Source: Halorientalis persicus | GTDB taxonomy: Archaea; Halobacteriota; Halobacteria; Halobacteriales; Haloarculaceae | Direction of reading: 5' to 3' | Length of the DNA: 64,000 nucleotides | NCBI RefSeq assembly: GCF_900110215.1 | Contig: NZ_FOCX01000001.1 | Span: forward strand, 268,892 to 332,891 | Part shown: one piece after another, positions 1-64,000 of the stretch | How the letters are laid out: each line of letters starts with the position of its first letter | Position numbering within the stretch: the first letter of the stretch is position 1 | The notes under the pieces: model-generated | The model's database searches: none | Told to the model about the DNA's origin: nothing | What the model saw: the letters and a program-made list of their open reading frames with translations, nothing else | Position numbers and translations under genes: made by a program

Positions 1-81
1 CGTCCGACCCGTCGTTCCCGTCGCTATCGTCCGACCCGTCGTTCCCGTCGCTATCGTCCGACCCGTCGTTCCCGTCGCTAT
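1..81. repeat. Tandem 27-bp repeat (three exact copies, extending left)
   Basis: The unit CGTCCGACCCGTCGTTCCCG plus TCGCTAT occurs three times in a row at 1-27, 28-54 and 55-81, followed by a decayed fourth copy. It lies in frame inside the PKD-protein gene and encodes the nonapeptide DSDGNDGSD on the minus strand. It probably continues past the window edge. There are no spacers, so it is a coding minisatellite that gives an acidic flexible linker. Confidence 0.95.
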
Positions 82-1732
82 CGTCCGACCCATCTTCGTC
101 GGAGCCGTCGTCGGAGCCCCCGTCCTCGGAGCCGTCGGATTCATCCCCGGAATCGTCGCTGACCACGTCGATCTGGGTCGAAACGGCGGTCGTCCGCCCC
201 TGATCGTCTTTCAACTGGAGCGTGATATCGTGGGTCCCGGTCTCCTGGAAGGTGTGCGTGGCGGTCTGGCTCTCGGGACCGGTCTCACCGTCGAAGTACC
301 AGCAGACGTGTGTGAGGCCGTCGGAGAGATTCGCCGCCTCGACGGTGACCGACTCGCCGACGGTCGCCGCCGCGGGCGCGGCGATCTCGCCGGTCGGCCC
401 CGCGTCGGTCGCACCGACCTCGATCGTGTGTTCGGCCGTCGCCGCGTTGCCGTTCTCGTCTTTCACCGTGACGACGACGGTGTAGGTGCCCGACGTCTCG
501 AAACTCGTCTCGGCCGTCGGTTCGGTCGTCGTTCGGTCGACGGTGGTGTCGCCATCGAAGTTCCAGCCGTAGCTCGCGATGCCGTCACCGTCGGTCGAGG
601 CGGTCGCGTCGAGGGTAACCGGCTCGCCGACCGTCGTCGCCGCCGGGCCGGTGAGCGCGGCCATCGGCGTGTCGTCGGGGCCGTCGGTACCGTCACCCGT
701 GTCTCCGTCGCCGTCCCCGGACCCGCCGTTCTCCTCGTCGCCGTCACCGCCGTCGCCGTCGGAGCCGTCTTCGGTGATCGTCACGGTCGTCGTCGCGGTG
801 TCGGTGTTGTTCGCGTCGTCCCGGACGGTGACGGCGGCCTCGTAGTCGCCGGTCGCGTCGTAGGTGTAGGCCGCGGTCGGCGTCGTCGTGTTCAGATCGA
901 CGGTGCCGTCGCCGTCGAAGTCCCAGCCGTAGCCAGCGATCCCCTCGTCGTCGGTCGCGTTGGAGGCGTTCAGCGTGACTGACTCGCCCACAGCGGCGGT
1001 CTCGGGCTGGGCGGCGAGCGCGGCCGACGGCGGGTCGTCACACCCGGAGTTGGCGACGGTCACGGACTGGTCCATGTCGAGGGTCGTCGTCTCGTCGGGA
1101 CCGGTGTAGAGTCGCCACTCCTCGACCCGATTGTTCTCGTCGCCCGAGGCGTCCCACTCGCCCCAGGCCGCGGCGTCCTCGTTGAACGCGGGGTCGACGG
1201 TGATCGCGACGGTCTCGCTCGCGGTCAGCCCGCGGAACGCGCCGCCATCGTTCCGGTCCTCGTACCACATCCAGTCGATCTCGCTCCGAGTACCCTGGTG
1301 GTCGAAGTTGTCGTCACGATCGTCGTATCCGTCGTCCTCGACGGCCCACTCGCCGTCGGTCGGGAGCCCGGTGAACGTCATCGAGGCGACGCCACCGTAC
1401 GGCGCGTCGCCGTACTCGTCGTGGATCAGGACCAGACTGTACCCCTCGCTACCGTGGTAGACCAGGAGGTTGCTGACCTGGTTGTCCTGTAACTCGGTCG
1501 TCCCGTTCGAGCTGTAGTTGTACGAGACGTCGTAGTCGTAGAACGCCTCGACCGTCTGGATCCCGTTCCCGAGCGGGTCGACCTCGTAACAGTCGTCGCC
1601 CTGTTCGACGGTGATCGTCACGTCGTCCGCGGACGCAGCCGCCGCACCGGAGGGTACCGCGACCACACACAGCGCGACCACGAGGGCCAGCACCAGCGAC
1701 CGGCGGCCGACGCGGGTGGGGCCGGAGTGCAT
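1..1732 (-). CDS. Secreted PKD-domain surface protein, C-terminus outside window
   Basis: The frame starts at an ATG at 1732 and stays open to the window edge, so about 577 residues are visible and the C-terminus is missing. Residues 1 to about 35 form a signal peptide (MHSGPTRVGRRSLVLALVVALC, then AAA). A unique domain of about 200 residues follows, then three PKD-type beta-sandwich repeats, recognisable by motifs such as GYDWDFDGDG, SYGWNFDGD and VCWYFDGE with their following A/T-Y-T strands. Acidic Gly/Ser/Asp linkers separate the repeats, and the last one becomes an exact 9-residue tandem repeat. PKD domains usually act in extracellular adhesion or display. I infer a cell-surface or S-layer-associated protein; its ligand or enzymatic partner is not visible. 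Confidence 0.85.
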   Translation of the reverse strand, partial: MHSGPTRVGRRSLVLALVVALCVVAVPSGAAAASADDVTITVEQGDDCYEVDPLGNGIQTVEAFYDYDVSYNYSSNGTTELQDNQVSNLLVYHGSEGYSLVLIHDEYGDAPYGGVASMTFTGLPTDGEWAVEDDGYDDRDDNFDHQGTRSEIDWMWYEDRNDGGAFRGLTASETVAITVDPAFNEDAAAWGEWDASGDENNRVEEWRLYTGPDETTTLDMDQSVTVANSGCDDPPSAALAAQPETAAVGESVTLNASNATDDEGIAGYGWDFDGDGTVDLNTTTPTAAYTYDATGDYEAAVTVRDDANNTDTATTTVTITEDGSDGDGGDGDEENGGSGDGDGDTGDGTDGPDDTPMAALTGPAATTVGEPVTLDATASTDGDGIASYGWNFDGDTTVDRTTTEPTAETSFETSGTYTVVVTVKDENGNAATAEHTIEVGATDAGPTGEIAAPAAATVGESVTVEAANLSDGLTHVCWYFDGETGPESQTATHTFQETGTHDITLQLKDDQGRTTAVSTQIDVVSDDSGDESDGSEDGGSDDGSDEDGSDDSDGNDGSDDSDGNDGSDDSDGNDGSD

Positions 1733-2032
1733 CACACTCCCCCCGTCGACGGCACTGGGACTGTCGCCTGTTTCCACCCACTCACACCGAACGGTCCGCG
1801 AATAACGGGTCGGTTAGTTGCGCCGATCATGCGATAGCCCGGCCTACCGCGTATCCACTCATTGTTATGGACGTACTGATCGAGCGCAGTCGCTGCCTTC
1901 GCCACCACAGAGCGGACGAGTAAACGGTGACGAGCCGAATCGGCTAGCAGGTCCAGGACCCGTGGACACACGGCCCGCTATCCAGTGTCTACGGGTCCAG
2001 CCGCTTGCCCACCGCTCCACGTCCCGGGCCAG
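1733..2032. other. Intergenic gap with no recognised gene
   Basis: About 300 bp lie between two minus-strand genes. Only short open frames with no recognisable product occur here. It must contain the promoter of the PKD-protein gene, but I see no convincing TATA element at the expected distance from 1732. No tRNA-like fold was noticed. Confidence 0.5.
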
Positions 2033-2350
2033 TCACCCAGGGAGCGGGCAGAGACTCGCCGTCAGGATCACCACGTCGTCGGTCCCGTTTCGCGCACCGT
2101 GTGACTGACCCCGTTCGTTGAACACCACGCCGGGCGCGGTGATCGTCGCCTCGGTGTCGTCCTGCACGACGGTCACGGTCCCGTCGAGTACGTGGAACAC
2201 GTTGGACGCGTCGTCGTGGACGTGCGGGTCGAGGTCCGCGCCCGGTCCCAGGGCGAAGACTTTCACCAGCACGTCGTCGCTGACAGCCAGTTCCTCGTCG
2301 ATCACCTCGCCCGGGTCCGGGTCGAGATCGGGCAGTCGATCCAGCGTCAT
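2033..2350 (-). CDS. Small cupin-domain protein
   Basis: A protein of 105 residues if it starts at the ATG at 2350 (MTLDRLPDLD). An upstream ATG at 2410 would add 20 poorly structured residues and run into the promoter of the divergent gene, so I prefer 2350. It is one double-stranded beta-helix cupin: the first metal-binding motif appears as DPHVHDDASNVFHVLDG and the second as FNERGQSHGARNGTDD. Small single-domain cupins of this kind bind a metal and serve as isomerases, dioxygenases or sensors; the substrate cannot be read from sequence. It is divergent from the metallo-hydrolase gene at 2445, with about 94 bp between the starts. Confidence 0.85.
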   Translation of the reverse strand: MTLDRLPDLDPDPGEVIDEELAVSDDVLVKVFALGPGADLDPHVHDDASNVFHVLDGTVTVVQDDTEATITAPGVVFNERGQSHGARNGTDDVVILTASLCPLPG

Positions 2351-2410
2351 ATCCGATGTGTCGGGCGGCCCGGCCTTAGCGGTTCCCCCGTCGGGCCTGT
2401 CGGTTGGCAT

Positions 2411-2420
2411 GGCTTTTAGC
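2411..2420 (+). promoter_or_regulatory. TATA element for the metallo-hydrolase gene
   Basis: GGCTTTTAGC is centred about 28 nt before the ATG at 2445, the spacing expected for a leaderless haloarchaeal transcript. It supports 2445 as the start. Confidence 0.6.
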
Positions 2421-2444
2421 CGCTGGCGTCCCCAGACTGTAGCG

Positions 2445-3116
2445 ATGGTAACCGAACTCGGGGACGACGTGTGGTGGTACGACCTGCGCGGGGTGAACGC
2501 CTACCTCGTCGACGACGGGACGGTGACGCTCGTCGACGCGGGCAACCCGTGGGACGGGCGCAACCTCGTCCTCGGCGTCGACGAGGCCGGCTACTCCCTG
2601 CAGGACGTGGACCGCATCCTGCTCACCCACTACGACTTCGACCACGTGGGCGGCCTCGGCCGCCTGCAGGGGTTGGACGCGACCGTCTACGTCGGGCCGG
2701 CCGACGAACCCTACCTGACCGGCAAGGAACGACCCCCACTGTCGAACCACAAGGGCGCGCTCCAGAACGCGCTGGGGCCGTTCCTGAAGTCCCCCGCCCT
2801 CACCGTCGAGACCGTCGAAGACGGCGACGAGATCGGTTCGTTCACCGCCTACCACACGCCGGGCCACACGCCCGGGCACGTCGCCTACGTCAGCGAGGAA
2901 CTGGACGCGGCCTTCCTCGGCGATCTGGTCGTGGAATCCGGCGGCAAACTGCAGGCCTCACCGTGGCTGATGAGCTACGATACCGACGCCGTCACGGAGA
3001 GTATCCTGGACCTGGCCGACCGCGCGCCCGACTTCTCGGTTGCGGCGATGGGGCACGGGACGCCCTTCGAGGCGCGCGGCCGCGAGGCGTTCGACGCCCT
3101 GGCCGACTCGCTGTAG
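2445..3116 (+). CDS. Metallo-beta-lactamase fold hydrolase
   Basis: 223 residues. The metal-binding signature THYDFDHVGG (HxHxDH class, with Tyr in the second His position) lies near residue 65, followed by the histidine of HTPGHTPGH near residue 142 and the aspartate of FLGDLV. This is the normal length and layout for the small single-domain MBL family (glyoxalase II-like or related hydrolases). The start at 2445 fits a TATA element 26-28 nt upstream; the longer frame beginning at 2118 only reads antisense through the cupin gene. Cytosolic, with unknown substrate. Confidence 0.92.
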   Translation: MVTELGDDVWWYDLRGVNAYLVDDGTVTLVDAGNPWDGRNLVLGVDEAGYSLQDVDRILLTHYDFDHVGGLGRLQGLDATVYVGPADEPYLTGKERPPLSNHKGALQNALGPFLKSPALTVETVEDGDEIGSFTAYHTPGHTPGHVAYVSEELDAAFLGDLVVESGGKLQASPWLMSYDTDAVTESILDLADRAPDFSVAAMGHGTPFEARGREAFDALADSL

Positions 3117-3130
3117 CTCTCTCCGCCGCC

Positions 3131-3460
3131 CTATTCGCCCGCGTCGACCGCTTCCTCGGCCACGTCCTCGGGATCGAACAGTCGAGGATCCAGTGCCATG
3201 TGGCCCTGTCCTTTGACGAATTCGGGGAGCGAGTCGGTGGTGTAGGCGATGATCCGGATGTCGTCGTTGAGATCGGTCGCGACGGGAATCGCGGTCGCCA
3301 GCGCGGCGTCGGTGAGGACCAGCAGATCCGCGTCGTGAATGCCCGCTTCCTCCAGTGCGGGGCGGTTGGCTGTGCCCGCGGCGCGCGTCACCGAAAAGCC
3401 CACTGCCGATAGCGCCGCCCCGAGGTCGTGTTCGTCGGGACCGGCGATGACTGCGTTCAT
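3131..3460 (-). CDS. Small conserved haloarchaeal protein (DUF7126-like, often mislabelled CTP synthetase)
   Basis: 109 residues from the ATG at 3460 (MNAVIAGPDEHDLGAAL). It reads as a single Rossmann-like alpha/beta domain: a beta-strand with a GPDEHDLG loop, then DLLVLTDAALATAIPVA, then IIAYTTDSLPEFVKGQGH. Proteins of this type occur in haloarchaea near pyrG and have been called CTP synthetase in databases, although they lack its domains. The pyrG gene is here 1.5 kb upstream on the same strand. Function unknown; receiver-like or nucleotide-binding folds are possible. Confidence 0.75.
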   Translation of the reverse strand: MNAVIAGPDEHDLGAALSAVGFSVTRAAGTANRPALEEAGIHDADLLVLTDAALATAIPVATDLNDDIRIIAYTTDSLPEFVKGQGHMALDPRLFDPEDVAEEAVDAGE

Positions 3461-3518
3461 GATTGCCCTCTGTGGCCCCCGGGGTTTGGCTCTCACGGTC
3501 GCGTCGCGTCGGATGCGG

Positions 3519-4043
3519 TCACGCCGCCGGTTCGTCCTGGCCCAGAAGTGCCTGTTCGACGGCCGCCGAGGCACGGACGCGCGGGATGCGGAGTCGGTGC
3601 CCGTCGGCGTCGTAGAGGTCGACGGTCCTGGTTCCGACGAGGCGGTCGACGAGCGTCGTCCGGATCCGGACCCGGTCGATCTCGGCACGGGGCACCGTCA
3701 CGGCCTCCGACCCGAACGAGCGCGTAATCCAGCCCGGCGTGATCTCGACGGACATCCGGGCCTTCCGGGCCGCGTCGCGCCCGACCGCCAGCCCGATCCC
3801 CACGAGCCAGAGTATCAATCCTGTTCGCAGTGAGATCGGCGGCGCGGGCAGGGAGATCAGCAGTCCCAGTCCCCACCACAGCGAGAGGACGAGGGCGAGG
3901 ACGACCGCGTAGACCAGGCCAGCGACCGCCACGGCCAGCGGGTTCAGGACCGGCACCGCGCGGATCTCGGCCCGGATCGGTTCCGGACGGCCCGGCAGGT
4001 CGAGGGCCTGATCGTCGGGCGCAGACTCGGCGCTGGAGGGCAT
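3519..4043 (-). CDS. Membrane protein with bacterial-type PH domain
   Basis: 174 residues. Two hydrophobic helices near residues 33-55 and 70-88 are followed by a soluble C-terminal domain (SVEITPGWITRSFGSEAVTV ... IDRVRIR ... VDLYDADGHRLRIPRV) that looks like the bacterial PH (bPH) fold of small membrane-anchored proteins. The N-terminal 30 residues are Pro/Asp-rich and probably cytoplasmic. The role is unknown; these proteins are thought to bind or organise membrane partners. The gene follows guaAb on the same strand with about a 43-bp gap. Confidence 0.7.
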   Translation of the reverse strand: MPSSAESAPDDQALDLPGRPEPIRAEIRAVPVLNPLAVAVAGLVYAVVLALVLSLWWGLGLLISLPAPPISLRTGLILWLVGIGLAVGRDAARKARMSVEITPGWITRSFGSEAVTVPRAEIDRVRIRTTLVDRLVGTRTVDLYDADGHRLRIPRVRASAAVEQALLGQDEPAA

Positions 4044-4086
4044 CGACTCCGCAGACTCCCGCCAGCGAAAAAAGCGGTGGGGTCGG

Positions 4087-5004
4087 TTACTCGTACTCGA
4101 TGGTCGCCGGCGGTTTGTGGGTCACGTCGTACAGCACGCGCGCGACGTTCTCGTTCTCACCGGTGATCCGGCTCTGGATGCGCTGGAGCGTCTCCCAGTC
4201 GACGTTCTGGGCGCGGGCGGTCATGCCGTCCCGGCTCTCGACCGAGCGGACGGCGACGACCCAGCCGTGGACGCGGTTGTCGCCCTTGACGCCCGTGGCC
4301 TTCCCGATGACGGCCGCGAGGGCCTGCCACGGGTCGTGATCCTCCAGTTCCTCCTCGACTACGTGGTTGGCCTCCCGGGCCACGCCGAGTTTCTCCTCGG
4401 TCACTTCGCCGATGATCCGCACCGCGAGGCCGGGGCCGGGGAACGGCATCCGCTCGGCGATGATCGCTTCGAGGTCGAGGTCGCGGGCGACCTCCCGCAC
4501 CTCGTCCTTGTAGAGGTCCCGCATCGGTTCGACGATGCCCTCGAAGTCGACCACGTCGGGCAGGCCGCCGACGTTGTGGTGGGACTTGATCGTCCCCTCG
4601 CTCTCGATGCGGTCGGGGTAGATCGTCCCCTGGACGAGGTAGTCGGCGTCGACTTCCCGGGCCACGGTCTCGAACTCCCGGATGAACTGCTCGCCGATGG
4701 CGTGGCGCTTCTCCTCGGGGTCGGTGATGCCCGACAGCGCGTCGAGGAAGCGGTCTTTGGCCTCCACGATCCGCAGCGAGTCCATGTAGTCGAACGTCTC
4801 GCGGATCTGCTCGGTCTCGCCTTTCCGCATCAGCCCGGTGTCGACGTAGACCGGCGTCAGTTGATCACCGATGGCCTCGTAGGCCAGCGCGGCGGCCGTC
4901 GAGGAGTCCACACCACCGGACAGCGCGATGACGGCGTTTGCGTCGCCGACCTCGGTGGCAATCTCCTCGATCTTCTCCTCGATAAAGGAATCGACGTCGA
5001 CCAT
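4087..5004 (-). CDS. guaAb: GMP synthase subunit B (ATP pyrophosphatase)
   Basis: 305 residues. Converts XMP to GMP using ATP and ammonia supplied by a separate glutamine amidotransferase subunit, as usual in archaea. The PP-loop SGGVDSS is at residues 29-35. The C-terminal dimerisation domain contains [18 protein letters not shown] and ends with [13 protein letters not shown], both highly conserved. No amidotransferase subunit gene (guaAa) lies beside it here. The start ATG overlaps the pyrG stop by one base (TGATG), indicating translational coupling of two glutamine-dependent nucleotide-biosynthesis enzymes. Confidence 0.97.
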
Positions 5005-6653
5005 CAGGCCTCCACCTCCTCGGGCTCAGCGTCGGTCTCGTCCAGCACGGCCTCCAGCAGGCCGACGAACGGCGGACTGGCACGGCCGGGCCGCGAGCGG
5101 AACTCGGGGTGGAACTGCGTCCCGAGATAGTAGGGGTGATCGGGCAACTCCAGGATCTCCATGCGCTTGTTGGTGTGGCCCGAGAAGACCAGACCGGCGT
5201 CTTCGAGGTCGTCGATGTACTCGGGGTTTACCTCGTAGCGGTGGCGGTGCCGTTCGGTACAGGACGTGTCGCCGTAGATGTCGTGGGCCACCGTCCCGGC
5301 GTCGATGTCGGTTTCGTGCGCGCCGAGTCGCATCGTCCCGCCCATCTCCTCGGTGTCGTACTGTTCTGGGAGCAGGTCGATCACGGGGTGGGGCGTGTCC
5401 GCCTCGATCTCGGCGGAGTGAGCGCCCTCGAGGTCGAGGACGTTGCGCGCGTACTCGACGACGGCCATCTGGAATCCGAGACAGAGGCCGAGCCACGGCA
5501 GGTCGTTCTCGCGGGCGTACCGGCTGGCCTCGATCTTCCCCTCGATGCCCCGCGAGCCGAAGCCGCCGGGGACGACCACGCCGTCCACGTCGTCGAGTTC
5601 CCCGTCGTAGCCGTCGGCCAGGTCCTCGCTGTGGACCCAGGTCGTCTCCACGTCCACGCCAGCTTCGAGGCCGGCGTGTTTCAGCGACTCGTGGATCGAG
5701 ATGTAGGCGTCTTCGAGTCCGTACTTCCCGACCAGCGCGATCTCGACCTCGCCGGTCGTGTCCTGGGTCACGAGCTCCCGCCAGCGGTTGTCCCGCTCGG
5801 CCTCGGGCAGGGCCTCGGATTTGAGGTCGAGCCGTTCCATCATGTACTCGTCGAGGCCTTCCTCCTCGACCATCAGCGGGACGTGGTAGATGTCCTCGAC
5901 GTCGGGATTCGAGAAGACGGCGTCGGTGGGCACGTCACAGAACAGCGCGATCTTCTCTTTCACGTCGGCGTGGAGTTTGTCTTCACACCGCCCGACGAGG
6001 ATGTCGGGCTGGAGCCCGATGGATCGGAGTTCCTTGACCGAGTGCTGTGTGGGTTTGGTCTTCTGTTCGCCGTTCTTCGAGTAGGGCACGAGTGTGACGT
6101 GGGTGAAGAGGATGTCCTCGTCGTCTTCCTCGTGGGCGAACTGGCGCAGGGCTTCCAGATAGGGCATCCCCTCGATGTCCCCCACCGTGCCGCCGACCTC
6201 GACGATGCACACGTCGTGACCCTCGGCGGCTTCCCGGATGCGCCGCTTGATGTCGTCGGTGATGTGTGGGATGATCTGGACGGTCTTGCCCAGGTAGTCG
6301 CCCGCGCGTTCCTTCTCGATGACGTGCTGGTAGACCTTCCCCGTGGTGACGTTGTGGTCGAAAGTCATGTCGATGTCGAGGAACCGTTCGTAGTTCCCCA
6401 GGTCCAGATCGACCTCCCCACCGTCTTTCAGCACGTACACCTCGCCGTGCTGGTAGGGGTTCATCGTTCCGGCGTCGACGTTGAGATAGGGGTCGATCTT
6501 CACGGCAGTAACGTCGAAGCCGGCGTTGGCCAGCAGCCGTCCCGTGCTCGCGGCGGTGATGCCTTTCCCCAGTCCGGACATCACGCCGCCGGTGACGAAA
6601 ATGAACTTCCGACCCAGCTCCGGGTCGTAGTTCGTCTCTGATTCGGTCGGCAT
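5004..6653 (-). CDS. pyrG: CTP synthase
   Basis: 549 residues from the ATG at 6653 ([17 protein letters not shown]); the frame is open further upstream, but those residues are not conserved. Makes CTP from UTP, ATP and glutamine. The N-terminal synthetase domain carries [11 protein letters not shown] at 21-31 and the [10 protein letters not shown] motif near 152-161. The class I glutamine amidotransferase domain has the nucleophile Cys391 (GLCLGFQMA) and the His515/Glu517 pair (FHPEF). Full family length with all catalytic residues. It forms a coupled operon with guaAb downstream. Confidence 0.98.
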
Positions 6654-6722
6654 ACCGACGGTGCGCGCGGGGCGCTCAAAACGGTTACGGGAAGCCCCGA
6701 GTGTGCAACGAATGCACACTTT

Positions 6723-8444
6723 TCAGCCGCCGCGAATGGTCACCTCGCCGTGGACCTCGGTGAACGTCACGTCCACGTCGTTGTCCCGAACGAAGTTCCG
6801 AACCGTCGAGAGCCCCCGCGAACTCCCGTCGTAGCTCTGTGACACGAGCAGGTCCAGCGGTTCCTCACCGCGGTACCAGCGGTCGAGGACACTCTCTTTG
6901 AGTCGGCCGTCGAACACCGCCGAGAACGAATCGTCGGTGGGCCCGCGCCGGAGGATTCGGACCTCGCGGTTGTTCCACTCGTCGACCTCGCCGTCGTCGA
7001 GTTCCGCCTCCAGCCCGTCCCTGTCGCCCGGGATCAGGAACCGGTAGGTCTCCGAGCCACTGGTGGCCTCGAAGACCAGCCGGAAGTACTCCTCGTCGTC
7101 GTCGCTCCCGTCGGCGCTGACCGACTCGAACATGGGGTTCGAGAGTGAGAGTCCGCCACCACCGACCGACCGCCACGTACAGCCCTCGTCGGCCTCGGTG
7201 AGTTGTCGCGTCGGGTTCGGCGCGGTCCACTCGGCCGGTGCGCACGGATCGGTAACAGTGTTGTCTTCGTCCTCGCCCCCGACCGGCGATACGACCCGGA
7301 CGGTGTAGTTCACCGTCTGTGCCGGGCCGGGCGCGTCCCCGTAAGTCACTTCGACGGTCGCCGTTCCGGGACCGTCCGCGACGTACCGAACCACGGCCTG
7401 TCCGTCTTCGTCGGTCCGTCCGCGGACGAGTTCGGCGCGACCCGGCCCGTCGACGACGTCGGTCGCGACCGGCACGCCGCTCTCTGGGTTGTCGAAGCGG
7501 TCGCGCACCTCGGCGGTCAGGAGCGTGTCCGTCCCGTCGAGGATCGTCGTCTCCTGGAGGCCGGTTCTGGTGACGTAGCGCGGCCCCGGATCGGTCGTGT
7601 TCGAGCCGACGCCGACCTGTCCCAGTCGGAGGTCGTAGGTGGTGTTCGCCGCGAGCGTCACGACGAGACGGTCGTGGGGCTGGCCCGGGACGACCGAGAC
7701 GTTCGTGACGTACCCACCCGAATCATTGCGTTCGTCGGCCAGCAGGTCCCGCCACGTCGATTCGGTCGCGGTCGTCGGGAGCGAGAGGGTGATCGGTGTC
7801 GCGCTCTCGACGCTGACCGTCTCGGTCGGTGCGCTGAGCGGGTCGAGCGAAACCGTCGCGGCCTCGCTACTGCCCCGTGAGAACCGCCCGGCGAGCGCAG
7901 TCAGGGTAACGTCGCGCCCGGAGACGAGTGTCGTCCCCGACAGCGCGCTGGACCCCTGCTCGAAGCGGTTGAGGACCACGGCACTTTCTAGCACCGTCGT
8001 CGGCGCGGCCCGGTACTCGTTGTAACCGGGGTCGTAGACGAGGTGGCGCGTGCTGAAGTTCCGCGGATCGCCGGTCCAGTAGTGTCTGGTCTCGCCGACG
8101 GCGGTGGCGTTCTCGATCCGGATCTCGCCGGGGTCGCTCGTCCGGAGCGTGCCGGTCGGGTCCGCCGGATTCAACAGGAACGGGCGGGTCGGGTAGCGCG
8201 TCCCCAGGGTGACAGTCCGGGTGCCGGGACGACCGCTGGCGGCCACCTCGGAGATCGCATCCCCGAGGCGCTGCACGTCCTCCTGTGCGCGCTGGTTGTG
8301 CTGGAACTCGATGCCCTGATTCCAGGTCGGCACCGCGAAGGTCTGGACGGTCACCAAGGTGAGCAACAGGATGCCAAAGAGCAGGGCGAAGCCGATCACC
8401 GCGGACTGGCCGCGGTCGGTCGCAGTGTGTGGCGGTCCGAACAT
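6723..8444 (-). CDS. Pseudopilin-like surface protein with Ig-like (Big_1) domain, DUF7289-like
   Basis: 573 residues. The N-terminus is a charged stretch followed by one hydrophobic helix (DRGQSAVIGFALLFGILLL, residues 10-30), the layout of archaeal type IV pilin or pseudopilin leaders. A large extracellular domain follows. Around residues 305-375 an Ig-like Big_1 module is visible (LLTAEVRDRFDNPESGVPV, then DEDGQAVVRYVADGPGTATV). The gene directly follows the platform gene (stop and start adjacent at 8444/8445), so it is probably assembled or exported by that machinery. It is much larger than a typical pilin, suggesting an initiating, tip or regulatory subunit. Confidence 0.75.
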   Translation of the reverse strand: MFGPPHTATDRGQSAVIGFALLFGILLLTLVTVQTFAVPTWNQGIEFQHNQRAQEDVQRLGDAISEVAASGRPGTRTVTLGTRYPTRPFLLNPADPTGTLRTSDPGEIRIENATAVGETRHYWTGDPRNFSTRHLVYDPGYNEYRAAPTTVLESAVVLNRFEQGSSALSGTTLVSGRDVTLTALAGRFSRGSSEAATVSLDPLSAPTETVSVESATPITLSLPTTATESTWRDLLADERNDSGGYVTNVSVVPGQPHDRLVVTLAANTTYDLRLGQVGVGSNTTDPGPRYVTRTGLQETTILDGTDTLLTAEVRDRFDNPESGVPVATDVVDGPGRAELVRGRTDEDGQAVVRYVADGPGTATVEVTYGDAPGPAQTVNYTVRVVSPVGGEDEDNTVTDPCAPAEWTAPNPTRQLTEADEGCTWRSVGGGGLSLSNPMFESVSADGSDDDEEYFRLVFEATSGSETYRFLIPGDRDGLEAELDDGEVDEWNNREVRILRRGPTDDSFSAVFDGRLKESVLDRWYRGEEPLDLLVSQSYDGSSRGLSTVRNFVRDNDVDVTFTEVHGEVTIRGG

Positions 8445-10361
8445 TCAGATCACCCAGAAGGCCGCGACCGAGACCGTGAGCAGTGCGATGCTGTACTTGA
8501 GGCCGGCGTAGGCGCTGTCCTGGGACATCTTGCCGGCGATCATGCCGATACACACCGCTTGAACGAACGCCGAGTGGACCAGCGTGAGCCGGAACACGGT
8601 GACGTTGATCGCCGACAGGGTCGCCGGCAGGCGCGGGTCGCTCGTCGTGATCGTCTGGCCCACGTCGGCGACGGTCTGGAGGTAGAAGTCGTCGATGAGC
8701 AGGACGATCCCCAGATAGACGAGGAAGGCGACGACGGCCGCGGCGACGTAGCTCAACACCTCGGTAGTGCGGGCACGCCGGAACTCGCGATGGGTGCGAC
8801 TCGTCTCCGCGGCGATCGAGAGCACGCGGTCGAGGTCGCCGCTGGTCTCGTCAGCGTCGACGACCAGCCGGAGCGTTCGAGTCACGTCTCGCGTCCGCGC
8901 CCGCGCGGCCAGTCGCCGGAGCGCGGCCCGCGTGTCGGCGAACCACGCCACGTCGTTGTGGACCCGGGCCAGTTCGTCGCCGACCCGGCCGGTCGACCGG
9001 CGCGCGACGATGTCGATGGCTTCCGACAGCGGGATGCCCATGCGGTTGGCGCTCGCGACCGAGGAGAGCACGTCCGGGAATCGGTCGAGGATATACCGGA
9101 GTTCCCGCTCGCGGGCCTCGTACAGCATCGACACCGGGAGCGTGACGAGGACGAACGGCAGGACCGCCAACAGCCCCGTCGTCCGTGTCGGTGCGTCGTA
9201 GAACGCGGCGACGCTCGGTTCGACCACACCGGTCGCGACGAGGGCCACGACCAGCGTCGCCGCCACCGGAACGGAGACGATCAGCGACCGCATCGGATTC
9301 GCGGCCAGTTCCGGGATCGGGTTCAGCAGGCGGTCGCGGAACTTCTGGCGGCGCTTCTCGGCCTCGTACTCGGCGACGGCGGGATCGTCGGGCGTCTCCG
9401 GCGCGTCGCTCTGCCGGGGCAGGGTCCGCCGCCCCTGCGTGAACGGCGCGTTGAGCACGTCGAGCATGAGGTAGGCGAGCAACGACCCCAGCGGCAGGAC
9501 GACGTAGACGATGAGCATCGCCCCGTCGCCGGTTGGCGAGCCGAGGATGCCGATCACCATCAGCAGGATCAACAGGAACAGTGGCCCGGCGACCATCGCG
9601 ACGACGTAGATTTCCGCGAACAGCGAGAGCGTCCCCAGATACCGGTCCTGTGCCATGCGGGCCTCGCGGGCGTACTGGCCCCGCACCTCGTCGAGGAAGT
9701 CCGTCACGTTTCCCCCCGAGTCGATGATCGCCAGCAGGTCCTGGAGGAACTCGCTCAAGTTGTCGCTGGGCGTGGCGTCGGCGACCCGCTGGAGCGCGGT
9801 CAGGAAGTCCGCGCCGAAATACTCCATCTCGCGAGTCACCAGGTCGACCTCGCGGGCGGCCTCTCCGTAGATCGCCTCGGTCTCGGAGACCCGCCGGAGG
9901 ACCTCGACGGTGTTCATCCCGCCACTGGAGAGCGCGAACATATAGGTAATCACGTCCGGCAATAGGAGATCGATCTTGCGGCGGCGCTGTCGGGCCCGGT
10001 AGCGGGGCGCGTAGTACAGCCCGAACCACGTCGCCAGCCCGAACACCGCGCCGATGGCGGGCGGAACGACGAGACTCGCGACCAGTACCGACCCGAGCGG
10101 GCCGACGGCGAAGCCAGCGAAGACCGTCGCACCCAGGACCTGTGCGAGGCCGAGACCGACGAGAGCACCGATCAGCACGGCCGAGAGCGAGACGGTCGCG
10201 ACGCGGGCGAGGTAGGCGTCGACGGTCGTCGGCATCCGCGCCCGGTTGAGGTCGGTCCGGAGGTCGACGTGGCGCTCCCGGCGCGCACGGAAGAACTCCC
10301 GGAGCCACCGGGCGGCCGGCACGAAGCGCCCGGTCTCGCTGGGCTGTGGTTCCTCAGTCAT
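8445..10361 (-). CDS. Type IV pilus/secretion membrane platform protein (GspF/TadC/ArlJ family)
   Basis: 638 residues from the ATG at 10361 (MTEEPQPSETGRF), which overlaps the end of the ATPase gene by 8 bp. The protein has two T2SSF-type cytoplasmic four-helix domains (around residues 110-230 and 420-540), each followed by groups of hydrophobic helices, for about nine transmembrane segments. This is the doubled arrangement of archaeal ArlJ/PilC-like platforms. It should sit in the cytoplasmic membrane, couple to the ATPase encoded upstream and support assembly of pilin-like subunits. No archaellin genes or chemotaxis genes are nearby, so a pilus or secretion role is more likely than motility. 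Confidence 0.9.
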   Translation of the reverse strand: MTEEPQPSETGRFVPAARWLREFFRARRERHVDLRTDLNRARMPTTVDAYLARVATVSLSAVLIGALVGLGLAQVLGATVFAGFAVGPLGSVLVASLVVPPAIGAVFGLATWFGLYYAPRYRARQRRRKIDLLLPDVITYMFALSSGGMNTVEVLRRVSETEAIYGEAAREVDLVTREMEYFGADFLTALQRVADATPSDNLSEFLQDLLAIIDSGGNVTDFLDEVRGQYAREARMAQDRYLGTLSLFAEIYVVAMVAGPLFLLILLMVIGILGSPTGDGAMLIVYVVLPLGSLLAYLMLDVLNAPFTQGRRTLPRQSDAPETPDDPAVAEYEAEKRRQKFRDRLLNPIPELAANPMRSLIVSVPVAATLVVALVATGVVEPSVAAFYDAPTRTTGLLAVLPFVLVTLPVSMLYEARERELRYILDRFPDVLSSVASANRMGIPLSEAIDIVARRSTGRVGDELARVHNDVAWFADTRAALRRLAARARTRDVTRTLRLVVDADETSGDLDRVLSIAAETSRTHREFRRARTTEVLSYVAAAVVAFLVYLGIVLLIDDFYLQTVADVGQTITTSDPRLPATLSAINVTVFRLTLVHSAFVQAVCIGMIAGKMSQDSAYAGLKYSIALLTVSVAAFWVI

Positions 10362-12123
10362 CCGTCCCGAGTTCGGAAAGGGTCCCGTCTTCGACTCGTT
10401 CGAGCACCGCATCGGGGTCGCGGTCGTACCGCCACAGCACCGCGCTCACCGTCTCGTAGTCGGCGACGTCCTCGGTCACCATGTGCCGGAGGAGGCGCTC
10501 GCGACGGCCGAGTTCGGCCGACAGGTCCGCCTCGTCCCAGCCGCGCATCTGCATCACCTCCCGGAGTTTGCCCGAGGGCTCGACCGACGCCATCTCGTCG
10601 TCGCCGGGTTGCCACTCGTAGACGTCCCGCACTTCGGTGCCGCCGTCGGGGTCGCGGAAGAACTCCGAGATACCGACGTTCCGGCGAACCCGCCGGTCGC
10701 CGAGGAACAGTTGCCGCTGGATCGCCACGATGTCCAGTTCCCGGACCATCTGTTCCGGGACCGAGAGCGGCGGGTTCTGGAGCCGCGAGAGCACGGTCTC
10801 GGTCGAGTCGGCGTGCATCGTCGTGTAGGCGGTGTGGCCGGTCGCCATCGCCTGGAAGAAGGCGAGCGCCACGTCCTGCTCGGTGCGGATCTCCCCGACC
10901 AGCAGGTACTCCGGGCGCTGCCGGAGCGCGGCCTGGAGGAGTTCGTACATCCCGATCTCGCCCCGGCCGCCCTCGAATCCCTCGCGGGTGACGCTCTGGA
11001 TCCAGTTGTCGTGGGGGAGCGTGATCTCCCGAGTGTCCTCGATGGAGATTACCTTGCTCTTGCGCGGGACGAACATCGAGACGGCGTTCATCGAGGTGGT
11101 CTTGCCGGAGGCGGTCCCGCCGGCGAAGATCAACGAGAGGTTGTTCTCGATGGCCAGCCAGAGGTAGGTCATCGTCTCCACCGAGAAGGTGCCCCACTGG
11201 ATCAGGTCGATCGGCGTGAGCGGCACCTCCGCGAACCGTCGGATCGTGAAGTTCGACCCCCGGGAGCTCACTTCCTCGCCCAGCGTCATCTGGATGCGTG
11301 AGCCCTCGGGGAGGCTGGCGTCGACCATCGGTTCGGCGACGGAGATGTGCTTGTCGCTGCGCTGGGCCAGTCGGATGATGAGCGAGTTGAGCGCCTCGCG
11401 GTCGAACCGGACGTTCGTCTCCAGGTCGCGGTACCCCCGGTGGTAGACGTATACGGGGACGTTCGTCCCGTCACAGGAGATGTCCTCCAGCTGGCGGTCG
11501 CGCATGAGGGGATCGACTGCGTCGTAGCCCAGCAGGTCCCGGGTGATGTAGTAGTGGACCTTGTGGATCGACCCCGGGTCCGCGTCGGCGGCGTAGCGGT
11601 TGGCCAGCCCGGCCAGTTCCCGCGAGAGCGTCTCCTCGGGGTCGTCCTCCCGGGGGACGTGCAGGAGGACCTCGCGCAGTTCCGTGATCATGTCCGCCCG
11701 GAAGTGTTGCTCGAACGTCGAGAGCGTCGGCTCGACGACGTGGTAGCGCTCGTCGTTCTCCCGTTCGTCCTCGATGATCGAGACGTACGCGAAGGGTTTG
11801 TTCACCCAGTAGCGTTCCAGTTCGCCGTACCGGTCGGCGTACCCGAAGTCGAAAAACGAGTCCCGGAGGAACGATTCGTCCGGTTGCGGCGCGACGAGAT
11901 CGGTCGCCGAGTCGAAATGTTCGATCAGGTCGGCTGTGATCTCGTCCCGGGGATCGCCCGGCGTCGTGACGGCCGGTTCCTCGGTCGCGACGCGCATCGG
12001 CTCGTCGCCTTCGGGCGGCCGTGGCGGCCCTGCGGAGGTCTCGTCCAGCACCGTCTCCTCGGTCTCGACCCGCGACGACCAGTCGACCGCCTCGTGTTCG
12101 TCGCCCTGGCCGGAATCCGACAT
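10354..12123 (-). CDS. Type II/IV secretion system ATPase (GspE/VirB11/PilB family)
   Basis: 589 residues. Walker A GGTASGKTT is at 335-343, with the Walker B/Asp-box region RPEYLLVGEIRTEQDVALAF near 400-420 and the His box ATGHTAYTTMHADS after it. The acidic N-terminal 80 residues are probably disordered. Family length for haloarchaeal secretion ATPases is about 550-900 residues. It powers subunit extrusion through the platform protein encoded immediately downstream with an 8-bp overlap. First gene of a three-gene operon; upstream sequence toward 12213 is short (89 bp) and should hold its promoter. Confidence 0.95.
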   Translation of the reverse strand: MSDSGQGDEHEAVDWSSRVETEETVLDETSAGPPRPPEGDEPMRVATEEPAVTTPGDPRDEITADLIEHFDSATDLVAPQPDESFLRDSFFDFGYADRYGELERYWVNKPFAYVSIIEDERENDERYHVVEPTLSTFEQHFRADMITELREVLLHVPREDDPEETLSRELAGLANRYAADADPGSIHKVHYYITRDLLGYDAVDPLMRDRQLEDISCDGTNVPVYVYHRGYRDLETNVRFDREALNSLIIRLAQRSDKHISVAEPMVDASLPEGSRIQMTLGEEVSSRGSNFTIRRFAEVPLTPIDLIQWGTFSVETMTYLWLAIENNLSLIFAGGTASGKTTSMNAVSMFVPRKSKVISIEDTREITLPHDNWIQSVTREGFEGGRGEIGMYELLQAALRQRPEYLLVGEIRTEQDVALAFFQAMATGHTAYTTMHADSTETVLSRLQNPPLSVPEQMVRELDIVAIQRQLFLGDRRVRRNVGISEFFRDPDGGTEVRDVYEWQPGDDEMASVEPSGKLREVMQMRGWDEADLSAELGRRERLLRHMVTEDVADYETVSAVLWRYDRDPDAVLERVEDGTLSELGTDD

Positions 12124-12212
12124 GTGAATACTCCGTGTTGTCGGCGCAAAGACGGTTAAGCTTTCAGGGTGAGACGCCGGTCGAATCTGGGAGGGCGAGA
12201 CCGTGGTGGCCG

Positions 12213-12791
12213 TCAGTCAGCCAGGAACGCCGCGACCGACTCGCCGATCCGGTCGACCTGGCCCGCGAAGAAGTGGTCACCGGAAATCGATTCTACCGTG
12301 TCCCCGCGCTCGCGTGCGCGCTCGACCACTGGTTCCCAGCTCACGGTCCCGTCTCGCTCGCCGTAGCAAATCTGGACGGGACAGGAAAGCGTTTCGAGGG
12401 CCGCCACCGTGTCCTCGTCACCGAGCGTCGCGGGGGGCGCGAGGACGGAGACGGCGGCCGGCTCCGACTCGGCCGCCGCCAGCAAGGCGACGCCGGCACC
12501 GAAGCTGTAGCCGAAAAGCGCCACACTGTCGTAGCGGTCCCGCGCCGACGCGAGGACGTTCAGCGCGTCCCGGCGTTCCCCCGCGCCCTCGTCCCAGGGC
12601 CCGTAGTCGAACCGCAGGCAAGCCACGCCACGGTCGGCCAGCGCCTCACCCACGGCGCGCAGGCGGGGGTCCGACCGGGTACCACCCATCTGCGGGTGTG
12701 GCGGGCAGGCGACGACGGCCCGGTCGGCGTCGGGCGTGTCGACGGTGACCTGGACTGTGCGGTCGCCGTCGAGACGAAGTTCCTCGCTCAC
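12213..12791 (-). CDS. Alpha/beta hydrolase, dienelactone-hydrolase-like
   Basis: 192 residues, a compact alpha/beta hydrolase. The nucleophile elbow GYSFGAG places Ser96, an acid residue is likely in the VQICYGERDGTVSW region, and the catalytic His is in SGDHFFAG near residue 173. The N-terminal strand motif HPQMGGTRSDPRLRAV resembles the COG2945 group of predicted hydrolases. The substrate is unknown; esters of small molecules are typical. Divergent from the PspA gene with about 53 bp between starts. Confidence 0.85.
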   Translation of the reverse strand: MSEELRLDGDRTVQVTVDTPDADRAVVACPPHPQMGGTRSDPRLRAVGEALADRGVACLRFDYGPWDEGAGERRDALNVLASARDRYDSVALFGYSFGAGVALLAAAESEPAAVSVLAPPATLGDEDTVAALETLSCPVQICYGERDGTVSWEPVVERARERGDTVESISGDHFFAGQVDRIGESVAAFLAD

Positions 12792-12844
12792 GGGTCAGCG
12801 TCGGGGTGTCGGAGTTTTAAGGGCAGCGGTCACCTAAGGCAGGT

Positions 12845-13705
12845 ATGGGCATCCTCTCGCGCGCCTCCTACATCGTCCGCTCGAAGGTCAACGGGCTCCT
12901 CAACAGGGCCGAAGACCCCTCGGAGACGCTAGATTACTCCTACGAGCAGATGCGCGACGAACTCCAGAACGTCAAGCAGGGCATCGCCGATCTGACGACC
13001 CAGAAGAAACGGCTGGAGATCCAGCAGCGCCGCCTCGAGGAGAACGTCGAGAAGCACAACGACCAGGCCCGCGAGGCCGTCCGGCAGGACCGGGAGGACC
13101 TCGCGCGCCGGGCGCTGGAGAAGAAAAAACAGAAGATGAACCAGATCGAGGATCTGGAGAGCCAGATCCAGGACCTCCAGCGCCAGCAAGACCAGTTGAT
13201 CGAGAAAAAGGACGAACTCCAGAACCGGATCGAGCAGTTCCGCACGAAAAAGGAGACGATGAAAGCCCGCTACAAGGCCGCCGAGGCCTCCAACCGCGTC
13301 TCCGAGGCGATGACCGGGGCCGGCGACGAGATGGAAGACGTGGGCCGAGCCATCCAGCGGGCCGAGGAACGCACCGAGGAGATGGAAGCGCGCTCGGCCG
13401 CGATGGACGAACTCCAGGAGAGCGGTGCCTTCGAGGACGCCATGAGCGACAAGGACCAGCTGGACCGGGAACTCGAAGAGATCCGGACCACGGGCGAGGT
13501 CGACGCCGAGCTCGACACGATCAAAGCAGAGATGGGGAAAGACGGGGACGAGACCGAAGGCGAGACGGCCGACACGGAGGCCGACACCGAGACAGCCGAT
13601 CTCGATCCGGCAGATGTCGAGCCGGCAGAGACCGAGGAGACGGATGTCAGCGACGCGGAACTCGACGCCGAACTCGAAGAGCTGAAAGAAGAGGAAAAGA
13701 ACTGA
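12845..13705 (+). CDS. PspA/IM30 (Vipp1) family membrane-stress protein
   Basis: 286 residues. The start MGILSRASYIVRSKVNGLLN is the amphipathic helix typical of the family, followed by DPSETLDYSYEQMRDELQ and long coiled-coil helices to about residue 190. The C-terminal 80 residues are extremely acidic (Glu/Asp/Ala/Thr repeats), an extension seen in haloarchaeal members. PspA/ESCRT-III-like proteins polymerise on membranes and protect against leakage or envelope stress. No PspF-like regulator is present; the neighbouring membrane protein at 13778 is co-directional 72 bp downstream and may be functionally linked. Confidence 0.93.
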   Translation: MGILSRASYIVRSKVNGLLNRAEDPSETLDYSYEQMRDELQNVKQGIADLTTQKKRLEIQQRRLEENVEKHNDQAREAVRQDREDLARRALEKKKQKMNQIEDLESQIQDLQRQQDQLIEKKDELQNRIEQFRTKKETMKARYKAAEASNRVSEAMTGAGDEMEDVGRAIQRAEERTEEMEARSAAMDELQESGAFEDAMSDKDQLDRELEEIRTTGEVDAELDTIKAEMGKDGDETEGETADTEADTETADLDPADVEPAETEETDVSDAELDAELEELKEEEKN

Positions 13706-13777
13706 CCGAGCCGAGACGGGCGCGAGTTCTCGACCACAGTCCCTCACTGATTTCCGGATTCGGGTAGACACTGGCGT

Positions 13778-14812
13778 ATGGACCGAAACGCCGGCACGGA
13801 CGCGGACGCCCGTGGGGACCGCGACACGATGCGCGGGCGGGTCCCGGGCAACCGACTGAAGCTGTGGCTGTTGCTCGAAGCGAAGCGGTGGCACGTCGCG
13901 ACCGTCGTCCTCGGACTGGTGTTTGCCAGTCTGGTGGTCGTCGGGGCGGTCGATCCGGTGTCGCTGGGCAGCGTACTCGGGTCGGCCGACCCCGTCGAGA
14001 CGGTGTTTCAGGCGCTGGTCACCGCGATCATCACCGGCGTCACGCTGGTCGTCACGATCAACCAGCTCGTCCTCTCACAGGAACTGGGGCCCTTGGGCGA
14101 CCAGTACGAGCGTATGCAGGGATCGCTGGACACCCGACGCAGGATCGAGTCGGAGCTGGGGCTGGACGTCGCGCCGGCCAACCCCGCCGCGTTCCTGCGT
14201 GCGATCGTGGACGTCGTCCACGACCGGAGCGACGCGCTCGCGGCCGCGGACGTGTCCGACCCGGAGGTTGCCGACCGGATCGAGTCGTTCACCGGGAGCG
14301 TCACCGACAACGCGACGTTGGTCAGCGACCAGCTCGCCGACGCCGAGTTCGGGACCTTCGCGGTGGTCTCCGCGGCGCTGAACTTCAACTACTCCGGGAA
14401 AATATACGAGGCTCGACGACTGTGGACCACGGACGCCGACGCCCTGAGCGAGGACGCCGACGACGCCTTCGAGGAGTTACTCGACGCGCTGGAGTTGTTC
14501 GGTCCGGCACGGGAACACGTCAAGACGCTGTATTTCCAGTGGGAACTGATCGACCTCTCGCGAGTGCTCCTGTACTCGGCACTGCCGGCGCTCGTCGTCG
14601 CGGTGTCGATGATCGTCTACTTCGACGAGGGGATGGCCTCGTGGTCGGTGCTGGGCGTCGGTGGCCCGGTCTGGGTCACGAGCGCCGCAGTGACGGTCGC
14701 GCTGGTGCCGTTCGTCTTCCTGATCGTGTACGTCCTCCGGATCGCGACCGTGGCCAAGCGGACGCTGGCTATCGGCCCGTTCGTCCTCCGCGGGACCGAG
14801 GACGAGTTCTAG
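13778..14812 (+). CDS. Conserved haloarchaeal four-helix membrane protein
   Basis: 344 residues; no named family recognised. Hydrophobic helices lie near residues 40-60 and 75-92 ([20 protein letters not shown]) and again near 265-285 and 295-320, with a soluble alpha-helical domain of about 170 residues between the pairs. The motif [19 protein letters not shown] after helix 2 looks conserved. The first 25 residues are charged and cytoplasmic. The layout suggests a membrane sensor or structural protein rather than a transporter. Its stop codon overlaps the stop of convergent thrS by 3 bp. Confidence 0.7.
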
Positions 14813-16734
14813 TCGTCCAGGAAGTCCGGTTCGATCCGCTGTTGACCCACCTCGTCGTCGAGGTGCTCGCGGAAGGCCGTCGGGTCCACGTCGTTTGCCT
14901 CGCGTTCTTTCCGGTCGCGCACGGAGATGGTCCCCGAACTCTCCTCGTCGTCGCCGAGGATGAGCATATACGGCACCAGATCCTCGTGGGCCTGGCGAAT
15001 CTTCTTCTTGACCGTCCAGGACCGCTCCTCGATGGTCACGCGGTAGTCGCCGAGTTCGCGTTTGATCTCCTCGGCGTAGGGGATGTGGTCGTCGCTGATC
15101 GGGAGGATCCGGACCTGCTCGGGCGCGAGCCAGGTGGGGAACTTCCCGTTGTAGTGTTCGGTGAGGACCATGAAAAAGCGCTCGTAGGAGCCATAGAGCG
15201 CGCGGTGGATCATCACCGGCCGGTGTTCCTCGTTGTCCTCGCCGACGTAGGTCAGGTCGAACCGCTCGGGCATATTGAAGTCCAGCTGGACCGTCGGCCC
15301 GTCCCAGTCCCGCCCCAGCGCGTCCTCGAAGGCGAAGTCGATCTTCGGGCCGTAGAAGGCCCCGTCGCCGTCCTCGACGACGTACTCCATGTCGGCCGAA
15401 TCCAGGACCGATTCGAGCTGAGACTCGGCGCGCTCCCAGATCTCGTCGCTCCCGACGGACTTGTCGGGTCGGGTGGCGAACTGCACGGTGTAGTCCAGCT
15501 GGAAGGTGTCGAGGATGTCGAGGATGATGTCGATGATCGCCTCGACCTCGTCTTCGATCTGGTCCGGGCGGACGAACAGGTGGCCGTCGTCGATGGTGAA
15601 CGACCAGACCCGCGAGAGCCCGGAGAGTTCCCCGCGCTGTTCCTTGCGGTAGACCTTGCCGTCCTCGAAGTACCGCACCGGGAGGTCACGATAGGACCAC
15701 TGCCCCTGATCGAAGATGGTCGCGTGACCGGGGCAGTTCATGGGCTTCAGTCCGTACTCCTCGTCGTTCACGTCCAGCAGGAACATATCGTCGACGTAGT
15801 TCTCGTAGTGGCCGGACTTCTTCCAGAGTTCGGTCCGGAAGACGTGGGGCGTCTCGACCTCGCGGTAGTCGTTCTCCCGGTTGAGGCCGGCCACGTAGTC
15901 CGAGAGTTCGTTCAGGATCGTCTTCCCGTTCGGATGGTAGAGCGGCAGGCCCGGGCCCGTCGTCTCGTCGATGGAAAAGAGGTCCATCTCCTGGCCGATC
16001 TTGCGGTGGTCCCGTTCCTGGGCCTTCCGGCGCTGTTCGAGGAACTCCTCGAGTTCGTCCTCGGAGGGGAAGGCGGTGCCGTAGACGCGGGTGAGCATCT
16101 CGTTGTCCTCCTCGCCGCGCCAGTACGCGCCGGAGATCTCAAGCAGGGAGAACCCGCCGATCTCTCCCGTGGACTCGACGTGGGGGCCCTGACAGAGGTC
16201 GTAGAACTCGCCCTGCTGGTAGAACTGGACGGGGTCCTCGCCGGCGGCCTCGTCCTCGAGGATCTCCTGTTTGAAACGGTTGTCCCCGTACCGATCGAGG
16301 GCTTCCTCGCGGGGTACCATGTCCCGCTCGATATCGAGGTCGTCCTCGATGATGTTCTGGGCTTCCTCCTCGATGGCTTCGAGATCGTCCTCGTCCAGTT
16401 CGACGCCGGCGATGTCGTAGTAGAAGCCGTCGTCGGTCCAGGGGCCGATGGTGAGTTTTGCCTCGGGGAAGAGCCGCTCCAGCGCCTGTGCGAACACGTG
16501 GGCCGCGGAGTGACGCAACACGTCGAGATACTCGTCGGCACTCGGTGTAACGATCTCTACGTCCACGTCGTCCTCGATGGGGGCGTGCTTGTCGACGAGT
16601 TCGCCGTCGACGACCCCGGCGACGGTGTCCCGACCCAATCCCGGTCCGATTTCGAACGCGACGTCCTCGACCGTCGACCCCTGCTCCATCTCGAGGGTCG
16701 ACCCGTCGGGGAGCGTGACCGTGACCTCGCTCAT
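14809..16734 (-). CDS. thrS: Threonine--tRNA ligase
   Basis: 641 residues from the ATG at 16734 ([19 protein letters not shown]); the upstream extension to 16797 is not family sequence. Order: TGS domain (1-60), the bacterial-type N2 editing domain with [11 protein letters not shown] (HxxxH motif) and the later Cys/His site, then the class II catalytic core with motif 2 around [15 protein letters not shown], and the zinc-binding MNCPGH. The C-terminal anticodon-binding domain starts near [14 protein letters not shown]. It charges tRNA-Thr. Complete, of bacterial-type architecture as in other haloarchaea. Confidence 0.98.
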
Positions 16735-16820
16735 ACCCGTGGCAAGTCGGCACCGCGGGATAAGTGTATTGAGAACCGGGCGACAGTTCGGCGTCACCGA
16801 CCCGACAGCCGCCGACGCGA

Positions 16821-17543
16821 TCAGGACTCGACGGGGCGTTCGGCCGTCGGATCGTCGATCCGGTCGGCGAGTTTCGTCCCGAGGCGGCGGTAGGCCTGTG
16901 CGGCGTAACTGTCCGGCGAATTGACCACGAGCGGTTCGTCCGCGGTCGCCACGTCGTCCTGGGGCACCACGCCCAGGATCTCCTCGTCCAGTTCGTCGCC
17001 GACCGCGGACACGTCGATGTCGTCACGCACCTTCGTCAGGACGGCACCGACGATCGACCCGTCGACGCGCTCGGCCAGGTCGCCGACCTTCTTGGCGTCG
17101 GTCAGCGACACGTCGTCGGGCGTCGTCACGAGGACGATCCCGTCGGACATTCCCGCCGGCACCAGCGTCTCGTGGGAGAGCCCCGCGCCCGTGTCGACGA
17201 CGACCGCCTCGTAGGAGCGCTGGAGCGCGCGCAAGACCGGCCGGAGGTTCGACGGATCGGCCTCCGCGAACGACTCCAGCGTGCCCCGTCCAGCCAGCAC
17301 CGACACACCCTTCGGCCCCTCGGCGATGGCCTCGCCCAGCTCGGCATCGCCGGCCAGCACGTCGTGGAGGCGCGGTTCGTGATCGAGCCCGAGCAGTTCG
17401 CTCAGGTTCGTCATCCCCAGATCCGCGTCCACCACGACCGTCCGCCGGCCCGCGTCCTGCAGTGCGATGGCCGTGTTGACAGCCGTCGTCGTCTTGCCCA
17501 CACCACCCTTGCCGCCCGCAACCGTGTACACGTCCCCAGCCAT
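16821..17543 (-). CDS. MinD/ParA-family ATPase
   Basis: 240 residues. Deviant Walker [11 protein letters not shown] lies near residues 12-21, with switch [15 protein letters not shown] and Walker B-like [14 protein letters not shown]. The C-terminus ([20 protein letters not shown]) has no obvious amphipathic membrane-targeting helix. Haloarchaea carry several MinD paralogues; those tested affect positioning of surface structures or chemoreceptors rather than FtsZ. No MinE, ParB or cargo gene is adjacent. Divergent from gshA. Confidence 0.88.
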
Positions 17544-17567
17544 GATTTATCGACAATACCTTCCGAT

Positions 17568-17582
17568 ACCTCAAATAAATAT
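17568..17582 (-). promoter_or_regulatory. TATA element for the minD-like gene
   Basis: On the minus strand GATATTTATTTGAGG lies 25-39 nt before the ATG at 17543, consistent with a short-leader promoter. A second AT-rich block, TTTTAAATAA at 17602-17611, may serve the divergent gshA gene with a longer leader. Confidence 0.55.
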
Positions 17583-17711
17583 CGCGGGTGAAAGATGGTG
17601 TTTTAAATAACGTAGGGGTGAAACGTGTTCGGCTTCCACGGTCGGGGTGCCGGTTCGAGGGGCGCGGACAATCCGCAACACTGAATCCGTCGCTCCCGGG
17701 AGTCATTGGCA

Positions 17712-19229
17712 ATGACCGATCCGGTCGAGCTGGTGGGGCAGTCGCTCTCCCCGGCGACGCGGGAGGCCTTCGAGGACCGCGTCGACGACCAGGCGGCGTT
17801 TCTCAGGACGGCACTGGAAGGCGGCGACCTCGACACAGAGGGGTTCGCCATCGGACTGGAACTGGAAGTGTACGCCGTCGACGACGACGGGCGACTCACG
17901 GCCATCCCGGAGGGCGTCTTCGAGGCGTGCAACAAGGAGCTGGGGCTTCACAACGCCGAGTTGAACACCGATCCGGACCCGTTCACGGCCGAGGGGCTCG
18001 ACGCGCAGGCCCGTGCACTGGAAACCCAGTGGGAACGGGCACAGGCCGCGGCCCGCGAGCACGGCTGTGACCTCGTGCTGGACGCGATGTGGACGACGCC
18101 GCCGTCCGAGGGGAGCGTGGCGTACCTCGGCGACACGACGACCCACGGCGGGACCGACCTCCCGACGAATATGCGGTCGGTCCCGCGCTACTGGGCGATC
18201 GACCGCCACTGCGTGGACCTGGCCGACGGGGCCATCGAGTTCGACGTGCCCGGCGCGACCGTCGAGTTCCCGACGATCCTGTTCGAGTCGCTGGCCACGT
18301 CGATTCAACCGCACGTCCAGATCCCCGACGCCACGCAGTTCCCCCGCTATCACAACCTCGGGATCCGGACGCTCGGCCCCGTACTCGCGCTCGCGACCAA
18401 CTCCCCGTTCCTCCCGGGCGATATGTACGACGAGAGCGTCGACCCGGAGACACTGCTGGCCGAGACCCACCACGAACTCCGGATCGCCGCGTTCGAGCAG
18501 TCGGTCAACCACACCGACCCGTCGAAGTGCCGCGTCCCCGACGATCTGGACGAACCCACCGATCCCGTCGATCACGTCGTCGAGGACCCCCTCCTGGCCC
18601 CGTTCCTCGCGGAGTGGGTCGAGGGGGCCGAGGCGGGCTTCACCGGCGAGATCTGGGAGTTCGATCACAAACGCGGGACGTTCTGGCGGTGGCTTCGGGG
18701 CGTCATCGGCGGCGATCGCGTCGAGGGGATCGGCGGCCGGCGCTCGATCCGCATCGAGTATCGCCCGCTCCCGACCCAGCCGTCGATCCGCGACATCGTG
18801 GGCTTCCAGGCGCTCGTCGGCGGCCTCCTGCGGGGTCTGGTCGCCACCGACCACCCGCTTGGCGACCTCGACCACGAAGCCGCCGAACGGAGTTTCTACG
18901 CGGCCGTCGAGGACGGGCTGGACGGCGAGTTGGTCTGGATCACCGCCGACGGCGAGCGCACGAGCGACTCCGAGACCATCTTCGCCGAGGTCTTCGAGTA
19001 CGCCCGCCGCGGCCTCGCCGAACAGGGCGTCGACGACGCCACCGCCGACCGCTACCTCGATCCACTCGAAGCCCGCTGGGACGAGCGGACGACCCCGAGC
19101 CAGTGGAAGATCGATCGCGCCCGCGCGGAACTGGACGCGGGTGCGACGCTGGCGGAGGCGCTCGCGACCGTCCAGACCGACTACGCCCGGCTCTCCCGGG
19201 ACCACGAGACGTTCGCCGAGTGGCTCTGA
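17712..19229 (+). CDS. gshA: Glutamate--cysteine ligase (COG2170/YbdK type)
   Basis: 505 residues from the ATG at 17712; a TTG two codons upstream is a less likely start. Makes gamma-glutamylcysteine, the main low-molecular-weight thiol of haloarchaea. The family signature GLELEVYAVDDDGRLT lies near residue 45, with later conserved blocks HNLGIRTLGP and GRRSIRIEYRPLPTQPS. No glutathione synthetase is nearby, as expected for organisms that stop at gamma-glutamylcysteine. Its long antisense frames are a high-GC artefact. Confidence 0.92.
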   Translation: MTDPVELVGQSLSPATREAFEDRVDDQAAFLRTALEGGDLDTEGFAIGLELEVYAVDDDGRLTAIPEGVFEACNKELGLHNAELNTDPDPFTAEGLDAQARALETQWERAQAAAREHGCDLVLDAMWTTPPSEGSVAYLGDTTTHGGTDLPTNMRSVPRYWAIDRHCVDLADGAIEFDVPGATVEFPTILFESLATSIQPHVQIPDATQFPRYHNLGIRTLGPVLALATNSPFLPGDMYDESVDPETLLAETHHELRIAAFEQSVNHTDPSKCRVPDDLDEPTDPVDHVVEDPLLAPFLAEWVEGAEAGFTGEIWEFDHKRGTFWRWLRGVIGGDRVEGIGGRRSIRIEYRPLPTQPSIRDIVGFQALVGGLLRGLVATDHPLGDLDHEAAERSFYAAVEDGLDGELVWITADGERTSDSETIFAEVFEYARRGLAEQGVDDATADRYLDPLEARWDERTTPSQWKIDRARAELDAGATLAEALATVQTDYARLSRDHETFAEWL

Positions 19230-19338
19230 TCCGTGGCCTATCGTACCGTCGGTGGACCACTGTGACCCGTGTCGGCTTCACGACGACGTCACCGTCCCGT
19301 GGTTTGTCGCAGCGTTACCAGGCTGAAAACTGCACCAC

Positions 19339-19350
19339 TTTTTATAAATA
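19339..19350 (+). promoter_or_regulatory. Strong TATA element for the histidine kinase
   Basis: CTTTTTATAAAT lies 22-33 nt before the GTG at 19372. Its position supports GTG as a leaderless start; no ATG is available near the conserved N-terminus. Confidence 0.75.
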
Positions 19351-19371
19351 TCTGCGAGTAACGGTGGTCCA

Positions 19372-21093
19372 GTGGCACAACTGACGGTGGTGGCACCGCT
19401 GCTTGTGCTGGTCGGCCTGGGTCTCGTCGCACTCGGCGCGTACGGCTGGCAGTACCGTCGAAAGCCCGGTCGTCGAGCGTACGCGATCACCCTCTGGTTC
19501 GGTGCCGTGTACGCCCTGGGCTATGCCGGGCAGGTAACCGCGTCGACGCTCGCCGGGAAACTCCTCTGGTTGCAGATCCAGTACGTCGGGATCCTCGCGA
19601 TGCCGGTGGCGTTGCTGGTGTTCGCGCTCGACTACACCGGTCGCGACAGGTGGCTGCACCCGGGAGTGCTGGCCGCGATTTCGCTTCCGGCGGCAGTGTT
19701 TCTCGTCCTCGTTTGGACATCGATCGAGAACACACTCATCGTCGATCCCCATCTCGTCACCACCCAGCCACTGATCGGCAGCGAACCGTTCGACGTGCTG
19801 GTCTACGCGTTCACCGATCTGTTCGTCGCCCAGATCGCGTACGATCTCGTTCTCTATCTGGTCGTGCTGTTCCTGTTCGTGGACCTGGCCGCGAGCCCGA
19901 ACCGCACGTACCGCAAGCAGGGAGCGGTCCTGCTCCTCGCGTTGCTGTTCCCGCTGGTTCTCGGCCCGGTGAACGTACTCTTCCCGGCGGCGTTGGCGTA
20001 CGATCTGACGCCGTTTGCGCTGTTCGTCACCGCCATCCTCGTCTCCTGGGGGATCTACAACTCGGGACTGCTCGACATCGTGCCGGTCCACCGTGTGCAC
20101 GTCTTCGCAGAACTTCGCGACCCGGTCTTCGTCGTGGACACCGAACACCGCGTGGTGGACGCAAACGACGAGGGTCGTCGCTTCCTGCCGGACGAGGCGA
20201 TAATCGGCCGTGACCTCGACGCCGTGCTGTCGGCGGCCGGCTTCGACGAGCCCTTTTCGGCGCTCGCCGACGGCGACGAAGTCGAACGAGACGACGAGAA
20301 GACGCGTCACTACGAAGTGAGTATCGAGCCGGTCGAGAGCCGATTCGGATCCAAACGGGGCTATATCGTCGTCTTCAGCGATTTTACCCACCGTCACGAA
20401 CTGGAAGCGCGGATCAGTCGGCAGAACGATCAGATGAAGGTCCTCAATCGACTGCTCCGTCACGACATCCGCAACGACGTGGCGATCGCGCTGGGCTGGA
20501 GCGAGAAACTGGCGGCAGACATCGACGACGAGGACCTCGAGGAGATCGTCGAGACGATCCGGACGGCCAACGAACACATCGAGGAACTCACGTACACGTC
20601 CCGGGACCTGACCGAATCCGTCTCCGAACCCGGCTCGATGTCGCTGGAACCCGTCGACCTCCGGACGACGCTGGAGACGACGGTCGAGAAAGCCCAGGCG
20701 TCCTACCCGGACGCCGAGTTCGACCCGCCGACCTTCGAGGGGTCGCCCACCGTCATGGCCAACGAGCTCCTCTCGTCAGTGTTTACGAACCTGTTGAACA
20801 ACGCGGTCCAGCACAACGACAGCGACCAGCCTCGCGTCGCGGTGACGGTCGAACGCGACGACGACCGGGTACGAGTCAACATCGCGGACAACGGTCCCGG
20901 GATCCCCGTCGAACAGCGAGAGTCCATCTTCGGTCGCGGCGAGAAAGGCATGGACAGCCCCGGAAGCGGCCTCGGCCTCTACCTCGTCGACCACCTCGTC
21001 GAGGAGTTCGGTGGCAGTATCACGATCCAAGACAACGACCCACACGGCACCGTCTTCGGCGTCGACCTCCCGGTTCAGGACGCGGGGTCGTGA
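19372..21093 (+). CDS. Membrane sensor histidine kinase (7TM-PAS-HisKA-HATPase)
   Basis: 573 residues from a GTG start. The N-terminal 225 residues hold seven hydrophobic helices of the histidine-kinase 7TM sensor type. A PAS domain follows (about 240-345, HVFAELRDPVFVVDTEHRVV). The phosphoacceptor is His364 in LLRHDIRND. The ATP-binding domain shows the N box FTNLLNNAVQHND, the G1 box DNGPGIP and GSGLGLYLV. Orphan: no response regulator lies beside it. The signal is unknown but is probably membrane-borne or a small ligand. Confidence 0.93.
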   Translation: MAQLTVVAPLLVLVGLGLVALGAYGWQYRRKPGRRAYAITLWFGAVYALGYAGQVTASTLAGKLLWLQIQYVGILAMPVALLVFALDYTGRDRWLHPGVLAAISLPAAVFLVLVWTSIENTLIVDPHLVTTQPLIGSEPFDVLVYAFTDLFVAQIAYDLVLYLVVLFLFVDLAASPNRTYRKQGAVLLLALLFPLVLGPVNVLFPAALAYDLTPFALFVTAILVSWGIYNSGLLDIVPVHRVHVFAELRDPVFVVDTEHRVVDANDEGRRFLPDEAIIGRDLDAVLSAAGFDEPFSALADGDEVERDDEKTRHYEVSIEPVESRFGSKRGYIVVFSDFTHRHELEARISRQNDQMKVLNRLLRHDIRNDVAIALGWSEKLAADIDDEDLEEIVETIRTANEHIEELTYTSRDLTESVSEPGSMSLEPVDLRTTLETTVEKAQASYPDAEFDPPTFEGSPTVMANELLSSVFTNLLNNAVQHNDSDQPRVAVTVERDDDRVRVNIADNGPGIPVEQRESIFGRGEKGMDSPGSGLGLYLVDHLVEEFGGSITIQDNDPHGTVFGVDLPVQDAGS

Positions 21094-21108
21094 CAGAGAG
21101 CGGCTCAG

Positions 21109-22173
21109 TCACCTAGGACGCGACGGCGCTCCCACACGCCGTGCACCCGTTCCTGGCCGCTCGACACGCGACAGGTCGATCTCACCGCCCGGCATCTCGA
21201 TTCCCTCGAAGGTATCGTCGGCGAGCAACAGCGAGCCGTCGAGGTCGGCGTAGTCGGCCAGCGGTGTGAGGTGGGCCGCGGCCGCGATGGACGCGTTGGT
21301 CTCGGTCATGCAACCGAGCATCACGTCCAGTCCGCACGCACGAGCGGCGTGACACATCCGCAGGACGGGCCAGATCCCGCCGCTTTTCGTGAGTTTCAGC
21401 ACTGCGATGTCGGCGGCCTCGGCGACGCGCGGAATGTCTCCGGGGCCCACGCAACTCTCGTCGGCCGCGACCGGGAGGGGCCCGGCCTCGCTGACCCGGG
21501 CCAGTCCCGCGAGGTCGTCGGCGGGGACGGGTTGCTCGACGAACTCGACGCCGTGGTCATCGAGGAACGCGCTCATCGCCACGGCCTCGTCGGCGTCCCA
21601 CGCCCCGTTGGCGTCCACCCGGATCGTCGCGTCTGGCACCCGGTCGCGGACGGCCCGAACGATCGCCCGATCCCGGTCGGTCCCGAGTTTGAGCTTCAGA
21701 ATCGGGTAGGTCTCGGCCGCGCGGGCCGCCCGCTCGGCCATCCGGTCGGTGTCGTCGATGCCGACGGTGAACGAGGAGGTGATCGGGCGGTCGGGATCGA
21801 GGCCGAGGTGGCGGTAGAGCGGCAGGTCGACCCGCTTGGCGGCCAGGTCGGCCAGCGCGATACTGATCGCCGCGCGGGCTCCGGGGTGGGCGGTGGGGCT
21901 GCCCGCGGCGTCGGCGAGGCGGCGCGCGATCCGCTGGCGGTTGTGCGGGTCGCAGTCCGCGACCGCCGCCAGCAGGTCGGGGAGGGCGTCGGTGATCGCC
22001 TCGCGGGACGGGCTGTAGTAGTCGGCCGGGGCCGCGCCGCCGATCCCTCGATTGCCGGCGTCGTCTTCCACTCGGACGACGAGATTCTCCGAGACCGTCG
22101 TTGTACCTCGGGAGATACCGAACGGTTCGGCCAGTTCGAGGTCGTGCCACGCGAAGTCAGTGGTCAGGATCAT
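21109..22173 (-). CDS. dgcA: Enolase-superfamily epimerase (dipeptide epimerase / DgcA-like)
   Basis: 354 residues. Muconate-lactonising subgroup of the enolase superfamily: the catalytic KxK appears as LKLKLGTD, metal ligands in RVDANGAWD, FVEQPVPADD and VAADESCVG, and the second Lys in LKLTKSGGI. By sequence alone it would be called an L-Ala-D/L-Glu epimerase. The neighbouring DUF1611 gene (5-bp gap, same strand) points to the two-enzyme D-glutamate pathway known from marine bacteria and haloarchaea, in which DgcN N-acetylates D-glutamate and DgcA acts on N-acetyl-D-glutamate. The role in this pathway is an inference from the pairing. Confidence 0.85.
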   Translation of the reverse strand: MILTTDFAWHDLELAEPFGISRGTTTVSENLVVRVEDDAGNRGIGGAAPADYYSPSREAITDALPDLLAAVADCDPHNRQRIARRLADAAGSPTAHPGARAAISIALADLAAKRVDLPLYRHLGLDPDRPITSSFTVGIDDTDRMAERAARAAETYPILKLKLGTDRDRAIVRAVRDRVPDATIRVDANGAWDADEAVAMSAFLDDHGVEFVEQPVPADDLAGLARVSEAGPLPVAADESCVGPGDIPRVAEAADIAVLKLTKSGGIWPVLRMCHAARACGLDVMLGCMTETNASIAAAAHLTPLADYADLDGSLLLADDTFEGIEMPGGEIDLSRVERPGTGARRVGAPSRPR

Positions 22174-22179
22174 GGCGGA

Positions 22180-23193
22180 TCAGACCAGCGCGTCGAGCAG
22201 TTCGTCGGCCCCGAAGCGCACGGGATCGGTCGCGGGCGCGTCGATGGCCGTGGCGTACTCGATGACCGCCTGGTTCGCGTCGGCGTCGTCCAGCCCGCTC
22301 GTATTCAACGCGCCGGCGGCGACAGTCGTGTCCGCGACGGGTGCGGCGAGGTCCTCGTACAGCGAGCCGACCTCGGGAATCGGCGGAATCGCGAAGGACT
22401 CGTAGCCGTGGATCGCCTCGCGGCCGGCCTCGTGACAGAGGACCAGCTGGTCGGGCATCGCGCCGTGGAGGATGCCACAGGTCACCGCCGAGTAGGCCGG
22501 GTGAGTGATCGATCCCTGGCCTTCGACGACCAGCAGGTCGTGGTCGTCGCCGCGTTCGCGGACCATCCGCTCGACCGCACCCGCGACGAAGTCGCTCGGG
22601 ACGCGGTCGACGACGATCCCCCAGTCCTCGATCAGGACGCCGGTCTGGCCCGTGGGGATCAGTGCGGCGTCGATCCCGCGCTCGCGAGCGGCCGCGACGA
22701 GTTCGGCGCTCGTGGTCATCTTCCCGGTCGAACAGTCGGTGCCGACCGTCAGCACCACGTCGGCGTCGACCTCGCGGCTGTGCCCCTCGGCGACGGTGAG
22801 GTCGGCGGGTGGCCGCCGCAGGTCTCTGAGTTCGACCCCGTGGTCGTCGGCCAGTGCGGCGAACTCGTCGTCCTCGGTGAGGAAGTAGTGCAGGCCCGAG
22901 AGCACGTCACAGCCGCGTTCGATGGCCCCGCGCACGTCGGGCCGCCAGGACTCGTCGAAGTCACCGCCGATGGGGGCGATGCCGATCACCAGCGCGTCGA
23001 TCGGATCGGGAACGTCCTCGATGCCGGCGACGATCGGGGCGTCCTGGACGTCCGGCAGGTGATCGGCGACACGGTCGCCCGCGCGGTCGCGGTCGAGGAC
23101 GGCGGTCACGTCGTAGTCGGCGTATCGGAGGACGCCGACGGCGGTCTTGGCGCGGTCGGGGAACCGCTCGTGGGCGAGAACGGCGACGTTCAT
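22180..23193 (-). CDS. dgcN: DUF1611 protein, probable D-glutamate N-acetyltransferase
   Basis: 337 residues. An N-terminal Rossmann-like domain (AVLDRDRAGDRVADHLP) leads into a P-loop NTPase-like DUF1611 domain with TVGTDCSTGKMTTSAELV near residue 150. The family was long annotated as a putative NAD-dependent epimerase; members paired with an enolase-superfamily gene act as DgcN. It is first in an operon with the epimerase gene. The start at 23193 is supported by a TATA element 26 nt upstream. An IS6 element has landed only 34 bp upstream of this start codon. Confidence 0.82.
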   Translation of the reverse strand: MNVAVLAHERFPDRAKTAVGVLRYADYDVTAVLDRDRAGDRVADHLPDVQDAPIVAGIEDVPDPIDALVIGIAPIGGDFDESWRPDVRGAIERGCDVLSGLHYFLTEDDEFAALADDHGVELRDLRRPPADLTVAEGHSREVDADVVLTVGTDCSTGKMTTSAELVAAARERGIDAALIPTGQTGVLIEDWGIVVDRVPSDFVAGAVERMVRERGDDHDLLVVEGQGSITHPAYSAVTCGILHGAMPDQLVLCHEAGREAIHGYESFAIPPIPEVGSLYEDLAAPVADTTVAAGALNTSGLDDADANQAVIEYATAIDAPATDPVRFGADELLDALV

Positions 23194-23213
23194 AGGGGAC
23201 GCTCGACCGGCGC

Positions 23214-23225
23214 GGGCATAAACGC
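23214..23225 (-). promoter_or_regulatory. TATA element of the dgcN-dgcA operon, abutted by an IS
   Basis: On the minus strand GCGTTTATGCCC is centred 26-27 nt before the ATG at 23193. The IS6 target duplication covers its upstream half, so the TATA box is intact but everything upstream of it, including the BRE position, is IS sequence. Confidence 0.65.
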
Positions 23226-23227
23226 TG
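23220..23227. repeat. Target-site duplication, left copy (AAACGCTG)
   Basis: AAACGCTG at 23220-23227 is repeated exactly at 23980-23987 on the other side of the IS6 element. Eight bp is the standard duplication length for IS6-family elements. Confidence 0.9.
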
Positions 23228-23279
23228 GGCGGTGTTCAGATAAGGATGAAAAATGAGGCGGTGTGTTTTCTGAGTGTCC

Positions 23280-23971
23280 ATGCCCGAAAACACACGCCTT
23301 GGCGGGAGTATCGACCAGATCGACTTAGAGTTTGTTGAACGAGAAGCGACACCGCGACTGCTGATGAAGCTCGGTATTCAGTTGCATCTCGCTGGACTCT
23401 CGCTTTCGAATTCCGTTTCGGTTCTTGATATATTCGGTGTCGAGCGAGCGCGATCCGCCGTGCATAATTGGGTTCACAAGGCAGATCTACAGCCCGAAAC
23501 TGGATGCAGTCCGGATCACGTTGCGGTCGACGAGACCGTGATCCGGCTCAACGACGAGCAATACTGGCTGTACGCTGCGGTCGATCCCGAAACGAACGAA
23601 TTACTCCATACAAAGCTTGAACCGACGAGAACGAACGCTCTCGCTCATGCGTTTTTCGCTGAACTCCGCGAGAAACACGACGTGGACGACGTCCTCAGAA
23701 CGCAAATCGTTCTGATGGGCTGCACGAGAACTTCGTTCTCGTGAACGCCGTGTTTCTCGTCGATGGTGCAGCACCACTGAAAGACGCCTGCCAGCGACAC
23801 GGCCTCGATTTCAGATACGAGCGCCATGGAAATCGGAACAGTGTCGAACGTGTCTTTCGTGAGGTAAAAAGACGTACCTCTTCGTTCTCAAACTGTTTCA
23901 GCAACGCCCAGCGAGACACAGCTGACAACTGGCTCCAATCGTTCGCCTTCGCATGGAATCAGCTAATCTGA
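23280..23971 (+). pseudogene. IS6-family transposase, interrupted
   Basis: The first part (23280-23690) gives the N-terminal HTH region and the first catalytic Asp in HVAVDETVIRL; the last part (23747-23971) gives VFLVDGAAPLKDACQ with the second Asp and the SVERVFREVKRRT motif with the catalytic Glu, ending FAWNQLI. Between them lie 56 extra bases that are not transposase sequence, shift the frame and bring a stop at 23742-23744. Removing exactly 23691-23746 rejoins HDVDD to AVFLVDGA, as expected for this family. I call it a broken gene rather than programmed frameshifting because the extra segment is not family sequence. Confidence 0.92.
23691..23746. repeat. 56-bp double-hairpin insertion inside the transposase gene
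   Basis: Two perfect hairpins side by side: TCAGAACG / loop CAAAT / CGTTCTGA at 23695-23715, and CACGAGAAC / loop TTC / GTTCTCGTG at 23723-23743. They share the core AGAAC. The segment is absent from the family-consensus protein. Origin unknown; a palindromic mini-element is possible. Confidence 0.8.
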
Positions 23972-23979
23972 ACACTACC

Positions 23980-23987
23980 AAACGCTG
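23980..23987. repeat. Target-site duplication, right copy (AAACGCTG)
   Basis: Exact copy of 23220-23227; marks the right boundary of the IS6 element. Confidence 0.9.
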
Positions 23988-23995
23988 ACACCGTG

Positions 23996-24007
23996 GCTTT
24001 TTGTATC
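23996..24007 (+). promoter_or_regulatory. TATA element of the SecD-like surface protein
   Basis: GCTTTTTGTATC is centred about 26 nt before the ATG at 24028. It supports this start over the open frame beginning at 24001. It lies 17 bp beyond the IS6 right end. Confidence 0.6.
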
Positions 24008-24027
24008 AATATTACGTCACAGTTAGT

Positions 24028-25341
24028 ATGCGTCGCTTAGCAATCGTCCTCCTGGTGGGGGGAACGCTCGCTCTGACACTGCTGGCAACCCCAGCCGTCG
24101 GAGCACAGGCCGAAACGAACGGGAACACGACTGTCGTCGGAGCCGAGATTAACGGCTGGAGTGCGACGGGAATCGACTTCGAGGGGGATCGGTCTACCGC
24201 GACGACCCGCCGCGACATAGCCGCGAACCTCAGCCTCGATCCCGATCAGGTCCGGTTGCTACCCGAGAACAACACGGTCGAGGTGTACGGTGACAACCTT
24301 ACTGCGTCCATTGTCGCGGAGGGCTTCGCTACTGCCGGGTTCTCGCCGAATGGAGTCAGGAAAGGCGTGACCGACCGGACGCAAAACGCCATCGTGTCGG
24401 TTCTGAAGGCCAGACTCAACGAGACGGGCGTCGGCGGACAGGTCGAGGCGATCACCGTCGGCGGCACACAGTACGTCACCGTCAAGGGCGCGAACCGCGC
24501 CGCAGTGACGCGGATTCTCCGGAACCGAGGGCGGGTTGAGGTACTCGCCCACTACCCGGTCACGGACGGCGAAAAGGCCGTCTATCGGCAGACGAAGATC
24601 CTGGAAAATGAGGACTTCGTCCGCGTCGGACCGGCACAGACAAATCGCGCCTTCACTGACCGTCCAACCGTCAAGGTGTTTCTCAAAGTAGAGTCGGCCC
24701 GTGAGGCCGCCGCTACAGTGAGACAGGCCGGCTTCAGCGACGAAGTTAACACAGGGTGTCCAGACGATGCAGTCGAGGATCCGGACGAGACTAAAGGATA
24801 CTGTCTGTACACGGTATTCAATGGAGAGGTCCGGTACGCGAGGTCACTGGGTGAGGGGCCGGCCGAGGCGGAGATCAACTTCGAGAACTACGGGGATGAC
24901 CCTTCGGTCTTTTTCATAACAGAGACCAAGCGAGAGGCCGAGCAACTGTCGATGACGCTCAGGACCGGTATGTACCCGGTGCCGCTGTCGGTCACCGACC
25001 TCCCTGAATCGGTCGAGTCGACCACGCTCCAGCGCGCCGCCAACGCCACCCGCGAAGGGATAACAAACGAGACAGAGGAGGTTACGATCGACACGCCCGA
25101 CGATACGACGCTGGAGGACACACCCGACGATACGACGCTGGAGGACACACCCGACGATACGACGCTGGAGGACACACCCGACGTACCAACCGACAGCACG
25201 AGCGATACTGTGAGCGACGCCGCGACGACCGACGGCGTCGTGACGGTCACGGACGCGGTCGGGCCGGGCTTCTCGCCGGCGACGGCGCTGGTCGCGCTGG
25301 TCCTGGCGAGTGCCGGTCTGCTCGCCGGCCGGCTCAGATAG
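24028..25341 (+). CDS. SecD periplasmic-domain-like surface protein with PGF-CTERM anchor
   Basis: 437 residues. A signal peptide (1 to about 26) is followed by a region that tracks the extracytoplasmic (P1) domain of archaeal SecD: NTVEVYGDNLT, GVTDRTQNAIVSVLKARLNE, FVRVGPAQT, GYCLYTVFNGEVRYARSL and LSMTLRTGMYPVPLSV (about 310-321), all with clear counterparts in haloarchaeal SecD. The SecD transmembrane bundle is absent. Instead there is a Thr/Asp-rich stalk with a 9-residue repeat and a C-terminal PGF motif (413-415) plus hydrophobic helix and Arg tail, the archaeosortase (ArtA) sorting signal. The protein should be lipid-anchored outside the cell. Function unknown; a soluble or decoy partner of protein export, or an extracellular chaperone, is possible. 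Confidence 0.8.
   Translation: MRRLAIVLLVGGTLALTLLATPAVGAQAETNGNTTVVGAEINGWSATGIDFEGDRSTATTRRDIAANLSLDPDQVRLLPENNTVEVYGDNLTASIVAEGFATAGFSPNGVRKGVTDRTQNAIVSVLKARLNETGVGGQVEAITVGGTQYVTVKGANRAAVTRILRNRGRVEVLAHYPVTDGEKAVYRQTKILENEDFVRVGPAQTNRAFTDRPTVKVFLKVESAREAAATVRQAGFSDEVNTGCPDDAVEDPDETKGYCLYTVFNGEVRYARSLGEGPAEAEINFENYGDDPSVFFITETKREAEQLSMTLRTGMYPVPLSVTDLPESVESTTLQRAANATREGITNETEEVTIDTPDDTTLEDTPDDTTLEDTPDDTTLEDTPDVPTDSTSDTVSDAATTDGVVTVTDAVGPGFSPATALVALVLASAGLLAGRLR
25093..25173. repeat. Three 27-bp coding repeats (TPDDTTLED)
   Basis: Three nearly identical 27-bp units encode the nonapeptide TPDDTTLED in the stalk of the SecD-like protein, just before its PGF-CTERM anchor. Threonine-rich stalks of haloarchaeal surface proteins are typical O-glycosylation regions. 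Confidence 0.9.
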
Positions 25342-26221
25342 CGCGCAACTGGATCGTCCAGAAGTCACGGAAGGCGTCGTCGAGCGCGGGTTCGGGGTCC
25401 CCGGTCGCGTCGACCGTGGCGGTCACGTCCGCCTCTCCGGCGAAGTGCGACAGGACCGTGCGCTCGCCGACGACGTACAGCGGGTCGGTCGTCCGCTCGT
25501 CGAGTGCCTCCAGACAGCGGTCGACGTGGGAGTCGATCTGTTCGTCGCGCAGTCGCTCGAACCGGGATTGCGAGAATCCGCCTTTGGAGTGTTGACTCTT
25601 CAGCTCCGAATCGAAGCCGTGGAACGCGGTTCGCTCGCGCCCGTCGTACTCACCCATGGCGAACAGGTCCGACCGGACCAGTGCGAGGGTGAATTCCCCT
25701 TCGGGTGCGAACCAGGTCCGGTCGAACTGGAATCCATCGCTCCACTCGGCGAAGGGCTCGGGCGGAGCTGGCACGGAGAGGGTCGCGCTGACGAGGCCGG
25801 CGTCGTCGGTCACCGCGAGACAGGGTGCGGCCTCGGACACGAGCGTCGCACGCTCGCCGAAGCCGTCCCGCACCGCGTCGGGGGTGTCGTCGGCGACGTA
25901 GGCCGTCAGCGCGCCTTCGGGATCGGTCGCCATGGAGTCGAGACGATCCAGAACCGCGGTCAGACGCTCGCCGCGGAGCCGTTCGCGGCGGCGGTAGTCG
26001 AGCGATCCGTCCTCGCCTTCGAGGCGGTCGACGGTGCCCTCCAGATCGGCGATCCGGTCTTCGAGGCGGTTGGCCCGCTGTTCGGCGTCCTGTCGAGCGC
26101 TGGCGGCGTCGGCGCGGCGCTCCTGTTCGGCCTCCAGTTGTCGTTCGAGGTGGCGTTTCTCCTCCTCTAGCTCCTCGATGCGCGCTTTGAGGTCGGCCCG
26201 CCCCAGCAGCTCGTCGAGCAT
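25334..26221 (-). CDS. Vms1/ANKZF1-type peptidyl-tRNA hydrolase (VLRF1 domain)
   Basis: 295 residues from the ATG at 26221 (MLDELLGRADLKARIEELEE); the 14 upstream residues are Pro-rich and not conserved. An N-terminal coiled coil (about 8-75) is followed by an eRF1-like domain with the VLRF1 signature SKGGFSQSRFERLRDEQID near residue 213, whose Gln aligns with the catalytic glutamine of this family. Eukaryotic Vms1 releases nascent chains from stalled 60S subunits; archaeal homologues are assumed to act in ribosome rescue. Its 3' end overlaps the convergent SecD-like gene by 8 bp. Confidence 0.85.
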   Translation of the reverse strand: MLDELLGRADLKARIEELEEEKRHLERQLEAEQERRADAASARQDAEQRANRLEDRIADLEGTVDRLEGEDGSLDYRRRERLRGERLTAVLDRLDSMATDPEGALTAYVADDTPDAVRDGFGERATLVSEAAPCLAVTDDAGLVSATLSVPAPPEPFAEWSDGFQFDRTWFAPEGEFTLALVRSDLFAMGEYDGRERTAFHGFDSELKSQHSKGGFSQSRFERLRDEQIDSHVDRCLEALDERTTDPLYVVGERTVLSHFAGEADVTATVDATGDPEPALDDAFRDFWTIQLRAI

Positions 26222-26246
26222 CACCAAAAAGGACGGCGGCGGGGGC

Positions 26247-26633
26247 TTAAATTGCGGGGCCACCGGGGCCGTCGTCGAGGGCGTCGACGGCGACGCTCCC
26301 GGCGGTCATGGCCAGCAACTGTTCGGCGCGGTCGGCTTTGGCCAGCAGGACCTCCGTGAGCGCCGGCGGATTGCTGACGCGCGTGTCTTCGAGGACCGAG
26401 GGCGGCACGGCCAGTGTGTCCTGTGGCACGTCGTCCGCGCCGGTCACGGGGAAGTGTCGTTCGTCGACTTTCATCACCAGCGGTCTGTCGAGCCGCTCGA
26501 CGCCCTCGCCGTCGGCGTAGAGTTGCTCGTTGACGCGCTCGTGTTGATCACGGCTGATGGCTGCGGTCTCACTCTCGCCCGGCGTCACGTACAACCGGCC
26601 GAGGTAGTACCCGCTCGAAAACCGCTCGAACAT
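26247..26633 (-). CDS. DUF5802-like haloarchaeal protein
   Basis: 128 residues from the ATG at 26633 (MFERFSSGYYLGRLYVTPGE). Soluble, with no TM segments or metal motifs. Features are the YYLGRLYV strand, HERVNEQLYADGEGVERLDRPLVMKVD and HFPVTGADDVPQDTLAVPPSVLED. It resembles a small haloarchaeal family of unknown function. It lies 25 bp upstream of the Vms1-like gene on the same strand, so the two may share a transcript. Confidence 0.7.
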   Translation of the reverse strand: MFERFSSGYYLGRLYVTPGESETAAISRDQHERVNEQLYADGEGVERLDRPLVMKVDERHFPVTGADDVPQDTLAVPPSVLEDTRVSNPPALTEVLLAKADRAEQLLAMTAGSVAVDALDDGPGGPAI

Positions 26634-26925
26634 GCTATACGAGAGCACATACCATATCAGCGTAGAAAAGCCTTGGCCGGAGCCCTTATGTCGTCGCGCT
26701 TTCAGCGGGTTTCGGCCGTCGGAGCACGGGGCGGCGTGGCGGAGGCAGAGAGCGCAGTGAAGGACGGTGCAGATCGGAGTCGGGTCGACCGACCTGCGAT
26801 CGGCGTCGGGGGCGGAGCAGAGCGCGTAAACGCTATTGGACGGTCTGGAGTCGTGAGAAGGGTCGGATGAACAGTGAGAACGGATCTCCGCTTTTTTGTA
26901 CGATAGCGGAATAGTTAGGCACAGA
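26634..26925. other. Intergenic region between divergent genes
   Basis: 292 bp. It contains AT-rich tracts next to both genes and a 60-codon open frame from 26689 with no recognisable product, which I do not annotate. CTTTTTTGTA at 26891-26900 is the likely TATA element of the gene at 26926 (26 nt spacing). Confidence 0.5.
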
Positions 26926-27954
26926 ATGAGTGCTCGTGGGACGCTGCTGGCTGTGGCCCTCGTCGTGGTCGGCGTCGCGCTCGTCGCCGTTCCGGTGTTC
27001 GGTGCCGTCGGTGGTATCGCACCGGTCAGCGACGGAGCGTCGGCAGTCCAGACGAACGGAACCAACGACACGGCGAGTAACGTGAGCATCGGGGCCCGTA
27101 TCTCTTCGTTCATGCAGGCGAGTAGTGCGGAGACGGACAGTTCCGTCGAGGCAGGGATGTGGGCCGCCAAGTACAACCAGTCCGAGGAGAGCGATCGACC
27201 GGCCGTCGTCCAGTCCCGCATCGACCGGCTGGAACGCCGGAGCGAGCGGTTGCGCGAGCGCATGGCGGACCTCCAGGCGAAACACGAGAACGGCACGATG
27301 CCCCGGGTGGCCTACAGAGCACGGGCGAGTCGACTCACCGCGGAGCTCAACGCCCTCGACGAATCGATCAACGAGACGGACGAGCGAGCGCGGGCCGTGG
27401 GTGTGAACACGTCGCAACTCGATCAGCTCAGGACACAGGCGCGGAACCTGAGCGGACAGGAAGTCGCGGCAGTCGCGCGTGACCTCGGCGTCGGTCGACC
27501 CGACCACGCTGGCCCACCCGAGGACAGGGGCCCCGGTGACGCTGGCCCGCCCGAAGAGCGGGGGCCCGGTGACGCCGGCCCGCCTGAAGACGTGGGGCCG
27601 TCGACGAACGTGACGGACGACGACCAGTCGGGACCGCCGGCCGACCGCGGCGGGACCGGTGGTCCGCCCGGTGACGAAGAGACCGGACCGTCGACCGACG
27701 GCGAGTCACCGGCCGACCGGAGAGCAAACGGCAGTGATCGCGGAGCGGCAGGCTCGGGCGGCGGAGCCGACGGCGACGACCGGAGCGACGGCGCGAACGA
27801 CACCGGGAACGGAGCCGACGAGGCGGGCGGCGGTGCCGAGGACGCGGGCGGCGGATCGGGCGCTGGCTCGGACGGCGCTGGCCCCGGACACGGCGGGCCC
27901 GCAGGCCCCGCCGGGGGCAGTAACGATGGCGGCGGACCGCCCGGCCGCAACTGA
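26926..27954 (+). CDS. Secreted haloarchaeal protein with Gly/Pro/Asp-rich tail (DUF7096-like)
   Basis: 342 residues. Signal peptide (TLLAVALVVVGVALVAVPVFG, residues 5-25), then a helical domain of about 140 residues with IGARISSFMQASSAETDSSV and a predicted coiled coil around DRLERRSERLRERMADLQ. The C-terminal half is low-complexity, with a 12-residue repeat of the type GDAGPPEERGPG followed by Gly/Asp/Ala-rich sequence. No membrane anchor at the C-terminus. It is followed after 46 bp by an HTH regulator on the same strand, a pairing I recognise from other haloarchaea. Function unknown; cell-surface. Confidence 0.72.
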   Translation: MSARGTLLAVALVVVGVALVAVPVFGAVGGIAPVSDGASAVQTNGTNDTASNVSIGARISSFMQASSAETDSSVEAGMWAAKYNQSEESDRPAVVQSRIDRLERRSERLRERMADLQAKHENGTMPRVAYRARASRLTAELNALDESINETDERARAVGVNTSQLDQLRTQARNLSGQEVAAVARDLGVGRPDHAGPPEDRGPGDAGPPEERGPGDAGPPEDVGPSTNVTDDDQSGPPADRGGTGGPPGDEETGPSTDGESPADRRANGSDRGAAGSGGGADGDDRSDGANDTGNGADEAGGGAEDAGGGSGAGSDGAGPGHGGPAGPAGGSNDGGGPPGRN

Positions 27955-28000
27955 CCGCGGCCAGTTAGCCTTTTCACTGGTCATCGCTTACGTTCGGTAA

Positions 28001-28654
28001 ATGGATTCGGCCGAGTTACTCAACCTCCTGGGAAACGAGAACCGCAGACGGATCCTGCGGCTGCTCGCCCGGAAGCCCTGTTACGTGACCGAGATCAGCG
28101 AGTACCTCGGCGTCAGTCCGAAAGCGGTCATCGACCACCTCCGGAAACTCGAGGAGGCTGGCCTCGTCGAGAGTCGGACCGACGACCAGCGCCGGAAGTA
28201 CTACTTCATCTCACAGAACCTCCGGCTGGAGGTCAGCGTCTCACCGTACGGATTCGGAGCGAAAAGCGCCTACCCCGCGAGCCAGAGCCTCGACGTGACC
28301 GCCAGCTGTCGCCACCTGAAGATCGACGTGAACACGCGCGATCCGAGCGACATCCGCGACGTGGCGACGGAACTGGCGCGCCTCGAACAGCTCGAAAACG
28401 AACTGTCGATGGCCCAGCGGTGGGTCCAGGGCCGACTCGCCGCCGTCATGGAACAGCTCGGTGAGAAACTCGACGTGGACGACACCCGCCTCTACGCCGA
28501 CGTGTTGAGTGCGCTGGTCGAGGGACCGGCCGACACGGACGAGATCGTCGAGGGCGTGGAAGCACCACCGCCGGTCGTCCGCGAGGCGCTCGCCGAACTC
28601 GAGGAGAACGGTCTGCTCGCCCGGGACGGCGACCAGTGGCGGCTCACCGATTAA
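28001..28654 (+). CDS. ArsR-like winged-helix transcriptional regulator
   Basis: 217 residues. An N-terminal winged HTH (LLNLLGNENRRRILRLLARKP, then VTEISEYLGVSPKAVIDHLRKLEEAGLVES) is followed by a middle domain with SPYGFGAKSAYP and a C-terminal second HTH-like region (VEGPADTDEIVEGVEAPPPVVREALAELEENGLL). No metal-binding Cys cluster. TATA-like CCTTTTCAC lies 26 nt before the start. It probably controls the upstream secreted-protein gene or related surface genes. Its stop overlaps the convergent membrane-protein gene by 4 bp. Confidence 0.88.
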   Translation: MDSAELLNLLGNENRRRILRLLARKPCYVTEISEYLGVSPKAVIDHLRKLEEAGLVESRTDDQRRKYYFISQNLRLEVSVSPYGFGAKSAYPASQSLDVTASCRHLKIDVNTRDPSDIRDVATELARLEQLENELSMAQRWVQGRLAAVMEQLGEKLDVDDTRLYADVLSALVEGPADTDEIVEGVEAPPPVVREALAELEENGLLARDGDQWRLTD

Positions 28655-29214
28655 ATATCACGAGTCATCCCTGATCGCAGGTCGCGGCCGAAGTAGTGGC
28701 CGAGTAGCGCCGCCAGGACACCGAACCCGACGCCGACGGCGACGAGCGGAACGCCCGGGCCGACCGCCGTCAGAACCAGATTCCCGAGCAGCCAGCTGAC
28801 GCCCGACGCGAGCGCGCCGCTGGCCGAGGCCTCGACGTATCTGGATCGGTCGCTGGCGAGCCCAGCGGCGAACGCCACCGCGGCGATACCGAGGAGTCCG
28901 CCGATCGAGCCGAAGGGGAGGACCATCCCCGCGAGGGTCATTCCGGCGACGCTGGTGACCAGCAAGAGCAGGAACGCCCGGAGCGAGAACAGCCCCTCGA
29001 ACGGTGACCGCAGACGCGACGCGGCTGCGCCGAACGGCGCGCGGACGGCGGCCCCGAGCCGGCCGGTGAGCCTGGAACTGCCGGTGTCGTCCGGGGCGGA
29101 CGGCCCGGTGTCGGTCTCGACCGGTGGCTCGTCGTCGAGCCCGAACGCCGCGTCGTCGAGCGACTCCTCGACGGACTCGTCCGGCCGGGTCCGTTGATCG
29201 GAACGTTCGGCCAT
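28651..29214 (-). CDS. Membrane protein with acidic N-terminal tail (DUF456-like)
   Basis: 187 residues. The first 70 residues are acidic and Pro/Ser-rich, then four hydrophobic stretches (FLLLLVTSVAGMTLAGMVLP, LLGIAAVAFAAGLASD, SGALASGVSWLLGNLVLTA, VAVGVGFGVLAALLGHYFG) with small-residue glycines. The helix pattern is similar to DUF456 membrane proteins, but I am not certain. Divergent from gatD with 88 bp between starts. Confidence 0.65.
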   Translation of the reverse strand: MAERSDQRTRPDESVEESLDDAAFGLDDEPPVETDTGPSAPDDTGSSRLTGRLGAAVRAPFGAAASRLRSPFEGLFSLRAFLLLLVTSVAGMTLAGMVLPFGSIGGLLGIAAVAFAAGLASDRSRYVEASASGALASGVSWLLGNLVLTAVGPGVPLVAVGVGFGVLAALLGHYFGRDLRSGMTRDI

Positions 29215-29302
29215 ACGAGACGTTCCGCGTGGGGCGACGTGAGTCTTTTCCCGCGGCCGTCGGAAGGATGGTTTCAAGTCCGGGCACGCGGTACGCCCGA
29301 GT

Positions 29303-30550
29303 ATGAATCCAGGGGACCGGGTCCGCGTCGAGCGCGCGGACCAGACGTACGAGGGCGTCTTGCTGCCCTCGACGACGGCCGAGAACCTCGTCGTCAAACT
29401 CGAGAGCGGGTACAACGTCGGCGTCGACCGGGACGCGGCGTCGGTCGAAGTACTCGAAGCGGACACCTACGACGTGGAAGGCGCACAGGACGCCGAGGGC
29501 GAGTCGGCCATCGAGTTCGACGACGACCTGCCGACGATCTCGCTGATCTCGACCGGCGGGACCATCGCCTCGACGGTCGACTACCGGACGGGCGCGGTGA
29601 CCGCCCAGTTCGACGCCGAGGACGTGCTCCGGGCAGTGCCGGATCTGGCCGGCCGCGCGAACTATCGCGGCCGCGTCGTCGCGAACATCCTGAGCGAGAA
29701 TATGACGCCGGACGTGTGGCAGGACCTGGCACGCGCGGTGCGGGACGAGATCGAAGCCGGCGCGGACGGCGTCGTCGTCATGCACGGCACCGACACGATG
29801 CAGTTCACCGCCTCCGCGCTGGCGTTCATGCTCGACACGCCCGTCCCCGTTGTCTTCACGGGCAGTCAGCGGTCGGCGGATCGACCCTCCTCGGACAACG
29901 TGATGAACGCCGTCTGTGCGGTCGAGGCCGCGAAATCCGACTGCGCCGAGGTCATGGTCTGTATGCACGCCGACGAAGCCGACGAGCGGTGTGCGCTCCA
30001 CCGGGGCACCCGCGTCCGGAAGAACCACACCTCCCGCCGGGACGCCTTCGAGACCGTCGGCTCGAAACCGCTCGGCGAGGTCGATTACGACAGCGAGGAG
30101 ATCACGTTCCGCCGCGAGTACGCCGAACGCGGCGAAACCGACCTCGCACTGCAGACGGACCTGGCGACCGACGTGAGCCTCGTGAAGTTCACGCCGGGCA
30201 CCGATCCCGCGATGCTCGAAACCGCAGCAGACGGCGCGGCCGGCGTCGTGATCGAAGGTACGGGGCTGGGTCACGTCAACACCGACTGGATCGAGACCGT
30301 CGAGAGCGTGACCGACGCCGGGACGACAGTCGTGATGACCAGCCAGTGTCTGGAGGGCCGGGTCTGTGATCGGGTGTACGACACGGGTCGGGACCTGCTC
30401 GACGCCGGCGTGATCGAGGGCGAGGATCTGCTCCCTGGCACGGCCAAGGTGAAACTGATGTGGGTGCTGGAGAACGCCGACGATCCCGCCCGAGCCATGC
30501 GCGACCCGCTGGCCGGTGAGATCCAGAGTCAGTCCCGACCCTGGACCTGA
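29303..30550 (+). CDS. gatD: Glu-tRNA(Gln) amidotransferase subunit D
   Basis: 415 residues. Archaeal GatDE converts Glu-tRNA(Gln) to Gln-tRNA(Gln); subunit D supplies ammonia by an asparaginase-type active site. The N-terminal GatD-specific domain (1-75, NPGDRVRVERADQTYEGVLL) precedes the asparaginase fold with STGGTIASTVDYRTGAV (catalytic Thr), MHGTDTMQFTASALAFML and TGSQRSADRPSSDNV. The partner gatE is not in this window, as is common in haloarchaea. It reads on into the acetyltransferase gene one base after its stop. Confidence 0.97.
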   Translation: MNPGDRVRVERADQTYEGVLLPSTTAENLVVKLESGYNVGVDRDAASVEVLEADTYDVEGAQDAEGESAIEFDDDLPTISLISTGGTIASTVDYRTGAVTAQFDAEDVLRAVPDLAGRANYRGRVVANILSENMTPDVWQDLARAVRDEIEAGADGVVVMHGTDTMQFTASALAFMLDTPVPVVFTGSQRSADRPSSDNVMNAVCAVEAAKSDCAEVMVCMHADEADERCALHRGTRVRKNHTSRRDAFETVGSKPLGEVDYDSEEITFRREYAERGETDLALQTDLATDVSLVKFTPGTDPAMLETAADGAAGVVIEGTGLGHVNTDWIETVESVTDAGTTVVMTSQCLEGRVCDRVYDTGRDLLDAGVIEGEDLLPGTAKVKLMWVLENADDPARAMRDPLAGEIQSQSRPWT

Positions 30551-30551
30551 G

Positions 30552-31493
30552 ATGGGTGACGAGGGCGACGGCGTGGACGGGGATCCGACCGTCCGCGTCC
30601 GGCAGGCCCGCGCCGACGACCACGAGGGGATCGTCGCCTTCACCGAGGACACCTGGCCGGATCGTGACGTGAGCGACTATCTCCCTCGCGTGTTTCCCGA
30701 GTGGATCGAGACTGACGGCCCCGGCCAGCGGACGTTCGTGGCGACGGTCGACGGCATCCCCGCAGGCGTCCTGCAGGGTGTCCTGCTCTCCGAGTACGAG
30801 GCCTGGGCTCAGGGGATGCGTGTCGCGCCCGACGCCCGCGGCCTGGGACTGGCCCACCGACTCACCGGAGCCGTCTTCGACTGGGCGGCCGAGCAGGGCG
30901 CGACCGTCTGTCGGAACCTCGTCTTCTCCTGGAACGCACAGGGTATGGGGACCTCCCGGGGCATCGGCTTCGAGCCAGTCTCGGAGTTCCGGTGGGTGCA
31001 TCCCGAACCCGACGCCGACGCGAGCACCGCCACCGACCACACCGTCACCGACGACGCGGACGCCGCCTGGAGTTGCTGGCGACGGAGCGACGCCGATCGG
31101 GCGCTCCGGGGGCTGGCACTGGCTCCCGACGAGTCCTGGGCCGTCCGGGAACTGACTCGCGAGGACCTGCGGCGACTCGCCGACGAGACTGCGGTGTTCG
31201 CGGTACAGGAGGACGGTGGCGGGACAGTAGGCATGACCTACCGCGTCCGGGACTACGAGCCCGGTGAGGCTGACGAGCGAATCGCCGAGTACGGCGTCGC
31301 CGCGTGGACGGACGTGCCGGCCGCCCGTGCGCTGTTCGCGGCCATCGCCCGTGACGCCGCGGCTGTCGGAGCCGACCGAACACGAGTGGTGATCCCCGAG
31401 ACGGCGCGGGCGGTCAGCGACGCCGCTTACGCGGGCGTCGAACTCGGCGAAGAGCCGGACTTCGTGCTGGAAGCGGACCTGACCGGGCGGTGA
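30552..31493 (+). CDS. GNAT-family N-acetyltransferase
   Basis: 313 residues from the ATG at 30552, one base after the gatD stop, so the two are likely co-transcribed. The N-terminal GNAT domain is clear: VRQARADDHEGIVAF, the acetyl-CoA loop MRVAPDARGLGLAHRLTGAVFDWA and ISRG-like GMGTSRGIGF. The C-terminal 150 residues look like a second, degenerate GNAT half with a weak ending (AAWTDVPAARALFAAIARDA). The acceptor substrate is unknown. Confidence 0.88.
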   Translation: MGDEGDGVDGDPTVRVRQARADDHEGIVAFTEDTWPDRDVSDYLPRVFPEWIETDGPGQRTFVATVDGIPAGVLQGVLLSEYEAWAQGMRVAPDARGLGLAHRLTGAVFDWAAEQGATVCRNLVFSWNAQGMGTSRGIGFEPVSEFRWVHPEPDADASTATDHTVTDDADAAWSCWRRSDADRALRGLALAPDESWAVRELTREDLRRLADETAVFAVQEDGGGTVGMTYRVRDYEPGEADERIAEYGVAAWTDVPAARALFAAIARDAAAVGADRTRVVIPETARAVSDAAYAGVELGEEPDFVLEADLTGR

Positions 31494-31514
31494 CAGCACA
31501 CTCCGATATCTCCC

Positions 31515-31793
31515 TCACCCGCCGCTGACCGGCGGGAACAGCGCGAGTTCGTCGCCCGCTTCGAGTTCGGTGTCCCGGCCCTCCGCGGAGACGAAGGGGT
31601 TGTCCCCGTTGTGGAGGACGCGGATGTGATCGCGCAACTCACCGTCGTCGTTCAGCACTTCGTCGGCGAGTTCCGGGTGAGACTCAAGCAGTGCGTCGAG
31701 CGCGTCGCCGAAAGTCGCGCCGGGCTGGACGTCGACCGCGACCTCGGACTGGCCGACGACCTCTTTGAGATTGGCGAACAGCTTCCACTCCAT
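31515..31793 (-). CDS. samp1: Ubiquitin-like small archaeal modifier protein SAMP1 (MoaD family)
   Basis: 92 residues, beta-grasp fold, beginning MEWKLFANLKEV and ending LFPPVSGG with the C-terminal Gly-Gly needed for adenylation by an E1-like enzyme. SAMP1 is conjugated to lysines of target proteins in haloarchaea and also works as the MoaD sulfur carrier in molybdopterin synthesis. All key features are present. No UbaA or MoaE gene is next to it. Confidence 0.93.
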   Translation of the reverse strand: MEWKLFANLKEVVGQSEVAVDVQPGATFGDALDALLESHPELADEVLNDDGELRDHIRVLHNGDNPFVSAEGRDTELEAGDELALFPPVSGG

Positions 31794-31832
31794 ACCCGGA
31801 CGAGCAGCCGCGACAGCAAAAGCCGTTGCCCT

Positions 31833-33017
31833 TCAGTCGTCGTCGGCCGTCTCGGTGGGCACGGTCGCTTCGGGAGCCGTCGCGGCGGCTTCGAGCTTGC
31901 GGAGCCGTTCGGGTTTCGCGACCGCGTAGACTGCGTCGCCGGCCGCGACGACGTGGTCCCGGTCCGGGAGCGCCTCGATGCCGTCGTCGGCCAGCCGAAC
32001 CGCGATCACGGCCACGTCGAGCGAGCCGACGGGCTGGCCAGCCAGCGGGCTCCCGGACTCGATTTCGACGACGCTCATGGTCTCTTCTGCGGCCCGGAGG
32101 AGTGAGGCGAACTCCCGGTCGGTCCGGGACTCGACGGGCAGGGTGATCAGGCGGTACTCCGTCTCGGCGTCGAGTTTGGGCGTGTCGGCGGCGTCGACGG
32201 CCAGGGTCACGAGGTCATCGGCGATCCCGCGCACTTCCCCGGTCGTCACCCGCTCGAAGGGGTCGGGTCGCCACACCTGCACCACGTCCCCGGAACTGGC
32301 GGCGAAAGCGGGGTCGGCCTGCACGGCGACGGCGGCGGTCTCGGGCGGGAGCGTCGGGCCGATTCCCGCGACCCGCGCGCCGATGGCGAGGTACTCGACG
32401 GTGCCGTCGGCGGCGAGGTCCACGTCGACGTGGCCGACACCGAAATCGCCCTTGATCCGCGTCCGAAGGCGGTCTTCGAGGTCCGTGACGGTCAGCCGCT
32501 TGGGAAAGAGGAAGGTCCGACCGGCGAGTTGGTCTTTGGTCTCGGCGGCGACGGGATCGTAGCCGACGATATCGTCGATCTCCTCGGGGAGGTCGACCGC
32601 GATTACGCGGCCGACGGCCTCGACGACGCGGCTGACCTCGCCCTCGACGCTCGTGCTCCCGGTCGCGGCGAAGAGGTCGTTGCCAAAGCGGTCACCGACG
32701 TCGACAGCCCCGGCCGCCGTGAGCCCAGCCACGCCGACGGCCGCGATGTTGAACAGCGCGGTTTCGGGCGAGAGCGGGTTGGTACCGCCGGTCGTCGGGG
32801 CGATGACCTGGCCGAGTGCTGTCATCGTGTTCAGCGAGACCGCGACACCGCTAAGCCCCACCAAGACGGGAAGTCCGCGCTGGATTCGCTCGTGCGTGTA
32901 CCACCGGTACAGCAGTGCGACGGTTCCCGACAGGACGCCCGCCAGGACGGCGAGACCGACCAGTTTCGCGAGCGCCAGCACCAGCCGGTCGAACAGCGTG
33001 GCCGTCTGGGCGATCAC
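31833..33017 (-). CDS. Membrane protein with TrkA-C (RCK_C) domains, second of a pair
   Basis: 394 residues from a GTG at 33017 that overlaps the upstream gene stop by 4 bp (GTGA). Three or four hydrophobic helices occupy the N-terminal 120 residues (LALAKLVGLAVLAGVLSGTV onward), followed by soluble domains: one with VDLPEEIDDIVGYDPVAAE, then TrkA-C-like ligand-binding modules ending MSVVEIESGSPLAGQPVGSL and VAAGDAVYAVAKPERLRKLE. There is no pore signature and no NAD-binding TrkA-N domain. It probably forms a hetero-complex with its partner encoded upstream and regulates K+ or other ion flux in response to a ligand. Confidence 0.82.
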   Translation of the reverse strand: MIAQTATLFDRLVLALAKLVGLAVLAGVLSGTVALLYRWYTHERIQRGLPVLVGLSGVAVSLNTMTALGQVIAPTTGGTNPLSPETALFNIAAVGVAGLTAAGAVDVGDRFGNDLFAATGSTSVEGEVSRVVEAVGRVIAVDLPEEIDDIVGYDPVAAETKDQLAGRTFLFPKRLTVTDLEDRLRTRIKGDFGVGHVDVDLAADGTVEYLAIGARVAGIGPTLPPETAAVAVQADPAFAASSGDVVQVWRPDPFERVTTGEVRGIADDLVTLAVDAADTPKLDAETEYRLITLPVESRTDREFASLLRAAEETMSVVEIESGSPLAGQPVGSLDVAVIAVRLADDGIEALPDRDHVVAAGDAVYAVAKPERLRKLEAAATAPEATVPTETADDD

Positions 33018-34243
33018 GCGACCACCTCCCCGAACGCGTCGAGTTTGTCGGGCGGCCCGACGGCGAACACCTCGTCACCGCCGGCGAGCGCGGTCGTGCC
33101 CTGGGGGACGACTTGCCAGCCCGTCGGTTTCCTGACGGCCAGTATCGCGACGCCGTGTGTCTCCCGGGCGTTGGCAGCCCCGAGCGTCACGCCGTCGAGG
33201 GCGCTCTCGGCGGCGACCGTGAACCGGCGGAATCGCTTGCCGGTGCGCCGCAGCAGGGAGATGAGTTCGTACTCCAGTCGGGTCCCACGGGCCTCGACGA
33301 CGACGCGAGCCCGGTCGGCCCGGACCAGCGGTTCCGCGTCGGTCCGGGTGACCGCGGCCGTGAGCCGTCCCTCACCACCGGTGGTCGTCGGTGCGCGGAC
33401 GGCTCTCGGAGTGGACTCCCCGTCGTCCTCGACGTGGGCAGGCGTCGTCGGCGCGGTCAGGCGCTTGTCGGCTTCGGGATCGGCCGATGTCGCGCTCACG
33501 ACCGTCCCGCGGACCTGCGCGTCGGCCGTGATGAGCGTCACCTCGTCGCCGCGGGCCAGCCCGGTCGGGATCAGCGCGTCGACCGAGACGGCCCGCTTGC
33601 CCGCAGGAACACGCTTCGAGAGCCCGGAGAAGGGGGGTGCGGCCGCGACCGACGCCCGGCCGCGCTCGTCGATGGTCACCGTCACGTCCCCGAGGTCGAA
33701 CTCCGTCCGGAGCCGTTCGGCGACCCGTTCTTCCAGTTCCGAGACGCGCAGATCGGCCGGGAAGGTGTACTCGGCTTCACCGATCTCGGTCCGGAGGTCG
33801 TCGGACAGCGGCGGGTACCCCTCCATGTCCGAGACGTCGCCGACCACGTCGATGCGGACCTGTCCACCGGCCACCAGATCGGCCAGGTCCCGCGAGAGCG
33901 TGCGTTCACGGAGTTTCGACAGAGAGAGTTTCCGGGGTGCGTTCGCGCCGAGCTGGTCGCCCTTGGCGTGGGCGTACAGCGAGAGCGCAGTCACCACCAG
34001 GATGGCTGTCACCAGTGTCGGCGCGTTGGCCGACTGGGTGACGGTGGGGTCGGCCAGCGCCAGCAGGCCGCCGCTGACCCCCGCCAGCGCGACCGCCAGC
34101 ACGACCACACCGAATCCTGGTATCGAGACGCCAGTGAAGTACTTGAAGCCAAAGCCCAGCGTCCACGCGACCAGCGCGGGAATGATACCGGTGAGAAAGC
34201 CGAGATAGATGCCCAGCAGAATTTCGACCGGGAGCGAGGCCAT
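33014..34243 (-). CDS. Membrane protein with TrkA-C (RCK_C) domains, first of a pair
   Basis: 409 residues. Hydrophobic helices near residues 5-30, 40-60 and 70-90 are followed by a region parallel to the downstream partner (DLVAGGQVRIDVVGDVSDME, FPADLRVSELEERVAERL) and a C-terminal TrkA-C module (TLGAANARETHGVAILAVR, then ALAGGDEVFAVGPPDKLDAF). The two proteins are distant paralogues with matching order of domains. No TGYGD-like filter. It is divergent from the K+ channel gene at 34332, with 88 bp between starts, suggesting common control. Confidence 0.82.
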   Translation of the reverse strand: MASLPVEILLGIYLGFLTGIIPALVAWTLGFGFKYFTGVSIPGFGVVVLAVALAGVSGGLLALADPTVTQSANAPTLVTAILVVTALSLYAHAKGDQLGANAPRKLSLSKLRERTLSRDLADLVAGGQVRIDVVGDVSDMEGYPPLSDDLRTEIGEAEYTFPADLRVSELEERVAERLRTEFDLGDVTVTIDERGRASVAAAPPFSGLSKRVPAGKRAVSVDALIPTGLARGDEVTLITADAQVRGTVVSATSADPEADKRLTAPTTPAHVEDDGESTPRAVRAPTTTGGEGRLTAAVTRTDAEPLVRADRARVVVEARGTRLEYELISLLRRTGKRFRRFTVAAESALDGVTLGAANARETHGVAILAVRKPTGWQVVPQGTTALAGGDEVFAVGPPDKLDAFGEVVA

Positions 34244-34331
34244 GGGCTGGCTGGGACCGCCACCTACAAACCAGTACCGCCGGGGGGTCCGGTTCGGCGG
34301 TTTTATCCACTCTCAGGTCGGACGGAGGAGC

Positions 34332-35498
34332 ATGGCGTCCCGGCGCGTGTTGCTCGGTACTCGTGTGACGGTGGTCCTCGTGACGCTCGTCGCGATCCTC
34401 TCGTTCGCCACGGGTGTCATCAACATCGGCGTCACGCAGGTCTCGGGCCCGCTGGCCACGTTGGTCCCCGAAGACGTCGAACGAGCCGCCGGGTTCACGG
34501 GCGCACTCACCGGATTTTTGATGCTCTGGAGTATGTTCGGGCTCCGGCGCGGCCTCCGGGTCGCCTGGTACTCGACCGTCGTCCTGTTGCCCGTGACCGC
34601 GGTTCAGGGACTGGTCCAGTCCAGCGTCGTCTCGACGCCGCTGATCGTGCTCTCACTGGTCTCGCTCCCCTTCGTCTTGGTCAACTACCGCCGATTCGAC
34701 CGGCAGATCAGTCTCTCGACGACGCAACTCGCGGCGACGGCCGCCCTCGTCGGCACGATGGTCTACGGCACGGCCGGCACTTATCGACTCCGCGCGGACT
34801 TCGCGAACGTCGAGACCATCCTCGATGCGGTGTACTACACCATCGTCACCGCCAGCACCGTCGGCTACGGCGACGCGATCCCACAGACACAGCAGGCCCG
34901 GCTCTTCTCGATCTCCGTGTTGATCCTCGGCGTGGCGAGTTTCACGCTCGCGTTGGGGTCGCTACTCGGCCCGGCCATCGAGGCGCGGTTCGCGCAGGCA
35001 CTCGGTACCATGACAGAACGACAACTCGAACTGCTCGAGGACCACGTGATCGTCCTCGGCTACGGCGATCTGACGGAACCGATCATCGACGAACTCGACG
35101 GCCTGGCCCCCTTCGTCGTCATCACACCGGACCAGGACGCGGCGTCGAAGCTCAACGCCCGCGACATCGCGGTGTTGTCGGCCGACCCCAGCGACGAGGA
35201 ACCGCTCCACCGCGCGAGCATCGAGGACGCCCGGGCGGTCGTCGCGGCGACCAACAACGACGCCAACGACGCGCTGGCGATCCTCACCGCGAAGTCGCTC
35301 AACGCCGACATCCGTGTCGTTGCCGGGGCGACCGACCGCGAGAACATCGAGAAACTCAGGCGCGCGGGCGCGGACACGGTCATCAGTCCCGCGGTCATCG
35401 GCGGCCACCTGCTGGTGGAGTCGGCACTGGGCGACGAGAACGTCGAGTCGCTGGCCGACCAGTTGCTCGATACGTCCGGCGGCGGGACGGGCGATTGA
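34332..35498 (+). CDS. K+ channel with cytoplasmic RCK (TrkA-N) domain
   Basis: 388 residues from the ATG at 34332. Hydrophobic helices near 15-37, 55-70, 80-97 and 105-118 precede the pore module: helix 132-150, pore loop with selectivity filter TVGYGD at 176-181, and inner helix 192-213. The RCK domain starts HVIVLGYGDLTEPIIDEL (about 238), a Rossmann nucleotide-binding fold, with NNDANDALAILTAKSLN and a C-terminal VISPAVIGGHLLVESAL helix typical of VIC/KefC-like channels. It conducts K+ under ligand control; haloarchaea hold molar internal K+. Confidence 0.92.
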   Translation: MASRRVLLGTRVTVVLVTLVAILSFATGVINIGVTQVSGPLATLVPEDVERAAGFTGALTGFLMLWSMFGLRRGLRVAWYSTVVLLPVTAVQGLVQSSVVSTPLIVLSLVSLPFVLVNYRRFDRQISLSTTQLAATAALVGTMVYGTAGTYRLRADFANVETILDAVYYTIVTASTVGYGDAIPQTQQARLFSISVLILGVASFTLALGSLLGPAIEARFAQALGTMTERQLELLEDHVIVLGYGDLTEPIIDELDGLAPFVVITPDQDAASKLNARDIAVLSADPSDEEPLHRASIEDARAVVAATNNDANDALAILTAKSLNADIRVVAGATDRENIEKLRRAGADTVISPAVIGGHLLVESALGDENVESLADQLLDTSGGGTGD

Positions 35499-35511
35499 TA
35501 CTGCCGGACAG

Positions 35512-37062
35512 TCAGCGGTTGCGGTCGACGATGGCCACGTCACAGTCCAGATCGCGGATGCGCTCGAAGGTAGGCGGCGAGACCAGCCGCGAGGCGCGGC
35601 TCCGGTCCATGCTCGCGCCCATGAACACCAGATCGTAGTTCGTCGCGTTTTGGGTCAGGAAGTCCTCGATAGCGGCCCGCGAGACGCGTGTTTCGAGCGA
35701 ACCCTCGAAGGGCGCGACCAGATCCGAGAGCATATTCTCGGCGCGGCGGCGGTTGCCGTCACCCTGCAGGCAGTGAGCGACGCCGACGTGCCCGGTCCGG
35801 CCGGTCAACCGGAGCGCGAAGTCGATCATCGCGTGGGCCACGTCCCCGGCCCGCCGGACCGGGACGAGGACGCGGTGCCAGCGCGTCCGTCCCGCACAGG
35901 AACGGTGGACGAGGACGTCCACGTCGCCCCGGAAGAGGAGTCGCACGAACGGCGAGAGACTGCCGTGGCGCTGTTCGTACGGCGTCGCGATCAGGTCGCA
36001 GTTGGCCTCGTGTGCGGTCGAGAGGACCGTCGACGCGGGCGTTCCGCCGGCCGTGGTGACGACGACCTCACAGGGGACACCCACTTTCGTCTCGATCTGG
36101 GCGGCCTGTTCCTCCAGCCGATTGACCGCGGTCGAGGCGGCGCGGCGCTCGGCCATCTCGTCGAGTGCTGCCGCGTCGAGTTCGTCCTCCGCACCCGATT
36201 CCGGGGCGCTCGCGTCACCCCCGTCCGTTCTCGCGCCGGCCGTCCGGTCGAGCAGTTCCCGCTCGGCCGCGGCCACCTGTTCGTCGTCGACGACGTCCAG
36301 CAGGACGACTTTCCCGGCCTCGTGGGCGGCGGCGAGTTTCGCGGCCAGCATCGCCGTCGCCTCGGCGTCGTCGGTCCGCATCGGCACCAGCACGTGGTCG
36401 TCGCCCTTCGTCGACTGGTAGAGATAGCGAGCTCGCTCCTCGAAGAAGGTCTCGCGCCACAGCAGGAAGACGCCGGCGACCAGCGTCGAGGAGATCAGGA
36501 CGCTCCCGACGTAGGCCAGGCGCGGCGTGAGCGTCACCGACAGACCCGCCACCACGTCGAGCGTGATCGAGTTCGCGCTGCTGACGTCGATGACGTGGAC
36601 CAGCAGGGCACTGGAGTAGGCGGAGGCTTCCTCGACGGTGAGCAACCAGGTCACCAGCCCCGTGAGAAAGACCGAGAACGCCGCCGCCCCGGGGTCGACG
36701 GCCGTCCGGCCGGGGGGCGCCCAGAGCGCGGTCGCGATTCCGTACGCGACCCAGCCACAGAGCGCGCCGACGGTCAGCCCGCCGACGAACCGCGTCGGCG
36801 AGGCGTACTCGCTATCGGGCCGGGCAAAGAGTGTGTACGTCCCCGAGGCCAGGGGCGGAAAGAGCAGGAACGGCAGGACGGAGACGGCGTTCGAGAGCCA
36901 GGTCACGGCGGCGATCAACAGTGGCACGAACACGAGCACCGAGAGGTGGACGAGATTCCGCGTGTTCTCGAGCCAGCGACGGATCGTCCACAGTTCGCGG
37001 CGCTCGAACCGGCGTACCCGCGCCCGCGCCGAGACGAGTCGCTCGCGCACCCGGTCGCGCAT
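35512..37062 (-). CDS. HPP membrane domain fused to tandem universal-stress domains
   Basis: 516 residues. The N-terminal 215 residues are an HPP-type four to five helix membrane domain (LPFLLFPPLASGTYTLFARP contains the conserved PPxxA-like turn). Two UspA-type Rossmann domains follow (about 225-370 and 375-516), the first split by an acidic insert of about 60 residues (GGDASAPESGAEDELDA). The second keeps VLVPVRRAGD and the GASMDRSR ATP-loop-like segment. It may sense nucleotide or stress and act on the neighbouring ion channels, but that is inferred from context only. Convergent with the K+ channel gene. Confidence 0.85.
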   Translation of the reverse strand: MRDRVRERLVSARARVRRFERRELWTIRRWLENTRNLVHLSVLVFVPLLIAAVTWLSNAVSVLPFLLFPPLASGTYTLFARPDSEYASPTRFVGGLTVGALCGWVAYGIATALWAPPGRTAVDPGAAAFSVFLTGLVTWLLTVEEASAYSSALLVHVIDVSSANSITLDVVAGLSVTLTPRLAYVGSVLISSTLVAGVFLLWRETFFEERARYLYQSTKGDDHVLVPMRTDDAEATAMLAAKLAAAHEAGKVVLLDVVDDEQVAAAERELLDRTAGARTDGGDASAPESGAEDELDAAALDEMAERRAASTAVNRLEEQAAQIETKVGVPCEVVVTTAGGTPASTVLSTAHEANCDLIATPYEQRHGSLSPFVRLLFRGDVDVLVHRSCAGRTRWHRVLVPVRRAGDVAHAMIDFALRLTGRTGHVGVAHCLQGDGNRRRAENMLSDLVAPFEGSLETRVSRAAIEDFLTQNATNYDLVFMGASMDRSRASRLVSPPTFERIRDLDCDVAIVDRNR

Positions 37063-37127
37063 ACCGGTGTTTCAGGAGCCGACTACTTCAACTGCGCGCC
37101 GCTGTCGGACGCCAAGACGCCCCGAAC

Positions 37128-37853
37128 TCAGACGGTCGTCGCGGCGTCCAGTGCGATCCCGATGGCCCGTTCGACGTTGTTCTTCGCCTTCGCGGGGAGC
37201 TCGTCGGCCTCGGTCTCGCCTTTCTGGGTCCCCTCGACCAGATTCCCGTCGACGGTACAGATCGCGCCGGCGGCCATGCCCTTCCGGCGGGCCAGCGAGA
37301 AGATCGCCGCGGCCTCCATCTCGACGGCCAGCAGGCCCGCATCCTCCCACGCGTCGACGTACTCGTCGGTCTCGGCGTAGAACGCGTCGTCCGTGGCGAC
37401 CGGTCCGACGTGAACGTCCTCGCCGTTGGCTTCCGCGCCGTCGACCAGCGCCGAGAGGACGCCGTAGTCGGGGACTGCAGGCACGGTGTCGGCCTCGTAG
37501 CGGCCGGTCGTCCCCTCGTCTTTGGCCGCGCCCGTCGCGACGACCATGTCCCCGATCTCGATGCCGGACTGGAGCGCGCCGGTGGTACCGACCCGGATCA
37601 CGGTCTCGACGCCGACGGCGTGGAGTTCCTCGACGGCGATGGCGGCCGACGGACAGCCGATCCCGGTCGAGCAGATCGTGAGATCGCGACCCTCGTAGGT
37701 GGCGTTGACGAGTTTGTACTCACGGTTCTGTGCGACTGTCGTCGCTTCGTCACAGGCGTCGGCGATGCGGTCGACGCGACCGGGGTCACCCGGCAGGAGT
37801 GCGACGTCCGCCAGATCGCCCGGTTCGACCAGCAGGTGTGGCTGTTTGGCCAT
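37128..37853 (-). CDS. udp: Uridine phosphorylase family nucleoside phosphorylase
   Basis: 241 residues, the normal length for PNP/UDP family hexameric phosphorylases. Motifs: LLPGDPGRVDRIADACD (phosphate-binding Arg region), ICSTGIGCPSAAIAVEEL, RVGTTGALQ and the base-recognition part LLAVEMEAAAIFSLARRKGM. Splits uridine and related nucleosides to ribose-1-phosphate and base. It fits with deoC 2 kb downstream as nucleoside salvage. Confidence 0.93.
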   Translation of the reverse strand: MAKQPHLLVEPGDLADVALLPGDPGRVDRIADACDEATTVAQNREYKLVNATYEGRDLTICSTGIGCPSAAIAVEELHAVGVETVIRVGTTGALQSGIEIGDMVVATGAAKDEGTTGRYEADTVPAVPDYGVLSALVDGAEANGEDVHVGPVATDDAFYAETDEYVDAWEDAGLLAVEMEAAAIFSLARRKGMAAGAICTVDGNLVEGTQKGETEADELPAKAKNNVERAIGIALDAATTV

Positions 37854-37898
37854 ACACGCCGTTCAGCCAGCGGCTACAAAACGGCCGGGGATCGGGGC

Positions 37899-38597
37899 TC
37901 AGGACTTCGAATCGTCCCGGCCCAACAGACGGCCGATCGGCCCCATGAACTGCGCGAGCGAGAGGTCCGTCGACTCGAAGAACTTCTTGGCCCGGTAGGC
38001 ACCCCGGGCGGGAAAGCCGATCAGGAAGAAAACGAGCGCCGTCAGCGACAGGGAGATCATCGACACCGGAAGCAAGGACTGGGGCTGGACGATCCCCTCG
38101 ATGACGACGAGGCCGAACAGGAAGATGCCCGCCAGAATCGAGTGCCGGCCGAGACTGCCGATGAACGCCCAGCGGGGACTCTCGGTCTCCAGCGGGTCCG
38201 CAGTCTCGTCGGATTCCGCCGTCGGAGTCGCCGGCACCGGGTCCGGTGACTGCGCGGCGGTTTCGGGCCCGCCAGACGATAGCGCCGGTTCCGGTTCCGC
38301 CGTCACGTCCGGTTCGGGTTCGTCCGCTTCGGGCGCGGCGCGCCACCACACACGGCCGACCCCCACGTCCTTCGAGTCCAGTTCGTCCCGGTCCACGAGG
38401 TCCTCCAGTCGGTTGAGCGTCGCGCGCTTCCCGATCGGAAGGTCCTCCGCGACCTCCGAGGTGGTCAGAACGGGATCGTCCGACCCCTCGAAGACGCCCA
38501 GAATGTTCTCGTCCCGGGCCTTCTGGGCGGGTGCCCGCGGATACTCCTCGGAACCGGAGCCTGAGGGCATGGGAACCCATATTTCAGCCATGCGCAT
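37899..38597 (-). CDS. Winged-helix regulator with C-terminal membrane helices
   Basis: 232 residues from the ATG at 38597; an ATG two codons later (38591) is equally possible. The N-terminal half is a winged HTH (VLTTSEVAEDLPIGKRATLNRLEDLVDRDELDSK, split across helices, ending GRVWWRA). An acidic linker of about 55 residues leads to two hydrophobic helices (HSILAGIFLFGLVVIEGIVQ and SMISLSLTALVFFLIGFPA). This makes it a membrane-tethered DNA-binding protein, a layout common in haloarchaea. Palindromes at 38640-38665 lie just upstream of its start and may be its operators. Confidence 0.82.
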   Translation of the reverse strand: MRMAEIWVPMPSGSGSEEYPRAPAQKARDENILGVFEGSDDPVLTTSEVAEDLPIGKRATLNRLEDLVDRDELDSKDVGVGRVWWRAAPEADEPEPDVTAEPEPALSSGGPETAAQSPDPVPATPTAESDETADPLETESPRWAFIGSLGRHSILAGIFLFGLVVIEGIVQPQSLLPVSMISLSLTALVFFLIGFPARGAYRAKKFFESTDLSLAQFMGPIGRLLGRDDSKS

Positions 38598-38639
38598 TAA
38601 TCTTGGGGAGTCGAGATGGCTGCTTCAGGAGCCGTTAAT

Positions 38640-38665
38640 CCGAATTTCGGCCTTACGAAGTAAGG
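38640..38665. promoter_or_regulatory. Two adjacent palindromes upstream of the HTH-membrane gene
   Basis: CCGAATTTCGG (38640-38650) is immediately followed by CCTTACGAAGTAAGG (38651-38665, perfect 6-bp arms around GAA). They lie between the HTH-membrane gene (minus) and a TATA-like CTTTATG at 38681 (plus), where an autoregulatory operator would be expected. Confidence 0.5.
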
Positions 38666-38709
38666 TTCACGAGCAGTAACCTTTATGCTCTCGGGAGAAC
38701 ATGGGTGTG

Positions 38710-38805
38710 ATGAGGGCGCGGGGGAAGTGGGAGCACGCCACTCCAAGCCAACACCACGCGTCCGAAACCATACCGGACGGACCACACCCAACACCACGGG
38801 GTTGA
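38710..38805 (+). CDS. Candidate small protein (31 residues)
   Basis: Open frame MRARGKWEHATPSQHHASET and 11 more residues, ending at TGA 38803-38805; an in-frame ATG three codons earlier (38701) would give 34. A TATA-like ACCTTTATGC is centred 26 nt before 38710, the leaderless spacing. Otherwise the 263-bp gap has no gene. No family recognised; Trp/His/Pro-rich and basic, unlike the acidic proteome. Weak evidence only. Confidence 0.3.
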   Translation: MRARGKWEHATPSQHHASETIPDGPHPTPRG

Positions 38806-38860
38806 CCGGTACCGACCCTCACTCTCGTTCCCTTTCGGAAACCGAACCGATCAGCGCCGC

Positions 38861-39685
38861 TTACAGCAGTCCAGCGGCACTGAACAGCAGCAGGTTGTGC
38901 ATTCCCGGCCCGAGTCCGACAGCCGCCACCAGGCCGAGGGTCGCGTTGCCCTGTGCGGGATCTTCCTCCACGAAGTCGGCGAACAGTATCAGAACGGCGG
39001 CCGCGATCAGGAGCTTCACGAGGACGAACAGCCACCCTTTACCGATGGTCGGGGCCGTCGGCAGGGAGCCGGCGAGTTCCATGATCGCCGCCGGGATCGG
39101 GCTCCGTTCGCCGCTCCCGATCAGGTCGACACCGATGGCCGTCGACACGCCATCCAGCGCGTGTCCGAACACGACGACCGCACCGAGTGTCCCGGTCCGT
39201 GCAGTGACGGTCGGTCGGACCCGATCGAGGATCGCGTACGTCACCACCGCGACGACCAGTGACGCGAGCAGCGCCACGACTGGCAGCACGGGCGCGAACG
39301 TCCCTCGAGACGTGGCCGTCCACACGACCAGCGCGGCACCGGCCAGGGTCGCTACGCCACCGGTCACAGCGAGCGTGGGCGGGACCGTTCGATCCGCGAG
39401 GATCAGCCCTGCCCAGATCGCCCCGGCGACGAGGAACGTCGTGACGTACACTGCCGGGGCCGAAAAGAGCGGAGCGACGGCATCGGGGACCGCCGCGAGT
39501 TGATAGAGGACGTGCAACGCCGCGCCGGCCGCCATCCAGGGCGTGAACGCGACGACCAATCGTTGTGTGACCGGCGGTCGACGGGCGAAAAGCACCGCGC
39601 CGACGGCGATACCGGCAACCGCCAATCCGAGCAGATACGGCACCCCGGGGACGACCAGCCCCTCGGGCAGTATCTGGAGGAACAT
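38861..39685 (-). CDS. DUF63-like integral membrane protein
   Basis: 274 residues from the ATG at 39685 ([20 protein letters not shown]). Seven or eight hydrophobic helices fill almost the whole length. Conserved-looking motifs are [17 protein letters not shown] near residue 50, [18 protein letters not shown] near 170 and [10 protein letters not shown] at the end, with helix-buried His, Asp and Arg residues typical of the archaeal DUF63 family. Function unknown. Divergent from deoC with 79 bp between starts. Confidence 0.82.
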
Positions 39686-39734
39686 GGCGGAGGGGGTTGC
39701 GCGGCGGCCGAAAGCCTTCCGGTCGGCCACGTCG

Positions 39735-39743
39735 ATTTTTATC
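39735..39743 (+). promoter_or_regulatory. TATA element of deoC
   Basis: ATTTTTATC is centred 26 nt before the ATG at 39765, indicating a leaderless transcript. Confidence 0.65.
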
Positions 39744-39764
39744 TCGGGGGCCGCTATCGGAGGC

Positions 39765-40403
39765 ATGGACGTTCCCGGGCGGATCGACCACACGGTACTG
39801 GGACCGGCGACGACGGGCGACGACGTGCTGGCCGTCCTCGACGAAGCCATCGAGTACGGCACGAACGCCTGTATCCCACCGTGTTACGTCGACATGGCGT
39901 CGAGCTACGCACCCGAGACGACGGTCGCGACCGTGATCGGTTTCCCGCACGGACAGCACACGCCAGCCACGAAAGCCGAGGAAGCCGAACTGGCCTGGGA
40001 GACGGGCGCGGACGAACTCGACCTCGTCGCCAACGCCGGCCGCCTGCTCGGCGGCGAGGACGACGAGTACCGGGACGAGATCGCCGAAGTCGTCGCCGCG
40101 ACACCACTGCCGGTGAAAGTCATCGTCCAAGCGCCGCTGTTGTCCGACGCGGAGATCGAACGAGCGGGCGACCTCGCCGCCGCGGCCGACGCCGATATGC
40201 TCAAGACCGCCACTGGGTTCGGCGATGGCGGCGCGACGGTCGCGGACGTGGAACTGCTGTCAGAGTCCCTCCCGGTGAAAGCCAGCGGTGGGATCGGGAG
40301 CTGGGAGCGTGCGGCAGCGATGTTCGAAGCGGGGGCGGAACGGATCGGGGCCAGCAGTGGCCCCACCATCGTCGAGGAGTGGCAGGCAGCGACCACCGAC
40401 TGA
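39765..40403 (+). CDS. deoC: Deoxyribose-phosphate aldolase
   Basis: 212 residues. Cleaves 2-deoxyribose-5-phosphate to acetaldehyde and glyceraldehyde-3-phosphate. The Schiff-base lysine lies in [17 protein letters not shown] (about residue 147) and the second active-site lysine in [13 protein letters not shown] (about 170); DHTVLGP and [18 protein letters not shown] match the family. Full archaeal length. Works with nucleoside phosphorylases in nucleoside degradation; the udp-like gene is 2 kb away. Confidence 0.96.
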
Positions 40404-40418
40404 GGCGTCGGGCGTTGG

Positions 40419-41132
40419 TCAGTCCCCGCGGCGGGCACGGACCCACGACGGGAGGGGGTCGGTCTGGGGACGCGCGACGCCGTGGATGGTGACCTGCTCA
40501 CCCTCGTAGTCCGCGGTCACGTCGAGAGTGCGTACCGTGTCGGTCGCGGGATCGACGAGTACGTACCCCGTCGCGTTCGCGCGGTGTGCCGGGACGACCC
40601 CCGCCGTCGTCCCGACCACGTCGTACCGGCGGTACCGCTCGCCATCGCGGGTGACGGGCCCGTCAGCTGCCAGAACCACCCTATCCGTGACGGTAGCGAT
40701 GACCGCGACGACGCCGTCTCCGGCCGACACCCCACCTTCGAAGTAGATCGTGTCTCCTTCGACAGTTGCGTTCGCACGATCGATCGACGGAACGTCGGCC
40801 GCCGTCGGGTACGTCTGTCGGCCGAAGGTCTCACCGTCTACAGTGACGGTCTCGACCAGGGTGTAGGGCGCCGCGTCCACACCGGGCCGGTACCGCTCGA
40901 TCCGGGTTCCGTTGCGCTCGGAGCGGTAGTACGTGAGCGTGCTGCCGCCGGCTGTCTCGACTGTGACCTCGACGGTATAGTTTCGGGTGGTGTTGTCGAC
41001 AGTCTCGAACGCCGTCAGGGTCGTCCCGCCGACACCGAGGCCCGCCGCTGGATGGTCGAACGCGGCTGTGAGACCCATAGCCGCGGCACCAATCACCAGG
41101 CCGGCGATCAGAAGGTATCCGACACGGCGCAT
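40419..41132 (-). CDS. Secreted or membrane-anchored haloarchaeal protein
   Basis: 237 residues. An N-terminal hydrophobic helix (GYLLIAGLVIGAAAMGLTAAF, residues 5-25) acts as signal or anchor; no lipobox Cys. The rest is a beta-rich extracellular domain (NYTVEVTVETAGGSTLTYYR, RYRRYDVVGTTAGVVPAHR, then a Val/Thr strand run) that resembles the substrate-free outer-membrane-lipoprotein-like folds of haloarchaeal surface proteins. Family not recognised. The TnpB element ends about 37 bp upstream of its start codon. Confidence 0.65.
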   Translation of the reverse strand: MRRVGYLLIAGLVIGAAAMGLTAAFDHPAAGLGVGGTTLTAFETVDNTTRNYTVEVTVETAGGSTLTYYRSERNGTRIERYRPGVDAAPYTLVETVTVDGETFGRQTYPTAADVPSIDRANATVEGDTIYFEGGVSAGDGVVAVIATVTDRVVLAADGPVTRDGERYRRYDVVGTTAGVVPAHRANATGYVLVDPATDTVRTLDVTADYEGEQVTIHGVARPQTDPLPSWVRARRGD

Positions 41133-41168
41133 CGTTCCGGCCGTGTATCGGCGAGCGATTGAATGTTA

Positions 41169-41190
41169 CCCCGCGCACGGTGGCGCGGGG
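41169..41190. repeat. Right-end hairpin of the TnpB element
   Basis: CCCCGCGC / loop ACGGTG / GCGCGGGG, perfect 8-bp stem. In IS605-group elements this end also forms the 3' part of the omega (reRNA) guide; the flanking chromosome after it would supply the guide. A second stem, CCTGC with GCAGG (41193-41216), lies between it and the tnpB stop. Confidence 0.85.
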
Positions 41191-41200
41191 AATCCTGCTC

Positions 41201-42442
41201 TCACGAGGGCAGGCTTCCTGTTTCGATGACGTGACGTGCAGACACAGACTCAAACTGAATCGTGTCCGTAGCGGCCACAGTCTCTACAGGCGTGTCTTCG
41301 GGCCATCCCAGCCCTAACTCAGCAAAGCCGCGTTGGATGATGTTCATCGCTGCGTTCGCATCTCTGTCCGTCTCGAACCCACAACTCGGACAGGAGTGGT
41401 CCCGAACCCAGATGGGTTTCGTGGTTTCCACACCACATCGGGCGCACTCTTTCGTTGTTCCCGCAGGTTCAACCTGTACGACGTGCGTGCCGTACAGGTC
41501 GGCCTTGTAGTCGAGCAAGTTGATGAACTGTCGCCATGCCGCATCCTGCTTGTTGCGAGCGTTGCCGTCGCCCTGGAGCATCGCCTTTACGTCGAGATCT
41601 TCCACGAACACGGCGTCGTACTCTGTGACGAGCCACGTCGTAAGTTTGTGCTGATAGTCCAGCACTTTGCGGCGAATCCGGCGCTTCACTTTGGCGACTT
41701 TCCGGCGTTGTCTCTCATAGTTGCGACTTCCGTGGTCTTTCCGCGAGAGTCTGCGTTGCTCGCGCCGCAGACGCTCGTAGTCGTCTTCGAGATCGAGCCA
41801 ATCCACGGTTTTGCCATCGCTGGTGTGGACGTAGTTCCGGATACCGAGGTCAATCCCGACGCAATTGCTCGCATCCAGCGAGTCAACGTCGGGCTTTTCG
41901 GGGAGATCGACGTCGTCGGTTTCCAGCCCAAAGGAGGCGAACCACTCACCAGTCGGCTCCTTTTTGAACGTGACTTCTTTGATGGTGGCGTGGTCGGGAA
42001 TCGAGCGGGAGTACCGGATTTTCACCCACCCGATCTTGCTGAAGCGGACGTATGCGTACTTGTCGTGGCCCCTCTTTTCATCGAGGTCGAAGCCAGACTG
42101 GTTGTACGTCACGCTTCGGTACTCGGTGGGTGCTTGCCGTTTGAGGCGACCGACCTTGTGTCCGTTCTCTTTCTTCTTGCGAAGGTTCGAGAGGTTGCGG
42201 TGGAAACGAGCAACGGTGGCTTGGGCGGCTTTTGAGTGCAGTTCGCTGAACACTGGCCACCGTTGTTTCCACTCGGGAAGCTTGTTGTTCTGGTCGTACT
42301 CAGACGGTTTGTCGTCCTCGGGGCTGTTCTCGTAGTCCCAGCGAACGTGGTTGTAGAGTTGGCGATGAACGTCGAGATGGTGTTCCAGCCTGTCCGCTAC
42401 CTCTTGTGTCGGGTAGGCGCAGTAGCGGTGACTGTATTCCAT
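41201..42442 (-). CDS. tnpB: RNA-guided endonuclease TnpB
   Basis: 413 residues from the ATG at 42442 (MEYSHRYCAYPTQEVADRLE); the open frame continues upstream into the left end but is not protein-like. An N-terminal helical OrfB domain is followed by a RuvC nuclease with all three acids: Asp198 (VGIDLGIRNYV), Glu281 (FVEDLDVKAM) and Asp361 (DRDANAAMNI). The zinc finger has C333, C336, C351 and C354. It appears intact and active-site complete. TnpB uses a right-end-derived RNA to cut DNA at the donor site and so keeps the element in place. Confidence 0.95.
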   Translation of the reverse strand: MEYSHRYCAYPTQEVADRLEHHLDVHRQLYNHVRWDYENSPEDDKPSEYDQNNKLPEWKQRWPVFSELHSKAAQATVARFHRNLSNLRKKKENGHKVGRLKRQAPTEYRSVTYNQSGFDLDEKRGHDKYAYVRFSKIGWVKIRYSRSIPDHATIKEVTFKKEPTGEWFASFGLETDDVDLPEKPDVDSLDASNCVGIDLGIRNYVHTSDGKTVDWLDLEDDYERLRREQRRLSRKDHGSRNYERQRRKVAKVKRRIRRKVLDYQHKLTTWLVTEYDAVFVEDLDVKAMLQGDGNARNKQDAAWRQFINLLDYKADLYGTHVVQVEPAGTTKECARCGVETTKPIWVRDHSCPSCGFETDRDANAAMNIIQRGFAELGLGWPEDTPVETVAATDTIQFESVSARHVIETGSLPS

Positions 42443-42505
42443 CGCTGTCTGTTGGTTATCGATGTGTTCACTTAATGGTTTGTACCACGAGTTGTCGGCT
42501 TCATT

Positions 42506-42525
42506 CCCGACCACGGTGGGTCGGG
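42506..42525. repeat. Left-end hairpin of the TnpB element
   Basis: CCCGACC / loop ACGGTG / GGTCGGG, perfect 7-bp stem. It has the same hexaloop as the right-end hairpin, consistent with recognition of both ends by one TnpA. Confidence 0.85.
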
Positions 42526-42608
42526 GTATTCGCCTCGCTGACCAGTATAAATTCACCGGCGCGATCCGTCGCGCTTTTGCTCGGCGAGGACGGAGTCGGG
42601 AGTAGCGA

Positions 42609-43868
42609 ATGGCCCGCTATCACATCGAGACGTACGGGTGTACCTCCAACAGAGGTGAGACCCAGCAGATCGAGCAGGCGCTCCGGGAGGGGGGCCACCA
42701 CCCCGTCGACGGCCCGGAAGCCGCCGACGTGGCGATCCTCAACACCTGCACCGTGTTAGAGAAGACGGAGCAGAATATGCTCCGGCGGGCCAAAGAACTG
42801 GACGCCGAGACGCCCGGCGATCTCGTCGTCACGGGCTGTATGGCCCTGGCACAGGGCGACATGTTCCGTGAGGAGGACGTCGACGCCGAAATCCTCCACT
42901 GGGACGAGGTGCCCGACCACGTCCTGAACGGCGAGTGTCCGACCGTCACCGACGGGACCGAACCCGTCCTGAACGGCGTCGTCGGCATCCTCCCCATCGC
43001 ACGGGGTTGTATGAGCGATTGCTCGTACTGCATCACCAAGCAGGCGACCGGCCGGATCGACTCGCCGAGCGTCGAGGAGAACGTCGAGAAGGCCCGCGCA
43101 CTCGTCCACGCGGGCGCGAAAGAGATCCGGATCACCGGCCAGGATACCGGCGTCTACGGCTGGGACCGCAATCAAGGCGAGAGCCTGCTCCCCGAACTGC
43201 TCGACCGGATCTGTGACATCGACGGCCAGTTCCGGGTGCGCGTGGGGATGGCCAACCCGAAGGGCGTTCACGGCGTCCGCGAGGAGCTGGCCCGGGTGTT
43301 CGCCGAGAACGACGAACTCTACAACTTCCTGCACGCGCCGGTCCAGTCGGGTAGCGACGACGTACTCACAGATATGCGCCGCCAGCACGCGGTAGGGGAG
43401 TACGTGGAAGTGGTCGAGACCTTCGACGAGCATCTCGACTATTGGACGCTCTCGACGGACTTCATCGCGGGCTTCCCGACCGAGGAACCCGACGATCACG
43501 AACAGAGCCTCACGCTGATGCGCGAGACCCGGCCAGAGAAAATCAACGTCACGCGGTTCTCGAAGCGACCGGGGACCGACGCCGCCGACATGAAGGGGCT
43601 GGGCGGCCAGACCAAGAAGGACCGCTCGAAGGAACTGACCGACCTGAAGATGGACCTCGTAGGCCAGGCTCACGAGGAGATGGTCGGCACCGAGCAGTCG
43701 GTGTTGCTGACCGAGGACGGTACGGACGAGTCGCTGGTGGGCTACGACGAGGCCTACCGGCAGGTCGTGATCGCCGACGCCGAGGACCGAGGCCTGGCGG
43801 TCGGCGATACCGTCGACGTGGAAATCACGAGCCACAACACCGTCTACGCGTTCGGCGACCCAGTCTGA
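42609..43868 (+). CDS. tRNA t6A37 methylthiotransferase (MtaB/CDKAL1 type)
   Basis: 419 residues. Radical-SAM methylthiotransferase that converts t6A37 to ms2t6A37 in tRNAs reading ANN codons. The N-terminal UPF0004 domain has Cys in YGCTSNRGE, NTCTVLE and TGCMALA (first Fe-S cluster). The radical SAM core has GCMSDCSYCITKQATG (CxxxCxxC). A C-terminal TRAM domain occupies about 355-419 (EQSVLLTEDG ... VDVEITSHNTVYAFG). Complete archaeal/eukaryotic e-MtaB length. Confidence 0.95.
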   Translation: MARYHIETYGCTSNRGETQQIEQALREGGHHPVDGPEAADVAILNTCTVLEKTEQNMLRRAKELDAETPGDLVVTGCMALAQGDMFREEDVDAEILHWDEVPDHVLNGECPTVTDGTEPVLNGVVGILPIARGCMSDCSYCITKQATGRIDSPSVEENVEKARALVHAGAKEIRITGQDTGVYGWDRNQGESLLPELLDRICDIDGQFRVRVGMANPKGVHGVREELARVFAENDELYNFLHAPVQSGSDDVLTDMRRQHAVGEYVEVVETFDEHLDYWTLSTDFIAGFPTEEPDDHEQSLTLMRETRPEKINVTRFSKRPGTDAADMKGLGGQTKKDRSKELTDLKMDLVGQAHEEMVGTEQSVLLTEDGTDESLVGYDEAYRQVVIADAEDRGLAVGDTVDVEITSHNTVYAFGDPV

Positions 43869-43871
43869 TCC

Positions 43872-44804
43872 TCACTCGCGGTCGGCGCGGCCGGGGTCGC
43901 CGACCAGCCGGTCGACTTCCTCGTCGGGTTTCCACTCGCCGGCCTCTTTGGGATCGACGTGGACGAACACGTCGTCGACCTCCGAGAGGTTCTGGATCGA
44001 TTCGATCACGGCCGTCTCGATGTCGTGGGCCTCCAGCAGGGTCCGGTCGCCCTCGACCTCGATGTGGAGGCTCACGTCGATCTCTGGGCCGACGTAGTGG
44101 GCGATCACGTCGTGAGCCCCCTCGACCTCGGGGTGGGAGAGCGCCCGCCTGACGATCTCGGCGCGCAGATCTTCGGGCGGGGCCGCCCCGACGAGGTAGT
44201 CGAGGTTGTCACGGACGACCTCGACGCCGGTGTAGAGGATGCCGACCCCGACCAGCGCGGCGGCGATGGGGTCGAGCAGTGGGAATCCCAGCCCCGCGCC
44301 GACGACACCGCCAAGCGCTGCCACGGCGGTGAAGATGTCGTTGCGGTTGTCCAGCGCGGTCGCGACGAGGGCGGGCGAGCGGTGATCCTCGCCGACGGCC
44401 AGACAGTACCGATAGAGGAGGTACTTCGCGACGGCGGCGACCGCGAGGATGCCCATCGCGGCCGGGTTCGCGCCGCCGGGGTCCGGACCCGCGAGGACGG
44501 CGGTCAGGGCCTGCCAGATGACGGCCCCGCCGGCCGCGAAGATCCCCAGTGCGACGAACAGCCCCACGAACGGCTCGATGCGCTCGTGGCCGTGGGGATG
44601 CTCGAAGTCGGGCGGCTGAGTAGTGAGGTAGAGACCGGCGACGATCACGACGCTGTAGGCGGTGTCGGCGAGACTGTTGACCGCCTCGGACCCGACGGCG
44701 AGGCTCCCGGTGAGATACCAGACCCCGCCCTTGGCCAGCGCGAGCAGGAGATTGACCCCGAGCACCACGAGGCCGACCCGCCGGAGCGCCGTCGAGCGTG
44801 CCAT
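43872..44804 (-). CDS. Cation diffusion facilitator family transporter
   Basis: 310 residues. Six transmembrane helices in the first 210 residues, with metal-site motifs in helix 2 (VNSLADTAYSVVI, Asn/Asp) and helix 5 (VATALDNRNDIFTAVAAL). The cytoplasmic C-terminal domain (about 215-290, LSHPEVEGAHDVIAHYVGPE) has the His-rich ferredoxin-like fold of CDF dimers. Exports a divalent cation such as Zn, Mn or Fe in exchange for protons; the substrate is unknown. Convergent with the MtaB gene, 3 bp apart. Confidence 0.92.
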   Translation of the reverse strand: MARSTALRRVGLVVLGVNLLLALAKGGVWYLTGSLAVGSEAVNSLADTAYSVVIVAGLYLTTQPPDFEHPHGHERIEPFVGLFVALGIFAAGGAVIWQALTAVLAGPDPGGANPAAMGILAVAAVAKYLLYRYCLAVGEDHRSPALVATALDNRNDIFTAVAALGGVVGAGLGFPLLDPIAAALVGVGILYTGVEVVRDNLDYLVGAAPPEDLRAEIVRRALSHPEVEGAHDVIAHYVGPEIDVSLHIEVEGDRTLLEAHDIETAVIESIQNLSEVDDVFVHVDPKEAGEWKPDEEVDRLVGDPGRADRE

Positions 44805-44843
44805 CGTCCGGCTTTGGACACCCGGGTAGAAAAGTCGTCCGTG

Positions 44844-45386
44844 CTACGTGAACTCGACCGCGCTATCGTCGTCCGGGACCGTCGCGCCGTCCTGCTCGGC
44901 GAAGCCAGCGTGGAGTCGATCGTAGGTGTCCTCGACGGCTTCGACGATGACCTGAGTCTCCGAGATGACCGGCATGAAGTTGGTGTCGCCCTCCCAGCGG
45001 GGAACGACGTGGGTGTGCAGGTGGTCGTCGATGGAGCCCCCGGCCGCGCCGCCGCCGAGGTTGAGCCCGGCGTTGTACCCCTCCGGGTGGAGTGCGGTCG
45101 CCATGGCCTCGATGGTCCGCTGTTTGAGACGCGCGTGGTCCGTGAGAACCGGCTCGTCCAGATCGCGGTAGTCGCCGGTGTGAGTGTGGGGGATCACCAT
45201 CGCGTGCCCCGGGTTGTACGGGTAGTTGTTCAGGAGGACGAAGGCGTGGTCGCTCCGGGCGACGACGTTGTTCGTCCGGTCGTCGTCGCCCTCCGCGAAC
45301 GCACAGAACACACACCCGTCGATATCTTCGTTCTTGTCGGGGCGCTCGATCCAGTCGATCCGCCAGGGCGCGAACACCTGCTCCAT
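44844..45386 (-). CDS. HIT-domain nucleotide-binding protein
   Basis: 180 residues. The histidine triad is DHLHTHVVPRW near residue 125, with an Fhit/Hint-like N-terminal part (MEQVFAPWRIDWI, then CVFCAFAEGDDD whose CxxC may bind zinc with a later His) and the strand VARSDHAFVLLNNYPYNPGH. HIT proteins hydrolyse or transfer nucleotidyl groups (AMP-lysine, Ap3A/Ap4A, tRNA-synthetase adducts). The C-terminus is acidic. GGCTTAACC at 45408-45416 is a TATA-like element 26 nt upstream on the minus strand. Confidence 0.92.
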   Translation of the reverse strand: MEQVFAPWRIDWIERPDKNEDIDGCVFCAFAEGDDDRTNNVVARSDHAFVLLNNYPYNPGHAMVIPHTHTGDYRDLDEPVLTDHARLKQRTIEAMATALHPEGYNAGLNLGGGAAGGSIDDHLHTHVVPRWEGDTNFMPVISETQVIVEAVEDTYDRLHAGFAEQDGATVPDDDSAVEFT

Positions 45387-45648
45387 GCCAACCCTGTGGC
45401 CGCCCGTGGCTTAACCGCCACGGAGACCCCGGCCGAGTCGCCCACCCGAAGCCGAGTTCATGGTATATAAATAATGCGGCCGTTTTTCAGTTTAATACCA
45501 GGTCGAAGACGCGAGAAGCGCCGATAAACGATTTGCTCGCCTCTCGTGCCGTTTCGAAGATAATCGCAGGACTGCGGCCGAAAGTTCCGTGAACGAAGCC
45601 GAACGGATTGGGGTTTTTATGCGCATCTCGGCGGTAGGAAGTGATACG
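45387..45648. other. 262-bp divergent intergenic region with an orphan TATA box
   Basis: Holds the HIT promoter (45408-45416), a very strong TATATAAATAAT at 45464-45475 with no gene at the expected start point, another AT-rich block near 45487-45495 and TTTTTATG at 45613-45620 serving the zinc-ribbon gene. No tRNA or recognisable RNA family seen. Confidence 0.55.
45464..45475 (+). promoter_or_regulatory. Strong orphan TATA box
   Basis: TATATAAATAAT is the best TATA match in the window. Read on the plus strand it predicts a start near 45496, about 150 nt before the zinc-ribbon gene; on the minus strand near 45443, giving a 57-nt leader for the HIT gene. Orientation is unresolved. Confidence 0.45.
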
Positions 45649-45849
45649 ATGTCAGCGACAAACGACGGCGGCGACGGGATGACAGAAGAGTGCGAGGAGT
45701 GTCGTCGCGAGACACCCCACGAGGTGTCGGTACAGATCCTCACGGAGAGTGCCACCCCGGAGAACGCCGAGTACTCGCGTGAACCCTACCGGGTCAGCGA
45801 GTGTCGCGTCTGTGGCGCTCGGACCGTGCTGCGGATGAACAACGCCTGA
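45649..45849 (+). CDS. Small zinc-ribbon protein (DUF7835-like)
   Basis: 66 residues from the ATG at 45649, chosen because TTTTTATG lies about 30 nt upstream and the earlier ATG at 45619 is inside that element. Two CxxC pairs, CEEC and CRVC (near residues 15 and 55), form a zinc beta-ribbon; between them is TPHEVSVQILTESATPENAE. Such tiny zinc fingers are abundant and mostly uncharacterised in haloarchaea. Confidence 0.8.
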   Translation: MSATNDGGDGMTEECEECRRETPHEVSVQILTESATPENAEYSREPYRVSECRVCGARTVLRMNNA

Positions 45850-45893
45850 GGCTGACATCGACTGCTCCGAGACCCGAGTCCCGGGAGCGACCG

Positions 45894-46787
45894 CTACAGT
45901 CGCGTCGTGACCTCACAGCCGTCCTCGGTCACGATGACCGTGTGCTCTTTCTGGCTGACCAGCTGTCCCTCCTGTTCTTTGAGAACGGGGTAGCCATGGA
46001 GGATGTCCTGCTGTTTCAGCCGGCGCAGCGCCATCTCTGGGCGGCGAGCGTCGAGCCAGCGGGTGGCAAAGGGCAGCGTCTTGAACTCCTCGGTGATCTG
46101 GTTCAGCGCCTGGCGAGCCGCGCGATTCCGGACCGAACCCTCGGATTCGAGCGCGAAGATCTCTTCCTCGCTACCCTCTCGAACCTTGCCGCCGCCGTCG
46201 GTGGCGAACGGTTCGATGGCCACCACGTCGCCGGCTTCGAGTTCGATCCCCTGATCGACCGCGCGGTTCGGGATGTTCGGCGGCGTGTGCTGTTGCCAGT
46301 GGCCCAGGCCGTGTCCCGTGAGGTTCACGACGGGGTTGAACCCGTAGCCGTCGATGGTCTCCTCGATGACCGCGCCGATCTCGCCGGTTTCCACGCCGGC
46401 TTCGACGGTATCGAGGGCGGCCTCCAGGGCGGCCTCGGAGGCCTCGGCCAGTTGGTCGTTGCCGGAGAGGTCGACGGTGACGGCGGTGTCGGCCAGCCAG
46501 CCGTCGACGTGGACCCCGATGTCTAAGTTGACCATGTCCTCGCCGAAGGTCGTCGAATCGTCGACACCGGGCGTTGCGTGGGCGGCTTCCTCGTCGATGC
46601 TGATGTTCACCGGGAACGCGGGTTCGCCGCCGAGTTCGCGGATGCGCTTTTCGGCCCACTCGGCGACTTCCAGGTGGCTCGCACCGACCTCCACCCGGTC
46701 GGCGGCCTCGTTGCGGACTGTCGCGAGAATCTCGCCCGCCTCCCGGTTTTTCTCGTACTGCTCGGCGTCTAGATCCACGTCGGTCAT
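45894..46787 (-). CDS. map: Methionine aminopeptidase type II
   Basis: 297 residues from the ATG at 46787 (MTDVDLDAEQYEKNREAGEI). Pita-bread fold with five metal ligands in order: Asp in NLDIGVHVDGW, Asp in LADTAVTVDLSG, His in LTGHGLGHWQQH, Glu in VVAIEPFATDG and Glu in QLVSQKEHTVIV. The type II helical insert lies around residues 195-240. Removes initiator Met from nascent proteins. Complete. Confidence 0.97.
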   Translation of the reverse strand: MTDVDLDAEQYEKNREAGEILATVRNEAADRVEVGASHLEVAEWAEKRIRELGGEPAFPVNISIDEEAAHATPGVDDSTTFGEDMVNLDIGVHVDGWLADTAVTVDLSGNDQLAEASEAALEAALDTVEAGVETGEIGAVIEETIDGYGFNPVVNLTGHGLGHWQQHTPPNIPNRAVDQGIELEAGDVVAIEPFATDGGGKVREGSEEEIFALESEGSVRNRAARQALNQITEEFKTLPFATRWLDARRPEMALRRLKQQDILHGYPVLKEQEGQLVSQKEHTVIVTEDGCEVTTRL

Positions 46788-47072
46788 ACCCGCCCGTTCG
46801 GCGAAGGGCGGCAAAGGAGTTGCGCTCCAGCGGGTCCGTCGACACACCCCGTCCACTCGGCCGGTTCGGGCGCGACTCGTCCGGGGCAATTCGGTGCTTA
46901 CCCGCCCACGGGACAGTACTCAGTCGCGGGTACGCGGGGGAGACATCGGGTCCGATCCGTGACCACTCCGTAACCGGCCGGCAATCAGCGACCGCTTATC
47001 GGAGGCAGTCGGTCGCTACGGCCGGAAAACGGTCTGGACACCTTATCTCCGGCGTCGGGGAACGGCCGGTGG
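46788..47072. other. Divergent intergenic region, 285 bp
   Basis: GC-rich with no gene seen. CCTTATCTCC at 47041-47050 is the probable TATA element for the secreted protein starting at 47073 (26-nt spacing). Confidence 0.45.
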
Positions 47073-48644
47073 ATGAGAGACAAGTATCTCGCGGCAGTGA
47101 CAGCGACGCTCCTGCTCGTGGTCGCGGCGACGGTCGCCCTGACTGCGGGCGGGGAACGGGCGACCCAGCCGACCACGGACGAGGCGATGGCAACGACAGG
47201 CGTGGCGTTACACGGCGTCACGGTCGAGCGACTCCAGTTGCAGAACACGACCGTCGAGAACGTCACCGTCGGCCGATTGACCGTCGACGAGTTGGCGAGC
47301 GACGACCGGACGATATCGAACGGCACCTTCGTCGACGCCGAGATCTCGTCGCTGGCGTTGCCGGGCGTCACCGCCGCCGAGCTCACCGGCGGAGCACCGC
47401 CGGCCACGCCCGGCGAGGCCAACGAGACGACCCCGGGCGCGGCGACGCCGGGAGCGGCTGAGCCGGCGAACCAGACGACCGATCAGGTCGACAGCGTCCG
47501 GATCGCGACCCTCTCGGTCGAGCAGGTCGAGGTCGGCTCACTCACGTTCGAGGAGGCAAACGAGACCGCGGGTGCAGCGGACCCGGCTGGCACGCCGGCC
47601 GAGCCTGGCACTCCCGCTGACACGCCGGCCGAACCGGGGACGCCAGCCGAGACACCGACCGAACCCGCCACGCCGGGTGCGACGCCGGCCGAACCGGGAA
47701 CGCCGACCGCGACGCCGGGTGAGCCCGAAACGCCCGCTGGAACGCCCATCGGTCCCGGCACACCGGCTGGAACGCCGGTCTTCGACCTCCGGAACCAGGC
47801 TGACGGTCCCCAGGAGACGCCCGAGGACGACGAGGGGGCCGGCGAGGGACAGGCGGTCGCGGTCCAGCGAGTGAACGTGACCACCCTGACCGTCGATGAG
47901 ATGGTCGTCACGACCGCCGTCCCGAACGGCACGGCGGCGACCGGGGCCGACGCCACCGCGGGCGCGACGCCGGCCGGTGAACCGGACGCGACGCCGACAG
48001 AGGCCGACGACGGACCGGCGACCGACAGCCAGGTCGCGCGAGTCGAGGTCGAGTCCGCGAGCGCCAGCCGCGTCAGTGCCCAATTGACCGACGCCTACAG
48101 CCAGTTCCACGTCGCGAACGTGTCTGCACCCGCCGAGATCGCGGCCGGCGAGAACTACACGGTCTCGGTCACCGTGGTGAACGCCGACGACGAGCGAACC
48201 GTCGGGTACGTGGGCTACCGGCTGGAGACGACCGCCGCACAGCGTGAACTGGTCGTTCTCGAACCCGGTGAGCGCCGCGACGTGACGATCAACGTGTCGG
48301 CGGCCGACCTCGAACCCGGCACGTACGACCGGCTCGTCGAGACCAGAGACTCGGTCGTCACCAGCACGGTGACGATCACCAACGCCACCGAGGCAGCGAC
48401 GCCGGCGGCGACGCCAGCGGGCACCCCCGGCGAAGCGGGCACGCCGGTCGGCGAGCCGGAACCGACGACGCCGCTGGAACCCGAAACCGAGACGCCCACC
48501 GAGGAGGGGACCCCGACGGCTGACGAGACACCTACCGAGGGAGCGACGCCGACGGAAGATGGGACGCCGACCGAGGAGGAACCCCCGGTAGACGGTGAGA
48601 CACCCACCGAGACCGAGACGGCCACGCCGGGCGGCCCGCTCTGA
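47073..48644 (+). CDS. Secreted Thr/Pro/Glu-rich surface protein
   Basis: 523 residues. Signal or anchor helix at 5-25. Three related Val/Thr-rich modules follow, each with a pattern like VERLQLQNTTVENVTVGRLT (near residues 50, 145 and 270), separated by long TPAEPGTPA and TPTE low-complexity runs. A beta-sandwich domain at about 335-435 (YSQFHVANVSAPAEIAAGEN, then PGTYDRLVETRDSVVTSTVT) looks CARDB-like. The C-terminus is TPTEEGTPT-type repeats without a PGF anchor. Likely heavily O-glycosylated on Thr. No family recognised. Confidence 0.75.
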   Translation: MRDKYLAAVTATLLLVVAATVALTAGGERATQPTTDEAMATTGVALHGVTVERLQLQNTTVENVTVGRLTVDELASDDRTISNGTFVDAEISSLALPGVTAAELTGGAPPATPGEANETTPGAATPGAAEPANQTTDQVDSVRIATLSVEQVEVGSLTFEEANETAGAADPAGTPAEPGTPADTPAEPGTPAETPTEPATPGATPAEPGTPTATPGEPETPAGTPIGPGTPAGTPVFDLRNQADGPQETPEDDEGAGEGQAVAVQRVNVTTLTVDEMVVTTAVPNGTAATGADATAGATPAGEPDATPTEADDGPATDSQVARVEVESASASRVSAQLTDAYSQFHVANVSAPAEIAAGENYTVSVTVVNADDERTVGYVGYRLETTAAQRELVVLEPGERRDVTINVSAADLEPGTYDRLVETRDSVVTSTVTITNATEAATPAATPAGTPGEAGTPVGEPEPTTPLEPETETPTEEGTPTADETPTEGATPTEDGTPTEEEPPVDGETPTETETATPGGPL

Positions 48645-48689
48645 GGCGGACCGCCAGCGGGTGGGTTCTCCGGGTGCGAGTGAGTGCCG

Positions 48690-48740
48690 CTATATATCGG
48701 GATATAGACGGTGATATACCTATTAGTAATTTCCTTACTA
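48690..48740. promoter_or_regulatory. Palindromic regulatory region of the phosphatase-ppk1 operon
   Basis: Two inverted repeats in an AT-rich island: CTATAT / ATCGGG / ATATAG (48690-48707) and TAGTAA / TTTCC / TTACTA (48724-48740, perfect 17-bp palindrome). They lie just before the leader ORF at 48762, and the second overlaps the expected TATA position (about 48736). Probable operator(s) controlling polyphosphate genes; the regulator is unknown. Confidence 0.6.
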
Positions 48741-48761
48741 CTGGTAGAGCCTCTCGACGAT

Positions 48762-48830
48762 ATGGATAGAGTCGGAGCGACGGCGCGAGACCGCGACTGC
48801 AGCACTGAGTCGAGTGGGGCGGACCGATGA
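48762..48830 (+). CDS. 22-residue leader ORF, coupled to the phosphatase gene
   Basis: ATG at 48762 opens MDRVGATARDRDCSTESSGA plus two residues; its TGA overlaps the ATG of the next gene (ATGA, 48827-48830). A transcript starting at the AT-rich element about 26 nt upstream would begin here. It could be a translational-coupling leader or simply the transcript 5' end. Not conserved as far as I can judge. Confidence 0.35.
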   Translation: MDRVGATARDRDCSTESSGADR

Positions 48831-49525
48831 GCGAGGCGACCGGCGCCGTCGAGTTCGGTGCCGCAGTGTCGCCGCTCCACCGCCGGATCGATGCCGACCA
48901 GTACGACGAAATATACGTCGTCGGTGACGTACACGGCTGTCTCGACGAGTTACGGCGACTCTGGACGGAGATGGACCCCGGCGAGGGGGACTGCGTGATC
49001 TTCGTCGGCGATCTCGTGCGAAAGGGGCCAGCGAGCCGCGAGGTCGTCGAGTTCGTGCGCGACCGGGACAACGCCACGAGTGTCAGGGGGAACAACGAGG
49101 CCAAGGTTCTGAACGGCGAGGTGTCGCGTCCGGGACTCGATCCCGTCCGGGAGTACATCGAGAGTCTGCCGGTCGCGCTCTCCTGGGACGGTGGCCTCGT
49201 GGTCCACGGCGGCGTCGATCCCACGCGACCCCTGGCGAGTCACGGCGTCGAGGACCTGCTCGAAACCCGGTCGATCCCGGCCGGAAACGGCTACGACGGG
49301 CCCTTCTGGTTCGAGCAGTACGAGGGGCCGCCCAGGGTGTTTTTCGGCCACACGGTTCTGGACGACCCAGTCGACACGCAGTGGGCAGTCGGGCTCGATA
49401 CTGGCTGTGTGTACGGCGGTTCCCTGACCGCGCTCGCCACCCGTTCGGGTGAGTGGTTCAGCGTCGACGCCGCCCAGACCCATCAGCAACGCGCCGACCG
49501 GAAGATCGTCGATCCCACCGCGTGA
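48827..49525 (+). CDS. Calcineurin-like metallophosphatase (PP2A/Ap4A-hydrolase group)
   Basis: 232 residues. Metal-site motifs in order: VVGDVHGCLDEL (GDxHG), FVGDLVRKGP (GDxxDRG-like, with VRKG instead of DRG), VRGNNEAK (GNHE-like, Asn-Glu), VVHGGVDP and GHTVLDDP. This is the PrpE/ApaH-like serine/threonine phosphatase group, which splits phosphoproteins or diadenosine tetraphosphate. It is followed by ppk1 after 2 bp, which suggests a role in nucleotide or polyphosphate homeostasis. Confidence 0.9.
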   Translation: MSEATGAVEFGAAVSPLHRRIDADQYDEIYVVGDVHGCLDELRRLWTEMDPGEGDCVIFVGDLVRKGPASREVVEFVRDRDNATSVRGNNEAKVLNGEVSRPGLDPVREYIESLPVALSWDGGLVVHGGVDPTRPLASHGVEDLLETRSIPAGNGYDGPFWFEQYEGPPRVFFGHTVLDDPVDTQWAVGLDTGCVYGGSLTALATRSGEWFSVDAAQTHQQRADRKIVDPTA

Positions 49526-49527
49526 CG

Positions 49528-51915
49528 ATGGGCGGGAGCGACTCTACCACCGACGACGGACACGATAGTCGGACCGAGACCGGAACCGAGGACGACGAGG
49601 CAGACGCCGTTATCCCGGAACTGGCCGACAGCGCCGACGGAGACCGATCCGACGGCGAGACGGCAACCGCGACGGCCGGAGACGGGGCAGCCTCGACGAC
49701 ACGGGACGTGGATCTGACCGATTCGGCGTACTACCTGAACCGCGAGTTGAGCGAGCTGGCCTTCCAGCGCCGGGTGCTGGAGGAGGCGCTCGACGAGCGC
49801 AACCCGCTGCTGGAGCGGGCGAAGTTCATCGCGATCTTCACGAAGAACATGGACGAGTTCTTCATGAAGCGGGTCGGCGGCCTCAAACAGCAGATGGCCG
49901 CGGGCGTCTCGGAGCTGACGCCGGACGGCCGGACCCCCAAGGAACAGTGGGAGGAAATCTTCGCACGGGCGCGCCCGCTGTTCGCCGAGCAGACGGACTG
50001 TTTCATCGAGGAGATCGAACCGGCACTGGCGGAGGCGGGCATCGAGATCGTCGATCACGACGAGTTGGACCCTGCGGTCCGAACGGACCTGCGGTCGTAC
50101 TTCGAGGAGTCGATCCTGCCGACGCTGACGCCGCTTACCTTCGACCCGGCCCATCCGTTCCCGTTCATCTCGAACCTGAGTCTCTCGATGGCAGTGCTGA
50201 CGGAGGGCGACGGTGACGAGCCGACGTTTACTAGGATCAAGATCCCCGAGAACCGGCCGCGGTTCGTCCGCCTCGGCGACGTGAGCGAAGCGGCTGGAAA
50301 CGGGACGCGGTTCGTCCGGATCGACGACCTGCTCGCGGCCAACCTCGACCTGCTCTTTCCCGACGTGGCGGTGCTCGATCACTCGATGTTCCGGGTGACA
50401 CGCAACGCCGAGGTCCGGCGCAACGAGGAGGTCGCCGAAGACCTCATCGACATGATCCAGGGGGTCCTCAAAGAACGGCGGTTCGCGACGGTCGTCCGTC
50501 TCGAGATCAGCGAGGATATGCCCACCTACGTCCGCGAGTTGCTGGTCGATCAACTCGGGCTGGAAGACCGGGAAGTCGTCGAACGCCGCGGGATGCTCGA
50601 CCACCGGGATCTGTTGACCATCGCGGACCTGGACCGTCCAGCACTCCGGCGTGAGTCCTGGACGCCACAGCCACATCCCCGTTTGCTCCCGAGCGACGGC
50701 GAGGAGACCGACCTGTTCGCGGAGATCAAACGCGACGACATCCTCGTTCACCACCCGTACCACTCCTTCGACGACACCGTCCAGCGGTTCCTCCGGACGG
50801 CCGCCGAGGACCCGGACGTACTCGCAATCAAGGCCGCCATCTACCGAACGTCCCGGGACTCACAGGTCATCGAGAGCCTGATCGACGCCGCCAAGAACGG
50901 CAAGCAGGTTGCGGTGATGGTCGAACTGAAGGCCCGCTTCGACGAGGAGAACAACCTCCGGTGGGTCCAGCGCTTAGAGGAGGAAGGCATCCACGTCGCC
51001 TACGGGACGCTGGGGCTGAAAACGCACACGAAGACGGCACTGGTCGTCCGCGAAGAGGGTGACACAGTCCGGCAGTACGCCCACGTCGGCACGGGCAACT
51101 ACCACTCCGAGACGGCAAAGACCTACGTCGACCTCGGCCTGCTCACCGCCGACCGGGACGTTGGACAGGACCTCGTTCGGCTGTTCAACTTCTTCACCGG
51201 GCACTCCCTGTACGAGACCTATCGGAAGCTGCTGATCGCGCCGGAGAATATGCGCGAGCGGTTCCGGGAGCTGATCCGCAACGAGGCGGCCGTCGCCGAG
51301 GCGACCGACGGCGAGGCGGGAAAGATCGTCTGTGTCATGAACCGGCTGGAAGACCCAGCCCTCGTCCGGGAACTGTACCAGGCGTCGATGGCCGGGGTCG
51401 AGATCGACCTGGTCGTCCGGGACATCTGTCGACTCCGGCCTGGGATCGACGGCGTCAGCGACACCATCTCGGTGCGCAGTATCGTCGGACGCTTCCTCGA
51501 GCACTCCCGGATCTTCTACTTCGAGAACGGCGCGACCGTCGACACGGACACGGCGGAACGGGGCGAACCACAGTACTTCACCGGGTCGGCCGACTGGATG
51601 ACCCGGAACCTCGACCGCCGGGTCGAGGCGGTCACACCCATCGAGGACGAGTCACTTCGCCAGCAACTCCGCGCGATTCTGACGATCATGCTCGTGGACA
51701 ACCGCCGGGCCTGGGAGATGGGGCCGGACGGGGAGTACGAGCGAGTGACTCCCGACGAGGGCGAACCGGTTCGGGACACCCACGAACTGTTGATGGCCCG
51801 GGCCGAACAGGCGGTAGCCAGGGCGCGCGCGACGAGCGACAGCGACCCGGTCTTCGATCTGGAAGACCCGCTCGCAGGGGTCGACATCGACGTGGACCGG
51901 GACGGCCCGGTCTGA
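49528..51915 (+). CDS. ppk1: Polyphosphate kinase 1
   Basis: 795 residues from the ATG at 49528. A poorly conserved acidic N-terminal tail of about 70 residues is followed by the PPK N domain (YYLNRELSELAFQRRVLEEA), the middle domain and two C-terminal HKD-like catalytic domains: HHPYHSFDDTVQRFLRTAAE, the autophosphorylated His in AHVGTGNYHSETAKTYVD, and FLEHSRIFYFENG. Makes polyphosphate from ATP reversibly. Co-directional with the phosphatase gene 2 bp upstream. The long N-terminal tail is a haloarchaeal feature. Confidence 0.96.
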   Translation: MGGSDSTTDDGHDSRTETGTEDDEADAVIPELADSADGDRSDGETATATAGDGAASTTRDVDLTDSAYYLNRELSELAFQRRVLEEALDERNPLLERAKFIAIFTKNMDEFFMKRVGGLKQQMAAGVSELTPDGRTPKEQWEEIFARARPLFAEQTDCFIEEIEPALAEAGIEIVDHDELDPAVRTDLRSYFEESILPTLTPLTFDPAHPFPFISNLSLSMAVLTEGDGDEPTFTRIKIPENRPRFVRLGDVSEAAGNGTRFVRIDDLLAANLDLLFPDVAVLDHSMFRVTRNAEVRRNEEVAEDLIDMIQGVLKERRFATVVRLEISEDMPTYVRELLVDQLGLEDREVVERRGMLDHRDLLTIADLDRPALRRESWTPQPHPRLLPSDGEETDLFAEIKRDDILVHHPYHSFDDTVQRFLRTAAEDPDVLAIKAAIYRTSRDSQVIESLIDAAKNGKQVAVMVELKARFDEENNLRWVQRLEEEGIHVAYGTLGLKTHTKTALVVREEGDTVRQYAHVGTGNYHSETAKTYVDLGLLTADRDVGQDLVRLFNFFTGHSLYETYRKLLIAPENMRERFRELIRNEAAVAEATDGEAGKIVCVMNRLEDPALVRELYQASMAGVEIDLVVRDICRLRPGIDGVSDTISVRSIVGRFLEHSRIFYFENGATVDTDTAERGEPQYFTGSADWMTRNLDRRVEAVTPIEDESLRQQLRAILTIMLVDNRRAWEMGPDGEYERVTPDEGEPVRDTHELLMARAEQAVARARATSDSDPVFDLEDPLAGVDIDVDRDGPV

Positions 51916-51992
51916 TCGACGGACGGGGAGTTCCGAATCTGTCAGTCGAGAACGTCACGGTCGTTGTCTATAGTTTCCCAGGAAGCGGTAGG

Positions 51993-52000
51993 CCTTTTAG
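51993..52000 (+). promoter_or_regulatory. TATA element of icd
   Basis: CCTTTTAG is centred about 27 nt before the ATG at 52024. Confidence 0.6.
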
Positions 52001-52023
52001 CCCGACGTGTGATGTTCCGAGAT

Positions 52024-53286
52024 ATGCCCTACGAGAAGGTCGACGTGCCCGCGGACGGGGACAAAATCGAGGTGGTAGATCCGGACAACGACGAGCTAGA
52101 TGTCCCGGAGAACCCCATCATCCCCATCATCTACGGCGACGGCATCGGCGTCGATGTTGGTCCGGCCGCACAGAAGGTACTCGAAGCGGCGGCGGAGGCG
52201 ACCGGCCGCTCGATCAGTTGGATGCGGGTCTACGCCGGCGAGACCGCTCGCGAGCAGTACGACGAGAACCTGCCCGAGGACACCCTGCAGGCGTTCCGAG
52301 AGTTCAACGTCGGGATCAAAGGGCCGCTGACGACGCCCGTCGGCGCGGGCTTTCGCTCGCTGAACGTCGCGCTCCGGAAGCGGCTGGACCTGTACACGAA
52401 CGTCCGGCCGACCTACCACATCGAGGGCGTCCCCTCACCCGTCACGCGCCCGGACCAGATGGACATGGTCACCTTCCGGGAGAACACCGAAGACGTCTAC
52501 GCCGGCATCGAGTGGGAAGCCGGCACCGACGAGGTCGAGCAGGTCCGTGAGTTCGTCGAAGACGAGATGGGCTTCGACGAGACCATCCACGAGGGAGCGG
52601 TCGGCATCGGCGTCAAGCCCATCACCGAGTTCGGGACGAAGCGGCTCGTCCGGAAGGCCATCGACTACGCCCTGGAGAACGACCGCGACTCGGTCACCCT
52701 CGTCCACAAGGGGAACATCATGAAGTTCACCGAGGGTGCGTTCCGGGACTGGGGCTACGAGGTCGCCGAAGAGGAGTACGGCAGCGAGGTCATCACCGAG
52801 GACACCCTCTGGGAGGAACGGGACGGCGAACAGCCCGACGACGCCGTCGTCGTCAACGACCGCATCGCGGACAATATGCTCCAGCAGATCCTCACCCGCA
52901 CGGAGCAGTACGAGGTCCTGGCGATGCCCAACCTCAACGGCGACTACCTCAGCGACGCCTGTGGGGCCCAGATCGGTGGCCTCGGCATCGCACCCGGGGC
53001 GAACTTCGGTGACGGCCGCTGTCTGGCCGAACCCGTCCACGGCTCCGCCCCGAAGTACGCCGGCCAGGACAAGGTGAACCCGACCGCGATGATCCTCTCG
53101 GGCAAACTCATGCTCGAGTACATGGGCTGGAAAGACGCCGGCGAACTCATCCGGGACGCCGTCGAGGAGACGATCAAGTCCAAACACGTCACCTACGACA
53201 TCGAACGCCAGATTCAGGGCGGCGAGAAACTCGCCTGCAGCGAGTACGCCGAACGCGTCGCCGACAACATCCACGACCTGGCCTGA
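52024..53286 (+). CDS. icd: Isocitrate dehydrogenase (NADP-type)
   Basis: 420 residues from the ATG at 52024 (MPYEKVDVPADGDKIEVVD). Decarboxylates isocitrate to 2-oxoglutarate in the TCA cycle. Substrate site GFRSLNVALRKRLDLYTNVR, catalytic Tyr in FRENTEDVYAGIEW, the Lys in LVHKGNIMKFTEGAF and metal Asp residues in NLNGDYLSDACGAQIGG. The nucleotide loop HGSAPKYAGQDKVNPTAMIL (with Lys and Tyr nearby) fits NADP use. Complete. Confidence 0.97.
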   Translation: MPYEKVDVPADGDKIEVVDPDNDELDVPENPIIPIIYGDGIGVDVGPAAQKVLEAAAEATGRSISWMRVYAGETAREQYDENLPEDTLQAFREFNVGIKGPLTTPVGAGFRSLNVALRKRLDLYTNVRPTYHIEGVPSPVTRPDQMDMVTFRENTEDVYAGIEWEAGTDEVEQVREFVEDEMGFDETIHEGAVGIGVKPITEFGTKRLVRKAIDYALENDRDSVTLVHKGNIMKFTEGAFRDWGYEVAEEEYGSEVITEDTLWEERDGEQPDDAVVVNDRIADNMLQQILTRTEQYEVLAMPNLNGDYLSDACGAQIGGLGIAPGANFGDGRCLAEPVHGSAPKYAGQDKVNPTAMILSGKLMLEYMGWKDAGELIRDAVEETIKSKHVTYDIERQIQGGEKLACSEYAERVADNIHDLA

Positions 53287-53297
53287 CTGGCCGCACG

Positions 53298-54089
53298 CTA
53301 TTTTTCCGGCAGATACCGCGACAGCGCAGCGACGGCTGCGTCCTCGTCGTCGATCTTCTCGCGCGGGATGGCGTACTCCCGGGGGAACCAGCTCCCGTCC
53401 CGGATCACCAGTTCGTCGTCGGTGATCTCGTAACTCTCGAAGTCGCCCCACGGTCTGATCGACACGCCCTGTTTCAGGCCCGCGTCGAGGACGACCAGTT
53501 CGGAGTCACGTCCAGCGGTCAACAGTGGAACCAGCCCCGCGAGCGTTGCGAACAGCCAGGTCGTGTCGAATCCATCGCCCAGCCACAGGTTGCCGACGAA
53601 CAGCGCCACGGCGACGAGGCCCAGCGCCAGGCCGGCCAGTCGCCACCGGCCCTCGGGTTCGCCGCCGCTCGGATCGGGCAGGGTCACGCACACGTCGCTC
53701 TCGGCCTCGGCGTGGCGGGCGTAGCTCCGTGCGGCGGCGTGAAGCAGACCAGTCCCACAGAGGACGGTGACGCCGAAGCCGACGGCACTGGGCCAGAACA
53801 CGTCCCGGCCGGGACCCAGCAGGCCGTAGTGGACGGTCGCGACGGCGGCCGCGAGCAGGATCGGGACCATCACGACCGCGATCTGTGCCGCTGGCGTGTG
53901 GAACCGCTCGACGCTGTCGGGTGTCGAGACGGCGGCGACGGCCCCGGTCACGGCGAGTGCTGTCGCGACCGCGACGCCGGCCGCGACGACGAGCGGGGCG
54001 GACGTGGGAGCGAGCAGGACGAGGGCCGTCCCGACCGTGCCGGCGACGTAGCCGCCGACCCCGAGGGCGAACAGGGAGGGCTCGCGCAT
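53298..54089 (-). CDS. Membrane protein with C-terminal PH-like domain
   Basis: 263 residues from the ATG at 54089 (MREPSLFALGVGGYVAGTVG). Four or five hydrophobic helices to about residue 130, a further pair near 150-190 (LAGLALGLVAVALFVGNLWL), and a short soluble C-terminal domain (LVVLDAGLKQGVSIRPWGDFESYEI split, with DDELVIRDG) like the bacterial PH fold of DUF5673-type proteins. Unknown function; convergent with icd, 11 bp apart. Confidence 0.68.
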   Translation of the reverse strand: MREPSLFALGVGGYVAGTVGTALVLLAPTSAPLVVAAGVAVATALAVTGAVAAVSTPDSVERFHTPAAQIAVVMVPILLAAAVATVHYGLLGPGRDVFWPSAVGFGVTVLCGTGLLHAAARSYARHAEAESDVCVTLPDPSGGEPEGRWRLAGLALGLVAVALFVGNLWLGDGFDTTWLFATLAGLVPLLTAGRDSELVVLDAGLKQGVSIRPWGDFESYEITDDELVIRDGSWFPREYAIPREKIDDEDAAVAALSRYLPEK

Positions 54090-54146
54090 ACCGGCCGATT
54101 CCGGGGACCGCCAGGAATGGTTTGTGATCCGGACCGTCAGCCGGAA

Positions 54147-54156
54147 CGAATTTGTC
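54147..54156 (+). promoter_or_regulatory. TATA-like element of the lipoprotein gene
   Basis: CGAATTTGTC is centred about 28 nt before the ATG at 54180. Weak match. Confidence 0.35.
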
Positions 54157-54179
54157 CGCCGACCGGACAGCACGTGATA

Positions 54180-55277
54180 ATGTATCGACACTGCGTGCTG
54201 GCGCTCGTCCTCGTCCTCGCCGGCTGTGCGGGGCTGGTCGGCGATCCGACGGCGACGCCCGACACCGGGCCGGAGGGCGACGAATCGGGCGACCGCGACG
54301 ACACTGTCGGCGGGACGACCGTTCCGGGCGTCGCGGCCGACGGGAGCGTCAACGAGTCGGCGCTGCTGAACGCACACTTCGAGACGCTCAACGCGAGTGC
54401 GACCCGGCAGCACTATCTCACACGCTCGAACGGGACCGTCGACTCGAATACCACGACGTACCGCAACGACACGCACCTGCTCTACCGGAGTCGTGGCTCG
54501 TTCTCGTCGGTCACCTACCAGCCCACCGATCAGGAGTGGACGGCCGAACACGAGCGGTGGGGCGACGAGCGGTACGTGTTCACCCACGACCGGTCGGGGG
54601 TGCTCTCGGCCGGCGGCAGCATCGAGTTCGGCGTGGCCATCTACGTCGGCTCCGGGCAGTTCGAGCGGGTGGGCACGACCACCTACCAGGGGGAGCAGGT
54701 CGTCCGGCTCGAAGCCGATGCGGCGAAATCGACCGGTCTCGCCGCCGAGTACCAGCAGTACGAGGCGAGCCTGCTGGTCGACGAGCGGGGACTGCTCCGC
54801 CGAGCGACCGGCACGGTGAAAGCCGGGGACGGACCGCCGACCAGCTTCGAGATCGCGACCACGACTGATGTCGAGACGGTCCCGCGGCCGGCGTGGGTCC
54901 CGAAACTCGTCCGTGGCGAGGCGTCGCTGGTGGCCAACGACACCGCGCTTGCGGTTCGGGTCACCGGCGGCCCGACGGTGCCGGCGAACACGAACATCGA
55001 GTTCTCGTCCCGGCTCCGGACGTTCACCGTCCAGTCGGATCGCCCTATCGAACCGGGCGACACGCTCTATTTCTCGCTATCGCCCGGGGAGTACGAGCCC
55101 ACCGCGACGCTGACACGGACCCCGCCGGATCCGGACACGCGGCTCGACATCGGGGACGCCAGGAGCCAGGCGACCATCACACTCGAAGATCCGCCGGGGC
55201 TGGACGGGCCGGTCGAGGCCTTCTTCCGGGCCGGTCCCGGTCCGTTCGAGTCCAGCGGCGACGGCGCGGGCGAGTAG
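54180..55277 (+). CDS. Haloarchaeal lipoprotein, DUF7537-like
   Basis: 365 residues. Lipobox LAGC gives Cys16 as the probable lipid-attachment site. The body begins GSVNESALLNAHFETLNAS, then YLTRSNGTVDSNTTTYRN and a beta-rich LolA/DUF7537-type domain ending VETVPRPAWV at about 240. A C-terminal extra domain (about 245-365, LVRGEASLVANDTALAVRVT onward) looks like a beta-sandwich. The first domain is related to the lipoprotein encoded convergently at 55326. Outer-surface, function unknown. Confidence 0.78.
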   Translation: MYRHCVLALVLVLAGCAGLVGDPTATPDTGPEGDESGDRDDTVGGTTVPGVAADGSVNESALLNAHFETLNASATRQHYLTRSNGTVDSNTTTYRNDTHLLYRSRGSFSSVTYQPTDQEWTAEHERWGDERYVFTHDRSGVLSAGGSIEFGVAIYVGSGQFERVGTTTYQGEQVVRLEADAAKSTGLAAEYQQYEASLLVDERGLLRRATGTVKAGDGPPTSFEIATTTDVETVPRPAWVPKLVRGEASLVANDTALAVRVTGGPTVPANTNIEFSSRLRTFTVQSDRPIEPGDTLYFSLSPGEYEPTATLTRTPPDPDTRLDIGDARSQATITLEDPPGLDGPVEAFFRAGPGPFESSGDGAGE

Positions 55278-55325
55278 CCACCCGGGTCGCCGTCGTGGCG
55301 GGACCGGGACGCACTCGGTCCCCGG

Positions 55326-56108
55326 TCACCTGGCGTCGTCCGCCCAGGCCGGTGGCTCAACGGTCGTCGCACCGACAGCGACGAACCGGACTCGGCGAAC
55401 CACGCGAACCGTTCCCGAGACACCGCTGGCGTCGGCGTCGTACGCGAAGCGATAGCTCCGGACGAATCCCCGGCCGTCGACGACCGCGGTCAGCGACGCG
55501 TTCCGCGGCGGCCCGACGAACGACGGCGACGGTGCGGACTCGGGATCGCTGAATCGAACCCCGGTCAACCGGACTGGTCCGTCCCCGAGGGTGCGGTTCG
55601 GCCGCAACTCGAACGCGCCGAGGACGCGGGCGACGCCCCAGTGACTCGTCGGGTCGCGGAGCGGGCCCGGTGGCTCGGTCGGGAACCGGTCGATTCGCGC
55701 GGTCGCGCCGGTCCCGATTCGCTGGGTGACGGCCGTCCCGTCGTACCAGTAGGTCAGGACGGGGGCGAGCGAGGACGTGGGGAAGCCGTTCGTCCGCTGG
55801 ACGCGCCGGAACAGGTACCGGTCCCCACCCGGGGCGACCCGGCGGACCCGGGTCGCGTTCCGGCGGACGGTCCCGTTGCTCGTCACGACCTCGCGGACCA
55901 GGACGGTGTAGCTGGTCGATCCGAGAACGGCGTCGTGGTTCGCGGCCAGCGTCGACGCGTCGACGTCGTCGGCGGTGATGCCCGCGGGGACGGACGCGTT
56001 CCCGAGTTCGACGGGTTCGGGCGTCGCACGGCCGTCGAGAACCGCGCCGCATCCGGCCAGAGCGGCGAGGAGACACAGCGCGACCACACACCGATGTGAG
56101 CGTCGCAT
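55326..56108 (-). CDS. Haloarchaeal lipoprotein, DUF7537-like, paralogue of neighbour
   Basis: 260 residues. Lipobox LAGC with Cys20. The motif order DVDASTLAANHDAVLGSTSY, then SNGTVRRNATRVRRV and YLFRR, then ending TVEPPAWADDAR, parallels the lipoprotein encoded at 54180 without its C-terminal extension. Predicted beta-rich, on the outer face of the membrane. The two genes converge, 48 bp apart. Confidence 0.76.
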   Translation of the reverse strand: MRRSHRCVVALCLLAALAGCGAVLDGRATPEPVELGNASVPAGITADDVDASTLAANHDAVLGSTSYTVLVREVVTSNGTVRRNATRVRRVAPGGDRYLFRRVQRTNGFPTSSLAPVLTYWYDGTAVTQRIGTGATARIDRFPTEPPGPLRDPTSHWGVARVLGAFELRPNRTLGDGPVRLTGVRFSDPESAPSPSFVGPPRNASLTAVVDGRGFVRSYRFAYDADASGVSGTVRVVRRVRFVAVGATTVEPPAWADDAR

Positions 56109-56197
56109 TCGTGGCAGTACAGGGACCGGACCACCCTAACGGTTCGCCTCGCGGACGGGACGGTGGATTCTTCCCCGAACGGGCCCCAGTGACGACC

Positions 56198-56722
56198 ATG
56201 TACGCGGTGGTCGGGTGCAGCGACTGTGACGCGCTCCGGGTCGTCGAGGGCCGACCGGAGCGGTCGGAGTGTCCCCGCTGTGGCGCGAGTCGCAAGTTCG
56301 AGAAACTCAAGCAGTTCGTCACGACCGAGGATCCGGACCACGCCCGGGAGGTCCGGGCGGCGATGCTGGCCAAGCGACAGGGCCACGAAGACGCCTTCGC
56401 CGATCTCGATTCCTTCGCCGAGATGGACCGCTACCTCGACGAGGTCGGCGTCGACGACGAGGAGTACCTCGAAGCGTCGGGCGTCGACACGGCGGCGGTC
56501 GGTGCAGCCGCCGACCGCGCCGAGCAGGGTGCCGGCGGCGGCCAGAGCCGGAAAGAGACGGTGCTGGCCGCACTGCGGGAACAGGACGACCCGACCGAAG
56601 CGAGCGTCGTCGACTACGCCACCGAGCGCGGCGTCCCGGCCGAGTACGTCCGGGACGCACTGGAAAAGCTCGTCCGCCGGGGCGAAGTGACCGAGCGCGG
56701 CGATACCTATAGACTACTGTGA
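56198..56722 (+). CDS. Zinc-ribbon plus winged-helix protein (DUF5817-like)
   Basis: 174 residues from the ATG at 56198. An N-terminal zinc ribbon (CSDCDALRVVE and CPRCG, residues 7-30) is followed by a helical linker (FVTTEDPDHAREVRAAMLAK) and a C-terminal winged HTH (LAALREQDDPTEASVVDYAT onward, ending TERGDTYRLL). Likely nucleic-acid-binding or regulatory. Its TGA overlaps the next gene GTG start (GTGA). Confidence 0.82.
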   Translation: MYAVVGCSDCDALRVVEGRPERSECPRCGASRKFEKLKQFVTTEDPDHAREVRAAMLAKRQGHEDAFADLDSFAEMDRYLDEVGVDDEEYLEASGVDTAAVGAAADRAEQGAGGGQSRKETVLAALREQDDPTEASVVDYATERGVPAEYVRDALEKLVRRGEVTERGDTYRLL

Positions 56723-57087
56723 GCCTCGCCGACCGCGACATCGACTACGCGTCGGCCGCCGTCGGCACGCTCGTCGGACTGGCGGGCCTGCTCTTTCTCG
56801 CCGAGCCGGTGGTAGACCCGCTCGCGCTCGGCGGCCTCCGGGTCAGACCCGTCGCGCTCTCGACGGTCGTCCTCGCGCTGGGCTTTGGGCTGGGCGGTGT
56901 GGTCTACCTCCGGCGCGGACAGCGCCTGATCGGGACGGCCCACGCCGTCGGCGCCGTCGGCTGGGGATTGCTCGCGCTCGCGCCCGCGGTCGGGAGCGAG
57001 ACGGCGCTCGTCCTCGGCCTGGCCGTGGTCGTCGGCGGCGCGGTCACGCTGGTGGTTCAGGCCTCCCGGAACCGCGACCGCAGGTGA
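56719..57087 (+). CDS. Small four-helix membrane protein
   Basis: 122 residues from a GTG overlapping the preceding stop by 4 bp, so it is translationally coupled to the zinc-ribbon protein. Four hydrophobic helices (AAVGTLVGLAGLLFLAEPVV, ALSTVVLALGFGLGGVVYLR, GTAHAVGAVGWGLLALAPAV, ALVLGLAVVVGGAVTLVVQA). Family not recognised. Confidence 0.68.
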   Translation: MSLADRDIDYASAAVGTLVGLAGLLFLAEPVVDPLALGGLRVRPVALSTVVLALGFGLGGVVYLRRGQRLIGTAHAVGAVGWGLLALAPAVGSETALVLGLAVVVGGAVTLVVQASRNRDRR

Positions 57088-57120
57088 CGCCAGCGAGAGG
57101 TGTCCGCCCGCAGACTGTGG

Positions 57121-57131
57121 ATTTTAATATG
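57121..57131 (+). promoter_or_regulatory. TATA element of the gene at 57154
   Basis: ATTTTAATATG is centred 26-28 nt before the ATG at 57154; good match and spacing. Confidence 0.65.
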
Positions 57132-57153
57132 CGAGACGTTGGCACACACACCT

Positions 57154-57567
57154 ATGGTCGAGGAGCGCCCGGAGTCCGCGGAGGTACTCCTTCTCGCGGC
57201 GGGAAGCGCGATCGCCGTCGGGGCGATCGTCGTCGTGCTGGCGGGGAGCGCCGGCCACCCGTCGGCCGGTCCGATCGGTATTCACCGGTTCGGCCAGGCG
57301 CTGTTCGTCGTCGGCTTCGCGCTCGGCGGCGGGTATCACCACGTCCTCGGGCACGAACTGCAGGCCGTGGGTTTCGCCTGTCTGGCGGCGGCCTGGGCGC
57401 TACTGTTCGTGGACTGGCTGCTGGACCCGCTGCTGGGCGGCGCGTACATCCCGTTGCTCGTCGCCGTCCTGGCGCTGGGCGGCGCGGTGGTCGTCCTCGG
57501 TATCTTCGGGGACACCCGCCGGTTCGAGGACGTTGTTCCCGAGGGGTTGCAGACGCCCCGCGGCTGA
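57154..57567 (+). CDS. Small four-helix membrane protein
   Basis: 137 residues from the ATG at 57154; the longer frame from 57100 is not supported by the promoter position. Four hydrophobic helices, with a motif GFALGGGYHHVLGHELQAVG in helix 2 that carries four His/Glu residues which could bind metal or heme. Similar in size and helix order to the neighbour at 56719, possibly an ancient paralogue. Confidence 0.68.
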   Translation: MVEERPESAEVLLLAAGSAIAVGAIVVVLAGSAGHPSAGPIGIHRFGQALFVVGFALGGGYHHVLGHELQAVGFACLAAAWALLFVDWLLDPLLGGAYIPLLVAVLALGGAVVVLGIFGDTRRFEDVVPEGLQTPRG

Positions 57568-57629
57568 TCGACACCATCCGGCCCCCGTGAGGCGTAGCTC
57601 TTATTTCCATTCCAAAAGCCATAAATCAG

Positions 57630-57854
57630 ATGCCAGAAACCGTGAAATTGATGGCAGGATTGCAGACGAAAACGGAGTTCACGGGCGATATGGGCAAGCT
57701 AATCATCGGTGGGTTCTGCTGTCTCCCCTACGGGGTCTACTACTACTTCGAGGCCAGGGAAACGCTGGAGCAGTGCCCGGAGTGCATGGAAACCGTCTCG
57801 CAGGGGGCCTCCACCTGTGGCCACTGTGGTGAGAATCTGGACCAGTACAGATAG
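57630..57854 (+). CDS. Small membrane-associated zinc-ribbon protein
   Basis: 74 residues. A hydrophobic stretch (KLIIGGFCCLPYGVYYYFEA, about 23-42) is followed by a zinc ribbon (CPEC at 49-52 and CGHC at 63-66). The pattern is like zinc-ribbon plus one helix regulators. TATA-like CTTATTTCC lies 26 nt before the ATG at 57630. Its stop is directly followed by the start of the DUF2085-like gene, so the two form an operon. Confidence 0.75.
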   Translation: MPETVKLMAGLQTKTEFTGDMGKLIIGGFCCLPYGVYYYFEARETLEQCPECMETVSQGASTCGHCGENLDQYR

Positions 57855-58481
57855 ATGCGGAACCCGCTTCGGGTGGTGATCACGCGACTCGGAGAGGAAG
57901 AGCCCTTGCTCCTCTCACATCACCCGACCTGTCGCTACTATTCTCATCACACGTTCGAGCTGTACGGTCAACAGCTGTGTATGGGGTGTTTCGTCGTCTA
58001 TCCCGTCGGGCTCCTCGCGCTGTCGTCGCTGCTCGTCGCACGACTCGTGGTGCCGGGCGCAGCGCTGTTCGAACTGGGGACGCCGGCGTTCTACGGCCTC
58101 GGGGTCGCGCTGATCGGTCCGAAGGTCGTCGAGTCACTCAGCGCTGGACGGTGGCGGACGCAGACCCGGATGGCGGTGAAGGCGATTCTGGCGGTCGGCC
58201 TGGCGTTGCTGGCGTTTCCGTTCTTCTTCCGGCCGGCCGACCGGCTCGTTACCGCCGCCCTCTTCGTCGGGTTCCTGGTTCCGTACGTCGCGTACAAGGG
58301 ACTGACCGCGCTCGACGACTGTCAGGGGTGTCCCCAGCGGGACGATTTCCCCGACTGTACGGGGATGACCGTCGACGGGACCTACGAGTACGCCGACGAG
58401 GCGACGACCGTCACGCCCGCGACGGGGACGGACGCGGCCGAGGACACGACCGACGACTCGCGCACGGAAAGCGGCGAGTGA
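57855..58481 (+). CDS. DUF2085-like membrane protein
   Basis: 208 residues. An N-terminal loop with His and Cys residues (SHHPTCRYYSHHTFELYGQQ, then LCMGCFVVYP) precedes four or five hydrophobic helices, and a Cys cluster DDCQGCPQRDDFPDCTG lies after the last helix. The Cys/His pattern and size match DUF2085, a membrane family of unknown function. An acidic Thr-rich tail of about 35 residues ends the protein. Metal or redox chemistry is possible. Confidence 0.72.
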   Translation: MRNPLRVVITRLGEEEPLLLSHHPTCRYYSHHTFELYGQQLCMGCFVVYPVGLLALSSLLVARLVVPGAALFELGTPAFYGLGVALIGPKVVESLSAGRWRTQTRMAVKAILAVGLALLAFPFFFRPADRLVTAALFVGFLVPYVAYKGLTALDDCQGCPQRDDFPDCTGMTVDGTYEYADEATTVTPATGTDAAEDTTDDSRTESGE

Positions 58482-58487
58482 GCGCGG

Positions 58488-59699
58488 TCAGCGACCCAGT
58501 TCCTCGTGGGCGCTCGAGAGGTGCCGGGAGGCCAGCGCCGAGAGCAGGGAGAGTTCGCCGGCCAGCGCGGCGGTGGCGATCACTTCCGCGAGCGCGTCGG
58601 CGTTGCTTCCCGCCGGGTCGCCGCCACCGGTGACACCAACGACCTCCAGCGCCTCGGCCTGCGTGGCGAGGCCGGTCCCGCCGCCGACGGTGCCGACCTC
58701 CAGTGACGCGATGGTGAGGCTGGCGTAGAGGCCGTCCTCGCGCTCCTCGACCGTCGTGATGGCGTTCGAGCCCTCGACGACCTGGGCGATGTCCTGGCCC
58801 AGCGCGAGGAACGCGGCGGCGACGGTGTTTGCGGCGTGAGCGTTGAACCCCAGACTGCCCGCCTTGGCGCTGCCGACGAGGTTCTTTCGGGTGTTGGCCT
58901 CCGCGATCGCGTCGGCGGTCGTCTTGAACCGCTCCTCGACCAGGTCGTGGGGGATGAACACGTCGGCAGCGACAGTGCGCCCGCGGCCCTCGACGGCGTT
59001 GATCGCGGCCGGTTTCTTGTCGGTACAGAGGTTGCCCGAGAGCGCGACCAGCGAGGCTGGCGTCTCGTCCTCGACCACGCCACAGGCTTCCTCGGTCGCG
59101 ATGGTGGCCATGTTCATCCCCATCGCGTCCTTGGTGTCGTAGGTGAAACGCAGGAAGACAGAGTCCCCGACGACGTAGGGCGTCACGTCGGTCAACTCGC
59201 CGTGGCTGGTGGTGGACTCGGCGGCCTCGGCGAGTTCGTCGGTGTTTTCACGGACCCACGCGGCGACCGTCGCGGCTTCACCCACGTCTTCGACGGTGAA
59301 CACGGGCGCGCGGGTCATCCCGTTCTTGAGGACACGTGCAGTCGCACCGCCGGCCGCGCGGATGGCCGAACAGCCGCGGTTGACGCTGGCGATCAGCGCG
59401 CCCTCGGTGGTCGCCAGCGGGAGGTAGCGCTCGCCCGCGACAGCGCCACCGTCGATATCGACGGGGCCGACGACGCCGACGGGGACCTGCGTCCCGCCGA
59501 TCATGTTCTCGATGTTCGGTTCGGCGGTCTCGGCCGCGAAGGCGTACTCACCGACGGTGTCGAGGTCGGTGTCGGTCTCTCCCTCGACGAACAGCCGGCG
59601 TGCCGTGGCGGCCGTCTCGGGGTCGGCGTGATCGTCCAGTTCGTGGAGCCGAAGCTCGCCCTCGCGGACGCGACGGGCCAGATCGGACGGATCGGTCAT
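58488..59699 (-). CDS. hmgA: Hydroxymethylglutaryl-CoA reductase (NADPH)
   Basis: 403 residues. Reduces HMG-CoA to mevalonate, the committed step to archaeal isoprenoid lipids. Class I motifs: ENMIGGTQVPVGVVGPVDID, EGALIASVNRGCSAIRAAGG (catalytic Glu), DAMGMNMAT (substrate and NADPH), SDKK-type loop as TDKKPAAINAVEGRGRTVAA (Lys), and GTVGGGTGLATQ. The C-terminal catalytic His lies in ASRHLSSAHEEL. Complete. Confidence 0.98.
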   Translation of the reverse strand: MTDPSDLARRVREGELRLHELDDHADPETAATARRLFVEGETDTDLDTVGEYAFAAETAEPNIENMIGGTQVPVGVVGPVDIDGGAVAGERYLPLATTEGALIASVNRGCSAIRAAGGATARVLKNGMTRAPVFTVEDVGEAATVAAWVRENTDELAEAAESTTSHGELTDVTPYVVGDSVFLRFTYDTKDAMGMNMATIATEEACGVVEDETPASLVALSGNLCTDKKPAAINAVEGRGRTVAADVFIPHDLVEERFKTTADAIAEANTRKNLVGSAKAGSLGFNAHAANTVAAAFLALGQDIAQVVEGSNAITTVEEREDGLYASLTIASLEVGTVGGGTGLATQAEALEVVGVTGGGDPAGSNADALAEVIATAALAGELSLLSALASRHLSSAHEELGR

Positions 59700-59770
59700 A
59701 CCCGACGGTGTGGCGGGTACGTCCTAAGCGTTTCCGAAGGACAGCCTTTGGCTACGTTTCACTCTCCAAA

Positions 59771-59780
59771 ACCTTTTGAG
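59771..59780 (+). promoter_or_regulatory. TATA element of the pentapeptide-repeat channel gene
   Basis: ACCTTTTGAG is centred 29 nt before the ATG at 59805 and supports that start over the very long upstream open frame, which is antisense to hmgA. Confidence 0.6.
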
Positions 59781-59804
59781 CCAGGTCAACGGATGGTTCG
59801 ACAA

Positions 59805-61925
59805 ATGACCGACACGTCACTCACGGAGAGTCGGTCGATCCTGGAGCTGTCGCCCCCCGAGCGGGCCGAGAAAGGGATCGACGCGACGGCGGTAGAGGAT
59901 GCCCTGATCGAGGTGATCCGCTACGGCGAGGGCGACCAGAAGGTGTTCGAGGGTCGAACCTTCCCGCGACTCGAACTGGACTATCTGGACGTCGGCCGGG
60001 AGAACAATCACCCGGTCGAGTTTCGCGACTGTACGTTCGAGGACGGGATCAGCGTCGAACACGCCGACGTGATGGTCCCGCTCGTCTTCGAGAACTGCGA
60101 GGTCGGGTCCCTCGAGATCGAGGACGCTCACTTCGAGTACGACGTCGAGATCGTCGACTCGACGATCACCGGGCCGGTGACGGCCGAGGAGTCGCGGTTC
60201 GACCGGGACTGTGAGTTTTCCGACACCGTCTTCGAGGCCGAGACGAAACTCGAAGAGATCAACTGCCGGGAGGACACGTGTTTCGCCGACGCCGTCTTCG
60301 AGGCCCTCGTCTCCTTCCGGGGTGCGCGCTTCGCCGGACAGTCGAACGCCATGGACGACAACGCGAGTTTCGCGGGGGCGACCTTCGCCGACGAGGCCGT
60401 CTTCGAGCAGGTCCGACTCCGGGCCAGCACCTTCGACGGCGCGACCTTCGAGGGGGTGGCGCGGTTCCGCGAAGTCCGCGTCGACGGCGACGTTCGGTTC
60501 ACGGACACTACCTTCGAGGCCATAGCGAACTTCGCCGAGGCGCGGTTCACGGAGGACGCCACCTTCGCCGGAGCGCACTTCGCCGCCGAGGCGCGCTTCC
60601 AGGGCGCGGTGTTCGAGGGCGGCGCGCGGTCGCTGGAAGACGACGTGTCCTTCGAGAGTGCGACCTTCGCCGGCCTGGCCCAGTTCGGGGAGGCCGAGTT
60701 TCGCTACTCCAACTTCGAGGCCGCGACCTTCCGGGGCGAGGCCGTCTTCGAGGAAGCGTGGTTCATGGCCGACGCGGACTTCGTGGACGCGACCTTCGAC
60801 GGGCAGGCCGACTTCGACGAGGCCCGCTTCGTCGAGGACGCCGACTTCTCGGAGGCCACCTTCCGGGGGAAGGCCGTCTTCCGCGGCGCGGAGTTCCAGG
60901 GGCACGCAAACCAGCTCGAAGACAACGCCTCCTTCGACAGCGCGACGTTCGAGGACGACGCCAACTTCGACGGGACGGAGTTCACCTCGGCCAACTTCAT
61001 GCGCGTCGAGTTCGCCGGCACCATCCAGTTCGAGGACGCCACGTTCACCGAGCGCATCGATATGCTGGTGCTGGCCATCGACGACGACCCGTACGTGAAC
61101 CTCACGGACGCGACGATCCACGGCGGCACGATCTCCCAGCCCAAGGACGGCTGGGTCCGCTACGACCTCACGCGGGCCTCCATCGGCGACATCACGCTCC
61201 AGTCGGCCGACGAGAGCGGCGGGAGCCAGCGCCTGCTCGATTACTTCCGGTTCTGTAACACCGTCTTCAGCGAGTTCGACGGCAACGAGTTCGACTTCTC
61301 GACCCACACCGACTATCTCGACCGCAACGACTGGGTCCTCCACGAGTTCGACGACACCACCGACCGCACCTACGCCGTCGAGATGACGCCCGAAGTGATC
61401 GAGATTACCTATCTCAACGCGAAAAACAGCGCCTCGGCGGCCGGCGACATGAAAGCCGCCGGCGAGTTCCGGGTGAAACGCCAGCAGTACGCCCGGAAGA
61501 AACACCTCGCCATCGCCGCCGACGGGGCGAGCGACCTCGGCTCGCGGTTCAAAAACGGCATTCGCGCCGCCGAGAACGCCTTCCTCGGCGTCACCTGTGG
61601 CCACGGGATGCGCATCTTCCGCATCTTCGCCGTGTTCGCGGTCGTCCCCTTCTTTTTCGCCTTCTTCTACACCTTCGGCGGCCCAGCGTTCGAGACCGCT
61701 CCGAGCCACCAACTCGACTCGCTCTCACAGCTGACGACGCCCGCCGGATTCAGTGAGTTCTACACGATGATCTCCTTTAGCTACATCACGTTCCTCACCA
61801 TCGGGTACGGCAACATCGGGGCCGACGGGTGGGCCTCCCGGATCCTGGTGGCGGCCGAGGTGTACCTCTCGGTCATCCTCGGTGGGCTCGTGCTGTACGC
61901 GCTGATCAAGCGCTCGGAGATGTGA
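59805..61925 (+). CDS. Pentapeptide-repeat protein fused to a two-helix ion-channel module
   Basis: 706 residues from the ATG at 59805. Residues 1-70 are soluble; from about 75 to 430 there is a long run of A(D/N)FxxA-type pentapeptide repeats (ATFADEAVFEQVRL, ANFAEARFTEDATFAGAHF, DANFDGTEFTSANFM) forming a right-handed quadrilateral beta-helix. A helical part (AKNSASAAGDMKAAGEFRVK) leads to a first membrane helix (IFRIFAVFAVVPFFFAFFY), a pore loop with filter TIGYGN (665-670) and a final inner helix (AAEVYLSVILGGLVLYALIK). A K+-type pore with a beta-helix sensor or scaffold domain; function inferred. Confidence 0.88.
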   Translation: MTDTSLTESRSILELSPPERAEKGIDATAVEDALIEVIRYGEGDQKVFEGRTFPRLELDYLDVGRENNHPVEFRDCTFEDGISVEHADVMVPLVFENCEVGSLEIEDAHFEYDVEIVDSTITGPVTAEESRFDRDCEFSDTVFEAETKLEEINCREDTCFADAVFEALVSFRGARFAGQSNAMDDNASFAGATFADEAVFEQVRLRASTFDGATFEGVARFREVRVDGDVRFTDTTFEAIANFAEARFTEDATFAGAHFAAEARFQGAVFEGGARSLEDDVSFESATFAGLAQFGEAEFRYSNFEAATFRGEAVFEEAWFMADADFVDATFDGQADFDEARFVEDADFSEATFRGKAVFRGAEFQGHANQLEDNASFDSATFEDDANFDGTEFTSANFMRVEFAGTIQFEDATFTERIDMLVLAIDDDPYVNLTDATIHGGTISQPKDGWVRYDLTRASIGDITLQSADESGGSQRLLDYFRFCNTVFSEFDGNEFDFSTHTDYLDRNDWVLHEFDDTTDRTYAVEMTPEVIEITYLNAKNSASAAGDMKAAGEFRVKRQQYARKKHLAIAADGASDLGSRFKNGIRAAENAFLGVTCGHGMRIFRIFAVFAVVPFFFAFFYTFGGPAFETAPSHQLDSLSQLTTPAGFSEFYTMISFSYITFLTIGYGNIGADGWASRILVAAEVYLSVILGGLVLYALIKRSEM

Positions 61926-61934
61926 GAGCGGAAA

Positions 61935-61944
61935 CGCTTATTTC
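61935..61944 (+). promoter_or_regulatory. TATA element of the HAD-hydrolase gene
   Basis: CGCTTATTTC is centred about 26 nt before the ATG at 61966. Confidence 0.55.
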
Positions 61945-61965
61945 ATCGCCGACGCTACAGGTAGT

Positions 61966-62625
61966 ATGACTTACGATACCGTCGTCTTCGACAACGACGG
62001 TGTCCTCGTCGGTCGGACGCACTTCGAGGTGCTCCGGGAGGCCACTGCCGATACGTTCGCGCAGTTCGGCGTCACCGACCCGGACCCCGACCACGTCGAG
62101 GACATGACCATCGGCGCGACCCCAGCACAGGTCGCGTCCGTCTGTGACACGTACGATCTCGATCCCGACCAGTTCTGGATTACACGCGACCGCACGGTCT
62201 CGGAGGCCCAGCAAGCAGAGGCGCGAGCCGGCCGGAAGACGCCGTACGGCGACGTGTCGACGATCGCGGACCTCGACATCAAGCGGGGCATCGTCAGCTC
62301 GAACCAGCAGGCCACGGTCGATTTCCTGCTCGATCACTTCGAGATCGACGGGCTGTTCGACACCGCCTACGGCCGCGAGGCGACCATCGAGAGCCTCAAT
62401 CTCCGCAAGCCCAACGCCCACTACCTGGAGCGGGCGCTCGCCGACCTCGACGCGGACTCGGCGCTGTACGTCGGCGACAACGAATCCGATATCCGGGCCG
62501 CCGAGAACGCCGGCATCGACTCCGCGTTCATCCGCCGGCCCCACCGCACCGATTGGGACCTCAACGTCTGGCCCACGTGGGACATCGACTCGCTCGACGA
62601 CCTCCACCGGATCTGTGGCACCTGA
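61966..62625 (+). CDS. HAD-superfamily phosphatase
   Basis: 219 residues. Motif I VVFDNDGVL (nucleophile Asp9 in FDND), motif II IVSSNQQATVDFLLDHF (Ser), motif III Lys in NLRKPNAHY and motif IV YVGDNESDIRAAENAG. A four-helix cap lies between I and II. Phosphoglycolate-phosphatase-like size. The substrate is unknown. Confidence 0.93.
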   Translation: MTYDTVVFDNDGVLVGRTHFEVLREATADTFAQFGVTDPDPDHVEDMTIGATPAQVASVCDTYDLDPDQFWITRDRTVSEAQQAEARAGRKTPYGDVSTIADLDIKRGIVSSNQQATVDFLLDHFEIDGLFDTAYGREATIESLNLRKPNAHYLERALADLDADSALYVGDNESDIRAAENAGIDSAFIRRPHRTDWDLNVWPTWDIDSLDDLHRICGT

Positions 62626-62684
62626 GGGCTAACCACGAACTTTCAAGCCCGCCGCCGTCCCAGTGCAAACGAACCCGCCCAGCC

Positions 62685-63293
62685 ATGAGCCCTGCACCCG
62701 AGTCCGGCGAGTACGAGGCGGCGGTCGGCGGCGACCGCGAGAGCGTCGACGCCGGCACCGTCGAGAGCCTGGCCGTCACCGGCGAGCGCTGTGCCGTCGA
62801 CGTGACCCCGGCGGCCGACGAGTTCCGACTCGCGCTGGCCGGCGACCACAACTCCGTCCGCGTCCGCGGCAACGACGAGACCGTCGTCCTCGAACTCACC
62901 GGCGACCGCAACTCGCTGGCCCTGGGCGAGGCGATGTCGCTCCGGCGGGACCGCGACGAGGGGGAGGCAAACTCCATCTCCCGGGAGTCGTTCGACACCG
63001 GGAGCGAACCCGACCTCGTGCAGACGACCCGCGACGAGGCCTACGCGGGACTGGGGTGGTTCGGGCTCGATCTGGTCTCCTATCAGACGGAGATCGAACG
63101 CGACCACTGCCAGTACTGCGGTCACGACGCAGAGCGCGTGATCGAGCGCCGCGAGGAGAAGGTCCTCTCGCTGTTCGGGCTGACGTTCACGCTCACGACG
63201 GTCGCCAGTTCCGACGAGTGTTCGTTCTGTCGGGTGCCTGCCAACGCCAGCGTCGACCTCTCGGATCGGGAGCGGCGAGAGATCTACCGCTGA
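62685..63293 (+). CDS. Uncharacterised protein with two CxxC pairs
   Basis: 202 residues from the ATG at 62685. The first 90 residues read as a repetitive beta structure (FRLALAGDHNSVRVRGNDET, then VVLELTGDRNSLALG, repeated G-D-x-N-S turns). The C-terminal part has two zinc-type pairs, CQYCGHDAE and CSFCRVPANA (about 148 and 186), with a Leu/Phe-rich strand segment between them. No family recognised. It converges on the next gene with a 10-bp overlap. Confidence 0.7.
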   Translation: MSPAPESGEYEAAVGGDRESVDAGTVESLAVTGERCAVDVTPAADEFRLALAGDHNSVRVRGNDETVVLELTGDRNSLALGEAMSLRRDRDEGEANSISRESFDTGSEPDLVQTTRDEAYAGLGWFGLDLVSYQTEIERDHCQYCGHDAERVIERREEKVLSLFGLTFTLTTVASSDECSFCRVPANASVDLSDRERREIYR

Positions 63294-63787
63294 GTCGCGG
63301 CATCGTCCGTCCGCCCCAAGACAGTCTCGGAGTACACCAGACAGCCGTGTTCGGGGTAGGTGTGATAGGTCTCGTAGCCGTCGCCGTCGACCGCGATGGC
63401 GGTGTAGGCGTCGGGCTCGAACTCGTAGGCCAGCTCGAAGTCGCGCCCGGCGGGGTAGGTGTCGATGTCGCGGATGGAGACGGCCGTCTCGGCGATCACC
63501 GACTCGCCGGCGTAGCGGAGTCGCCGGTCGTCGCCCTCGGGCAGGGAGAGTTCGGCCACGGCGTCGTGGGAGAGTGATTTACAGGAGATCATCTCCCGGA
63601 AGGCCAGGTCGGGAGCGTAGACGTAGTGGGAACTCCCGATGACGGCGATTTCGGCCGGCGCGTCACAGAGATCGACGGTGGTCTCGGCGAAGACGGTCAG
63701 CCGGTCGCAGTCGGGGCTGTCGCTCCCGAAGCCGACGAACAGCCGATCCGTGTGGACCTCAGGGTCCGTAGTCGACGACGATGTCAT
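63284..63787 (-). CDS. Uncharacterised soluble haloarchaeal protein
   Basis: 167 residues from the ATG at 63787 (MTSSSTTDPEVHTDRLFVGF). Beta-rich with strand segments RLTVFAETTVDLC, IAVIGSSHYVYAPDLAF, ESVIAETAVSIRDIDTYPAG and HGCLVYSETVLGR. No catalytic or metal motif, no TM segment. The start overlaps the upstream gene end by 29 bp, suggesting one transcript with the partial gene at the window edge. A shorter start was not found. Confidence 0.62.
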   Translation of the reverse strand: MTSSSTTDPEVHTDRLFVGFGSDSPDCDRLTVFAETTVDLCDAPAEIAVIGSSHYVYAPDLAFREMISCKSLSHDAVAELSLPEGDDRRLRYAGESVIAETAVSIRDIDTYPAGRDFELAYEFEPDAYTAIAVDGDGYETYHTYPEHGCLVYSETVLGRTDDAATQR

Positions 63788-64000
63788 AGTTTGGGTGGAA
63801 GACGCTGTTGGGAGCCACGCCGCGGAACGAGGGCACTGACCGCCACTCCAGACTCGCGTAGCGGTCGCGGTGGCGGTCGAGGTACGCGCCGCCCGAATCG
63901 AGGTCGAGGGCGGGCGTCGGGCCCGGCGAGAGGGCATAGAACAGTTCGCCCCGTTCGGCCCGGCCGTCGCCGTTCGAGTCGCCGTAGGCGTGGTACGGGA
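63759..64000 (-). CDS. C-terminal part of a gene running off the right edge
   Basis: 80 residues read in from the window edge to a TGA at 63759-63761. Visible sequence: PYHAYGDSNGDGRAERGELF (EF-hand-like DSNGDGRAERGE, a possible calcium loop), then YLDRHRDRYASLEWRSVPSF and NSVFHPNYDIVVDYGP at the end. The start and the rest of the protein are outside the window, so the product is unknown. It overlaps the next gene on the same strand by 29 bp. Confidence 0.7.
   Translation of the reverse strand, partial: PYHAYGDSNGDGRAERGELFYALSPGPTPALDLDSGGAYLDRHRDRYASLEWRSVPSFRGVAPNSVFHPNYDIVVDYGP

Follow-up and report, generated by a model that had tools for sequence, protein, structure and literature searches.

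The window, a 64,000-nt stretch of Halorientalis persicus DNA (contig NZ_FOCX01000001.1), carries on its plus strand an open reading frame at positions 24028–25341 (ATG at 24028, stop codon at 25339–25341). Its 437-amino-acid product is, on sequence evidence, a SecD P1 domain without the motor, predicted to be secreted and to end in a C-terminal PGF-type anchor. The features of the locus that we refer to below are the following:

21109–22173, minus strand: enolase-superfamily (DgcA-like) gene beside the DgcN-like gene (PF13378, PF02746)
22180–23193, minus strand: DUF1611/DgcN-like gene, divergent conserved flank (PF07755, E=9.5e-79; synteny)
23223–23984, plus strand: broken IS remnant with a frameshifted IS240-type DDE transposase (PF13610; 22-nt imperfect inverted repeats; reading frames)
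23998–24006, plus strand: TATA-like box TTTTTGTAT of a leaderless-type promoter, its centre 26 nt before the ATG
24028–25341, plus strand: putative free SecD-P1 surface protein, 437 aa (reading frame, NF006215, BLASTP to the genome's own SecD)
24028–24105, plus strand: predicted signal peptide MRRLAIVLLVGGTLALTLLATPAVGA, in place of SecD TM1 (sequence, hydropathy, alignment to SecD TM1)
24130–24999, plus strand: SecD P1 domain, residues 35–324 (NF006215, Foldseek to SecDF, BLASTP to the genome's own SecD)
24523–24927, plus strand: P1 head region, residues ~166–300, boundaries approximate (kept in all free copies read)
24757–24804, plus strand: Cys244 and Cys259, a likely disulfide (each 100% conserved across 69 full P1 domains from SecD and free copies alike)
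25039–25257, plus strand: Thr/Asp-rich stalk with a 27-bp tandem repeat (repeat at 25090–25183)
25261–25338, plus strand: PGF-CTERM-like tail made of GPGF, a hydrophobic stretch and RLR (TIGR04126 below threshold; orthologues above the cut-off)
25334–26263, minus strand: gene for a VLRF1-type release factor, convergent with the P1 gene and conserved as a flank (PF18859, E=2.5e-31; synteny)

Profile comparison aligned residues 35–324 with positions 59–349 of the 522 in NF006215, the NCBIfam model of haloarchaeal SecD (E=1.2e-44). By this measure the resemblance to SecD is far beyond chance, while the score of 152.8 lies well below the cut-off of 666 for whole SecD. Against the SecD encoded in the same genome, BLASTP gave 33% identity over 355 columns (E=9e-46), with the alignment stopping just before SecD TM2. 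A simple hydropathy scan picked out just two hydrophobic segments, one at the signal peptide and one at the C-terminus, and thus none of the six-segment arrangement with an RND bundle by which SecD is recognised. Since the transmembrane bundle is absent, the protein should be unable to use an ion gradient. Compared with SecD (NF006215; TIGR01129), it shares the whole of P1, the Cys pair and an LRTGxxPxPL Gly/Pro motif at the P1 end, but lacks the TM2–TM6 bundle and the coupling to the ion gradient, has a signal peptide where SecD has TM1, and gains a stalk and a PGF-type anchor. The stalk contains 3.5 copies of a 27-bp unit encoding DTPDDTTLE. An earlier note, made from the sequence alone, had read the gene in this way, as a SecD P1 domain that drops the bundle and ends in a Thr-rich repeat stalk and a PGF-CTERM signal; profile, BLASTP, hydropathy and repeat all agree with that layout.

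The same note had called for a structural comparison with SecD P1, which came out in favour of the fold in the ranking of matches and fell short in the quality of the superposition. The nine best PDB matches found by Foldseek were all SecDF (5xan, 3aqo, 5xap and 5yhf among them; 3aqo is the P1 of T. thermophilus), with a best E of 3.6e-7 and a probability of 1.0. The query was a low-confidence AF2 model (pLDDT 55) built on a three-sequence alignment, and we take these matches as supporting only, because the TM-scores are low (at most 0.40). A sequence search of the PDB returned a sole, borderline match, again 3aqo. The Pfam family of the P1 head, PF22599 (SecDF_P1_head), matched five of the nine members of the aligned family set at E<0.1 (best E=2.2e-6), but did not match the window protein at E<1, nor any of the tested relatives that consist of the head only.

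The C-terminal tail reads GPGFSPATALVALVLASAGLLAGRLR. Its tripartite layout is visible by eye, and a PGF-type anchor is likely, although the curated model TIGR04126 (PGF-CTERM) gave the tail 14.1 bits, under its cut-off of 24.5; orthologues from other genera, encoded at this same locus, scored 30.2 and 28.5 bits. In haloarchaea, ArtA cuts PGF-CTERM tails and the proteins become lipidated (PMC8559796). The genome encodes ArtA (contig C63; TIGR04125, 306 bits), which makes lipid anchoring of the window protein plausible. The lipid-anchored reading of the earlier note thus has the enzyme in its favour, while the tail itself stays below the family threshold. The protein resembles ArtA-dependent PGF-CTERM proteins such as the Haloferax S-layer glycoprotein in its signal peptide, Thr/Asp-rich stalk, PGF motif, hydrophobic segment and basic end, and differs from them in that its globular part is SecD P1 and its tail is sub-threshold.

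A full-length SecD of 544 aa with six hydrophobic segments is encoded beside secF on another contig (C65), as the earlier note had expected for a gene that is not a degraded copy. Given an intact secD and secF elsewhere in the genome, the window gene is not a decayed sole copy. No secF partner lies at the window gene itself, whose flanking genes are dgcN and VLRF1.

We estimated selection on the free copies from pairwise codon comparisons. For P1 codons, dN/dS was 0.34 between the window gene and its counterpart in genome G006, 0.32–0.42 in other pairs of full free copies and 0.45 between two shortened (second) copies, while the stalk and tail gave 0.39–0.68. The SecD of the window genome (G000, L002) compared with that of G006 (L061) gave 0.32 for P1, suggesting that purifying selection acts on free P1 and SecD P1 with about equal strength. 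In the same SecD pair the membrane part gave 0.01, so that P1 of haloarchaeal SecD changes far faster than this part. Within the Halorientalis free copies, with region boundaries placed by hand, the head is the best conserved part (0.80, against 0.66–0.73 in other regions), whereas the P1 regions of SecD are about equally conserved. Most positions conserved in SecD are retained in the free copies.

The place of the gene is conserved as well. In the window and in G001, G004, G005, G006, G007 and H. pallida, the P1 gene sits in reverse orientation between VLRF1 and dgcN, and the same arrangement recurs in G054–G056, G141, G144 and G122. In the Halorientalis genomes G002 and G003 and in a number of other genera, VLRF1 and dgcN are adjacent on one strand with no P1 gene between them, across gaps of mostly 38–122 bp (~490 bp in G090 and ~600 bp in G064). 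Relatives without the P1 gene have VLRF1, dgcN and dgcA as neighbours on one strand, whereas in carriers this row is split by the antisense P1 gene, which marks the P1 gene as accessory, with gain or loss at one fixed site. An operon of the P1 gene with its neighbours was ruled out by this antisense placement. Almost every PGF-type free-P1 gene compared within Halorientalis has a TTTTTGTG/TTTTTGTAT-like box centred ~26 nt upstream of the ATG. The IS remnant of the window, which separates dgcN from the P1 gene, stops 43 bp short of the ATG and spares the promoter box. Further along the window, positions 26896–27954 encode a protein that is conserved in the genus and predicted to be secreted; it has a coiled coil (weak match to DUF7096) and a long C-terminus rich in Gly, Pro and Asp.

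The protein is shorter than SecD, the IS remnant lies just upstream, and broken or partial free copies exist in some genomes (a frame change near the start in G004, fragments in G214 and G247), as would be expected of a SecD copy decayed to the point of having no function. We consider this explanation very improbable and have set it aside: the dN/dS values of full and shortened free copies, the conserved promoter, the presence of a signal peptide and an anchor, the full secD elsewhere and the recurrence of the locus in several genera all argue against it. The G004 frame change lies where the free P1 gene encodes its signal peptide (L049 near 10000, minus strand) and may be a sequencing error or mark a broken copy.

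Presence or absence at one site among close relatives, together with the fast change of SecD P1 relative to the membrane part and the exposed, putatively tethered location, is also what one might expect of a decoy, that is, a free SecD ectodomain that soaks up a virus, a halocin or another agent recognising SecD P1. At the same time, exposed domains commonly change fast, no defence neighbours were noted, and we know of no agent targeting SecD P1 in haloarchaea, which we count against this idea; a decoy therefore seems improbable to us. The gene had no match in the PADLOC defence library, which also speaks against a decoy and led us to reject an anti-phage system. A scan of viral contigs with the genome's own SecD as query returned no match.

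We searched 391 genomes of the order with profiles and then went through the matching genomes one at a time, which showed that the layout is not a one-off, bearing out the suggestion that haloarchaea be searched for free P1. At least one non-SecD match covering P1 or the P1 head was present in 71 genomes, about a fifth (two of them, G214 and G247, with broken-looking fragments; ~55 loci were read and open-frame length was used for the others), and the window gene as a single oddity is thereby ruled out. Of the seven other Halorientalis genomes searched, six have free P1 genes, and so does H. pallida. The exception is G002, and such patchy presence means that the gene is dispensable. A second free copy, in tandem with the first and without the N-terminal base, is present in G006 and H. 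pallida; in these pairs (L047:7355–9784 and L024:8001–10408) the second copy keeps head, stalk and tail. G056 and G054 have two SecD-like genes each besides the free P1, both reading as full length in G056.

The free copies differ in how much of P1 they keep and in how they would be anchored. Those with a full P1 mostly have PGF-type tails, with lipoboxes instead in G003 and G108. Nine head-only copies from two genera have PGF-type tails too. Of 20 further head-only regions nearly all start with a lipobox, in most cases accompanied by a twin-arginine motif. Over all free copies the lipobox is the more frequent anchor. The head is kept in every free copy read and the base is often missing. Head-only relatives match SecD profile positions ~136–280; ten head-region proteins tested gave no Pfam family above cut-off, and their NCBIfam matches were weak ones to SecD. 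In a series of small haloarchaeal lipoproteins (L106–L125, L070, L079–L082), mostly with a Tat signal and a lipobox, a P1-head-like region is the only recognisable domain.

Among the head-only copies tested we found no consistent neighbours. The genes beside them differ between groups and include an acetyltransferase, S66 and M32 peptidases, and RuBisCO-like and acyl-CoA synthetase-like genes. The Cys pair is absent from some head-only lipoproteins, having been lost from the head in one lipobox group. These observations, with the patchy occurrence, the divergent sequences and an anchor and stalk that resemble those of ordinary haloarchaeal surface proteins, fit a P1 fold co-opted for some other task at the surface (ligand binding, adhesion or envelope structure), unconnected with export. 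We regard such co-option as rather unlikely, since free copies keep most SecD-conserved positions and one of them is linked to secFD.

That linked copy is found in G003 (L052:6269–9936), where secF and secD come ~30 bp after a lipobox P1 gene and run in the same direction; among the free copies examined, linkage to secFD was seen in this genome only. The earlier note had proposed that a free P1 could assist the folding or release of exported proteins or regulate SecDF, both of which seem reasonable from the sequences, and the G003 arrangement is the nearest support for either. As a regulator, free P1 would compete with or dock on SecD, SecF or their partners and tune their activity without handling chains. 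The P1 homology, the G003 gene order and the Halorientalis-group copies, which keep the whole of P1 with its base, are consistent with this, but the head-only versions lack the base that would touch the rest of SecD and most free copies are unlinked to secDF, which leaves a purely regulatory role unlikely.

To trace the origin of the free copies, we placed 68 full P1 domains, free and SecD, in one tree. The free label changes at least five times on well-supported branches, and forcing the free copies into one clade costs 152 log-likelihood units (AU p=5e-6), which rules out a single common origin of all free full-P1 copies, subject to caveats of gene conversion and long branches (very long for G141, G122 and G108). 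In a quick tree, the free copies of G180 and G430 are sisters of their own SecD (100 and 99% SH-aLRT), and that of G108 groups among the SecDs of its genus. Repeated origin thus seems the plain reading of these sequences, and gene conversion from the resident SecD could mimic it. The non-monophyly of the free copies suggests that selection has favoured a stand-alone P1 more than once.

We tentatively favour, at a little short of even confidence, a reading in which the window protein is a tethered, unpowered P1 head that binds chains leaving the Sec channel and acts as a chaperone or ratchet. A Sec-type signal peptide would export the P1 domain, which would stand on a flexible stalk while the PGF-type C-terminus holds the protein at the outer face of the membrane. 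The head would then bind exposed polypeptide stretches as they leave the SecYE-beta channel, beside SecDF or in competition with it. So bound, it may serve as a passive tethered chaperone or as a ratchet against backsliding, as PpiD may do with SecD in bacteria. PpiD, a bacterial chaperone at the SecYEG exit, has a transmembrane helix and parvulin domains; the window protein has no sequence relation to it, and PpiD serves here solely as a model of action, being an extracytoplasmic chaperone that is tethered and lies close to the SecD P1 head. Bacterial SecDF binds the translocating chain through its P1 head, which adjoins the membrane-anchored PpiD at the translocon (PMC7793623); SurA, too, has been predicted to interact with this head (PMC9987972).

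Several of our results point to such a tethered binder: homology to SecD P1 across the whole domain, an intact secD and secF elsewhere and ArtA in the same genome, dN/dS like that of SecD P1, and a lipobox P1 gene directly before secF-secD in G003. The part always kept, and best conserved in the free copies, is the head, which in bacteria handles the substrate, while the base is often lost. Moreover, non-monophyly speaks for repeated selection of stand-alone P1, and two kinds of anchor, C-terminal and lipobox, would lead to the same outcome. On the other hand, presence is patchy even within Halorientalis, the usual neighbours (VLRF1 and DgcN) are not export genes and run in the opposite orientation, linkage to secFD occurs in one genome only, and the model of the structure is of low quality. 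The action of a binder that lacks energy coupling might also be quite unlike that of SecDF.

Extended to the haloarchaea as a whole, the proposal would be that widespread, repeatedly evolved stand-alone P1 heads, tethered by PGF-type tails or lipoboxes, work as unpowered export chaperones on the external side of the membrane, a generalization that we think possible and yet doubtful. In the literature searched we found no paper joining SecD with PGF-CTERM and none containing the phrase 'SecDF P1 head', most subscription papers lying outside that coverage. Stand-alone P1 would bear on two largely open matters, namely how archaea power and complete export in the absence of SecA and which factors fold proteins at their high-salt surface. 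In a stand-alone P1, seemingly selected more than once, nature would have separated the substrate-handling part of SecD from its motor, and what P1 does in the absence of an ion gradient would be directly testable in culturable haloarchaea with genetics. The free P1 class would also provide many haloarchaeal surface lipoproteins with an ancestry and, if our reading is true, tethered P1 heads would be an extracytoplasmic aid to folding or translocation so far undescribed in archaea.
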